A DNA stretch of 64,000 nt. Source: Dacryopinax spathularia. Lineage: Eukaryota; Basidiomycota; Dacrymycetes; Dacrymycetales; Dacrymycetaceae. Shown here one piece after another: positions 1-64,000 of the stretch; the stretch's first letter is position 1, and each line of letters begins with the position of its first letter. The notes under the pieces were generated by a model. It was not told the DNA's origin, searched no databases, and saw only the letters and a program-made list of their open reading frames with translations. The DNA lies in the NCBI GenBank assembly GCA_037974965.1, contig JBBPFI010000011.1, positions 496,001-560,000 of the forward strand. The letters run 5' to 3'. The position numbers and the translations under genes are program-made.

Positions 1-35
1 TTTTGTGTACGTGGTAATGTCGTGTTTTAGCAGGC

Positions 36-52
36 GGGGGGGGGGGGGGGGG
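36..52. repeat. Poly-G run of 17 bases
   Basis: An uninterrupted run of 17 G, followed after one A by another short G run. Such tracts slip during replication and sequencing, so the exact length is uncertain. It lies downstream of the first minus-strand gene and codes for nothing I can see. Confidence 0.9.
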
Positions 53-187
53 AGAGGGGGTTATATCGAAGTGGAACTACGCACTGAGGGGAACAGTTTA
101 TGCATAGAAAAGATCGCTGTCGTATTTTGTAATGACATTTGGTTACGCAGCGATTAAATACTCCGAGTGAAATAAAAAGAAAGGAGC

Positions 188-2115
188 CTAAGGAGTACAG
201 TTGACAACAAATCCGGCGAGAGCGATCTTCTCGATTTCTTTGAAGCGATCCATAATCCGGTTTGAGGTAGATTTATCCGCATGTTCTGCCAAATCATTGA
301 TGTCATCGTGTATGTCATCGATGAATCTCCCGATTAAACGAAGAAGGCTGCGGTCTGATCGTGGGGTGAGTTTTGGTTGGTCAATATAAAAGAAGCACAT
401 TTACTAGTTGTGATGTCGATCCTGTCGTCCCATCCGCTATTCTTTGGATCGGCGAGCGCTTCAACGAGTCGGGTTACATCCGTTCGGGCGGTAAAAAAAT
501 GGCCGAAATGATCGATGCATAACTGCTGGAGCATAGCAGCGTGTTCCGACTCGGTCGGAGAAGGCGGGTGGGGGCCGTAGGGCAGGATGGGGGAAGGTTC
601 GATCTTGACTTCCGGAGAATGTGGCTTTTCTACATCATTTACGTTCGACTCGGTCCGACTCCTTGTTAATTCTGCGCTGTGTCCTTCTTCATGATCTACG
701 GGAGGGTTCTTGTGTTCTTCCTCACGCTCTACGGGATGCGGCGGTGGGGATGAAGAAGGGGGTGTGAAAGGACGCGAAAGCCACATCTCGGCGTTGGACA
801 TTTCTGTCAACGGATCCGCAGCAACCGTGATCGGGGAATGTACTGATGGCTTTGGGTTGTGACTGTCTCCATCCTATCAGACGTTTAGAGACGTCGTTGG
901 AAGTACGCCATCTACGTGCTTACCAAGGCAGGACAATCGGTAAGCGGCTGTGCGTTTTCGTATTCGTGAGATGATGGAAGAACTTCTGTGCCATATGTTT
1001 TGGTAGCGTTCGCTTCTTCAGCGATTGGACCGTGCCCGAAGGATTCCATTGCGCCTGAATGATCCGCTTCCGGACTTTGTAGCGGCACATGATGAAATGG
1101 CGGGTCAGAGGTCTTTTCGCAGTCTGACGGTGCGTTCGGGCCGGCCGGAGTTGATGTAGGTTCTTCCCCTTGGTCTTGCTCGCCTGCGGCGGGTACATCT
1201 TCTTCTTCATGCCTGTCCTCACCGTTTCTCGTGGATGTTATCGAATCATCAATGGGAAGATCGTCTTGGCGATGTACGGCCGAAACGTCGGCCGGGGGAA
1301 CGTGACGACCAGCAATGCGCCTATCGACGGCGTCCGCGGCAGGATAATATGGCACTTCACCGCCAACGACGTCCGCAATATCTTCCGGGGAATGAGTGGA
1401 AGGACCAGTGGTAGATATCACTGTAACTTTCACGGTTTGAAGGGCGGTGTTTGCAGAGTTGGTTGGATTTGCCGCTTCTGAAGTAAGGAGCACGGAAGTC
1501 GGAGGGGAAGCCGGTAGCTCGACACCGGCGTTGTTTCCTAGAGAACTGTTCCCGTGCTCACCTGTGTCTTCATCGGAAGGATGATTATCTTCGTGATCAG
1601 GTGAAGAAGGCACACCCTGTCTTTAGCGTAAGAAAGATGAATGGGAGGCACAGAATGGACGTGCCGGTGGCGAGCTGAGGATTTCCGAAGAAGATACAAT
1701 GGGAAAGGAGGTGCTAGGAGTTCGCAGTATACCCTTTTGGGGAGGATGTGCATTCCGATTGCTAATTCGTCTCAAACGATCTTCTTCCTCTTGTAGAATC
1801 GCTCGGTATGCTTTATACTCTTCTTCTTTGTCGTCCAACCACGTTCCTTCGCCTACATCGAGAAAGAGCTCCCTTTGTTTCTCAGTCAATGCAGGGTACA
1901 GGTCGGGCAATTGATCTACGCAAGCACGGACGGTGTCCTGCGAAGTCGTTAGGTCAACCGTTGAATGTGTGTAGCGTACTCACGATATGGAGGTTAACTT
2001 CGTTTTCTTCGCGATGAGCCCAGATGAAGTTCTGACTCTTCGTGGGTAGTCTGAGCTCAGCGAATACGTCCCGCAGTTCCTGTTCAGTAACGGGTTTCCC
2101 TTGCAAAGTGTACAT
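188..2115 (-). CDS. Orphan spliced gene, unknown function
   Basis: No family recognised. A spliced gene fits: ATG at 2115, just after an in-frame stop, with a first exon starting MYTLQGKPVTEQEL. A GTGAGT intron near 1934-1981 leads into an acidic helical exon (DTVRACVDQLPDLYPALTEK). A further intron of about 80 nt leads into a long low-complexity acidic, Pro/Ser-rich middle section (about 1613-925). The last exon ends IALAGFVVNCTP and is joined in phase by a GTAAAT intron near 360-403. The join between about 810 and 925 could not be resolved in phase. The ends look folded and the middle disordered. It lies beside two other orphans and a Helitron, so it may be lineage-specific or transposon-associated. 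Confidence 0.5.
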
Positions 2116-2383
2116 CGTCGTAACGGAGGAAGATGCGACCGTTCCTAAGTTAGCCGAAACACGGGATGAACAATACTATGAAAGCATCCGTTTTTGTATC
2201 CGTCGGCTGACGTACGCGCTGGCCCCACCCTCGACGAAAACGACTCAGACAATCATCACTCGGTCGTTCATCCTTTGGCAACGACGACCATATATCGCTT
2301 ACGCAGCCTCGAGTATTACCCTGTTTAAAATCGCCGCAGACATTTCAAACCACGGCAGACCACCGCTGTTGGCGTGAATTTGT

Positions 2384-3058
2384 ATGTACATTCCATTTAC
2401 GAGCGACATTGACGGCTCATTTAGTTTCACGTTGCAGAGCATCGACATGGAAATCAAGTACGACAAGATTACGCTGAAACCTTCACCCAAACTCGCAGAC
2501 GCATTGGGCCGGGATTGGTACGAGGCGAATGCCGCCAAATTGGAATGGGAGATAGACGTCGCAAAGATAGGGCGGTATAATGTGGTTGAGTTGGCTAAGC
2601 AGGTGCGACATCTCTCGTCTAAGCGTAATATTTTCGCTGATGTGTCCGTAGATGACCAACTGCCGCAAGGAGTTCTTCGAAACCATTGACGAGGATCAAA
2701 TTGATCTCCTCCCACCTGAACTTTACAACTTCCCTTTCGCGATGGAGTGCTCAACCGGCAACGGGCGCGATGTTGAGGTCAAAGAACCGGTACTGGATCC
2801 GGAACCTCGCGTCCCGGTGCTCAGCAAAGGTCTCGCTGGTACGCCAACTACCTCGAACGCGTCCATTAGCTAATGATCATAGCACGCGGATTTTTTGAAG
2901 ATATTCAGAGGACGGCGTGTGATCTTGGGAAGATGACAAAGGAAATTATTCTCGACTACAACCTTGACAAGGTTCACGTGGTGGAGAAAAAGTTGAAAGC
3001 GCTGGAGGAACTTGTCATGCTCGGAACTTGGACGACCATTGTTAGGAGGGATATCTGA
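2384..3058 (+). CDS. Orphan spliced gene, about 190 aa, unknown
   Basis: No family recognised. Three exons join in perfect phase: 2384-2602, 2652-2829 and 2883-3058, with introns of 49 and 53 nt. The first has a GTGCGA donor and the second ends after a GCTAAT-like branch point. The product starts MYIPFTSDIDGSF, has an amphipathic middle (ELAKQMTNCRKEFFETIDED) and ends in a charged helical section rich in Lys and Glu. An upstream exon is possible, because a stop lies two codons before the ATG. The maintained frame suggests a recently active gene. It is divergent from the gene at 188-2115, whose start is about 270 bp away. Confidence 0.5.
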
Positions 3059-3198
3059 GCTAGCGGATTGTACTATTATCCCCGTTTGATGTTCGGTTGA
3101 AATATGCTTCAATAAAGCATTGTTATGCGTCCGTCGGCGGTCTGTTTTTACCTAAGCCGCGGAGGTCTACTTTTACTATATACAAGATGCGACAACCC

Positions 3199-4461
3199 TC
3201 ACGACTTTACGTGAGCGATACCGCGCTTCCGCTTGGATGGGGAAGGACCTGCACATAAGTCCCGGTTCCGAATGGGGGAAGTACTCTTAACAACCGGTTC
3301 TAGAGCGACTATCAGGTCGATTGGCTCCACGGCGACAACAGTCTGCTGTTTGTCCTGGAAGTTGTATGCGCGGAACATGAACTTCGCTTTCACAACCGCT
3401 CCTTTCAAGCTGTCCGACCATTTTTCAGGAGGAATAAGAGTTCCGTGTCGATCCCACGCAGGGAGAGGAATGGGCCTGTGTGTGTCCTTGATATTATGAA
3501 GATGCCAGACCACGTCGGGAGCCACCTGCCAGCCATACCAGTCTTCTTCCGGATTATATTCAGGACCTACTTGGGCAGTCAACCAAGGAACGAAGAAACG
3601 GTAAACCCACCCACCAGTCGATGCTCCACTTTCCTCGTCCGTCAAGGAAGTTACACCGCGGGTGGGTATCTTCTGTACAACACTCAGACTAACGGACTTT
3701 CCCGGAAATAAACCGGGACGAACCTCGAACAAGGGCCACGTAAACCGCAACCCAGATCGCTTTACGGACGAAACCAGTTCGTATCCATCCCGGCACGCGG
3801 ACGCTTCAACACGTTTGAGGTTATCCATCGCCCGAGCATACAAAGAGGCGAAAGGCTCCGCATCGGGGGAAACGAGGTAAGCAGAGGCCTTGTGTTTTTG
3901 GAACGATGGTGATTTAGAGTTCCCCGGTTCCCAGCCGCCGTCCGGCGTGAGCGCAAACCAAGAAGGCGATATCATGCCAATAATCATGATATGAGCCGGT
4001 TCATCGCTGTCGGAGAGACAATTGCCGACTCCTTCGACATACTTCCACGATAAAGACGACAGCGCCGTTTCGTCGGCCAGATTGTATCCTTCATCGAGCC
4101 AAGCCAGAAGCGCATTCAAGCGAGAAGACGTAGCCGGTTCGATATTGGTTTCACTAGTTGGCTCGGGGGATGCCGTTCTCTTCGAGATGGAAGTCGCGTC
4201 CGCATGCTTCTCGATAACGATCGAAGCGGCAAGTTCCCCGCGACGCGCTGTCGGTGTCGCAACAGCGACCGGTGATGAGACAGTACTTGGGAGGGGATCG
4301 ATAGCGGAGGCGGTCGACTTCGTATGTTGCGCGATTTCCGATATTGCGTCCGAGTTTTTCGCATTGACCCCCATATTCGACTCGTTACCAGCCGGAGAAG
4401 AAGTCATTTGAGGTTCCTCAGACGCCTCTGTATGGCCACGCGCCCGAGTTCTGCTAACCAT
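3199..4461 (-). CDS. Orphan single-exon gene, 420 aa
   Basis: One uninterrupted frame of 420 codons from ATG at 4461. About the first 110 residues are Ser/Thr/Ala-rich and look disordered, starting MVSRTRARGHTEASEE. Residues about 115-400 look globular, with many Trp and aromatic residues (for example EEDWYGWQVAPDVVWHL). The end is basic (SPSKRKRGIAHVKS), like a nuclear signal. A beta-rich stretch close to the end (KAKFMFRAYNFQDKQQ) could belong to an OB-like fold, but this is a guess. It lies about 870 bp upstream of the Helitron gene on the other strand. It may be Helitron-associated or an independent lineage-specific gene. No function is assigned. Confidence 0.6.
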   Translation of the reverse strand: MVSRTRARGHTEASEEPQMTSSPAGNESNMGVNAKNSDAISEIAQHTKSTASAIDPLPSTVSSPVAVATPTARRGELAASIVIEKHADATSISKRTASPEPTSETNIEPATSSRLNALLAWLDEGYNLADETALSSLSWKYVEGVGNCLSDSDEPAHIMIIGMISPSWFALTPDGGWEPGNSKSPSFQKHKASAYLVSPDAEPFASLYARAMDNLKRVEASACRDGYELVSSVKRSGLRFTWPLFEVRPGLFPGKSVSLSVVQKIPTRGVTSLTDEESGASTGGWVYRFFVPWLTAQVGPEYNPEEDWYGWQVAPDVVWHLHNIKDTHRPIPLPAWDRHGTLIPPEKWSDSLKGAVVKAKFMFRAYNFQDKQQTVVAVEPIDLIVALEPVVKSTSPIRNRDLCAGPSPSKRKRGIAHVKS

Positions 4462-4577
4462 GGGATGTCAACAGTTGGGATGATGAAAAGTGGAGACTCG
4501 GGCAGGAGATACTTCGAATATACGAAGGGCGGATGCCACACTGTCGTCGAAAGGGGAGTAATTTATATACTCATTTT

Positions 4578-4953
4578 TCAATCGACGAAAATATAGGAAT
4601 CGGCCGAAGAAGATCGACCTTGAAGTTCATCGTACGTCATTGTGTAATAAACATCGGCGGATATTTCGGAGAATGTCACATTATTGGGAACAGATGTAGA
4701 AATTTCAAAGAAAGGGAGTGAAGGTGTTGGTAGTTCTAGGCGAACGTGGGATAAAACAATCCACGCTAATTGACCGCAAGGCACCCTTAATCGCACCGGG
4801 GCTTCGGAAGCGACAGGAAAAAAGACGTGATCCGACCGAATCGAACCACTTGGTAGCGAAGAAGTTCAGAAAGTTGTCGAATGCGTAAATCAAACACTCG
4901 CCCGCATCGAATGTAGACACACTAACATTGTAGCCCATCAAATTCGTCCACAT
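4578..4953 (-). other. Possible small gene or gene fragment
   Basis: Two overlapping minus-strand frames look protein-like. One starts MWTNLMGYNVSVSTFDAGE. The other runs through LRVPCGQLAWIVLSHVRLEL and ends SSSADSYIFVD. They could be exons of one gene, but I found no donor/acceptor pair that keeps phase, so it may be a decayed fragment. It fills the gap between the 420-aa orphan and the Helitron. Confidence 0.25.
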
Positions 4954-5329
4954 GGCGAACGATGATATCCCGGTGAACAGCCTACTTCACATTAGCGTTT
5001 TATACCCATACCCACGCCACGCCATTGGTAACGTACTACGGACGTAAGTGCAGACGTAAAAGTCCGACGGTGGGGAAGTTCTATCAAGCAATCGAGCAGA
5101 TCATCCCTCAACGAGGGAGGTATCGTGGTTCCTCACTCACTACGAAATATCCAGTTTCTTAGCTTATAACGATGATCGGCGCCATGGGAAATGTCCAGTG
5201 GATAGAAGCTACAATTATAATTTACCTGATCGAGATTAACGGTAGTCAGAAAAAGGCACCAAGGTCTGCCAAAAGTAGCCGACTTTGAACCGCCTTGTAA
5301 CCTTCCTCTTCAAAACCTCAGTATTACGA

Positions 5330-8300
5330 ATGGCTTTATTCGAGCGACTTACGGTGGACGAAATAACACAAGCGCTACCGAACGTCAAATTTTCTCGAGC
5401 GGCCAAGAGGAATAAACGAAGACTTTTACAGGAGGTGAACGCGTTGCCCGATGGGATGAAGGCAACTCTCGAAACAATGGCAAGCCAAGCTGAGGATCGA
5501 CGAAACGACGCATTACATAATAGAAGGCTCGCGAAGCGGCATCGACGAGCGGACACCGTCGGCGAGGATAACGTATTTTTGCCTCCGTTCGGCAGCTCAG
5601 GAACACGGGAAGGCGACAAGTTCATGGAACCGCCAGGGATCGATGACATCACCGCAGCAGAGAGATTATTTCTATTGTCCACATCTAACGACTCACTTCG
5701 GTCGGCCGTATGCTGCAGCTGCAGCGGAGAGTTCTTCGCACGAGAAATGGAACAAACACCCTTCGACGCAATTCCTAACGTCGATCGATTGCGACCGACG
5801 AAACACCACGTCGGACATAATGCCAATCTTCGTGACGGCAAACTTCTATCTGTCGCCGCCAAAGAAGGGCATTTAATATGGCTTTGTCAACAATGCATGA
5901 AGGATTTGAATTCTGACAAGGTACCCATGTGGTCTCTCGCAAACAACATGTGGATAGGAGAAGTACCTTTCGATCTCAAGGTGTTGACGTTCTCCGAAGC
6001 GATGTTGATCGCGCATCACTACCCCAAAGTGTACCAGTTTACATTATTTCCGAAGCAAAAGCGGCGCCTGGGTTCGTTGGATCCGGACTCGTTTTCTAAA
6101 GGCATGCGGGGGAACGTCACACTCTACTCAATCAGTCAAGATGAAATCGCTGGCATGCTTATCGGAAACTTGTTTCCTCGACCTCTCCTTCTGCTATCAT
6201 CCGTCATTGCTGTCTCATTCATCGGCTTGATGAAGCTAGAAGATGTGAAGAAGCATTGGCTACAAAAAATAAAAGGTTATCCAGTTAAACTAAGAACGTT
6301 TACGGTTCGACAAACGGTCGTTTTGCGAGCGTTGCAGTGGCTCCAAGCCAACAATAAGTTCTACCGGGACATTGATTTGACGTCGGAAAACGCCGTGCAA
6401 CGAATAACTGCACTTCCCATCGACGACGTGCCATCAGAAGTACTAGGAGTTATTCGAGAAGACAACGAGACAACGCCTGTCGAACGCGAGAACGACGCAT
6501 ATGATCCAGAGCGGTGTGAAGAACAAGGAGGTATGGTCATGTTACGATAAGATTGTCATCTTCTAATTGAAGGTATAGGCGACGCTGAGGAAGACACCGT
6601 GGTGCCTTTGAGATCGCTCGGCATGCAAGACACAGATCTAACTCGAGCGACAGCACACGAAATTCTCATGCATGCATTATCCAACCTCGACGAGCATTCC
6701 AAAGAAGGTGGATACGCGGTGCGCCATAGTAGAGAACCCGTTAACGACTTTGGAAGAAGTCGCGGCGGAGATTCGCCATCGACTACAGCCAAGAACCCTC
6801 TAGCGGCCGCCTTTCCACTACTGTTTCCTTACGGCGAAGGCGGGCCGGAAGATGATCGTTGCAAGCCTTTGTCTTTTACGGAACATATGCGGTGGACCAT
6901 GAGGTATCACGATCGACGATTTAGAACGAACAATACGTGGATTTTCTCGGGATTCGGCATAATACAAAAGCGGGAAGCATTGTCGTCGGCATTCATTCAA
7001 ATGAAAAATTCCGACTTCAAGAAGGCATCCAATCTCCTCGCATCCATCACTCTCGAGCAACTACATGCGGCAGCACTAGAAGAAGAACGTGATGGAACAT
7101 GCAGCAATCGTGCGGTTAACACGTTAAAGAAACATCTACGTGCGGTCAGCGGACGAGTGATGGGATCAGATGCGGTCCGTATTTCGCTCAGGAGTCAAAT
7201 TTGGGGAACCGCCGTATACATGAACCTGCCGAACATATGGTTTACAATATCGCCTAACGACCTGCACGACCCGGTAGCGCAGATATTCGCGGGTAAAGAC
7301 ATTGATATGGACCGATTTATTCAAGATGCTGGACCGGATAAAAATACACGGGCTCAATCCATCGCAAAGGATCCGTATGCCGCGGCGAAGTTCTTTCAGT
7401 ACATCATCGGATCGATGTTGAGATGTTTATTCCGAGTGGAGCGAGTTGGAGGCAGTGGTGTAAATGTAGTGAGCCAAGGCGGACGATATTTGGCACGAAG
7501 GAGTGGACATAGGGTGGAATCCACGCCGGGCATTCTTGGAGAAGTCGCGGCGTACTATGGACCGGTCGAAACTCAAGGTAAAGGAACACTGCATTGCCAT
7601 TTCCTAATCTGGTTGAAGTACGCACCGAACCCTGGAGAAATGAAAGAGCTGCTATCCGACGGGATATTCCGAGATTGCGTCATACAGTATCTGAAACAAA
7701 CAATCTCCGGGCATAAAGAAGGACTAGAACCCGAACATATCGACAAGATCCCAAAGTCTTCCGAGGTTGCCTACTCCAGACCACCAAACCCAGATTCGGA
7801 GGATTACATACAGAAAGCATCGCATATGGAAGCAATTGTCGTCCGCAATGCGCAATTGCACACCTGCTCAACTGACACATGCCTAAAGGCAAATCGATAC
7901 GGACACATGAAATGTAAGCGAAGAGCACCGTTTCCAACATCGCCAAACTACACATTGACCGCCAACGGCGCGTGGGCGGTCACGCGCTTGCATCCCTTCT
8001 TGAACTCATGGAACCCCGTGCTCGCTCGGACCATGCGCTGCAATCACGACCTGAAGTTGCAAACAAACGGAGCGGAAACAAGAGACGCGATGTGGTATTC
8101 TACTTGCTACGCTCTAAAAAAACAAGGAAAGTCCTACGACATTTGTGGATCACTCGCCAAAGGTTTGGCCTATCACTTCGAGGACGGACGGTACAAAGAA
8201 GATATGCTGCACAGGAATCGGTTGATGCTTTACCGTTGCTTCAATGTGCTCAACCGAGAACAAGAAAAAGCCGCGAGCCAATGTGTGGCCTACATAATGG

Positions 8301-8403
8301 GCTGGGGTGACGTGTGGCAATCCCACAACTATGTCAAAATACATCTAAGAGCGTTGGCATGGGAGCTCATGAGACACTTCCCAAACATTCGCGTGGCGGA
8401 CAG
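5330..8403 (+). CDS. Helitron Rep region: DUF6570-like plus HUH endonuclease
   Basis: N-terminal part of the Helitron transposase, which nicks and rejoins DNA at the element ends. ATG at 5330 (MALFERLTVDEITQ); an upstream exon is possible. The stretch with MWSLANNMWIGEVPF (about 5925-5970) is typical of the DUF6570 segment in basidiomycete Helitrons. A 42-nt intron at 6531-6572 (GTATGG donor, CTAAT branch) restores frame exactly. The Rep domain follows: the HUH motif is the His-Cys-His of GKGTLHCHFLIWL (codons 7592-7600). The tyrosine motif is WYSTCYALKKQ near 8093-8125, followed by the family's AKGLAYHF. A second intron, 8404-8462 (GTAAGC donor), leads to the helicase part. Both introns look functional. 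Confidence 0.9.
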
Positions 8404-8462
8404 GTAAGCAGTAAGTTTAGCCATGGACACACGTCGAAACTTACCTATTTCGGAATATTAAG

Positions 8463-11059
8463 GAGGAAAACGTCAACTCCCGTCAACGCATCAACGAGTC
8501 AAGAGCGGTCAATGGACACGGCAACAGTAGACACGAGCATCGATCTCGAGCATCAAACAGGGAAAGAGGTAGAGGACAGCGATGAATACCTCATCGAGGC
8601 AAGTAGAATTTCCCGCGAAAGTGACATAGCTCAAACCATTCTAGGACCCTCTGAGGTTGGAGAAGAACACCGATGGAGTGTTAGCCCTCGAGACCAGTCA
8701 ACTAGAACAATACCTCCACCGCGGAAGTTCTATGACGGACTGGAACTTTTTAGAATTTACCGTCGAATCTTACGAAGAGAAAATTATCGGTAAATCCGAA
8801 TCCGAGCCGAAGAAGTTAAGGCGAAGCCGGTGCGAATATCTCGATGGTTACAAACACGCAACCACAAGAAGACGAGTAATCCGCCAGCCAGATCATAATA
8901 CACTACCCAGTCTGGACGGCCAAATTTTCCCAAGGAACGATGTCGAAGATGATCTGGATTACTATTACGCGTTTTCCTTGATGCTGTTGAAGCCGTGGCG
9001 GCTGTATACCGATCTCCAAGGGGACGCAGCCAATTGGGAGGACGCCTTTGCAATTTTCCTTAGTACTGCGACGACCCGGACACAGGATATACTTCACAAT
9101 CTCCAGTATTTCCATGAAAGCAAGAACTCCACAAGAGAAAGAGATTCTGCGGAATTGCGGCGGGGGAAAGACGGCGATGACGAGCCGAATAGGATTGACG
9201 AGACCAACTCGTTAGCCGGCAGCGATGTTCTTCGTCAGCTGCGAGAGTACTACGAACAGCTGACGGACGCCGATTTTCGCTATATAGAAGAAAGCCATCT
9301 TTCAACCCGTGACGATCGACACGGTGAAGAAGCCATCAACATTGCTAAAGTTGCGGGTGTCTTTCAAGACGGCGCCGCACAATGGGATGTTTCGGACGAG
9401 CCTCGACAGGCTGCTACAGCAGAGACGCTACGCACTTTAAAAACCTGGCAAGAAATGTTGTGGAAAAACGTGGAGAATAACATCGCTGAGCGAAATATAC
9501 ATGTGAGACATTTTCCAACGGTGGAACGCACCGAAGATGTTCTCAGACAGATCCACGGCGGCGATCTGGATGTGGATTTTGGTTTAGGGAACGGCATTGA
9601 GGCGGCCTCCGTCAATGAACTGAAGACCGAGCAAAGAAGAGCGTACGATATAGTGAAAGACCACGTCGAACAAACGTTCAATGGCCGACGACCTTGCCAG
9701 TTACTAATGGGGCTATTCGGAGAGGGAGGTACAGGTAAATCGAGAGTCATCCAAACGGTCACCGATTTATTCAATACACCGATACGGAAGGGTACGTTAA
9801 TGAAGGCTGCATACACGGGCATCGCGGCATCACTCATAGACGGCCAAACATTACATCGACTATGTTTGATTCCCGTGAACAAACGGAAGAACTTCAAAAC
9901 ACCCGCGGATCGTTTGGCGCAAATATGGGGCACAATACAATACCTGATTATCGACGAAATATCTATGGTCTCAAAGGAATTTTTCTATGAGATTTCCTTA
10001 GCCATAGGAGTCGCAAAACTCGCATCGAATCCGAATACCCCTGTCGACCTGCCATTCGGTGGAATCAACGTCATCATTGCAGGCGACTTTCACCAATTCC
10101 CTCCGGTCACAGCAAGAGCCAATTCAACTTTGTATTGCCCCATTAACCTCCTTCACGACACACCTGAAGAGAAGATCGGACGACAAATATATGAGCAATT
10201 CAACACCATCATAATTTTGAACGAACAATGCCGAATAGAAGATGAATACTGGATGAACTTCCTCAAGAGAGCAAGATCAGGACTCTGTAATGAACAAGAC
10301 CTGCACATGCTTAACGAAATCAATCTCGCCGAAAACAACGAAGTGCTAGACATGAAAGACTGGGAAGACGCCATCCTTGTGACACTGAGGCACTCAGTTC
10401 GAAACAAATGGAACACACACGCCATTAAACGACATTGTCGTTCCCAAAAGGCAACATTATACTATTCCAATGCGTCTGATATGATACGCGGAAGAACTCT
10501 CACTAACGAAGAACGCTACCAAGTTGCAACGAGATCGCAATCGAGCAAAAAGAACAGCCAAGGTGCAGGCGGATTACCAAGTCGACTTCCTCTTGCTATA
10601 GGGATGGAAGTGATGGTCACATTGAATGTGCAGACGGACATGGACATCGCAAATGGTTCTCGGGGTCGCATTTTCGACATCATACTGCATGAAAATGAAC
10701 AAGATTGCACGTCGCGCCGAAACGAACGCGAATTGGCATTTCCCCCAGCATGCGTACTAGTCGAATTGTACCGAACTAAGGCCAAACAACTGCCTGGACT
10801 GCCCGAACGCGTACTACCCATAACTCCCTGCAAGAAACAATTCACCATACCTGGTGCAAACGGGAAACATCAAACCGTGACGCGGATGCAATTACCAATT
10901 ACTCCGGCATACGCATTCACGGATTATAGATCGCAAGGTCAAACAATCAGCAAAGTTATTGTGGACATAGGCAAACCCCCAACCGGAGTGATAACAGCGT
11001 TTAACGCTTACGTGTCGCTCTCAAGAAGCAAAGGAAGATCAACGATTCGACTTCTTTGA
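8463..11059 (+). CDS. Helitron PIF1-like helicase region
   Basis: C-terminal helicase that unwinds DNA during Helitron transposition. SF1 motifs are all visible: Walker A GEGGTGKSR (about 9718-9745), Walker B LIIDEISMVS (about 9947-9975), GDFHQFPPV (about 10083), and the C-terminal TDYRSQGQT and YVSLSRSKG motifs (about 10918-11035). The exon after the 8404-8462 intron runs in one frame to about 8655, then the conserved sequence (SQLEQYLHRGSSMTDW) continues in the next. No intron of workable length fits, so a small indel is likely. The frame stops with TGA at 11057-11059, yet family-like sequence (SLFTRHASEYLRREDARLEH) continues in frame to a TAA at 11218-11220. The TGA could be a single C-to-T change. 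The copy is young but probably not fully active. Confidence 0.88.
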
Positions 11060-11373
11060 TCATATGACGTATCCCTCTTCACCCGGCACGCAAGCGAATA
11101 CCTCCGTCGGGAAGACGCACGACTAGAACATCTGGATCGTCACACGAAAGAATGCAGAAGCGCGACCGCGGCCGAATTTACCCACACACCACCACATACG
11201 ACTATCACATGTTCGGAATAATCTCCTATCAGATAAAAATAGTACGCAAGGATGAACAGTCAAGCGTCCAAATTACAGCCATAGGAACACATAGACCAAA
11301 GCGTAGACAGAGACAAACCAAAGAACCCGCAAGATACAATCCAACTTTAACTTATTGCCGCACGCAGAACTTC

Positions 11374-13504
11374 TTAACTTCCCTCTTGGACTTTGCTTTG
11401 ATCAAGGTCGGCGTGACCAATCTCGAAATATCCGCACAACTGTTCCACCACAACGTTGGAAGCCATAAGGTTGCTCCGGACCAATCCAGCCTCGGAGATG
11501 ATCTCATCACAGCGCTCGACTGCCTGGGCGAGCTTGAACTGAAGCTGGCGATACAATAGCGCTGTGACGACTTATGAGGTCACCGTCTGCGTCGCGACTG
11601 AAAACCATACCGTGATCGATGTAGGAAGACCCGATAACATCGTCTCCAGTTGATTCCAACAATCTCGAACGCTTCATGGACGAATCCGACAACTTTCTAC
11701 CTTTGCGCTTGTTACCGCCTCCTGTTGTCTTCTTCGAGGATGCTTCAACTGCAGCAGCTAGTTTTGCGTCTAATAACCAAATGTGAGCAATTATCGAAAG
11801 CAAGACACGTACGAACCCCTTTGTAAGGAACAGGTTATGTTAGATGGGCGGCATTGATCACAACCATATCCAGCTTTTGCACTGTACTTGTTTGAACCGC
11901 TACAACGAATGCGCGCACTCTCTGGCACTCCTTCCCTCTTCTGTTTCGCATACTTCTTCATGCACCTCTCGCACTACCAATCCTTAGCTTAAAAAAGGCA
12001 AATACAAAGGACAGGGAACCACTCACCCATGTCTGCTGACTATCCCGTGTCGGACGAACGATAACCTTAAAATAGTAAGTAAAACATAGCAAGAGATAAT
12101 CCGTCGAAAAAGAAGAACCCACCGCACGGTCGGGGGAATGTAGCGACAGCGAACGATCCGCGTTTGGAGGGGAATGCTCGCTTCCAACCAACCTAGGAGC
12201 AGTCTAAGGAAGAAGTAATAAAAACCATAGTCAGGAACCTGCGCTGAACACTCGGCCACAACAAAAGACCCGCAAAGCTGTCAAACAAACGCACATTGAG
12301 ACTTCGCAGACGGGACGAGGACAACTTCTGGATTGCGGATAGCTTCGCAGCACGTAAGGGCGGAGCAACGCGCTAAACATCGACATATTGAGTGATCAAT
12401 ACACATGCGCCCAAATGGCACAATCGAGACAGCGTACCAAAGATGACCCAGCGTCCGCAGGGGCTGATGTCGACAGCACATCCCCTGAACGAGAAGAATC
12501 CACAGCAAGAGACTCAACCGCCGAGGAAGGCTCGTCCATCGCCAAATCTAAATCAACCGCGGCCGAAGAACTTCCACCATATCGCGGCGAAACAATCACC
12601 TAATAGACCATAAACCGAATCAACCAGAAAACAACGAAGTCCACGTACATCACCTTCTGCTGTACCGGAGGGAACATGCACCGCATCAATTGGTCCTGAC
12701 GCAAATTGATGCACCGCCAGAGAAGCCTGCACGTGCGTCACAACCCATAATCATAAAGATCACCACAAGATACCAACATCATGGCGACCATCAGAAGATC
12801 CGGAAGAAGACGCCTCAGCCGCCAAACCCTCAGCACGATCCTCGCCATGAAAACTATTCCTGCCGCCACCATATGACTCCGCAGCGGCGTCTCCCTCGAC
12901 AGATCGGTCAGCCACGACGGATGGACACAATAGCTTCGAAAAGTCAGCGAAGATCGGCGACGACGAAGAACGCACGCACGACTTTCCCCGAATGGGGCGC
13001 AATATCATGTGACGAAGTAGTTATGCCTGCCTCGTTGCGGCCAGCGGAATCACCGGTCACATCTACAACCGCCCCAAAATCCCAATCAAGAGAAACAGGG
13101 GTTAATTTCGATTAACAAAGAACGTCACGACAAAGACAACAAACTCACCCTTCCTCTGTGCCGCCGATCCTTTGTTTGCGGCTTCGTCGCTCCCCAATTT
13201 CCACTGCATCGTAACACACCACAACGGACCCATGAAGTCCCGCAAAGCCTGCGGAAGGGAATCCAGACGGGACGGGTGGGCACAAACAACCTTATCAACG
13301 GCAGACTACAAACCCGTCAGCCAACAAAACGTACAATGAACAAGACGGACGAACCTTCGAAAGAACGACGGCTTCCGGATCCACCCTGAGCACCGAGTCC
13401 ATCCACGATGGACCTTGAGACACCTCCAACAGCACGCGAAACAACCGCTCCGCGCCATCCAAATCATCTAGAGGACCACGAGCGACGCCTTCGGGCTCCG
13501 CCAT
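11374..13504 (-). CDS. Orphan multi-exon gene with Cys-cluster (zinc-cluster-like) domain
   Basis: A spliced gene of at least eight exons. ATG at 13504 (MAEPEGVARGPLDDLDG), TAA at 11374. Several junctions keep phase: the GTTCGT intron near 13355, GTACGT near 12640, GTGAGT near 12020, GTTCGT near 11795, and GTATGG near 11610. Exons between about 12300 and 12400 are uncertain. The key exon carries CERCMKKYAKQKREG, then a Cys, then GYGCDQCRPSNITCS, giving C-x2-C-...-C-...-C-x2-C-x5-C. This resembles fungal zinc-cluster DNA-binding motifs. A Lys/Arg-rich nuclear-signal stretch (NKRKGRKLSDSSMKRSRL) and a C-terminal helix (LLYRQLQFKLAQAVERCDEI) follow. A transcription-factor-like role is inferred. 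It lies tail to tail with the Helitron helicase, 154 bp beyond its likely true end, so it may be cargo. Confidence 0.6.
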
Positions 13505-13722
13505 ATAACTGCAACAAAGTTATCGAAACGAATAGATAGAAGGTAGATAGAAAGAAGAAGGTCAAAGGAAGACAGCCAGGCGCTTGTCACCCCATCCACA
13601 GTATAAAGCACCCTGAATGGGCTTACCCAATCAAACGCGCGGCGCTCGGAAGCATTATAACATCCGGATCCAGCAAATAGCCGGAAGCCGAACCACGGTC
13701 CGACCATGGTCTGCTCAACCGG

Positions 13723-13730
13723 CTTATATA
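13723..13730 (-). promoter_or_regulatory. TATA box of the Cys-cluster gene
   Basis: TATATAAG on the minus strand, about 220 bp upstream of the ATG at 13504. It fits a core promoter for the Cys-cluster gene and supports its direction. Confidence 0.4.
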
Positions 13731-14032
13731 ACCAAATACACCCGGAAAGAGGCCCCGACAAAACCCCGAGCGACCAAACTTCTAGGGGAGCAAAGACGCG
13801 CGAACCCGGAGAAGGAGATCACCACGTACGAAGATTCGAGGTCTGCACACAACAGAAGAAGTTATCCTCCGGGGAACTTGTGACATTCACCGCGTAAGAA
13901 AGCCAAAGTTGCCAGAAACGTGCGAACATTCCACCCAACCTACAGTAGTAAGTATAAGTGCACAAAACACGAGCCGATGGAAGGACTACACATCGCACCT
14001 TCGTGTGGGATTTTGTTGCGGGTTTTTGTTTA

Positions 14033-14180
14033 CATTACATAAGACAACATTACCGTGACATATCCAGTACCCTTCCACTGGGAAAAAATTGGTTCCGACC
14101 GATGTGACATATAAGACAACAAAGATGACATTACCCTGACATTTCCAGAACCATTCCACTGGCAGAAATTAGGTCCCGAG
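14033..14180. repeat. Two imperfect ~72-bp direct repeats
   Basis: The phrase ATAAGACAACA starts near 14039 and again near 14111. Each copy continues with a variant of CATTACCGTGACATATCC, then CCATTCCACTGG-like sequence and a GGTTCCGA/GGTCCCGA end. The second copy has a short insertion. It may be a minisatellite or the end of a non-autonomous element. Confidence 0.6.
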
Positions 14181-14683
14181 TCGTTGCTGACGAACCCTCC
14201 TCTCTCGAGCTAGGGGATACCCGTCTCGTAAGTTTCACGCGAGAATCGCACCTTAAGCGTCTTGTGAGACTGTCGGCTACAACAGAACAAAATATGGACC
14301 TCGTGGTCGTGGGCGGACAGTACTAGTCTTCGTGGCAAAAGTGAGGCCCCTGCATCTACGCGCGACCGAGCCGGCGGTGTTCGATGCTGGACGTGCATGT
14401 CAGCTGGAATGACGCCCCCGGAGTGTCGCAACAATTTCCAGTCAGCCTTCACCGGCCACTCAAGTAGGGCGCACGAAAGAGTGTAAGGGCTCGTTCCCGG
14501 AAAGTGGTTTCCTTCTGTCTATTCTCGTAGAATGCGATTACGGTGCTTCTAAAAGCTTCCGTCACCAAGGCCTTAGCCCAAACCCCGATTTTGTTGACCC
14601 TTGTTTCATCAGCGCAATCTATTCATCGGCGGCGACGTTCCTAACCTTCAACAGCGATATCCTAGTCAGACAGCATACGGCAA

Positions 14684-15791
14684 ATGGAGGGGCTCATCCA
14701 TGAGTACGTCTGGCAGCCCTGGTCGGAATATGCTCTGATCTGTCAACTTGCAGCATCGACATTCTTCCATACAAGCGCTTCTTTTCTGCGGACAAGATCC
14801 CGGATCTGAAGGGAAAGGTCGCTGTCATAACTGGCGGCTCCGGCGGTCTCGGTCTCGAGATAAGCAAGTAAGGCGATCGATATTCGTCATTGATATTGTC
14901 TGACTGTCGTAGGCAACTGGCGATCCACGGCGCTAAAGTTTATGTCTTGGCTCGAGGCGAAGCACGGGCTCAGGAGGGGATTGCCCAAATCAAGAAAGCT
15001 CATCCCTCCGCCGATCTTGAATATCACAGGCTCTCGCTCGAATCCATTGCCGAATCGGTCTCATCAGCGAAAGCACTCCTGGAGAAAGTGGACCGAATAG
15101 ACATTGTCTTCCTTAATGCTGGCTTCGTCATGACATCCGCGGAAGCCACCGCAGACGGGATCGAGCCGACCATTGGCATGCAGCATATGGGCCACTTTGC
15201 ATTCATCAAGACTCTTCTCCCATTCCTGGAGAAACAGCCGCTCGACGATGTGCGCATCGTAGTAACCAGTTCTCGGAATCACGAGCTGGTCCGCGCTCCG
15301 GGCATCGACTTCGACAAGCTGGGACCGAGCAAGCCGAAAGATATTGACGAGGCGACGCTCCGATATGGACAAGCGAAGCTATGCAATGTCCTGATGTCCA
15401 ACTACATGGCGAAAGATCTAAAGGCGCGGGGCGTGTATGTTGTTTGCCGCATTCGCATTTGCACGAACTGACCAAATTTAGCACAAATGTCACGGTCAAC
15501 GCACTCGACCCAGGAGTCATCGTCACGGATCTGTTCAAACCTATCGCACGCGAGCTCGGATGCTTCGGCCCGATCATCATTGGATTCTACAAACTTATCT
15601 CTATATCGCCGCAAGAAGGAGCACTAACACCGCTATTCCTTGCGGTTGCTCCCGAGGTGACGGGCATCAGCGGGGAATACTACGTGCCGATCGGAAGGAA
15701 GTCGAAGTGCTCAAAGCTTGCACAGGACGAGGAGTTGCAGAAGAAGCTGTGGGAATGGAGCGAGGCGCAGATGGCTCGCGTCTCATCATAG
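14684..15791 (+). CDS. Short-chain dehydrogenase/reductase (SDR)
   Basis: NAD(P)-dependent oxidoreductase of about 321 aa, from four exons joined in phase: 14684-14703, 14754-14867, 14913-15434 and 15482-15791. The Rossmann motif is TGGSGGLG. The NAG motif is LNAGFV. The catalytic Ser lies in VVTSSRNH, and the Tyr/Lys pair is in YGQAK. DPGVIVTDL follows, as in classical SDRs. The substrate is unknown. The overall form is like WW-domain-oxidoreductase or retinol-dehydrogenase-type SDRs that act on hydrophobic alcohols or ketones. It converges on the O-methyltransferase, leaving only 175 bp between the stops, with a halogenase beyond. This suggests a role in tailoring a small metabolite. Confidence 0.9.
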
Positions 15792-15966
15792 GCATCGGGT
15801 CGTGTCTGTTTGACCGTCGCCGCAATTCTCGATATACTTGCTGGGATACCTCTTCGCTTGCATACCATTATTGATAATTGACTAGATATATCACACGCCG
15901 TTCGGCCCGTGTTGAATGAGAACGCATATCGTATTACCCAGAGGTTGAGAATTGAGACAGAAAAGC

Positions 15967-17753
15967 CTAATTGGGAAGAACGGCCGGCAGTTTCACAGCC
16001 TTGATCATAGACGCGGCCGAGCGCATCTGGGTGACACCAAGTACTTCCCAAGATGCCGCATGAAGCAGATTACGCAGGCTGATTGGCGATCAGCGTTGGT
16101 CCCAGAGTTGAACGGGCGATTGGACTCACTCATTGATGTCTCTGCCAGGAGCATTAAGCAGACTTGTCATCGCAGCACCCGACCTAGTTTCTATTCAGGG
16201 GGTCAATGCGGTTCGCAAGGCCGAGGCGCAGTCCTATTACCATAAGCACTCCCATAGCCCCAGTCAGCCCATAGCGGCTCCGGAATGGGAAGTTGCATTT
16301 CCTGCACTTCGCGCATCTCTTTCCCCGAGATCGCGTCGAAGTATTCCTTGACGGACAGGGGCTTCCGCTCCGGATCTGGGATGGCCGGCATGTACGTGCA
16401 GACAAGTAGGATCGAGCCTGGTACGGCTGCAGGAGCAAGATTCTCGAGCGCATACATGAGTAGGGGAACCACGATACATAACCAAGTTCACACACCCGCA
16501 GGATCTTAATGCAGGCGTCATCCGGCCAGTTGTGAAGGACGTTCTTTAGCATGAATACGTATGGTGCGTCGCCGGCAGGATGCAGGGTATGCAGGGTAGT
16601 CTCCTCGAAGAAGTCCTGTGCGAGTACGGACAAACGATTGGCTTGGACGATCTCGTTCGCTTCTTTCGTCCAGAACTCGACGTAGAAGTCAGTTGACTTG
16701 GTTTGGGACCAACGCAGAGGGTGACGCACCTCCATAATATCTCCCACGGCCTCCTTGCGGTCTTGGAGAACAGCTTTCCATTCAGGAAAACGCTTCAGCA
16801 AGCGCAGTGTAAGTCCACCGCGCCCACTACCGATATCCACCAGCGTCACTTTCTCTCCCAACTCCTCCCAATGGTAGTCGAACGGAATGCCGGGATCCAT
16901 ATACTGCTCGAGCTGGGTCATCCCTCGGTGGAACCGTGTCAGATAGCGCTTGTTCTCCATCATCCATGGATATAAAGGCTTGTGATGGTAGACTTGGAAC
17001 GCCGTCTAGATGGTGTGTCAGTGAGGTTAGAATAGCCATCGCGGTATATAGGCGTACCTCGGTGTACTTCTCTCCCTCCGGTAGACCGTCGCCCCGCAGG
17101 ACCTTTGACAGGACGGAGCCAGCCCCCATACTTGGACCCGAGGTGAACGACACCAAGTCTCCTATTCCATTGCCGGTAACAAGAACGCTCGCAGGTCGAT
17201 TGATCGCATAGCGCCCCGCTTCAATCTCTTTGAAATAACATTCGGAGGTGAGTACTCGTAGAACCGAACCTGGTAACGAGCAGCCATCAGTGACATTGTC
17301 TCGGTGAGTTGGTAGGGGGCTGGACGAACGCAGCTTGGCGGCATCAATTCCCGTCTTGTCGGCGAGGTTGCTCACCGTCTCTCCATCCGCACCAGCCTCG
17401 GCAATGAGGTCGACGACAGGAGGCTGGCTCTCTATCACAACGTTCAACGCTGCGGGCAATTGCCAAGCATTCGAGACGACGACCGCGCGTTCGGCTGGAC
17501 TCTGAACGGTGGCGATGATCTTGCTGCACAGGCCGACGATGGCCTTCCTTGCATACCAACTCGCTGGATCCGGCAATCCAGAGTCCAAAGGATGCGGTGA
17601 CGGACTATCAAGCTCGAAGGATGGTAGGTTGCCACCATCCAGCACCTTCTGAAGGGCACCGACAGCGTCGTTGAGGGAAGAAAGCAGCGCATTCAAGGCA
17701 TCCGCCCTTGGCGGCGCCGCCGCATCGCTGTGAAAGCCGTTGATCTTCGACAT
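15967..17753 (-). CDS. SAM-dependent O-methyltransferase (plant/fungal type)
   Basis: Moves a methyl group from S-adenosylmethionine to a hydroxyl of a small, probably aromatic, molecule. It has seven exons and about 490 aa, and every junction keeps phase. The start is MSKINGFHSD. A winged-helix dimerisation part (VVDLIAEAGADGETVSNLAD to LRVLTSECYF) precedes the SAM site LVDIGSGRGG, the acidic loop VLQDR, and the motif MLKNVLHNWPDD, where the His fits the catalytic base of this family. NLAPAAVPGSILLV follows after an intron. The last exon (LRNLLHAASWEVLGV to LPAVLPN) matches the family C-terminus, so the gene is complete. It is divergent from the halogenase across 1.1 kb, which would allow co-regulation. 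Confidence 0.88.
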
Positions 17754-18862
17754 GTCGTCTTCGAGTGCGAGGACATTCCATCGTCGGTAATGGCAGTCTT
17801 TATTGGACACTTGGACCAGTGGGGCATCCCCTGATCCTGCGTCCTCAGTGGCCTTAGAGCCCGTGGATGAGTTCCCAGCATCATTCGCATGCAGACTCGG
17901 CCGAAATCAGCTGTATTCAGTCACTCTCCGTTCCATCCGGCTGGCATCCACCTCCCCGCAGAGCGGTTTCCAGAGCTTCCCAGGGCTATCGGATTGATAT
18001 CGTAAGTGTCCCTCCGCGAATGGTGCATCTTTCTTCTAACGTCGTCTAAAGCCGCTCTGACTCCGCTCCTCTCTGTTGCTCCCGTCGCGGCAAACACGTC
18101 TCTATCTCCCTTCCGCTTCGATCTTCTGCATTACCAAAACGTGATCCTCCCATCCTCATGGTGCAGGTGCTGGACCGTTACTATGCATGCTGTCTTAACC
18201 ATTTTGGGCTGCTCCGAGCGAAGAAAAGTACCTTGGAAAACGGAGGACCATCGCCCAATTGAGCCTCAAGGGCTGTGATAACTGTCACGGCCACGACATC
18301 CCCCTGTCAACGGTTAGGCCAGGAATACTCCACCTCCCGAGGATCTTGGGATTCCTTGTGAAAGCGCGTAAATGCGCTCCCCATGAATACGACATCTACT
18401 ACAGCCCTGGTCTGCGATCAGTCGGCGAAGAGGCCTTTGCAAGAGACAAGGTTACGAAAGAGCCCACGCTCCCTCGAGAGAAAGAAGGAGAATACCTGAC
18501 ACAAAGCCCGCCATATTGGCAGCGAGGGAGCTTTTTGCTTGCTTTGATGCGGCTAGCCTATTCCGCCAGGAAGTCTATCTATCGGAGGTCGGTGAAGTAA
18601 ATCTTGCACATGGGGCATCCTCGGAAGCCTTCTGCCCCGCTCGAAGGGCCGCAGTACGTCCGCTCGAATGAATTCTTCTGCCGGCATGGCTCGTATCTTG
18701 AAGCGGGCCTACGCGCTAGCTCCGCACCAACTGCCGACCGTTTTTGTCTGCCCCTGGCGTATAAATATACGGCTCCTGGCGTGCAGTCCTATCTTGTCCC
18801 CTCGGGTCTAAGGTTCAACAGCCATCTTTTGAAGCTCCCTTGCTCTCAACAGCTACTCCACA
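17754..18862. other. Divergent promoter region between methyltransferase and halogenase
   Basis: About 1.1 kb without a supported gene. Open frames here (such as 18259-18600) lack family features and good start context. The halogenase TATA box lies at its right end. The rest is presumably shared regulatory sequence, but I could not identify a known operator. Confidence 0.5.
18760..18767 (+). promoter_or_regulatory. TATA box of the halogenase gene
   Basis: TATAAATA, about 95 bp upstream of the ATG at 18863. This spacing suits a core promoter in fungi. Confidence 0.6.
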
Positions 18863-21051
<2,189 letters not shown>

Positions 21052-21284
21052 TCAGGCGCTCGCCCTTGCTTTTCTTTCGGAACCTATGTTACCAGTCCGT
21101 GTAGATACAGTAGAATTCGTCGGGTCCTCGGATCTTCAATATCAATTTCGAAGTTAATGTTTACCCGTACTTGCTGCGTGCTATCATGCTCGTTCCAGTC
21201 ATTCAGTGCAAGTATACAAAGACATCTGCATTAAAGCATACATAATCGGTGACAATAGGGATAACAAGCGGTGCTATAGTCTCA

Positions 21285-23465
21285 TTAGAGCGCCTCGATT
21301 CTAGATCGGATTATCCTAGCCTTCTCCACGAACTCGGCAATGCGGCGTTCGCCCTCTGCCCGCAAAACTTCGTACTGTCGCCTTGTTTCGTGTCGAACCC
21401 ATTCCTCTAAGGTCATGGATAGCTCGGCTTCCGTGAAACTGGATATTGGCGGGAGCGGAAGCGCAGGTTGCATCGCAGGAATTGGCAATGATGGGCCTGG
21501 CAATACTGGTGCCCGTACAGGCAGACCGCGAGTTGGCGTCGCAGGCGCGGGTGGAGCCGCCGCCACCGGTAGCGCCGGTGGTGGCTGCTCCATGATCGTC
21601 CTTTCAACCTCTTCCACGTCGATATCGTCATCCTCGCCCTTGTCACTGGGCTCTGGCTGATCTGATTCTGGGACCGTATCCATTTCGGATTCCGAAGCGG
21701 CACCAGCCGTACCCTTGTTCCTGGTCGACTTTCGCAGATTTGGAGCTTTTGGTTGCACGGTGGACGCAGCCTGTGCGCTCTTCGGCGGCTTATCCTCTGA
21801 CTCGCTTTCGCCGGTGACGTCGTCAGTCTCCGATGCGAGCGTTTGCTTGCTTGTCGATCGCGTCACTCTAGGTTGTTCCGTCTGTGATTCCGACGTGGAA
21901 GGTTGAGATGCCGGAGCTGCTGCCTTAGCCTTGCCACGTGCTGGTCGAGGCGGCGGTTTAGCGGTCGCGACATCGTCATCGGACAATACGACTGGTTCTG
22001 GCTCAGGTTTCGCCTTCTTTTGACGCCCACGTTTCTTCGGTTGAGCAGGCTCCGGTTCAGGTTCAGGTTCAGGTTCAGGTGCGAATTCAGCCGATGCAAT
22101 AATCGGCTCCCCGTTGTCTTCTTGATTGGCTTGTTCAGGTTCATCTGCCGAGTCCACCACAGCGTCAATCTCGGGCTCTGGAACAGGATCCGGCTCCGGC
22201 TCCACTGCCGGCTTCTTCTTCGGAGGTCGACCTCTCTTTTTCTTTGGCGGTTCAGTAGCAGGCGCCGCTGGGTCCGCTGTTGAGCTGGTAGACTGTTGCG
22301 AGGTCGTGGTTTTGGCCGATTTGCCTTTTCCCTTCGGTAATTTCGGCGGTGGCTGTTCTTCTTCAATCACATCTGGTTCACCTTCAGATGCGGAAACCTC
22401 CACATCGTTTGGAGCCGTACTGTGAGATCGAGGTAAGGTGGTTTGGGCTTTCTTCGAAGTGGTAGGTTCTGCCTCAGAATCGGTCCCGCCGCGGAGACTG
22501 CGAGTGGACTGTGATTTGGAGGGCTGCGCACTGAGTGCTCGCGACGATGAGGATTTGGTGACCTTCTTCGAAGTTCCGTTCGCGCGGGACTGAGGCACGT
22601 CGGCAACGGTTTCATCGTGCATAGAAACCTAAGAAGATCACGTCAATGACTGTTTCCAGCATCAAGAGGACAGAATCGCACCGGTACACCGACGCGATTT
22701 CCTGCAGTGAAGAAAACGCATCCAGGCTGCTTTCGTCGATGCTCCTCCAGAGGGTCGTCAGACGGCTCCCAGCCATCTAGCTCCGTGCCGCAGTAAACAC
22801 AAGTGACGAGGTCATCAGCTTTTGAGTCGGGAGTATAGTGGAAACCAGCTCGTGCTAACTGGGGAGACCTGTGAGCATGGCAGCATCACAGTTGCAGGGT
22901 GCAGTTCATACCTTGTCGGACGTTGCCAGGTGCTTCCGCGATTTATCATGAGGCCACCACTCAGAGAAGGTATGATGTCGTGCAGCGACCAGCTCCTCCG
23001 ACGTCGGTAGACGGTCGGCAGTGTCGAAGATGAAGCTATCATGACACGTCAGCTAGAGGTAATGCGGGGCCACCAGCTGGCAACGTACGTAGAGCCATGC
23101 CTATCCACTCTGTCCTGACACTTGACTTGGCATACTGCTCGTGCCCACCCGCACTCAACCTCATCGTGCGAGACATGCTCCTTATACGGTATATCGCCTC
23201 TCACCCATCCTCCCAAGCTCTTCCCACACAGAAAGCAGGTGCAGTTATCGGGATCTCTGTCTGACGGGTTGAAGTAAAAGCCCGCTCTTGCCAGACTTTC
23301 TGGGTTGAATGTTGCGTTCAAGGGATGCGGCCATGTCTTCGCCTTTGCGCCACGTCGAGATGTAGATGCACCAAGACCACCTTTGCCACCCGGAGCTGGG
23401 TTCGTAAAGGATGCAATGCGAGTCTCAATGAGCTGATATCGAGGTTGGCGAGCTTTGGGAGGCAT
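21285..23465 (-). CDS. BIR1: BIR-domain protein, Bir1/Cut17/survivin type
   Basis: Chromosomal passenger complex subunit that would guide Aurora kinase to centromeres and the spindle midzone. Four exons, about 660 aa. The start is MPPKARQPRYQLIETRI. BIR domain 1 has NCTCFLCGKSLGGW and a downstream His/Cys (SHDEVECGW). BIR domain 2 has VTCVYCGTELDGW and HRRKQPGC. These are the C-x2-C-...-H-...-C zinc ligands. A long disordered middle is rich in Ser, Lys, Pro and Glu, with AT-hook-like KKRGRPPKKK and a Glu-Pro repeat. The conserved C-terminal helix (LSMTLEEWVRHE to RIIRSRIEAL) probably binds INCENP. It shares a 307-bp promoter with WAPL, head to head. Confidence 0.9.
22053..22080. repeat. GGTTCA hexanucleotide microsatellite in BIR1
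   Basis: Nearly five copies of GGTTCA on the plus strand encode the Glu-Pro run of the Bir1 linker on the minus strand. Units of 6 bp keep the frame when copy number changes, so the linker length can vary between strains. Confidence 0.85.
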
Positions 23466-23772
23466 CGCTGATAGGTTGATCGCCGTCGACGAGCGTTGGT
23501 GAATTCGACGTTGTGTCGCCTATGGCGCAGGGCGCGACGCGCCTGCGACGCGTTCATCTGCCTCCGCTCCTTCTACATGCGGCGCGTCCCTGGCGGCACA
23601 GCCCCTACCAACCTCCCAACACGGGTCACTGGACCTTTGAGGATGGCCTACTATGCACTGTACAACGTCGGCTCTCCAGATAACGCTAACTTAATCAGCT
23701 CTTTACCCTGGCTACTGCAACGAACGTCACGACTTGTAACAACGGAACTTATGTATACGTGCTCTAGGGATT
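23466..23772. promoter_or_regulatory. Bidirectional BIR1/WAPL promoter with MCB-type site
   Basis: Only 307 bp separate two divergent ATGs. ACGCGT, the core of the Mlu I cell-cycle box bound by MBF (Mbp1/Swi6) in fungi, lies at 23548-23553 in a cluster of GACGCGCC-like sequence. Both products act on sister chromatids in mitosis, so shared timing makes sense. Binding itself is inferred. Confidence 0.5.
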
Positions 23773-26700
23773 ATGGCAGCGCAGAGGCTTAAGACTTATG
23801 GCAAACGAGCCAAGGGTCGCGGTTCAAAGAGAGCTGAGCGGCACGACGAGGATGACGAAGAGCACGAGGAGCTCTCACCGAAGGCGGCAAGGAGCGAGAA
23901 TGTTTCATCCATACTGAAGCGGACATCCATATCGAGGGAGAGTGCCTTGGCTTCATCGTCCCCCAAACCTACTTCTCTAAAGCTGTCGACAAACGGGACA
24001 TCCCGGCCACAAGCAGGCTCTAGCCGGACCGTAAGGGCCGCCGCAACCGTCTCTGGTACCTCAGACCGACCGGGAGTACGACGGGCTTCAAGGGTTTCTT
24101 CTACGACCGATGACGATATGGAGGTTGCAGCACTCGTTGCGTACTCGCCTTCACCTCCTCCGGGATCCAAGGGAAAGAGACGGGAGCATGAGGAGGATGG
24201 CTTGCCAACTCCACGGAGCGCGAAGAGGCGGAGGGTCAGCGTGGAGGCGGAATCACCAAGTTACCAGGTCTCTTTGCCGTTGTCTCAAGCGGCCGAGACT
24301 ATTGAGGATTCCAGTGAGCATATATCTGGCGTTCTCCACGCTTGTACTCACGTGATTACAGATGTTGAAGCACGCACGTCGCCTATACCGCAGGGAGACA
24401 AACGGGTCACAGTCAACAATGCGGCATCTCAGACAACAAAGAAGAGACTGGCTATGAAACCACGACTCCCACCACGGACATCGTCTCCACCGTACCTACC
24501 TGCGTCCTCTCCGACTCCCTCCTCCTCACCCGTACAGCCATCTACTCCCGTCTCCACCCTGCCCATCCCTACCAGTCCTTCCACGCCAGAAAGTATACGA
24601 CCCGGATCCTCCGAGCACATATCTCCATCTCCGAAGAAGACGAAGCCATCGCCGAAACAGCTAGGCTCACCGCGACGTGCGGTCGAAGACAAGGCGAGCC
24701 AAAAGACACCACGGCCGTCCACCCCGAAGACTTCGCATCGAGCTTTCCCATCCACTCCGACACCTAAAGCAGCCAAGGACCTCTCTGCGCTCTTCGACTC
24801 TCTACCGATGTCTTCTGGTAAATCTCCAAGCACTCCATCACGACATGGACTGGTGCGTGGCATGTCTGGACGGAGTCCAACAAAGGGAGAATCACGTCCT
24901 GCGTCACCAGTGTCGTCTCCCCCGCTATTCACTGCAACTCCAATTCAGTCGGTTGTCACTCCAACAAAGCGAGATCAAACACCCACCCAAGGCTCGCAAT
25001 CCCAATCTCAATCCTCTCAACCCGAGGCTTATTCACCCCGCCCGGTAATCGGACGGGCTGGATCCGTTGCCTCGACACACAAGACCTATGCTCGGTCCCG
25101 GTCATTCCTGATGGAAGTCGGCTCTTCGCGCTCTCACTCTCAATCCCAGTCACAATCGCAATCGCAATCTCAGAACTTCTCCATGTCGCAGGGAAACAGT
25201 CAAGAGATTGGCAGCATGGACTTCGATCAGATGATGGCAGATCTCGAGGTTCCCGGCATGCCTCAGATACCGGGCATCGAAGATCTGGGTCTGGGTGAGA
25301 TCACCGAGAGCTACGCAGAAAAGGCAGCAAGGTGGGGGATCGAGAACGATGGAGCCGACGACGGTCTGCAAGATCCAGCCGATCTTCGATCGATCGCCTT
25401 CCAACGGTCTAAAGGCGAAAACAGGAGATTCGCTGATGAGCTCGGATTTCTGCTCGAAGGGCTGAAGGCTGGACAGGGACTTGCCGTGCGACGATCGAGC
25501 GCTCTACAGTTTGTTGAAAAGACGCTCGATCATGATTTTGTTCGCAAGCTCAAGGCCGTCGATGGAATCTCTCGCTCCTGGGACGCTCTGCGACAAGCAG
25601 GTGCAGGCGAAGGTGACCACGTCCTCGATGGCGCATTATACCTCTATTTGGCGCTCATTACCGAGGAACCCCGAAACGTCGAACCGCTATATCCCCGAAT
25701 GAACGATATCGTAGCTGTCACTGCGCCCGGCCTGCGGGTCAAGCCTGAGGAAGACTTCCTTGGAGATGCAAGGGCTCCCAAAGCCGAACGCGCATTTATA
25801 ACCACTCTGAAGACGCTATTCACAAAATCCGATTTCCATTCCGAGGATACTAAACCCTCAACTCGGCGTCTCGTATCGACCTCCCTGAAAGCGCTTGCGA
25901 GTCTCGCGCCAACCCCCTTAACCTTACCTATCCTTCACCCCACCATCCAATCCTTATCGCAAGAGCTAGAGCCATTCTCGAAGCGCTTGAAGGGCTATGC
26001 AGAAGGCCAGCCGCTCGTGGACGATGATGACGACGACGAGGTGATCGACCTGGTGCACGTCGATAACTGCTTGCAGGTTCTAGAGGCTCTCACCCTGCGA
26101 GGGAATCAGGATGATTCCTCGAGCGAAGCCATGGATGTCGTTCGTGAGCATATCGACGATCTCAGCGGTCAGCTCATCGACCTCTGTCTGGGCTGTCATG
26201 TGCTTCTGCGGCTCGGTGACGAGAAACGAGGCTCCTCCGGTAAGTTCTCCCATGCGCACTGGAACGCATCTGCTGACCAGAATACTTCAACAGCGGTAAC
26301 TTGTATGATATCCAGCCTTCGCGTCCTCGTCAACCTATGCAGTACGGAGCTACGCTGGTGTCACGCTATCCTGGGTCAACGCGCCGCTCTGACCACTATG
26401 ATCCGGTTGGTCCTGTATTTCGAGCAAGAAGCTTCCAAGGATTCCCCAGTATGCAGCAGCGACAGCGCACACGACGTCCTTTGTCTCGGACTGGCACTTC
26501 TGACCAGCTTGGTTGAGCAGCTGCCAGAGGCTAGAGATGCGGTACGGGAGACAAGTGAGTGATCCGAGTTTCCCGCGCTCGGCATTGCGTGCTGAACGGC
26601 GAAAAGTGTACAACCCAGGATGTCCTGGACAAGCCAACTGTACCTATATGTGTCAATGCCCGAAGCGGGTCTCAGCTGTACGCTGCCTGATCGACCTCTA

Positions 26701-27159
26701 TGTGCGGAAGACGGAGCAGGCCGAACGGTGCGCGGCAGAAGACCAAGGACCGCAGGGTGTGAGTGCCGCTCTATTCTCCTACCCTGCCCAGAGTTCGCTA
26801 ACTAACTGGGATGACAGGCCGAAGCGGCATTCATCGCTGGTCACTGCTCTGTTCTCCTCAGCATCTTAGGGCTTGACAACCCATTCAACCTCAAGCTGAT
26901 ATTCAAGGCTCTGCCCGGTAAGACGAGGCGGGATAAGGTCGAGCGGCTCCTTTCCGCCGTGAAGGACTTTACGGACGCGCAGAAGGATGTGAAGGAGGCG
27001 CTGGCGGCGAGTAAAGCGCGGGCAGAGGAAGAAGCAGGGGAGGATGGGATGGACGTCGATGGTCCAGCAGGGGTGGCGGACGAGGACGAGGGAGATAGGG
27101 GGAAGACAGTTGTACCGCAGATTATCGAGATGCTGGAAGAGCTGCGGGATGCAGCTTGA
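23773..27159 (+). CDS. WPL1: WAPL-domain cohesin release factor
   Basis: Wings-apart-like protein, which opens the cohesin ring and releases it from chromatin. Four exons (introns near 26240-26293, 26554-26607 and 26764-26819), about 1,070 aa. The start is MAAQRLKTYGKRAKGRG. The first half is disordered, Ser/Pro-rich and full of SP/TP sites (possible CDK targets), with a Ser-Gln run near 25135-25170. The WAPL domain starts around 25270 (GLGEITESYAEKAARWG) and includes LRSIAFQRSKGENRRFADEL and SALQFVEKTLDHDFVRKLK. A Cys-rich stretch (PGCPGQANCTYMCQCPKRV) sits near 26615-26680. The C-terminus is acidic. Its promoter is shared with BIR1. Confidence 0.9.
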
Positions 27160-27350
27160 TAGCCCTCCCTTCGTCCGCAGTGCAGTGCCTCCTTCCTTAA
27201 TCATAAGATGATGCTGGACCTCCTCTTATAACAGCCCATTCTCCGTGACAGACACTCAACGATCTATGCGCATACTGCATGGCATAACGTGCGAATATCA
27301 CTACATGAGAACGCATATGCAGCCCCTCTCTACCCGACGACAACGACAGA

Positions 27351-27848
27351 TCACTGACCCAGGCATCAGCAGTCATCCTCAGAAAGGGAGAAGCAAGCAA
27401 ACTCACGAAAGTAAGCGCCGCGCCCTTCGTCTTCTTATCCCCACCCAACTCAAAGTGCTTGCACCTCTTCAAAGCAATCTGCATCTTATACTTGCACGCC
27501 GTGCACTCGAGCCTCAACACGACCTTCTTAGTCGTCTTCGCCTTCTTGTGGAAGACGGGCTTCGTCTGCCCACCGTAGCCGGACTGCTTGCGGTCGTATC
27601 GCCGCTTGCCCTGGGAGAAGAGAGAGGCCTTGCCCGTCTTGTACTGCGTCACTTTGTGCGGAGTGTGCTTCTTGCAGTTTTTGCCTTTGCAGACTACGAA
27701 CAAGAACACACAGAATATCAGCCATCGGCGTCCAGCACGCATCATACAGGAAGCGACGTACAGGTCCGGCGGGTCCTACATCCTCATCATCAGCACAACA
27801 CCCCAACTCTCACAAAAACAGGAATACGCACTTGGGAATGTTAACCAT
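27351..27848 (-). CDS. RPL44: 60S ribosomal protein eL42 (L44/L36a)
   Basis: Large-subunit protein at the E site, about 105 aa. ATG at 27848 (MVNIPK), then two introns, then [19 protein letters not shown], the Cys zinc ligands (LECTACKYK) and the invariant end [13 protein letters not shown]. The Phe codon is followed at once by a GTGAGT donor; a 53-nt intron (27354-27406, CTGAT branch) ends in CAG, directly before TGA. The last exon thus starts with the stop codon. Reading through instead would add an unrelated 70-residue tail to a protein whose end is almost invariant. Pro is present in [11 protein letters not shown], the site where changes to Gln or Leu give cycloheximide resistance in yeasts, so the sensitive form is expected. 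Confidence 0.93.
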
Positions 27849-29153
27849 CTTGCCTTCTCTCTAAACCGTTGAGAATGAGGCCGGTGTCGTGTCGTGTCGG
27901 TGAGCAGCGGGCGGAAGACGACGACCTCGACTCCCTAGCTGGCGAGAGGGACGGAAGTATTTTGAGGGGAGGGGTTGGAACTGTACAGTTTTAGCTTCTG
28001 GTGCGCGGTGCAGGGGTCTGAGGCGAGGGACGCGGGATGGTGGTTTGTCGCGGTGCGCCATGTCGACCTGCTAACTAATAACGGGAACCAATTACTTTTG
28101 TGTGAACTAGTTAACGTTGGGATCATTAATTCTCTCACGTTAGGGAAAGAGAAAAGATAATCCCATCAATCGTCACCCCTCCTCCGGCAGTATCATAGCC
28201 CGCTGCTCCCCGATGGTCCTTGCGCATCTCGATCGATACCCTCTCAGCACTCCATCTCCCATGCTCAGGTTGTAGTCGCCTTCAAGCGAGTCCAAGAACT
28301 GCTGTCTGAAAGGCAAGTTGTCGTTCTTCTTGCCTTTGCGAGTGATGAGCTCTGGTGCGCTCAGACCCTCGGGGTAGAAGCATACCTTTGCACGGTCTCG
28401 TGCTATCAAAGGAAAGGGTGTTCTGTCCAACATAGTGTTTCGTGACCGACAATGATCCGAGAAAGGAAGGCGTTTCGCCGTTACTTTACAGTCCAGTACC
28501 AGTACCACGGTGAGATGCAGACATGCATACGCGCCGCGCCCGAATGTACTGCTTCCAGCTCTGATGAACAGTATCACACCGATATCTCTGCCGTCGGCCC
28601 ATGGCTAACGGTATATTTCTCTGGTACAGTAGGATGAAAAGTGGTTGTGGTATGGGTTCTCGATCGTAGTGGACAGAAAGTGCACGGATGTTTGACCGTG
28701 AGTCCACGTCGGCCTATGACCCGACTTGCTGCGTATGAGAATGGCACCATTGATGGGTACAGGTACTGTAGCAGCGTCCGCATTCTATTACACAGTGATG
28801 CTGCAAACAGAATTACCGTACGGCTCAGCCGGGCTAGTCGCTACATATCCTCTCCGATCTATATGCAATGCTTCCAAGATATCACTCGTCGCGACAAGAA
28901 GTCGAGGAGATGGTGATGAACAGTGATGGTGATGATGCACTTGGGATGACACGCTCCCGCACTCATGCACGTGCCGGTTCCGCGCAGGCAAAATTCCTTT
29001 TCGGCTCGGCGTCTATCGTCTGTCGTAGGGACTCTGCATAAGGTCCGCTCGTTCCGCAAAGTACTTTGTGGTCAAGACCGTCCCTCCCACCACCCAACTT
29101 ACTACTTTCTATCTCGCACTCGCTGCGAATAGACCCAAAAGGAGGACGAGAGA
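27849..29153. other. Intergenic region between eL42 and MRS2
   Basis: About 1.3 kb serving two divergent genes. The only protein-like frame is the small one at 28173-28433 (separate entry). Short GTGTC repeats lie near 27885-27900 and ATGGTGATG repeats near 28910-28935. No RNA gene was recognised. Confidence 0.5.
28173..28433 (-). CDS. Possible small hypothetical protein, 86 aa
   Basis: An open frame from ATG at 28433 to TGA at 28173. The product starts MLDRTPFPLIARDRAK and is charged and helical (NDNLPFRQQFLDSLEGDYNL), ending in ILPEEG. No family recognised. It could also be the last exon of a longer gene, since the frame stays open upstream. Kept at low confidence because nothing else supports it. 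Confidence 0.3.
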   Translation of the reverse strand: MLDRTPFPLIARDRAKVCFYPEGLSAPELITRKGKKNDNLPFRQQFLDSLEGDYNLSMGDGVLRGYRSRCARTIGEQRAMILPEEG

Positions 29154-30929
29154 TGACGTGCCTATGTGCTCACACCGCTCACTTTCTCACCCGACCCATC
29201 CCATCCTCACCACGTTTACTCACAGCAGCGCTCTCATGCGCAGAAGCCGGTCCGTCCACACCCCGCGTCCCACTCTTGCCGCTGCTCGTTCGCAGACCGG
29301 GCAAACGACACTCCTCATCCTCCTCTTCCTCTGCTGTAGCGCGCGTCCAACCGCCAGCTAGGAGGGCATCACATTACTCCCCTCTTAGGGCTTCCATCTC
29401 CGACCATCCACCGACTTACCGGCCACGACATGTCCTCGGTCTTGGCGGAGGCGGGCTACCCAACGCCGGCGCCGATCCTCTCAACCCCTCCAGCGACGGC
29501 CTCGACGGCACGGGCAGCACCAGCAGCGCAGACAAATCCGCCTGGTGGGACCCCTTCAAGCGCGCCGCCTCCGCCTCCCGCCGCACGTCCGCAACCGACC
29601 CCCTAACAGCAGCGGGCATGCGCGGCGGCGGGTCGTACGAGATGAGCGGCGAAGAGGAGGAGGCGGCCAAGACTGCCATCCTGGAGAATGTGATGATGGG
29701 CCGGCAGCCGGCGGACTTACAGCTGAGATGTACGATTCTGGACCAGGAGGGGAACATTAAGACGATTAGTGGCAAGTTTCGGAAGACGGATTTGTGTTTG
29801 GAGCATAAGCTTAATGTGCGTCTCTCCTCTCCCTCTCCTCTGTTCTTCTCTACTCTGCTCGGAGTACCTCGTACCGTGTATGCTGCGATAGATACTAACG
29901 ATTGGGTAGCCCCGCGACCTGCGCAAGATCGACTCCCGCGTGCCAAACCTAGTCCCCACCATCCTCCCTCGAAAAGACTGCATCCTAGTAAACATCCTAC
30001 ACATCCGCGCTCTCGTAAAAGCCGACGCCGTCCTCCTGTTCGACACCTACGGCTCGGTCGACACGCGTCTGAACAGCGTCTTCCTCTACCACCTGGAACA
30101 CAACCTCAAGCTCAAATCCTCTTCTTTGCCGTACGAGTTCCGCGCGCTGGAGAGTATACTCTCTAGTGTCGTCTCGGCGCTGGAGAGCGAGATGGTCCTT
30201 ACTCGGCATCTGACCACGTCATTGCTGAGCGAACTGGAAGACGACATCGACCGCGACCGGCTCAAGCGGCTCTTACACTACTCCCGCCGCTTAGCCGGCT
30301 TCCGGAATCGTGCCAAGTTGGTGGGTGTAGCGCTGGAAGAAGTGTTGGAGCAGGACGAAGACCTTGCAGCCATGTACCTCACCGATAAGCGGCTTGGCCG
30401 ACCGAGGCCGTTGGCGGACCATGAGGAACTCGAGATCCTGCTCGAGACGTTCGCCAAGCAAGTCGAGGAGATCGAGAACGAGGCTTCAACCATGATGGTC
30501 AGACACCCATCTCTCTTGTTCCTACCGCACGAATGTTAACCCCAGTGTGAACAGAGCAACGTCCAGTCCACACAGGAGATCGTCGAGCTCATCCTGGACA
30601 ACAACCGGAACGCGCTCCTCGCGCTCGACATTAAAGTCGCCATCGTCACCCTGGGCGTCGGGATCGGCGGCGCGGCAGCCGCGTTATTCGGGATGAACCT
30701 CCGGTCGAGTCTGGAGGAGTCGCCGATGGCGTTCTGGTTCGTTTCGGGCACGGCGGTCATAGCGGCCGCGACGGTGAGCGTGGTGGGGCTGAGTAAGCTG
30801 GCGCGGTTGAGGAGGATTGGGCTGGCTAGTGGGAGGAGAAGGGGGGACGGAGGGGCGAAGGGGTGGTTGGTGCCGATGAGGGCGTGGAGGGGCGTGGGGT
30901 GGGGGAAGGACGCGCCGAGGAGTCAGTAG
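29154..30929 (+). CDS. MRS2: Mitochondrial magnesium channel, MRS2/CorA family
   Basis: Forms the pentameric Mg2+ channel of the inner mitochondrial membrane. Three exons (introns 29816-29911 and about 30500-30551), about 540 aa. The first ~90 residues are basic and Ser-rich (VRRPGKRHSSSSSSS), as in a mitochondrial presequence. The matrix domain has CTILDQEGNIKT, LRKIDSRVPNLVPTILPRKD and ILVNILHIRALVKADAVLLFD. A long helix (TRHLTTSLLSELEDDIDRD) follows. TM1 ends in the pore motif Gly-Met-Asn (ALFGMNLRSSLEE), with TM2 at FWFVSGTAVIAAATVSVVG. The tail is basic and faces the matrix. All hallmark parts are present. Confidence 0.92.
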
Positions 30930-31199
30930 GCGCCCGCGCACACATGCCTGCTTTTTCTGTTCGGAAAGCAGGCTTTCATGGGCTTTGTGGGAGAAGGGTA
31001 GGGAGAGTATATCATTAGATTTGGGTGCATGATACCCTGGATTGTTGAGCATGCTATAGACTGGAGATTGGAGATTGAGATTATGTGTAGCGACTAGCCC
31101 CACTCGAGCCGTACGGTAATATTCACAGCTTATTACTCCGCTCCACCTCCTCTGTTAATTACTTTACCTCCTAAGAAGCTCAAGGAGCAACTCCGGCGG

Positions 31200-34100
31200 T
31201 CAAGCAGCCATCCTCTGCCTCCCCTGCCTATTCCCCCCACCCCCACCCCCACCTCCTCTTCCCGGCCCACCACCGCCGCTGCTACCGCCGCCACCCCCAC
31301 CCCCTTGCCCCCTCCTCTCCTTCCTATGCTTATTAACGATCCTCTCCGCCCTCCCCTCGTCCATCCCCGCCTCGCCCAGCGTCCCGCCTCCGCCCGACCC
31401 CATCCCCTCCCCACCAGTATCATCCCCATCCCCCGCCCTATCCATCTGGAGCAAGATCTGCAGCACGCCCCGCATATAGTATTTCATCCTCCACAGCTGC
31501 CCGACCTGGACCTCAAGGTGGTCGAACGCTGTGCTCACTATTGTCTGCGGCAGGTCGGGCGCTTCGTCCACCATAGGCGGGGGCTCAGGCGACCCTCTCC
31601 TCCGGTGCGGGGAGCGGTAGGTGTCCCTGCCCGGCGATCCAGGACGGCTCGGGCTCGAGTTCGAGTTCGACCACCGCCTGTTGTGGCGCTCATTGTCGGA
31701 GAACTCGACCGGCGCCCCTTCCTGATTAAGAGCGGGGATCTTAGGGTACCGCTGTGAGAAATGCGTCAAGAGCGTATTCTCCGCCCCCATCTTCCGGCCG
31801 ATCATGACCGCCTGGCCGGCCGTACAGTGCGTCTTCTTGAGCGCGTTCTCGGTTTCGTCATCCGCGAACGTCGCTTCGTGTATGAGCAGCCTGACGCCCT
31901 TAGCGGCATGCGTGAACCGCTCGCACGGGAGGGTGTCGCCGCTGTACGCGAAGGAGAACCCGTCGGCCCGGCGGCCGATGAGCGCGTGGCATTTCGCACG
32001 GTGGATCACCTCGGTTGTGTAGAGTGACTGCATTTCCAGGATGTCTTCGATCTCCGTGAGGTAGCGCGCGGACTGTTCGTCCAGAGTTTGGTGCTCGTTC
32101 GGCCCGTCAAATTCGGGCTTTGTGAGCCCCTCGCTGTAGATCAGCCGGATGTAGGCGGGGTCGTCCCACCCTATGTCCTCGACACCGCGCGAGTACTCCC
32201 GCAAGTAGGAAGCAGTGACCCAGTTGGTGATGATGTACAGAGGCTCAGGGGGCGGGTCGAGCGCGTACCGCTGGGCGAGCAGGCGGGGCGTGCCCATATG
32301 ATGATCGCCATGCGCGTGGGAGATGAACAGCAGCCGCAGGTTACGCAGTGCCGTGTAGGCGTTCGGCGTCCCGGGCAGGATCCCGAAATGTCGTGTCATC
32401 TGGCCCCACGTTCCTTCACCGGCGTCGAGCATGATCCCCCTCCCATCAGGGTACTGGAGCATCGTACAGCTCACGTTCCTGTATTTGCTCGGCATGGCGC
32501 TCGCCGTTCCGAGCGTGATAACGCGCACATCATCGCCCGGCTTCGGGGGTGCGCGTGCACGGGGATCAGCAGCAATTCTGGCGTGCAGGGAGCGTGCCCA
32601 GACCGGCGCTTCGACCGGCATGTCGCCGTTCAACGCGCTATGGAACAGGTCCTTGTGGGTGATAGCAATTTCCGGCAGCTTGCGCGGGTGCAGGAAGACT
32701 TCGTGTCCCGCTAGCAGGGGCTGCGTGTTGGCCGGCAGACCGGGGAACGAGGAGAGCGGGATGGAGGGGACGAGCGTGTATTGCGGGACGCGGAATATGT
32801 CCGGCGCGAGGGCGGACATGCGGAGCTGGAAGTAGGCGCAGGAGACAATGTTGATGTCGTTCGGACAGAGCTCTTTGTTGGCGATGAAGTGCTGTTCGGG
32901 TGCGTTAGGCATTGACTCTCACTCTGTGTACTTGCCCCAAAGGGAAAGAAGGAAGAGAGAAAGAAGAGATTGGAACGCACCTGACACTCCTCGTCCCAGG
33001 AATTCATCCACCTCAAATACCTCTCATCCCTCAACACGTCCTTCCCCACGCGATGCACAACCGCACCCACCCTCGCATCAGCACCCAACCCACCAGGCCA
33101 AATCATCTTCTCCGCCAACAACCCCTCCACATACTCCACCCCCGGACAATCGACCACCACCACCGCCGCAGGAGGGAGCGGAGGCTCCATGCACATGTCG
33201 GCTGTGATTACCTGGCCGGAGGGGAGGGTGATGCTTTCCCCCCTTGTGAGTTTGCTGCGCGCCGCTCCCTGGGGGATCCCGAGCTCTTCGGCGCGGGCGG
33301 CGAGGAACTTGCCCCGGAATTTAGGGCCAACGAATATATAGCTGCAGGCGTACCGGCCCACGGGAGGATGTTCCTGCTCCTGCTCCTGCTCTTGTTCCTG
33401 CTCCTGCTCTCGCTCTTGCTCTTGCGCAGCCGGATCTGCTTCATTCGAGCCCGAGGCCGGCTCAGCAGTGCCGGAGGAAGTGGAAGTGGAAGTGGAAGAA
33501 GCGCCGGGCAAGCGACTTGCATAATCCACATCCATCAAAGGCAAATCCGCCCCATTCCGCAACACACCCTGCAGGACCCTCCTCCTCCTCCCATCCCCAA
33601 ACCTCGGCACCAATCTCTCCAATCCCTCCGCACCCTCCGCACCCTCCGGAACCCCAGGATCCGCCAGCGACTCCGGAGAAGTAGACGGAAACATGCCCGC
33701 TATCACCAGCTTTCTGTACAGCTTCGCCGTCGAGCCCGTTAGGAGAGAAGGGTCGAACGCCAGCTGGTTTGGGTGCGCGTCCGGTGGCGGGGGTAAGGCC
33801 AGGAGGTCGATAAGTTCTTGTGGGGTTTTGGGCGTGCGCGGGCGGCGGTCGAGCGTGTTGCTCAGCTGGGCGTACCACGGTACCGGTACGTCCGTCTCCC
33901 CTCCGCTGGCAGCGGGGGTAGCAGCGAATGCGGAGGAGTCAAAGATGGATGAAGATGAAGTTGAGGCTGGAGCTGGACGCGGATTAGCCTCGTGCGCCAG
34001 TTTACGCCTCACGCGTCTCTCACCCTCTGCCTCTGCCTCTGCCTCATCCCACTGCGCTTCCCGACTTTCCTGCTCGCCCTGGGCCTGTGCGCGGGTGGAA

Positions 34101-36193
34101 GTCCCACCGAAAGAGTTGAGGATATCATCCAGATGCGGACCGGACCCGCCTCCTGAGTTCCTGGTGTCGGGGAGGTTGGGCGTGCTCTGCATAAGAAGGG
34201 GCGTGGGTGAGGAGGGGTGTTTGCGTTTGAGGGTGCTTTGGGTGGTGGGGTTTGTGGTCACGGTCATGGCAGCGGGGTCGGAGGTGGCAGGGGTGTTGTT
34301 GGCCACGGCGGTGGTAGGCGCGAAATTGACTGGGGGAACGGAGAACGATTGTTCCCACCATGGGACGTCTTGCGATACCTCTGGTACAGCAGACGACGCC
34401 GCGGAGACCGTCCCAGCAGCATTCGTAGTCGCAGTCTCAAACCCAGAGCTTTCAGCAGTCTCGGCCGGTACCGGGGCAGCAGCAGACTCAGCGGTCGGAA
34501 CAGCCGTGGGCTCAGCAGCCTCAGCAGTACCAGAACCCTCAACAACCTCAGCAGCCTCCCCACCCTCAGCAGCACCAGCAGAAGCCGCAGCATCACCAGC
34601 ATCACCAGCGTCAGCAGCAGCGATGTCGCTCATGCCATCTGCCTCTGCCTCCCCCAAAACCTCATCCAACCCCCTCCCCTCACCCGCTTGAGTAGACTGA
34701 GTAGTATACTCCCGTTTCCCGCCAATGGGCGAGCTCGCGCTTGATTTTTGCGAGATAGCGGTGGGAGCCGCGGGGTTCGGGTTGCTGGCCGTGTTGGACG
34801 GATTAGAGGTGGTGGTGGTGTTGTGCGAGGGTTTGGAGGAAGAGCCAGGGAGGGTGGTGGAGGCGGTGGAGGCGGGAGAGGAGGAAGCGGGGAGCGAGGC
34901 AAGGGAAGGAAGGACGGGGATAGCGTATACTGTGAGGTTCTCGTCTTTCCATACCGGCCGCGGCGTTTGCACTCCCCCGTCCGTCTTTTCCGTTCGGCCT
35001 GCATTTGGCTCGGTCTTCGTACTCTCAGCCCGCTCCCCAGCAGCAATATCAGCCGCCGCTTGCCCTTCCTCAACCGCTCCACTCCTCGCTCCCGTCCCGC
35101 CCAACGCAGCAGAAGAGGATGAGGACGAGGATGAGGATGTCGCACCACCGACGGGAGGTACACCGTCGATAGCGCGTCGCTCTACCTCCTCTACCTCCCT
35201 CAAACCCAGATCCACCCCAGGCCGAATCATCCACCTCCTCGCCGTTGCCAAATAATAGCTCACGGGCGCAGGTCCGACTAGGGTCATGGGCAGGGGTGGG
35301 AGGTGCTGCTGCTGGGCTTGCAAGGGGGAGGAAAAGGGGTTGTTGGGGTTGGAGTGGTGGTTGTGGTGGGAGGAGTGGTTGGGAGGGGCGTTTTGGCGGG
35401 ATTGGGAGTGGGTGTCGGCTAGGGTCATTAGGAATCCTGGTTGGGGGATTAGCATACATTGATCACACAAAGACGGGAAGGAAGACGGAGAAAGCAGTGA
35501 GGAAGAAAGAGAAGGGACAGAATGTGCCGGGAAGAGAGGCAGGAAACAGCAGACAGCAGAAAGGGGGCAGATGGAGAGATACGGGAGGAGAGAGGTGTGG
35601 TACGAAGAGAGAGAGAGAGTAGGAAGACAGAGCATGAGCGACTCACCCGGCACCCCCCCCACGCTATCCGCATCAACCCTCGTCAAAAAAACCGCTCTCA
35701 AATGTCTTCCCTTCTCCCTCCTCTGGCCCGCATTCCTCGTCGTCCCCTCCCCACACCCGACCATATACCTCGCCTCGCCAAAATCGAGCCATAAGCGCAG
35801 GTCGGAGTCGGACGACTCGGAGGTGAGCGCGCGGAGGAGGAATCGCATGCCGCGGGAGGCGAAGAGCGGGGTGCTGCGGGAGGGAGAAGAGCGGGTGCGG
35901 GATTGGGATTGGGATTGGGATTGGGCGGGGGAAGGAGGGAGAGCGAGTGGAGGTAGAGAGGCGGAGGAGGAGGAGGAGGAGGAGGAGGAGGAGGGGGGGG
36001 AGGAGCCGGGGAAGGCGAATGGGTTTTCGACGTAGGTTGGGGGAGGTTTGTCGGCGTTATCCTTTGACGAAGCGCCTCTTGGAGAGGCAGAGGAGAAGTA
36101 CCGGTTCCGAATTCGACTACTGCCGAGGGAGGTGTATGCAGAGGCAGGATGGGCTAAATACCCTTTTGAGGGCAACGTGAAGCGCGGCTTCAC
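31200..36193 (-). CDS. TRZ1: tRNase Z, long form (ELAC2/Trz1)
   Basis: Endonuclease that removes the 3' trailer from precursor tRNAs in nucleus and mitochondria. Three exons (introns 35437-35646 and 32916-32980), about 1,570 aa, much longer than yeast Trz1. The N-terminus is basic and aromatic (MKPRFTLPSKGYLAH, RIRNRYFSSASPRG), like a mitochondrial presequence. The N-terminal half-domain includes YMVGCGEGTTRN and PGFLMTLADTHS. A very long Ala/Ser/Glu linker follows. The catalytic half has LGTASAMPSKYRN, LDAGEGTWGQM, the metal motif SHAHGDHHMG (His/Asp ligands), FAYSGDT and LTHFSQRYPK. The protein ends in a Gly-rich, Arg-containing tail that could bind RNA. It shares a 634-bp promoter with the GH92 gene. 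Confidence 0.93.
33362..33425. repeat. CTCCTG/CTCTTG repeats in tRNase Z (Gln-Glu run)
   Basis: Hexamer-like repeats encode alternating Gln-Glu on the minus strand within the linker of the tRNase Z gene. Similar in-frame repeats at 35899-35928 (GGGATT type) encode Ser-Gln, and GAGGAG at about 35960-35990 encodes poly-Ser. All lie in predicted disordered parts. Confidence 0.8.
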
Positions 36194-36827
36194 GCGCGCT
36201 GTGAGGGGAGACAGCGTGACCAGCTTCCCCTTTCCAATCTTTCAGTCCAGATCAGGTCGAGTCACTCTATATCACCCGGTGTCACCCAGCTTCCTTCTCC
36301 TGCGAGGCAGAGACAGAGAGAAGATGAGGGGAATGTGGCGAGTGAGATGTGTGTGAAGAGTCAGATCGACGCAGACGCAGCAAAGAAGGCGACCCTGACG
36401 AGAAAACCGACTTTCGGATTATGTAATCCCTACCTAGGTCGGAGCCGAGGAAGGACCGGTGGGCGTCTATTTGTCTGTTTGGGCTTGGCTCGCCCGTTAG
36501 ATGGTGTTCCTCCTCTTTGGCAGCACTAGTCTGAGCTCAGCTGGACTTAGGATGGTATGAGATACCTCCTCTCTGTGCGCTTGGCTCTGGAAAGGAGTAG
36601 GGCGATCGGAATAATGAAGAACGAAGAACAAGGAACGCCACATGCATGAACCCCGCATATATCCCGCGTCGTGTGATCCAATCTCCGGCGCTTTCACGCC
36701 CTACGCTCCAGCGAGCTCGCTCACAACCCCTATCATCTCCTCCTCCTTCCCCTCCTTCTCACCTGCAGCATAAACAGCGCCCCCGCACATACCCATGTCC
36801 TGACCATCCTGCGCCATCGTCATCACC
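36194..36827. other. Divergent promoter between tRNase Z and GH92
   Basis: 634 bp between two start codons. Pyrimidine-rich tracts lie just before the GH92 ATG, and imperfect AG-rich runs lie near 36310-36330. No gene or RNA seen. Confidence 0.5.
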
Positions 36828-39800
36828 ATGTATACCCCCAGGCTCACCCTCATCCCCCTCTCCCTGCTGGCCCTCTTCCCCGTCCTCCTCAGCCAGGCAG
36901 CAGCCAACAAGCAGCAGCAACACCCTTTCGTCGGCCCTCAGCCTGAGCAGCTGCCCTCGAACTTGGACTACGTCAACCCCCTCGTCGGCACGGCCGGAGC
37001 GAGCGAAACAGAGTATGGGGGGATGATACCCTCCGTCGGTCCTCCATTCGCGATGACTCAATGGACGCCCGCGGTACGCCCTCTCCCCTTCCCTTCCCTC
37101 CCACTTCCTCCCCCTCTCCCTCCTGCTCAGCACCCTCAACACCCTAAACCCCTAGCTAACAACGCCTATGCCCCAGACGCGAGAAAACAAGATCTCCCGC
37201 CGCCCGTACCACTTCGACGACACCACGTTCCACGGCTTTCAATCCACGCACCAACCGGCGATATGGATGGGCGATCTGGGGTATTTCCTCGTCTCGCCTG
37301 GGGTTGGGGAGGTTAAGGGCGGATGGGAGGGGATGGGAGGGAGGGAAGGGGGGTGGGAGATGAGGAAGGAGAGGGAGAGGGCTGAGGTTGGGTTTTATGA
37401 GGTTTGGGGGGAGAGGGAGGTGGAGCTGGGGGCGGGTGATGAGCTGTATGGAGATGAGTTGGAGGAAGGGGAGGTGCAGGTGCAGGAACAGGAGGAGGTG
37501 GCGATAGATGGTCAAGAGGTGCTAGCAGGAGGGGGAGACGAGAGACCGAAGAAGCCAAAGCACCCCAAGAAGCCCAAGAAGCCCAAGAAGAAGAAGGAGA
37601 AATGGGGCCTGCACGCCCAACTCGCTGCTACTAGCCGAGCAGGTGTGATGCGGTTCACCTGGAGTCAACTCAACACCTCCTCCTCCTCCCACCCCTCTGC
37701 CTCCTCCTCCTCCCCCTCCCCCTCCCAACTCCCCCTCCAACCCCAACCCCAGCCCAACCACCCTCCCCCTCCCCCCACCTCCGAGCCCAACCACCCTACC
37801 CCTCCCAGCTCCTCCCAGCCCTACATCCTCATCCAAGCCACTCGTCCGGGTGTGACAGGCCACATCAGCATCCACCCCCACTCCCGCGAACTCACCGGCT
37901 CCAACCCAGACCGCCAAGACTCCCCCCTGGGACCCTTCCGCGCCCCCTCATTCAACGGCTACTTCTGCGCTCGCTTTTCCCACCCTTTCACCTCCTGGGG
38001 CTCCGTCCTCACCACTCCAAACGGCACTAGGGTCGAGGAAGGCCGCACCCACCTAACCAGCCCCGGAGTAGGCGGCTGGGTGCGCTTCGCCCAGAATGTG
38101 AGGGAAGTAGAGGTGAGGGTAGGGGTGAGCTATATAAGTGTCGAGCAGGCGAGGAGGAACTTGGATTCCGAGGTGGGTGATCCTTGGGGCGTTGACGGAT
38201 GGGCGCTGGAGGAGGTGAGGGAGCGGACGAGGGGGGAGTGGGAGGGTCGGTTGGGCGGGGTGAGGGTTTGGAGTGGTGGGGGTGAGGAGGGGGAGGAGAG
38301 GAAGAGGGTTTTTTTTACGGGGATGTATCGTGCGTCCTCTTTCCTCCTCTTCTTACTTCATTTCGTTTGCGGCGAGATGGGAGGGATGGGAGGGGTTAGG
38401 AGAGTGTGGGGGTGAGATGCTGATATGATTTGGGCACAGATGCGCTCCAGTACCCGTCTGAGATACTCGAAGGCAACTCGTACTACTCCGGCTACCTCGA
38501 CCGAGTCGTCCATCTGCCCCCCTTCTCCCCCTCCCCCCCCCCCCTCCTCCTCCTCCTCTTCATCTTCCAGCTCGTCTTCGTCCTCGTCCTCGGACTACGC
38601 CCACCCCCCCGCAGCCTACACAGCCTACTCAACATGGGACACATTCCGCGCCCAATCCGCCCTGCTCATCCTCCTCGCGCCTGACCGGGTGCCGGGGATG
38701 GTGAGGAGCATGCTGAGGACGTATGACGAGGGCGGGTGGTTGCCCATTTGGGAGAATTTGGTGGAGTGTAATGTTATGGTTGGGACGCATTCGTGGGTGT
38801 TTTCCCCCCCTTCTCTTTTCAACTCATCTCGTTGGGCTCTTCTTATCTTGCGGCTTTCCTGCTACTTGGCTGCTCCTCCTTCCTTGCCAGTTGTCTGAGT
38901 CGCAACCAAGCAGGAGAAATGAGCAAAGGCTGATTGAAGTGCTGCAGAGACTCCATCCTCGCCGAAGCGCTCATCAAGAACGTCCTCGGCTTCGACCGCC
39001 AAAAGGCGTTCGAGGCCGTCTGGAAGAACGCGATGGTCCCGCCTGATTTGGACGTCAATTTGACGTGGTATGATCGGGAGGAGGGGACGCCTGTTGAGGC
39101 GCGGGCGGGGTTGTGCGTCCTCTTTCTCACTCTTCCCTTCCCTCCCCTCCCATCCCCCGACCGGCGAGCCCCCAGCCGACTTGACTCACGGGCTACGGGC
39201 GGGTGGTAGGGGAGTGTAGATCCTATTTGTAGCCGGGGCTAACGCGCCGCGCAGAACGTACTATAAGAAGAACGGCTGGGTGGCAGCTGACAAGACTGCC
39301 GAAGCTGGGTCCAGAACGCTCGACTACGCATACGACGACTATGCCGCCTCGGTCGTCGCGCGTCTCACTGGCCACCCAGCCGAGTCCGACCTCCTGCTCG
39401 AGCGAAGCAAGTCCTACACTCACCTATGGCACGACCCCTCCGGGTTTATGCGTTCTCGCAACTTGGACGGCTCCTGGGCTCCGGACTGGGCCGGGTGGAC
39501 AGAAGGGGATAAGTGGAAGTACTCGTTCAGCGTCATGCACGATATCCCCGGCCTAATAGACTTGATGGGCCGAGACAGGTTCATCGAGCTTCTCACGACT
39601 TACTGGGTGGGAGGGCATAATCAACACGACAACGAGCCCTCGCACCATATCCCGTACCTCTATCCCTACCTGGGGGGTAACATGACCTCGCGCACACAGC
39701 GGCTCGTGCACGAGATCGCAGAAAGGGAGTATAGTTCGCGGCCGGACGGGCTATCGGGAAACGAAGACTGCGGGCAGATGAGCGCGTGGTACATATTCTC

Positions 39801-40101
39801 TGCTCTGGGGGTGTATCCCGTCAACCCAGCAAGCGGGGAATACGTAGTCGGCTCGCCCTTCTTCGACCGGGTGGTGCTGGACCTCCCGGCGCCGCTTGAC
39901 GAGCACGGGGAGCCGGTGGAGGGAGGGGAGAGGCAGTTGATTATTAGTGCGCCTGGGACGGGGGCTGGCGGGAGGAAGTATGTGAAGGGGATGTGGATTG
40001 ATGGGCGGAGGGTGGGGAGGCCGGTTGTAAGGCATGAGCAGTTTTGGGGGGCGAGGGTGGTGAGGTTTGAGATGAGTGATGTGTCGGTCGCTTGGGGATG
40101 A
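36828..40101 (+). CDS. Secreted alpha-mannosidase, glycoside hydrolase family 92
   Basis: Ca2+-dependent exo-acting alpha-mannosidase, probably trimming fungal mannoproteins or N-glycans. Five exons, about 920 aa. A signal peptide (LTLIPLSLLALFPVLLSQAAA) is followed by the GH92 start YVNPLVGTAG and RRPYHFDDTTFHGFQSTHQP. Later motifs are TAYSTWDTFRAQSALL, GGWLPIWENLVECNVMVGTHS, and the family signature GNEDCGQMSAWYIFSALGVYP. An odd Lys/Pro-rich insert (RPKKPKHPKKPKKPKKKK, about 37543-37600) interrupts the first domain. The frame changes inside a poly-C/poly-Ser stretch near 38533-38580, where upstream coding (LDRVVHLPPF) and downstream coding lie in different frames. No intron fits, so a homopolymer error or a small indel is likely. 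Confidence 0.88.
38533..38544. repeat. Run of 12 C where the GH92 frame changes
   Basis: Twelve C in a row inside a pyrimidine-rich stretch, followed by TCC repeats (poly-Ser). The flanking GH92 coding sequences are in different frames, so this run is the most likely place for a length error or true indel. Confidence 0.7.
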
Positions 40102-41015
40102 TTGGCGGTGTTGGGGAATATCCTGGGATGGCATGTAGCCTTTGACAATATTGGACTACTGTATCACTACAGTGGTTGGAGTGAGCGCTTGAACGGAGCG
40201 CCCGCTTGACTTCGCTGCGGCCAAGTTTCCTCGGAATGATGCTCCAGGAGGATCAAGCCGCCTAGAACCAACCTCCAAGAGCCTCCCGACACTCTCCGAG
40301 GTATGCCTCTGGGTACACGCCTCAGGGTAGCTTGCGCTCCGCTTCTTCAACAATGAGCGCTCGTGTGACTCGCGCCAACATCGGGCTTCTCAAGTTGTTG
40401 ATGCAGATTAAGCTCGCAACAAAGGGTGCCGATCAACTGGTAGACCGCACCTTCCGGCCTTCCCCGCGTTTCCCCACCTCCACCATCCCGGTCCACAGCA
40501 CAGCCCCTAACTTCGATCAACGATCGGCCTGTTCACTTCACCCACCAGCAAGGCTCTCCCAATTCTGGCACCTCCACCTGATCCCAAACTGCCCGCGTCC
40601 TCCCGGGCTCGTCCGCCTCCGCCTGGTATGTGGTATGTGCCACCCAAGCAACTGCCATAGCATGAGCGCGTGAAAGTGAGAGTAGGGGGTTGGCATGCGC
40701 GTCGGGACAAGAGCGAAACCCCGTTTAGGAAATCACCCGGTGACCTCACACCCTTCCCTCGGCTCTCTACAGGTTGGGCCAGCAGATAGGCCGACATCAG
40801 GCGGGTGATACACGGGTCGCCACGGCCTCAATGGGCCAGACAGGCAGAGAGACCGCCGCGATCAGACGGTCCTGGTGCTGGGAGTATAAAGAGCCTTGAA
40901 GGGGGGGACCAGCGTGCTCCCTCGTCCTCCCCCCCTCCACTGTCCTTCTTCTCCTTGTTCTCCCCCTCTTCTGCCTTCCTTGCACAAGCACGAACCTCTC
41001 ATCACACGCAGCAGC
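40102..41015. other. Intergenic region upstream of malate synthase
   Basis: About 0.9 kb. Contains the malate synthase TATA box at 40885-40890 and a pyrimidine-rich stretch (about 40920-40985) before the start, common in strongly expressed fungal genes. No gene supported; frames such as 40332-40673 look like chance. Confidence 0.5.
40885..40890 (+). promoter_or_regulatory. TATA box of malate synthase
   Basis: TATAAA about 126 bp upstream of the ATG at 41016, followed by a C/T-rich stretch, as in many highly expressed fungal promoters. Confidence 0.55.
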
Positions 41016-42762
41016 ATGGCATCCGAGATCCCTGGTCTGAAGATCAACGGTATGTCTACCGTTCCCCAACCGTTCCCGCCAGCAGCAGACTGATCATAGT
41101 GCGTTGGGCAGCACCCCTCGAGGGCGAGCAAAACGCCATCCTCTCCCCCGCAGCGCTCAAGTTCCTCGTCGCACTCCATCGCGCCTTCGAGCCCACCCGG
41201 CAAGTCCTCCTCGCAGCGCGCAAGCACCGCCAAGCCGAGCTTGACGCCGGTGGAACGCTTACGTTCTTGGCGGAGACCAAGGCAGTTCGGGATGACCCGT
41301 CTTGGCGGGGGGCGAAGCCTGCTCCTGGCTTGCAGGACCGGAGGGTGGAGATCACTGGTCCGCCTGAGCGGAAGATGGTCGTGAATGCGCTGAACAGCGG
41401 AGCGAAGGTGGGCACCTCATGTATACGTCCTATATGCAGAGCAAGACTAACGAGAGGTTGGGATAGACGTTCATGGCTGATTTCGAAGATTCTACCTCGC
41501 CTACATTCGCCAACCTCCTGAACGGCCAGGTCAACTTGCGAGACGCGATCAGGCGGCAGATCGACTTTGAGCTAGGAGGCAAGGCCTACAAGCTGTCCCA
41601 GAACCCTGCCGTCCTTCTTGTCCGCCCGCGTGGTTGGCACCTCGACGAGCCTCGCGTGACCTACGAAGGCGCACCCCTCTCCGGCTCGCTGTTCGACTTC
41701 GGCCTCTACTTCTTCCACAATGCCGAAGAGCTCGTCAAGCGCGGCGCGGGGCCGTATTTCTACCTTCCGAAGATGGAGCACTACCTCGAGGCGAGGCTCT
41801 GGAACGACGTGTTCAATTTTGCCCAGGACTATATCCGCATGCCGAGGGGGACGATCAGGGGAACAGTGCTGATCGAGACGATCCCCGCGGTGTTCCAGAT
41901 GGAGGAGATCATCTTTGAGCTCAGAGAACACTCGGCGGGTCTGAACTGCGGTCGCTGGGACTACATCTTCAGCTTTATCAAGGTATGCCGCTCCGAATCG
42001 GGCGCATATATGCCGAGGTCCTGACTGTTTGAGCAGAAATTCCGCACAAACTCCAAGTTTGTCCTTCCTGATCGTGCTTCCGTCACCATGACCGTCCCCT
42101 TTATGCAAGCCTACGTCAACCTGCTGATCCAGACGTGCCACAAGCGCGGTGTTGCCGCCATGGGTGGCATGTCCGCCACCCTGCCGATCAAGAACGACAA
42201 AGCCGCGAACGACCAAGCGATGCAAAAAGTGTACGAGGACAAGCTGCGTGAAGTGAAAGCAGGTCACGACGGCACGTGGATCGCGCATCCCGCGACTGTC
42301 CAGATCGCGCTCGACGTGTTCGACGAGCACATGCCCGGCCCGAACCAGTACTACAACTACCGACACGACGTCAAGGTGAAGCCTGAGGAGCTTATCGACC
42401 CGCGCGTCCCCGGGTCGATCACGCTCAACGGAATCCGCGCAAACGTCTCCGCCGCACTGGCATACTGCGGCGCCTGGGTGTCCGGGAACGGCTGCGTCCC
42501 GATCGCAAACATGATGGAGGACGCTGCGACAGCCGAGATTGCGCGTATGCAGCTCTGGCACTGGGTGTATCATCGCGCCAAGACGGACTCGGGGGAGACG
42601 ATCACTGCTGATCTGGTGAACAAGATCATCGATGAGGAGGCCGAGAAGGTGCCGGGCGTCAAGCCGGAACAGGTCAAGATCGCGAAGGACTATCTCAAGT
42701 CCCAGGTGGGCGCGAAGCTCGCGAGCGAGTTCTTGACGAGCGACTTGATGGCGAAGCTCTGA
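41016..42762 (+). CDS. Malate synthase, glyoxylate cycle
   Basis: Joins acetyl-CoA and glyoxylate to make malate, letting the fungus grow on C2 compounds and fatty acids. Four exons, about 527 aa, the usual length. The start is [11 protein letters not shown]. Motifs: [29 protein letters not shown] (active-site Arg region), the signature [19 protein letters not shown] followed by [11 protein letters not shown], and [17 protein letters not shown], where the Asp acts as catalytic base. The protein ends in Ala-Lys-Leu, a PTS1 peroxisome signal. Isocitrate lyase, its usual partner, is not in this window. Expression is probably carbon-source dependent. Confidence 0.95.
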
Positions 42763-43596
42763 ACGCGCGGTGCGGATTGAGAGCGAACTTTTGGAAGTGC
42801 AGTGCAGTGTTGTGTAGTTATGCGAAGCCCGCCGTCGCCGTCTTGTTCTTTAACTATGGGTCACAATCATGTATTACCATCGAACCAAAACCAAAACTCC
42901 GTTGCATACGTTGCATGCACAAGTCCCGCTCTTCCCAATCCCCAGCCTCTCAACCTATCCCTCCGTCCACCTCTCTCCCTCCCCCCCTCCTACGCGTGAG
43001 CCCATAGCGTCACAGAGCACAAGTAGCCAGAATAAAACGGGAGAGAGAATGTAGCCAACAACGCCACCTCCCGGTAAAAGAGAAACAGGAAGGTCACGTC
43101 GAGCACCAAGAATGGTGCAGGTTCAGGCAAGGTTGATCTTGCACCCGTTAACCACTTCAGACGCCTCGGTGGGAGGGGGCGAGGGTCTGTACACACGGTG
43201 TGCTGGGGAGATAGAGGTAGAGATACGAGAGGGAGAGAAGAGAGACGAACATCGGACATTGAGAACGGCTGTTGGAACGGTTGACGAAGCATTGGTCTGA
43301 TCATCGACAGGCAAAGAGAGCAGAGAGAACGGGTTGTTCATTATTGACAGACGTAGACTCAGACATTCAGGACGTCGACGGACGAGAGAGAGCAGCATGC
43401 TCACCCTGCGGTCACCCTGAAAAATCAAGTCACGTCCCCCTTCTTCAGGGCAGGCCCGACGCGTCCCTTCTCCCCAGATACGCGTCTTACATAGCGCCAC
43501 CCTCCCAACATCGCACATTCCCGGCATTCCTCCTCTGCGCACACAAAACTAAAGCACAACGGATACCCTTTGATCCTGAGAGTGAGCGAGGACAAG
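42763..43596. promoter_or_regulatory. MSH2 upstream region with three MCB-type sites
   Basis: 834 bp between malate synthase and MSH2. ACGCGT occurs at 42992-42997, 43459-43464 and 43480-43485. The last two are 21 bp apart (two helical turns) and about 110-140 bp before the ATG, a good position for MBF control at G1/S. In yeast, several mismatch-repair genes are MBF targets. Chance alone would give about 0.2-0.3 sites in a region this size. Confidence 0.55.
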
Positions 43597-47322
<3,726 letters not shown>

Positions 47323-47399
47323 ATGGGAGCGTTTTGTGCGGTGTTGGTTGTTCATTGGTTCTTGTGCATTTGTACATTACGCATCGTTTGCTTTGCTTG

Positions 47400-48860
47400 C
47401 TGGGTAGGGTGCGAGGCCCCTTTGGCCGACAGTTAAAGGGAAGCCGCCGTCCGGGGAGAACAACCGTACCAATATCCACACGCAGGTGAAGAGAAAGATT
47501 TGATATTCGGCTTCTGACACAGGTTGAATGATATTTGCAAGGACCTGGCCTGTTGAATCCATCAGATGCATTCGCAAAGTGGGAGGTAACTGCACATACA
47601 CATTGCTGTACAACCATCCACCACAAGAAACCATGTGCCACGAAGATCATACAGGACCATCACCAATACCTGGTCTCCCTTGCCTAGTTCTATGCCCTCT
47701 GGATAATCTGACTTCAATGTATGCTTGAATAATGAAGCTGTTTGATTCCTAACAGACAAATGAGTATCCGCATAAGCAAACTAATGTGGCAGGGGACTTA
47801 CTTCATGTTCTGTGAGAGGATATCCCATATGAAGACTTTGTAGACTTTTACTGCATAAGTGTGAGGTCAGCAGTGCTCCGTTCCCATACTTGCCTTGAGC
47901 TGATCATGCATTTCCTGTCGTGTACATCAATGGATATCTTGGGAGGCATGCGGCATACTCACCTTTGGGCTCATTAATGAGAGATACCAATGTAGCCAAT
48001 TGGGTACAGGATGTGTTTGTATGGTCTGTGATTGAGACTCTGGTGGTGTCGTCTCTGGTTGATACTCCATTGGTTCAGAAGACTGCAAAGAAGTCACCAA
48101 GAGAAGGACATGCAAGTGTCATCTATGTGCCCCAAATCAATCCCTTTCATCCCTAAAGACCCTCCCAATGTGCCTTGCAAACTATAAACACACCCCGCGC
48201 TCAAATTATTCCAGATACCCGGTGCATCAGACAAATAATTGCAAAAGGAGGGGGCTATGAGAATGATGAAATGCAGACTGCGCTCCCTTGTGCTGGAGCT
48301 CGTTGTTTGTTGAAGGTAGGCAGTCGAGTTGGTGTTCGACCGCTAGTCAGAGAACTTAGGTGGTAACCTCATGCCTAGGGTCCATAATGCATAGCCACTA
48401 GAGAAAGCTATTGTTTGTCCAGCACTGCATGCCACACATGGAATGAGATGGAGATAACATGTTGCATCCCATGTATCTTCTTTTATTGGAATCGGCATCA
48501 CAAAGGGCTATCTATATGACCACACATTAGCACCTTTACTATCCTGCATTGAAAATACATTTGCATTGCCTACTTGAGCTCAATCTGAAGGTTAACTCCA
48601 ATCGATACCCATGCTGGTTTTGCAGTCCCAATTCTGCCTTGACAAATGCTCAGTGAACCACCTTTGTCATCTTGATGCAGGACTTGCTCACAGACGATTG
48701 GGAACCAGTGCGAGATGACCCTATTGATGTTGTGGGCCGCTCTTCGAAATGGGGACATAACAGGAGGGAAGAAGGTGATGTTGTTCGTTCACAATTGCTG
48801 GTTGAGGAGTTTGTTCCTTCTATCTGGTTGAATGTGAGTCCTGGGAGATTTGGATGCATT
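47400..48860 (-). pseudogene. Low-GC spliced gene or decaying gene, unknown
   Basis: Lower GC than both neighbours. On the minus strand some exons join cleanly. PVPNWLHWYLSLMSPK ends at a GTGAGT donor (48017 region). A small exon gives EMHDQLKA with a GTATGG donor. Next comes IKVYKVFIWDILSQNMK, then after a GTAAGT intron NQTASLFKHTLKSDYPEGIE and GKGDQVLVMVLYDLRG. Further on, a different frame is open (VYVQLPPTLRMHLMDSTGQV), with no workable intron between, so the gene may be broken near 47620. Upstream exons around 48570-48860 are Ser/Thr-rich and unresolved. No family recognised. It may be a captured or lineage-specific gene, or a remnant of an element I cannot name. Confidence 0.35.
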
Positions 48861-49150
48861 TGGGTACCGTACTTGCGCTATCCATTTCTGTATCACCTGC
48901 AACCAAGTCCGGACGCTAGATGCCTCACAGTGCAACGAGCTGGATCACGGTTCATCCCCTCACTCCCTCTCACGTTGTCAGGGCCGTGTATTGTCGCTGT
49001 TGCACGGTGATCCTTTGTGGCATACGTCGTATCGTAATTATATGTAATTCACGTAACCATGCGTACACCACATCGCTTTCGACCGTGGCCAGGGACAGCA
49101 CTACACGCCATACCGGAGTAGCAACATCATGCGAGTATAGATGCGATGGA

Positions 49151-50193
49151 CTATGCCGACATACTCGCCTGCACAACCTCCACAGCAGGCCTATGCAGCA
49201 TCGTCTTCTCCTGCCTCGACCTCGAACCCCGTTCGAGCGGATTAGGCTTCCCGGCGACCTCCTCCTTCGGCAATACCAAGTTCCCCAGGCGAGGTCCATG
49301 TTTCCGCGTAACGAATTCCAGTTTACAGGGGAGCTTATCCCCCACCAGGCGGAGAGCTGTGCCATGGTCAGTTATCGGATCTCGCTAGGCCCAGCAGCAG
49401 GGAAGGGAGGGGATGGGGTAGGGAAGGGAGGAGGAGGGATGGAGGGGGGATGGGGAAAAGAGAAGGGTGGACGGACCATCTTTTGCGAGCACTTCGGTTA
49501 CGTCGCCGCCTACTTCGAATATTACTCGGCCGGTTGGACATCTGCGCGGGGCGGGTTTATGGTTAGCGGAGGAGCAGGATGGTGGCGAGGATGGAAGGAT
49601 GGAAGGATGTGGGACGGGGCGTACCTGACTGCCCAGTGGTCGAAAGAGCCTTTTCCTTTGCCCATACGGGTTTCGTTGCCCTACAGCAGCACGTATCAGC
49701 GACTGCTCCTTCACGACCCAGAAAATGAGGAGGAAAGAGACAAGGAGAGAAACAGAGACGCAGAGACGAGAGAAGAAGATCTTGAGAGAAGGAGGTAGGA
49801 AGACGGACGCACCTTGATACAAACGGGCAAATCCGGAAACACCCTCAACCAAACCTTCGCATTCTTAAACACCCTCAGCTTCCTCCTCAGCGCCGTATCC
49901 GCGCTCTGCAGCTGCTTGTCACTCAGCCGCACCCCATTGCCCTTAATCCGCACTCCAAAGTTCCCGAATGCTATCGTGGTGCCCTTGATGCTCCCGCCGA
50001 TCGGGATGGGCACCTTGCCCTTGTGCGCTTTGTAGTTGGGCTTGTTGGGGGCGAGGACGCCGGCGAAGCGGAGTTGGTGTGGTTGGCGGGGGGGTTGGGT
50101 GAGGGCGGGGCGGATGGGTGTGAGAGAGGAAGAGGATAGGGCGGGTCGTGGGGAGAGGGAGAGACGGGCGAATGAGGCGAGGAGGGAGGCCAT
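49151..50193 (-). CDS. MRPL16: Mitochondrial ribosomal protein uL16m
   Basis: Large-subunit protein of the mitochondrial ribosome, near the peptidyl-transferase centre. Four exons joined in phase, about 237 aa. ATG at 50193 (MASLLASFARLSLSPRP) gives a Ser/Arg-rich mitochondrial presequence. Family features: RFAGVLAPNKPNYKAHKGK, GIRVKGNGVRLS-like NFGVRIKGNGVRLSD, the signature RMGKGKGSFDHWAVR (about 49626-49684), GRVIFEVGG and ALRLVGDKLPCKLEFV. The C-terminal tail past LEFV is longer than in bacterial L16 and basic. The nearest upstream neighbour is the polyol dehydrogenase on the same strand, 353 bp away. Confidence 0.92.
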
Positions 50194-50546
50194 TTTGGCC
50201 GTTGGAGAGGGGAGGGCAGGAGATGGGTCGTGCTCGCTGCCTCTGTTTGGCTTGAGCTCGTCGGTGAAGTGGGAGAGAGCGCGCCGATGACGGAGGCGGA
50301 ATTTCCGGCGAACGGGCGGAACCAACTGAGTCCGGAACCGAAGTCGGAGAAGAACGCAGGCTCACTGGGCTAAGGACGAGGTCGGAACTCAAGATGACAC
50401 TGTAGTTCTATTCAACCCAAACAAAACCTAGCATGAGCGCCGTTAATGGCGCAACTCCCTGCCCCCTCTTCGCGCCTACCACAATCCCTCATCCTCCGCT
50501 CCTGCATGCCCGACCAGCCATAGACCGACGCGCCCAGCCCGCCGCC

Positions 50547-52158
50547 CTAATTCGGCGTAACAGCAATCTTCAAACAATCCCGACTAGCCATCTTATCCAA
50601 CGCCTCTCCAAACCTGTCGATCGTATATATGTCAGTCACCATCCCCTTGACGTTCACTTTTCCCGAGTCGAGGTAAGCGACCGCACGGGGGAAACAGAAC
50701 GTCTGGGCGAAGGAGCCGATGATCTGGGAATGAGTGAGTGAGCGGAGCGGACGAGCGGACGAGCACGAGCAGAAGCAGAGGGGATGAGCATTCCGATAAC
50801 AGGTTCCCAGACTGCTCCAAAGTGGGGTATATGCGGGCCGGGAAAAAGAGAGGGGAGATGAAAAGAGGGAGCGGGAGAGATGTGGTGGGAGAGGGGGCAC
50901 GCACGGTAATCTCGTCACCGAAGATCTTCCCCGGGGACCAATGCACCAGCGCAGAATTGTCATACACGCCATAGACCATCAACGTCCCCCCACGGCGAAC
51001 ATAGTTGATCGCGTCGTTCGCCAGTTTCTCTACGCCGGTCGCTTCGATCTGCCCCGTGCGTCAGCATACAGCCTCATCCCTTGATATACTTCTCCCGCCG
51101 AACTGGCTCAGGGGGAGAAGAAATGGGGTGGGGGATGAAATGGGAACGGAAAGGGATGAGAAGAGGAAGAGGAGGAGGACATACAACAACATCAAACCCA
51201 TACCGATTCTCCCCCCTCAACCCCTCCCACTGCGCCTCCGGCTTCTCCCTATCCAGCTCCACATACCTATCCGCAACCCCCAGACTCTTCGCAACCTCCA
51301 TCTTCCTACCCTTATTCGCCGCCAGCGTAATATGCACCGCCCCATTAAGCCTCAATAACTGCGCCAGGATGAGACCCGTGGGGCCGGCCCCCATGAGGAG
51401 CACGCTGCAGCCTACGGGAGGACGCAGTTTGTCCATTCCGTGGATTGCGCAGGCCGCGGGCTCGATGAGGGTCGCTTCGATGTCGGAGAGGTTGTGGATT
51501 TCGTAGACTTTGGATTCGTGGCTGCGAAGTGCACGTCAGCGAGCGAGCTCATCCGTTGCAGCACTCGGGAAAGAGAGGGTGAACACGAGGAAAAACAGAT
51601 GGATGAAAATAGAAGAATGTGGACGCATACGCACAAAGTAACAAACTCCGCAAAACCCCCCTGGATCGTACACCCCTTACTCGTAAAATCCTCACACAAC
51701 AGGTCCTTCCCCCTCCGACAATAAAAACATTTCCCGCAGCTTATGCCGTTGTCCGCTACGACTCGCATACCGGGTTTGAACGCGGTTACGAGGGCACCGA
51801 CGGCGTGGATGCGGCCGGCGACTTCGTGTCCCGGGACGAGGGGGAATTGGGAGATGAATTCGCCGTGGTGGATATGGGCGTCGGTGCCGCAGATTCCGCA
51901 AGCTGATACTGCACGCAATGGGTATTAGCATATACCCTATTCATCTCTCCGAACGAGGTACGCATAGAACCGGAAGGCCGTGGAGGGGAGCAAGACGGCA
52001 ACAAAGAGACAAAGTGCGGAGAAGGAGGAACAGAGCGCACCCTTCACTAAGACCTCCTCGGGCCCGTACTGCGGAACGGGGATCTGCTTGACCTCAAAGT
52101 CCTCCGGCTTGTGGTAGTAGAGCGCTTTCATGCTCGTGGGGAGGGGGGAGTCGCCCAT
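50547..52158 (-). CDS. Zinc-dependent alcohol/polyol dehydrogenase (MDR family)
   Basis: Oxidises an alcohol, likely a sugar alcohol such as D-arabinitol or sorbitol, with NAD(P). About six exons, about 370 aa. The start is [20 protein letters not shown]. Catalytic zinc: [12 protein letters not shown] (Cys) and VPGHEVAGR (His/Glu). Structural zinc: four Cys in [18 protein letters not shown]. Then [14 protein letters not shown], the Rossmann motif [16 protein letters not shown], and [10 protein letters not shown]. It ends [10 protein letters not shown]. The substrate is inferred from overall likeness to fungal arabinitol/sorbitol dehydrogenases and is not certain. It is divergent from PRP3 over 559 bp. 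Confidence 0.88.
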
Positions 52159-52717
52159 GGTTGTTGACAGTTGTGCTGGGGTTGGCTGCTGGTTCACTGA
52201 GTCCACCTTATAGTAGATAGCTAGCAAGCCGAGTAGCAGGTGAACTAGGAGCAGGTGGCCGGAGGAGGAGGAGGACAAGAGAGGAGGACAAGGGAGGAGG
52301 ACAAGCCCGAGGAGGAGAGAACCCAGCCAGCACACCCCCTCCTCTCATCCCCTACCGGATAATTACCCGCCCTTCGACAACTCCAGAACAACCAACAACC
52401 GATCGGTGCATCGGAGTCGGCCCGGCTCATCCTCGGTGGAGTTCCCAATCGCGTGCACAACGCGCCTAGCCTGAGAGAAGCGTGGAAGGGGGTCGTAAGG
52501 GTGGATTGCCTTATTTGGCAGGGCGGATGTATTTCGCCTGTTCGTGTGCTGGGCGCGTTCAGGGCGTGAGTGACTTCACTCGACGACTGCTGCCACTCGC
52601 TGCTCTACTCATCGTCTAAAGGCTGTTGCATATACTTCGCTTTCTAGCTTCGACCAAACTTATACCACCTCCACTAGCAGCAGAAGAACTAAGATAGAGA
52701 GAAGAAGAAAAGAAAAG
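52159..52717. other. Divergent promoter between the dehydrogenase and PRP3
   Basis: 559 bp. Contains a GGAGGAGGACAAG-type imperfect repeat at about 52260-52320 (purine-rich). No gene or RNA recognised. Confidence 0.5.
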
Positions 52718-54975
52718 ATGTCAAAACGTCCACTCGAAGATGGCTCGGCATCATTATCCAAACGACCCAAAAAGTACGTCCCACTCCTCCTGTCCTTTCA
52801 AAGCGAGGACTAACGCGCCTATAGCGCGGTAAGCACTCACCCATGCATACATCCTCAACAAAGTTTGAATTGATCTTCTTTTTGGATAGCCGGAAGCAGC
52901 AGGCGATGCGGGGGTCAGTCCAGTTTTCGTCTGGGGAAGAGAGTGGTGTGCTGATCGTGTGGAACAGACATCAGCAGCAGCCCTAATAGCCCGAGCAAAA
53001 GCGGACATAGCGGCCAAAGTCGCTGCTCTAAAGGCGAAGTCCGCCCTTCCTACACCATCTCCGGCACTCGCGTCCCCCTCCCCCGGTCCTGGGACACCCG
53101 GTGTGGGCGGCAAGCCAGGAGGGGTGGGAGGTGTCGACCCGGATCTGGCGAGGAAGGTCGCTGAGGCTAAGAAATTGGTCGCGCAGCGAGTGGCTAAAGT
53201 AGAAGGAGCTGGTGTAGGGGCGGGGAATCCGTATCTCGTGCGTCATCCTCTTTTCCCTCCTTCCTCATTGCCCAAAGCGCTAACGAAGCTGCTACAGGCC
53301 GCCGCGCGTCCCTCAGCCCCCACCCCTCCTCCTCGCCCTATACCAACCACAACAGCAGCAACAGCAGCAACAACCCCAAGAGCAGGCAGCGCCGAGCCCG
53401 GCCCATCGGGCCAAGGCCTAGCGATGTCCGCCCATCCTCTCCTGCTCGAGCCTACCCAGCCTCGCGTAGTTAGCAAGAAAGACCGCTACAAGCCGATGCA
53501 GCCCAAGTTCTCCTCTGTCCGAGCGAACGCGCGTACCGCTCCTCCTCCCTCCGCCAGCTCATCAACATCCCTCACCTCTCTCCTCCCCCCAACTCTAACG
53601 TCCTCCGAACCTGCGCCTGTTAACCCCTATGCCGCCCCCGCTACCCCGACCGCCGAAGAGGGTGGCTTCGAAGGAGCTCCCAAGGAGAGAGCGGGCAGGA
53701 CGCTGAGGTTTAACCAGAAGGGGAAGTATATCCACCAAGCTGAGGAGATGAGACGGCAGAAACAGCTGGAGGAGCTGAAGGCGAAGATTGCGGCTGATGC
53801 GAAGAAGGCCGGGTTGGGCGGGGAGTTTGAGGTGTTGGAGAAGAGCGTTAAGGTGCGTCATACGCTTCTCCCTCCTGTTCTGCGACTGGTGGAGTGTTAG
53901 CTGGAGAGATGTTGACGCCGTAATGGTATTTGTGCAGCACGACCCTCCCCCGCCCGTCGAATGGTGGGACGAATCCCTCCTCCCCACCAAATCCTACGAT
54001 GACTATGCCCGAGGCCTCACAACGATCTACAACCCCGCAGGCCCCATAACCCTGTTCATCCAGCACCCCATCCCCATCCCGGCCCCGTGGGAGAAACACG
54101 ACGTCGCTCTGCGCTCCCTAATGCTCACGAAAAAAGAGCAGAAGAAGATGCGTAAACAACGCCGACAAGCTGAGCTGCAGGATCATCAGGATCGCGTCCG
54201 CATGGGGCTCATTCCTCCGGATCCGCCAAAGGTCAAGCTGAGCAATATGATGCGTGTCCTTACCTCCGACGCGGTCCAAGACCCGACAAAAGTCGAAGCC
54301 CGTATTCGGCGGGAAGTAGCCCAACGGCGACTCCAACATGAGAAGATGAACGAGTCCCGCAAACTGACCGACGAACAGCGTCGCGAGAAACTCGAAGCCA
54401 AGAAAGCCGAAGAGGAAAAGAAGGGCCTGTTCGGAGCAGTATTCAAAGTCCGCACCTTGGCCGATCCGTCGCATAAATTCAAAGTGCGCAAGAATGCGGA
54501 CCAGTTTGGTTTGACGGGGATATGTATCCTCAACCCGCAGTTCGCGCTGGTATATGTCGAGGGCAGCAGGAAGGCGGTTAAGGGGTATAAGAGGCTTATG
54601 TTGGTGAGGATTAAGTGGACTGAGGCGGCGCAGGCTAGGGCTGGGGAGGGCGGAGATGTCGAAATTGACTACGGCGAGGCCGAAGGCTCTGCTGCTCCCA
54701 ATGGTCAGCCGGGGCCGTCCACTTCCGCTGCCTCCTCATCAACAGCCGTCGCGAAAGTAGACGGCACAGACGGGGAAGCGCCGGTTTCGCTAGAAAACAA
54801 CAGATGCGACCTCTGCTGGGAAGGCCCGATCCGCGAACGCGCATTCACGAACTTCCGCCCCAAAGCATGTCCGACGGACGCGCTTGCGAAAGAGGCGCTG
54901 GGGGAGAAATTGAAGGGGTTTTGGGACGTGGCGAAGAATTGGGTGCCGGAGGATGAGGTGGGGGCTGTTGTTTGA
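52718..54975 (+). CDS. PRP3: Pre-mRNA splicing factor PRP3 (U4/U6 snRNP)
   Basis: Holds U4/U6 duplex RNA in the tri-snRNP before activation of the spliceosome. Six exons, about 644 aa: 52718-52773, a 4-nt exon 52825-52828, 52890-52913, 52968-53236, about 53298-53852 and about 53939-54975. The start is MSKRPLEDGSASLSKRPK. Features: Ala-rich helix (AALIARAKADIAAKVAALK), FNQKGKYIHQAEEMRRQKQ, HDPPPPVEWWDE, and the PRP3 domain with PIPAPWEKHDVALRSLMLTK. DUF1115, the RNA-binding end, covers DPSHKFKVRKNADQ, ALVYVEGSRKAVKGYKRLML and RIKWTEA. The C-terminus runs beyond the usual end, with a CDLCWEG stretch (Cys-x2-Cys). Confidence 0.93.
52825..52828 (+). other. Predicted 4-nt microexon of PRP3
   Basis: CGCG between a 51-nt intron (52774-52824, CTAAC branch) and a 61-nt intron (52829-52889). 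Both have good GT/AG ends (GTACGT, GTAAGC). Including it completes Asn-Ala and keeps the frame. Skipping it brings an early stop in the next exon. Confidence 0.55.
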
Positions 54976-55089
54976 TCGATGTTCTTGTTGCTTCGTCTTT
55001 TACGTATTTAGGCGGAGCTGTGCGGGGCTGGGAGGAGGCTTGGCTGGGAAGGGAATGCATGTATTAATCTACGACATGTGAATGCGTGG

Positions 55090-57548
55090 TCAAGCTGCTG
55101 GCGCGGCCTCTGCGACCTCTGGATCCTCCGTAACCGCAGCAGAGTCCTCGACCTCCATCGCCTCAGTATCCCCTTCTGCGGTCTCCCTGTGGCTAGCCGC
55201 TTCCACCACCTTGGCAGACGTCCCCACAGCAGCAGCAGCAGCCTCAGCCTTATCCCTCGCCTTCTTCGCCTGCTCCACACCGGTCGGCGAGACGTCCTCC
55301 CCAAAGATCCTGAGTGACAGCGCACTGCGCGCTTTCTTGTCCAGCAACAGACCGGCAGAAGCGGCCGCTTTCCAGAGAGGGAGGATGATGGGCTGCTTGA
55401 AGCTCTCTGATTCTGCTGGTTCGACGCGGACGAGGTAGCTCGTTCCCGCTAGCAACTGGATAAGCATCTTGATAGATCCAGGCAGTTGAGAGAGGACGTA
55501 CGCTTTTCTCTCAACGCAGGCCGGAACGGTTCCGTCAGCTGCTCAAACGTGGGATTATACCCCGCCAACAACACCCTCAGATCGTCCATCCCCGCACTCA
55601 AGATCTCCTCCGCCTTCACATGCGGCAAAACAAGCGAAACACCATCATGCAAGAACCTGAACGCTTTCCCCGCACCCGGAGTGCCGTGGTCCGCGATCAC
55701 TTTTGTGCCGCAGTTGATGAGCCTGATGCGGGAGGTGTCGTTGTTCTGCAGAATGGACTTGATTATCTCGTTGGTCAGGTAGACGGAGCGGATGGAGTCG
55801 CCTTTTGTGGAACGGGCGAAGAGGAGGTGGGAGGGGAAGGTGGGGAGGACGTTGAGCGTTTTCCTGCCACAAGCACGATTAGCATGCGCCACAGCGGTCG
55901 GGCGTAGGAGCACGTACAAGCCCTCTTTCATCTGCTCGTTATCCTCCGCAATGTACTGGAAAGGCTGCTCGGAGTAGGTCCCGCCTGTTGTACCCTCTAG
56001 ATCTTCCTCAGCCTCCGCTTTTGTTCGCTTTTGCTCGGGCTGACCGTCGAGCTCATCGTCTGCCTTTCGCTTTTGTGATGTGATGTCTTGTTCTGTCCGA
56101 GGGGCAGGCTCCGGTTTAGGTGCTTTCTGAAGGAGTGCAACGAAGAAACCGCCTGTGTCCTGGTCTTGCGGAAGGATTCGCATACTAATGCAATTCAGTT
56201 TCCCCATTATTAGGAGAAACTGGGATACGCACCATCGCTCAAGATGCAGCGACTCCACATTCTCCGGCGGCCAGCAAGTCTGCGCGACCCGCTTATTCAC
56301 TTCCTTTCCAGCAATATACTCCTCATACTCCCTAAATGTATCCTTCGTCGTCCCCTCCCTATCGATCGCGACCGTCCACTTGCTCATCCCCGGTCTTCGG
56401 ATCAGACCGGGCAGCTTATCGGACACGTCAACAATGCTGAACTCTTCGGAGGACTCGTTGATCGCTGCGGCTAAGACGGCTTCGTTTTCTACGGGGTTGA
56501 GCGAGCAGGTGGAGTAGACGAGAAGGCCGCCGGGCTTGAGCATCTTCATTCCTCGTAATAAGATCCGGAGTTGCAGGCTGTGAACCATTAGCGGGCAGGC
56601 GGACAGAAGTGCGCATATACGTACCCATGCATGCCGTTCGGAGCGGTGATGCTCCAGTCTCGCCAGATATTGATGTTCTTCCGTAGAGTGCCGTCACCCG
56701 AACAAGGTACATCAGCAAGAATCCGGTCAAACTTCAGGTTGGTGAGGCCCGTGCTGGAGCTCTCAGAGGGTATCTTGATACTCGGAAAACCGGATGCGTC
56801 GAGGTTGGTGACCATCAGCGCAGGTGACGCCAACCGGCCGGCCTGATGCACAAGCATGTGTGTCCGTTTGTAGTCCGAGTCATTGGCGATAAGCAGTCCA
56901 GACGGGATCGACGTTGCGGTAGCCACATCGGCAGCATGAAGCGCTTCGATAAGCTGAGCAGACTTGCTCCCCGGTGCAGCGCACATGTCCATCACATAGT
57001 GATGCGGCTGCACGTCCAGCAGGAGGGGAGGGATCATGCTGACCAATTCTTGGCGAGAGATATTGCCAGCATCTGTTTCATATACCAAGAACAGCTGAAA
57101 CCGCCGGAACTCTTCGGACTTGCGTAGCACCTTTTTGGCGAGGTTGAGTTGCCACACAAGGCCTTGCGGGTACCAGGAGATCTGTTTTGGTGGATCGACG
57201 GGTTGACCCTCAAACTCGATCCCCGTCAAGTGCGGAATATAATGGCTCTTGATATACTCGTTCAGTTCCTGAGCCGTCGCTCGACTCCCAGTAACGCGGA
57301 ACGTGGTAGGCAGAGGAGTATGCATGACACGAAGGAACTCGTCCCATTCCTCGGGCTTCATAATCTTCTGCTTTTCGTAGTACGCCCGGAACTTTGCGTT
57401 GTCTGGAGGGACGTCCCAGGCGTCGGTCCGATCTTTTGTGGCTGGAGCATCGCCCTTTCCTTTGTACGGCTTCTGTGGCGAAATTATCAACAATGATGTC
57501 AATCGGAAGAAAACTTGCAAAAAGTACTTTTACACGATTTCGGCCCAT
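55090..57548 (-). CDS. NCL1: tRNA (cytosine-5) methyltransferase, NSUN2/Trm4 type
   Basis: Makes m5C in several tRNA positions in the nucleus, using SAM. Six exons, with start codon MGRNR cut off at once by an intron, about 760 aa. Features: KFRAYYEKQKIMKPEEWDEF and TFRVTGSRATAQEL in the N-terminal part; SAM site MDMCAAPGSKSAQLIEAL; DYKRTHMLVHQ and TNLDASGFPSI; first catalytic Cys motif ILADVPCSGDGTLRKN; second Cys motif YSTCSLNPVENEAV. A charged C-terminal half includes a KRKADDELDG-type nuclear-signal stretch and an Ala/Glu-rich tail. Its promoter region (725 bp) is shared with the small Cys-rich gene. Confidence 0.93.
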
Positions 57549-58272
57549 GATGACGGGTAACTGGATCCTGATTCGTTCCAGATACCGGTCGAGAGAGTAT
57601 AATAGTCCTACAGGAAGGTCAGCCAGGCAACCGTCGCCGCTCAATGAACGCACAGACCTTTCAGGAACTTCTCCTTGTCCTCCTCGTCGCGCAAGCTAAA
57701 TTTGGATGCCGAGCGCGGAGGCAAAGACGTTGAGGCTGATGAGATTGCTGCCGAGGGAGGTGTTTGCTCGCGTGGACCGCGAATTCTCCCGAAATGCGGG
57801 GTAATCGGGATCGTGTGATGCGTTGCGGGGTTTCAGTGATGGGCTTGTTGGTTGACAATGTACTCCGACAATAGGGGTTAGAATGAGTTAAGAGCCCTTT
57901 GAGGTTGTTCTGCAAGAGCACAGCAGATCTACGAACCCAACCTTACTTTGAAGGAGAGGTTGTTTCTGTATAGAAATCGCTATTCCTGACCGGTGGGTCT
58001 GATGTCGCCTTACCCCGCGCCAAGACCCCTTAACCTTCCGAATCCGGGCACGCCACATGCGGGGTCAGCAGGTCACCTGTCCCTCTTGCTCCCCCCAGAC
58101 CCAGCCCGAACTGGGCAGTGCCCCCATTCGAAAAGTCCTTATAAGCCAGCGCAGGGCGAGAATGGGGTGCTTACAGGGCTTGTCTGTCGACTGCCACCAC
58201 GCTCCCTTGACCTTGATCTTAGACCTTCACCCTTGTCGAAGAGACTTCCGTTGTGTATAAGTGAAGGATAGC
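57549..58272. other. Divergent promoter between NCL1 and the small Cys-rich gene
   Basis: About 0.7 kb with no supported gene. Short minus frames near 57661-57921 look like chance. The region includes a G/C-rich centre and shows no TATA box. Confidence 0.4.
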
Positions 58273-58763
58273 ATGGCTGAGCTTAGCACTTCCCCCACCG
58301 ACTCTTCGTCGTCTGTTGAGATCAACGACGCTCTCTTCTGCCAGCATGGAAAGGAAGTCGTACGTCCCCTCCTCGCATCACAACCCTGACTTGGAATCAC
58401 TAACCATTGCCCCAGTGCTCCGACTGCTCTTTCGACGGCCGCGAAGACAACAACACCTTCTTCGGCGTATGTCCGCTCTCCATCTCTCTCCCTCACCAGC
58501 GCTGACAAAGAACAGTTCGACCCCACCGACCGCGAGCCCCTCTCAGTGCCCGACTACGCAGTGAACAAAGAGGGCAAATACAACTGCAAGAAGCACGGTT
58601 CGGACAGTACGCCCTCTATCCTTCCCTCATCTCCGTCTCAACTAGCTAACTTGGGTGTTGTGTAGCGTGCAACCAGTGCTACAACTGGAAGAAGCAGATC
58701 ACGAAGCTTAACAAGGAGGCTAAGAAGCACGGCAAGAAGGGTAGCGGCTCCAACTTGTTCTAA
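58273..58763 (+). CDS. Small Cys-rich protein, about 107 aa, unknown
   Basis: Four exons joined in phase. The start is MAELSTSPTDSSSSVEINDA. Two Cys/His clusters are visible: LFCQHGKEVCSDCSFD, with C-x6-C-x2-C plus a His, and YNCKKHGSDTCNQCYNW, with C-x2-H-x4-C-x2-C. They look like a paired or split zinc-binding module. The C-terminal tail is basic (KKHGKKGSGSNLF). I do not recognise a named family; the MYND-like spacing is only partial. Strict splice sites and a compact structure argue for a real, conserved gene. Function unknown. Confidence 0.75.
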
Positions 58764-59155
58764 GCAGTTTACTTCCCATTTAGCGGGGTTGGATGACATC
58801 AGTGTTGTTCGGGTGAGGGATGTATGCGCGTGGAGGTTGAGGGTTGAGGGGTTGTATGTATGTAAGGCTGCTGTGTTTGTATGTAGGCTAGCTGTATGCG
58901 GGTTGTAGGGCATGTGTATGCATATGGTTTGTTGCTGTAACCTGCGGATCCGAGCGTCTGTGTGCGTTCTCGCCGAGCAAGAGTAGACATCTATGATGGC
59001 AAGGACGGACGTGACGGAGAGGTGACGCGTCTCCCATCGTACCGGGCCTCTTGCCGCTGCTTGGACAACATCCTCAATCCGCGTCCTCAGAGGATCAAAA
59101 GTTAAGCACACAACGCATATACAAAGCCAATCTAGTTACATCGTCCATCTAGACT
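58764..59155. other. Intergenic region, repeat-like TATG/TGTATG
   Basis: 392 bp between two convergent genes. Contains short TGTATG-type repeats near 58850-58925. No gene recognised. Confidence 0.5.
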
Positions 59156-60674
59156 CTACTCCTCCGCAATATCATACCCCGCAGTATACAGCACCGCAGC
59201 AAACGTAACCTTCGCAATACTCCTAATCTGCTCCACATCATACCCCGTCCGATTACTCACATCGCCAGAATTATGATACATCGGGTCCACAATAGGTCCA
59301 GCGCGCTCAAAGACCTGCGTGGCGGTGTATCCCTGTTCGTGGAAGCTCTGGTGGTCGGAGCAGCAGGCGTAGGTGTACCCGACTGTGAGCTCGGGCGAGT
59401 AGATTTGGGAGAGGTTGGACACTAGGTAGGCGGCGGAGGGCGAGCCGATCGTTGCGGGCAGGCCCAGTTGAGCGGGCTCGCGTGGGTCGTGGTACCCGAG
59501 CATGTCGGCTTGGATCATTAGCGCGATGTCGACTCCCTCGGATTTGAGTTCGCCTGCGCATATAGTCAGCTATTTGAACAGCACAAGGTGAGAGATGCTT
59601 ACAAGCATAAGCCTTGGACCCGAGGAGACCCTGTTCCTCACCGGCAAAAGCGACCAGCTCGACCGGTCGCTGGAAAGTGACCTTCCGCGAATGGATAGCA
59701 TGAGCAATCGACAACAAATGCGTCGTTCCACTGCCATCATCATCGCCCCCCGGAGCCCGCGTAGAGCCAAACGAGCCTCTCGAATCATAGTGCGCAGAAA
59801 GGATGACCCTATCCGTAGCATTCGTCGACGGCGCGAACTTGCACACCACATTCGGCGCGAATCCGGGGAGGAAGTCCTTTTGCTCGCAGGTGGCGCCGGA
59901 GGCTTCCATCTGGGATTGGATCCAGTCTGCCGCCTCGAGTGCTCCCTTGGAGAAGGAATGACGGGAGAGGGGGCCGACACCGTCTTCCCCTGTTAGCCAG
60001 CGGACGTTGCTGAGCATCCGGGCGGGCGAGAGGGCCGAGAGGAGGGAAGCGACTTCGGGATCGAACTTTGGTTTCTTGGCAAGGACTTCGTCTACTCGGG
60101 AGGAGGAGGGTGCGGTCGTGGTGTGGGGTACGCGGGAGAGAGCGTACATGCTCACGTAGCGGGGAAGGTAGAGGTCCGAGAAGGGTGCTTGCGGAGGCAG
60201 CGAGATGAGCGCCGAGTTGTGCGAGAGGAAATGGAGCATGGGCGTCATGCTCTGGATCCTGACCTGATCTTCTCCTGGGACCAGAAGTGCAGGCTGGCTC
60301 GACGTAGACGTAGTGAGGTCCATGATCCACATAGTGAACGTCGCATCGTTCATAACGTGCGGGTCGTCCTTCCCCATCACCGACCGATCATACTGATCCA
60401 CCTGGACCCAGAACAGCCTACGCTCCTCCGGGTCAAAGTCCATCACGTCCAAATGCCCTGACTCGAACGTTCCGAAGAACGAGCCGTCACCATTGACGGA
60501 CTCAAGGCACTCCACAGTGGGGATATAGATCGAGCGGGGCGGGTTGCCGTACCTCCCATAGTAGGCGTCTGCTACACAGGCAGGGACGTTGTCGACCGGG
60601 TTGTTGGGGACGATGAGCGCCGACTGGGCGAGTGCCAGGCTTGGGAGAGCGGCGAGGGCGAGTGAACGACGCAT
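59156..60674 (-). CDS. Secreted M28 leucine aminopeptidase-like zinc peptidase
   Basis: Removes N-terminal residues from peptides outside the cell, using two zinc ions. Two exons (intron near 59555-59603), about 490 aa. A signal peptide (MRRSLALAALPSLALAQSA) is followed by a long propeptide-like domain (through about residue 260), typical of fungal M28E aminopeptidases. Metal ligands: His in ILSAHYDSRG, Asp in GGDDDGSGT, Glu-Glu in VAFAGEEQGLLG, Asp in MLGYHD, and His in YHNSGD. It ends TAGYDIAEE. Shares a 492-bp promoter region with the ABM-domain gene. Confidence 0.92.
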
Positions 60675-61166
60675 CCTGAGGTGGTGGGAGAAGGAGAGGG
60701 GAGGTCGTGTGAGAGAGGAGAGGGGCCGCGTATGTTGGCTGAATGAGTGGTCGATAAGGGGTTCAGCGTGCCAAGAAGCCTGTTAGAAGCCGGACCCTGA
60801 TCCCCGCAGGCTTGGTATATTATTGGACGACGACCGTTGTTAACTGTTTGTACTTCAACTAACTCAGTTACTGCAAGCAGTACTATTATCAATTGTCAAT
60901 CAATCACCTTGGACTGTACTTGGCTGGCTGCGCCCTCGGTTTGACGAGCCTATGCGTATGGGTAATCCTGAAGTCACATCAATATTGTCGTACAGATCCA
61001 TCTGCCTCCACCCCGCGGCAATCCTTTGAGCCGACCCTTAACCCCGGACAGCGACAGCGAGTTCATGGCGAAATATATGTAGGTGACAGCGTCCAGCAGA
61101 GGCTGGCTGGCCGGTCCCGCTTGCCTTCATCCTCCCCACCAAGTCACCAGTCATATCAAACGAACC

Positions 61167-61648
61167 ATGTCTGACACCTTCGAGCATTTCACCGGCGAGA
61201 TCCACATCATCGCCCGTGTACGTCCCTGCCCCATCACCCTACCGCAACGCGCTGATGACGGTCCATACGCCAGCAAACCGCCAAACCAGGCAAAGCAGAC
61301 GAGCTCGTAAGCCTTCTCAAGGCCGTCAAAGCCTCCTGCGACAGCGATGCCGAGCCCGGCTGCACGCGATACGATATCATCCGGTACGGGGACGAGATCT
61401 GCGTTGTGGAGAAATACGATAATGCTGCTGCTATCCATACGTGCGTCTCCTCAGATGGTTTTGGGTTACGGATGGGTTGGGATAATGTGGGGACAGGCAT
61501 ATGAATACGCCGCCGTTTAAGTATTTGGGGACGAGGAGGAGCGAGCTGGTTGTGGTGCGTTCTCTCCAGTTCATACTTGACATTATCACAAACTCACTAT
61601 ACACTGCAGGATGGCAGCCGTGTCGTCAAGTTCTACGAGTCGACTTAG
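61167..61648 (+). CDS. ABM (antibiotic biosynthesis monooxygenase) domain protein
   Basis: Small protein of the dimeric alpha-beta barrel fold, which includes cofactor-free monooxygenases and YgiN-like quinol enzymes. Four exons joined in phase, about 104 aa. The start is MSDTFEHFTGEIHIIAR. Family features: KPGKADELVSLLKAVKA, EPGCTRYDIIRYG, CVVEKYDNAAAIHTH, and PPFKYLGTRRSELV. It ends SRVVKFYEST. The biochemical role is not set by sequence. It may act in quinone redox or detoxification. It is divergent from the M28 peptidase. Confidence 0.85.
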
Positions 61649-62134
61649 GTTGAAGAGGACGTTGTGTGGAGATAACGAGACGCTCCGACTTATGAACACG
61701 AATGAGTTGCTGTCTTAGAAACGAATGTTGATGCTTACCTGTTTCGGCTTACCTGAGGCACGATTGCGCGACGATACTGTACAATGCTTGGCCACCAGAA
61801 CTCGAGTCTGAAGGTGCGCTCATCCCGGAAAAGGTTTCTCCAACGTGTGCCTTCGGCCAAGGGTATTCCGTCGAACACCACCCTCGCCGTGCGGTCACTC
61901 CAAGCCCCACCGGAGTTAAGCAGAAAGCGAGTCAGCACCATTCACTCGTGCTGGCACGATCGGAGCTTGCCATCTCTACCGTTGGTCCGGATCTCGTGCA
62001 GAGGCAGAGGCATAATCCGCCGCTCTCATGTCCAGCTTGGAGATCCGACCTCCTTTCACCCGGTCGGGATGGACTATCGCCGTGGACCACCAGGGCAAAA
62101 GTCGTTCGACTCTCCGACCCCCTGTGTGGAGCGG

Positions 62135-62560
62135 GGCTGCTGTCCTTTGTTGCGAGGCTACGGACTGCCGTGCTCCCCCCACTTGGTCTTGCTCTCAACC
62201 CTCATCTTGCGCGTCAACTGTCAGGTCGACATAACGACGTCCGACCTACTATTGCCGGGGTAGGCGGAATGGACTACTCTGTCGACCAGCGCGGAAGGCA
62301 TTCGGCCGGTCGACTGCTTCTGCGGCGCGGGGCTGCTGTCCCTTGTGATACGGCTGCGGACCGCTGCACTGTTCCCACTTGGTCTTGCTCTCAGCTCTCA
62401 TCTTGCACCCCAACTGTCAGGTTGAGATAATGACGTTCGACCTACAACCCCCGGGGCGGACTCGGACTAGGCTGTCGACTAGCGCGGAAGACGTGGAGCT
62501 GCTGTCCTTTGTTGCACGGCTTTGGTCCGCCGCTTCAGATATGTCCTCTGTGCGTCTTGC
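62135..62560. repeat. Degenerate tandem repeats, unit about 165-200 bp
   Basis: GCTGCTGTCC(T/C)TTG recurs at 62135, 62331 and 62497. Each is followed by a CGGACTGCC/CGGACCGCT-like stretch, then CTTGGTCTTGCTCTCA and CAACTGTCAGGT. Imperfect copies also extend left to about 61900. Unit lengths are 196 and 166 bp. No protein-like reading survives across the copies. Confidence 0.75.
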
Positions 62561-62610
62561 TATGCGCTCTTATCTTGTGCTGCTCTTGGCTTGTTCGCAT
62601 CGAGAGGCTC

Positions 62611-62647
62611 GGCGAGCCATACACCGAACCGGCGAGCCATACACCGA
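62611..62647. repeat. 20-bp perfect tandem duplication
   Basis: The phrase GCGAGCCATACACCGAA occurs at 62611-62627 and again at 62631-62647, a period of 20 bp, with three bases (CCG) between copies. Together with the larger repeats it marks a rearrangement-prone stretch. Confidence 0.85.
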
Positions 62648-64000
62648 AGTCTGGTGGTGATAGTGTTAGCTTTTCAATCGGATCTTGACACAAGAGAGTG
62701 AGAAATGGAGTGGATCGGCTCTATCGTAACACGCAAATCGCCGGTCGGTGACTCACCTAGGTATGGGTACAATCCACGCGTACGGATCCCTCACGCAGTA
62801 CCGGCTGTACCGACCTGGGAAATGCATCTTTATTGTGCTCATTCAGCTGATCGGGTTGGGCAGTAAACAGCGAACATGCGAGCTCTCAAGTAAGATATGT
62901 AAGCGCTTGGGCTTCATCCAATATCAGCATGGTTGTGAGCACAAGCTGTGCATAAGGTGTCAACCCGTGCGAGGCAGAATACCGCCCAATCAGGCAAAAT
63001 CAACGTGCTTGAGGAAGCGGCGTGGGCAATGGCGTGGTGCCCAGTCTGCATACTTGCTAGCGGTGTGTGATGTCTTGATGGCTGAGAATCAGGTGTGTGT
63101 GTCGGGCTTATGTATCCATATGGAGCTATTCCGGACCTTTACGAGTCTGTACCTCTCAGCCGCGGGGCCGGTCAAGCAAAGTGGATATGTCACGAAACTG
63201 ATCCCAAGAGGAAAAGAGGCACGCACACGGGCATGCCGCAGACCAAAGCAATGGATCCAGAAGGCAGTCAACCTTCCGGTTCGGTACGCCCCCCTACCCC
63301 AGCTCCCTTATCGCGTTTCTGCTGTATGATTCCTATCCATTAATCTCTTGAATAAGCCGCAGGTAGCGAACAGAAGCATTGGCGTGAGAGACAGCATAAG
63401 ACGTCAGGATGGTAACGACGGACAATAAAGACAATGCGGTAGCCCCGACTGCTGGGAAGTGACCGGAGCAAACATAATGTCCGATGGGTTGCGGCGAGTT
63501 GGTCAGAACCGACGAGAACAGCGAGGTTCTAGGCTGGAGCCTTGGAGAAGCAGACAGCATGACGGTGCCGTGATGGGAGTCGATTATATATCAATCCCTA
63601 CCGCCGGGGAAGTTACTCTTCCTTCCAACATCCTCCTCCGAAAACACGGAAAAGACCCCTACGTCCTTCCATCAGAAGTCGTGTCCAGCAAGGTGTGGAC
63701 CCCTATGGTTGCACCTCCTGATGTCAATACATTGTCCCTTGAGGTATTCGTATTGCGACTATCAAGGAAGCCCACCCATAAGCAGACATCAACACGTGTG
63801 AACAGATGGATTTCCGGAGCTCTCATTCAGCGGCAGATGCGGCCTGTTGAGGTTGAAGAATGGGGGCTGGCCCACGAAGGGAAACCATCTTTCTTCAGCG
63901 CTCTTCTCGGTCATCCCAATTTCCGGATGATGTGAGCTATCACCACGCTGCAGTGTGACATCATAAGAGAAGGACACGTTCGGCAGGGCTGGATGGGATC

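Follow-up and report, generated by a model that had tools for sequence, protein, structure and literature searches.

In the HELPO1 Helitrons of Pleurotus ostreatus, the genes capA, capA2, capB and capC, described there as being of unknown function, lie downstream of RepHel and are called captured; relatives of capB adjoin RepHel in a few other basidiomycetes (Castanera et al., PMC4289320). A second point of reference is Helitron2, defined in its description by asymmetric terminal inverted repeats, of which one occupies the 5′ end, where the first base is T, and the other lies ~20-30 bp from the 3′ end (PMC3627910); an inverted orientation of RepHel is reported in some Helitron2 elements (PMC5148889). 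Lengths of up to 14 kb are cited for fungal Helitrons (PMC6431247).

Here we describe a gene, gene C, in a 64,000-nucleotide stretch of Dacryopinax spathularia contig C11 (the window), where a sequence-only reading had noted a cysteine-cluster gene beside a Helitron. Like the Pleurotus cap genes, gene C has no known domain, lies downstream of RepHel and is situated inside a Helitron; unlike those genes as they are described (PMC4289320), it forms one lineage in five families, has a defined six-cysteine cluster and has relatives upstream of RepHel. The cap genes are its closest precedent, compared by description only, and could belong to the same family. The elements that carry gene C resemble, when read on the minus strand, the Helitron2-type elements (Helitron2, PMC3627910; FoHeli1-5 of Fusarium oxysporum, PMC5148889) in their asymmetric terminal inverted repeats; so read, they also share an inverted RepHel with some known members and, with FoHeli3, the presence of an oppositely oriented extra open reading frame (ORF), which in FoHeli3 is a single one described as found only in Helitrons (PMC5148889). 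They differ from these elements as described in their length of 18-21 kb, their several conserved extra genes and their terminal sequences, the likeness being judged by the ends. In the open literature searched, we found no account in which fungal Helitrons regularly include a zinc-cluster gene.

Gene C lies inside a Helitron-like element

The genome comprises 29.2 Mb in 24 contigs, and a Pfam profile search located Helitron_like_N matches at 45 places in it. The presence of DUF6570 and the shortness of the introns are what one would expect of a basidiomycete. Seven of these, the window element included, have a long-form match (profile positions 2-191, 723-726 bases); we refer to the seven as the clan and to the other 38 as the remaining Helitron hits. 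The clan falls into five families, the element on C14 being a near-copy of the window element and those at C1:1869k and C2:2764k forming a near-copy pair (99.2% identity, 19,277 columns).

Across 18,570 columns, from ~4.35 kb before the window to position 14217, the C14 copy is 98.28% identical to the window element (280 differences in 18,530 ungapped columns of a global alignment), and the similarity breaks off at both element borders. Short derivatives on C5 (266 bp, at 764.3 kb) and C17 (342 bp, at 431.0-431.3 kb) retain the two element ends, and a third derivative with both ends, reached via the C17 copy, lies on C3 (366 bp, at 2065.3-2065.7 kb). The second copy on C14 and the two ends kept in the short derivatives thus place gene C within the element, with its start 0.7 kb from the border and its reading direction inward. 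As had been read from the sequence, it lies tail to tail with the helicase, whose conserved ORFs on the plus strand end at 11056-11218. The gene also travels with other copies of the Helitron: copies that end before it were looked for and none was seen.

The C10 element has the same ends, at C10:499447 and C10:481365, ~18.1 kb apart. The C2:2764k element measures ~21.3 kb, with a 5′ end recognised by sequence only; the C1:1815k element is delimited at its 3′ border only, and no 5′ border was found for the C3:1583k element. The middles of the derivatives on C5, C17 and C3 (266-366 bp) are foreign to the window element and partly common to one another.

Table 1 Features of the window element and of gene C; positions count from the first letter of the window.
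Feature	Position	Strand	Remarks
Helitron-like element, part in window	1..14217	+	starts ~4.35 kb before window (near C11:491650); total ~18.57 kb
Minus-strand ORFs (gene B?)	337..2175	-	1626-2175 conserved in C10 and C1:1815k
Plus-strand exon-like ORFs (gene E?)	2378..3055	+	conserved in C10; last one also in C1:1815k
Gene D, ORF of ~420 aa	3202..4467	-	in 7/7 clan elements; next match elsewhere E 0.28
RepHel ORFs	5279..11218	+	DUF6570 5279-6547; Helitron_like_N 6551-8404, HxH at ORF residue 348; PIF1 helicase 8645-11056; conserved last stretch from 11060
Gene C, predicted 508 aa	11374..13504	-	ATG at 13504, stop ends 11374; 11 predicted exons
Gene C predicted exons	13504-13355, 13305-13149, 13062-12980, 12933-12774, 12695-12649, 12599-12438, 12372-12295, 12203-12027, 11973-11817, 11769-11611, 11570-11374	-	
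Exon 2 of gene C	13149..13305	-	motif ..LRxxMGxxW..; strong in C10 and C1:1815k, weak in other copies
Exon with six-Cys cluster	11817..11973	-	
Exon 10 of gene C, basic stretch after cluster	11611..11769	-	NKRKGRK...; NLS-like by eye
Last exon of gene C, C-terminal part	11374..11570	-	helical-looking by eye
Two 58-nt direct repeats	14041..14179	+	81% alike, 81 nt apart; between gene C start and element end
Element end ...CCCTCCTCTCTCGAGCTAGGGGA	14185..14217	+	contains CGAGCTAGG, reverse complement of CCTAGCTCG near opposite end

Element ends and Helitron class

Rep (HUH) and a PIF1-type helicase are both present in the carrier (Helitron_like_N, E 4e-30; PIF1, E 7.7e-23; HxH motif), which places it in the Helitron superfamily. 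The canonical Helitron1 ends (5′-TC and CTRR-3′) are absent on the RepHel strand: there is no TC where the copies begin agreeing, the exact first base not being fixed, and the shared sequence continues with GGGA past CTAG. On these ends we did not assign the element to Helitron1. Read on the minus strand, it has a T followed by CCCCTAGCTCG at one end and CGAGCTAGGG ~29-34 bp from the other, which are asymmetric terminal inverted repeats as in Helitron2. Judged by their ends, the clan elements would be Helitron2-like, and RepHel would then be inverted. An endonuclease domain, the mark of Helentrons, was found in none of the three large RepHel ORFs at E 1 (Pfam), and for these ORFs we set the Helentron class aside.

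The sequence CCTAGCTCG occurs in all seven terminal regions compared, from five families, and no 9-mer exceeded 3 in 30 shuffles; as CCTAGCTCG had been noticed before the terminal regions were chosen, the shuffle count is better taken as a record of the repeat than as a test. In the window element a GC-rich hairpin folds at the RepHel 5′ end, and the other end forms no clean terminal hairpin; the C3 element has a hairpin, perfect by sequence, at the end that corresponds to the non-folding one. The pattern of this hairpin is weak as a marker, since it occurs at two places in the genome, the C3 element end included, and its reversed control at one. An exact copy of the C3 element's terminal hairpin lies at C2:1398562, perhaps in a non-autonomous relative.

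Gene C encodes a conserved six-cysteine cluster

The coordinates first given for gene C, as a multi-exon gene with intact splice phases, hold: the 11 predicted exons join in frame across ten GT-AG introns of 40-91 nt, and the C14 copy keeps all ten splice-site pairs and the whole frame. The exon borders are predicted from sequence, some of them being a choice among alternatives. The cysteine motif had been read as C-x2-C followed by C-x2-C-x5-C; the cluster is there, with six cysteines of which the third had been missed and a last spacing of x6 rather than x5 (C-x2-C-x19-C-x13-C-x2-C-x6-C). It is beyond chance, because its exon is 63-81% identical in four other families and AG directly precedes the first Cys codon in 17/17 Cys exons examined (15 without near-copies; the four C1:1869k places, near-copies of those on C2, and the locus on C9 described below were left out). 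The Lys/Arg-rich sequence reported next to the cluster is the basic stretch of exon 10, and comparable stretches follow the cluster in C10, C1:1815k and C3.

The remaining parts of the protein have a narrower range. Counterparts of the C-terminal part are present in C10, which served as a profile seed, and in C1:1815k (unseeded, E 9e-12); none was found in C2 or C3. A profile of exon 2 made from three copies (window, C10 and C1:1815k) matched upstream counterparts in C10 (E 1e-5) and C2 (E 0.001), with weaker ones at E 0.1-0.8, and a second profile, with two weak matches as seeds, matched the C2 and C3 downstream genes (E 9e-5 and 0.0014) and, upstream in the window element, an ORF (E 5e-4). 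With a library of 4,491 segments, these matches are suggestive only of an exon 2 motif common to other cysteine-cluster genes of the clan.

In fungal proteins with a Zn(2)-Cys(6) binuclear cluster (PF00172), the first loop is ~6 residues long. Gene C shares with these proteins the order of the six cysteines and the basic residues nearby, and differs from them in a first loop of 19 residues and in the lack of a significant profile match: PF00172 gave no match to the spliced gene C protein at E 1, and listed three of ten domain copies, the best at E 3.7, which is not significant. Across the genome PF00172 matches 24 places at E 0.001 (45 candidates scored), none of them a Cys-cluster place of the clan. 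The gene C protein matched no Pfam or NCBIfam family, and a scan of IMG/VR with the Cys domain returned no relative. A PDB profile search with the cluster listed nine sequences up to E 10 and no significant one; the Zn2Cys6 proteins among them, LEU3, an ethanol regulon factor and LAC9, align with the second half of the cluster only (E 0.8-2.6) and are outranked by viral envelope chains (E 0.27) and HscB (0.48), which are unrelated. A single-sequence fold model of the Cys exon (pLDDT 62) consists of a helix, a strand, a short helix and a strand, a secondary structure that would suit a two-part cluster; the model matched no PDB structure. With neither a significant Zn2Cys6 profile match nor a solved-structure match, we therefore propose only that the cluster may work like that of a Zn2Cys6 protein and do not file gene C in PF00172. 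The zinc-cluster likeness seen in the sequence-only reading stands for the order of the cysteines and falls short in the first loop and in the profile match.

The cysteine domain is nearly confined to the clan

A genome search with the domain of one upstream gene as query found 22 places, counts of Cys-domain places being lower bounds throughout: 21 in or beside the seven clan elements, and one at C9:345081. Searches with the whole gene C protein and with the C1:1869k/C2 downstream domain added no place outside the clan, and a search with the C9 sequence returned itself and clan places only. There are two places each in the window, C14, C10 and C1:1815k elements, four each at C1:1869k and C2:2764k, and five at C3:1583k, where three upstream copies, 12-23 kb from RepHel, presumably belong to the element and one of these, at 1595k, is without the sixth cysteine. 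In every one of the seven elements, one or more copies precede RepHel on its own strand and one or more follow it on the opposite strand; the upstream genes, like gene C, read inward. None of the 38 remaining Helitron hits is less than 20 kb from a Cys place; the nearest is at 22 kb (on C14, outside the element border) and the rest are more than 34 kb away. Within this genome, the Cys domain is nearly confined to clan elements, and this key domain of gene C is common to genes on the other side of RepHel.

At C9:345081-345248, more than 800 kb from the only Helitron hit on that contig, all six cysteines are in register (E 0.17); this locus is possibly a host relative or a relic.

In an unrooted tree of 15 domains and 53 columns (C14 and C1:1869k were left out as near-copies, and C9 for its long branch), a branch with support 99/98 separates the five distinct downstream genes, those of the window, C10, C1:1815k, C2 and C3, from all the other domains. 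Compared with the window copy, the domain is 81% identical in C10, 71% in C1:1815k, 65% in C2 and 63% in C3, and Rep ORF identity is 72%, 69%, 56% (measured on C1:1869k for the C2 family) and 55%, respectively; the two rank the families in the same order. Gene C has the same place and strand in all seven elements and forms one lineage, and is therefore an inherited gene of the clan rather than a recent host capture; that it is carried by and inherited with the clan we regard as nearly certain.

These data bear directly on the other possibility raised from the sequence, that a Helitron captured a host transcription-factor gene. Helitrons do capture genes, the cysteine order and basic stretch resemble those of fungal transcription factors, and the weak C9 locus, with six cysteines in register, is the sole candidate relative elsewhere in the genome; a single lineage fixed in place and strand through five families, and four protein queries that found no close copy elsewhere in the 29 Mb genome, make such a capture unlikely. 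An old capture, before the clan radiated, could still have taken place. The best-matching basidiomycete Helitron paper calls its extra genes captured (PMC4289320, as there described), and gene C appears instead to have descended together with the transposase in five families.

Apparent constraint on gene C resembles that on the transposase

Between the window and C14 copies, gene C differs at 12 of 375 synonymous sites and at 10 of 1,149 non-synonymous sites (pN/pS 0.27, Fisher p 0.0023), a test that comprises 22 changes in one pair of copies. For the same pair, pN/pS is 0.27 for Rep (p 0.0012), 0.22 for the helicase (p 1e-5), 0.32 for gene D (p 0.034) and 0.43 for the DUF6570 part (p 0.086); two antisense control ORFs are also below 1 (0.39 and 0.47; p 0.23 and 0.19). 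The minus-strand ORF at 915-1622 showed no constraint (pN/pS 1.2), and an upstream ORF at -3935 to -3513 has six non-synonymous changes and no synonymous one. Gene C is apparently under constraint similar to that on the transposase.

Such constraint, in a core gene, would also be expected of a single-strand-binding or replication partner of RepHel, the role of RPA-like proteins in plant Helitrons, where extra genes of this kind are known according to one account (PMC5148889); gene C has no RPA family match in Pfam and carries a six-cysteine cluster instead, and we consider this role improbable.

Proposed role of gene C

The explanation that we favour, and think probable, is that gene C belongs to the core of a single clan of large Helitron2-like elements with several genes, as an accessory gene whose DNA-binding or regulatory role we infer. 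It takes up the better half of the sequence-only reading, a Helitron with its own putative regulator: the gene is inside the element and in every clan element, and the regulator part is interpretation. Its product is probably a DNA-binding nuclear protein, as its sequence suggests. The six-cysteine cluster would bind zinc, its cysteines following the order found in a binuclear cluster (C-x2-C / C / C-x2-C / C) with longer loops, and the basic stretch would direct the protein to the nucleus and to DNA. It would then bind element DNA near the ends or promoters, and regulate element genes or help to handle the ends. That gene C regulates the element or binds its ends is a tentative proposal, to which its position, its conservation and the basic stretch point. 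A wider reading is rather doubtful: that a Helitron clan of 18-21 kb encodes its own DNA-binding proteins, a new six-cysteine family with inward-reading genes on both sides of RepHel, for dedicated end or promoter control of rolling-circle transposition.

An extra element-encoded gene with possible DNA binding, and repeats near the element end, also recall VANC of VANDAL elements, and gene C might by analogy be a sequence-specific anti-silencing protein that shields the element from host silencing. VANC is, as described, likewise an element-encoded protein besides the transposase; it belongs to another transposon superfamily, and the likeness is one of analogy and not of sequence, with no homology claimed, so we give this role little weight. 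That gene C is a decaying, functionless passenger kept by chance in two young copies, which are indeed close, with 280 differences in 18,530 aligned bases, is very improbable: pN/pS is 0.27, AG precedes the cluster in every exon examined, the Cys exon alone aligns at length at the DNA level between the window gene and C10, and the conservation of the cluster across families speaks strongly against it.

If gene C is, as we favour, an accessory gene of the clan, a control protein for rolling-circle transposons becomes testable, and the six-cysteine domain becomes a marker for finding such elements in other fungi.

Other genes of the element

Gene D matched no Pfam or NCBIfam family, and its fold model has a pLDDT of 32. 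The Rep ORF had no match among PDB sequences at E 1, and for DUF6570 by itself we found no paper in the open literature. The RepHel ORFs are presumably exons of one gene. The DUF6570 and Rep ORFs are separated by a stop codon (window 6520-6580) that falls inside a 42-nt GT...AG stretch; this stretch keeps the frame and may, by its sequence, be an intron.
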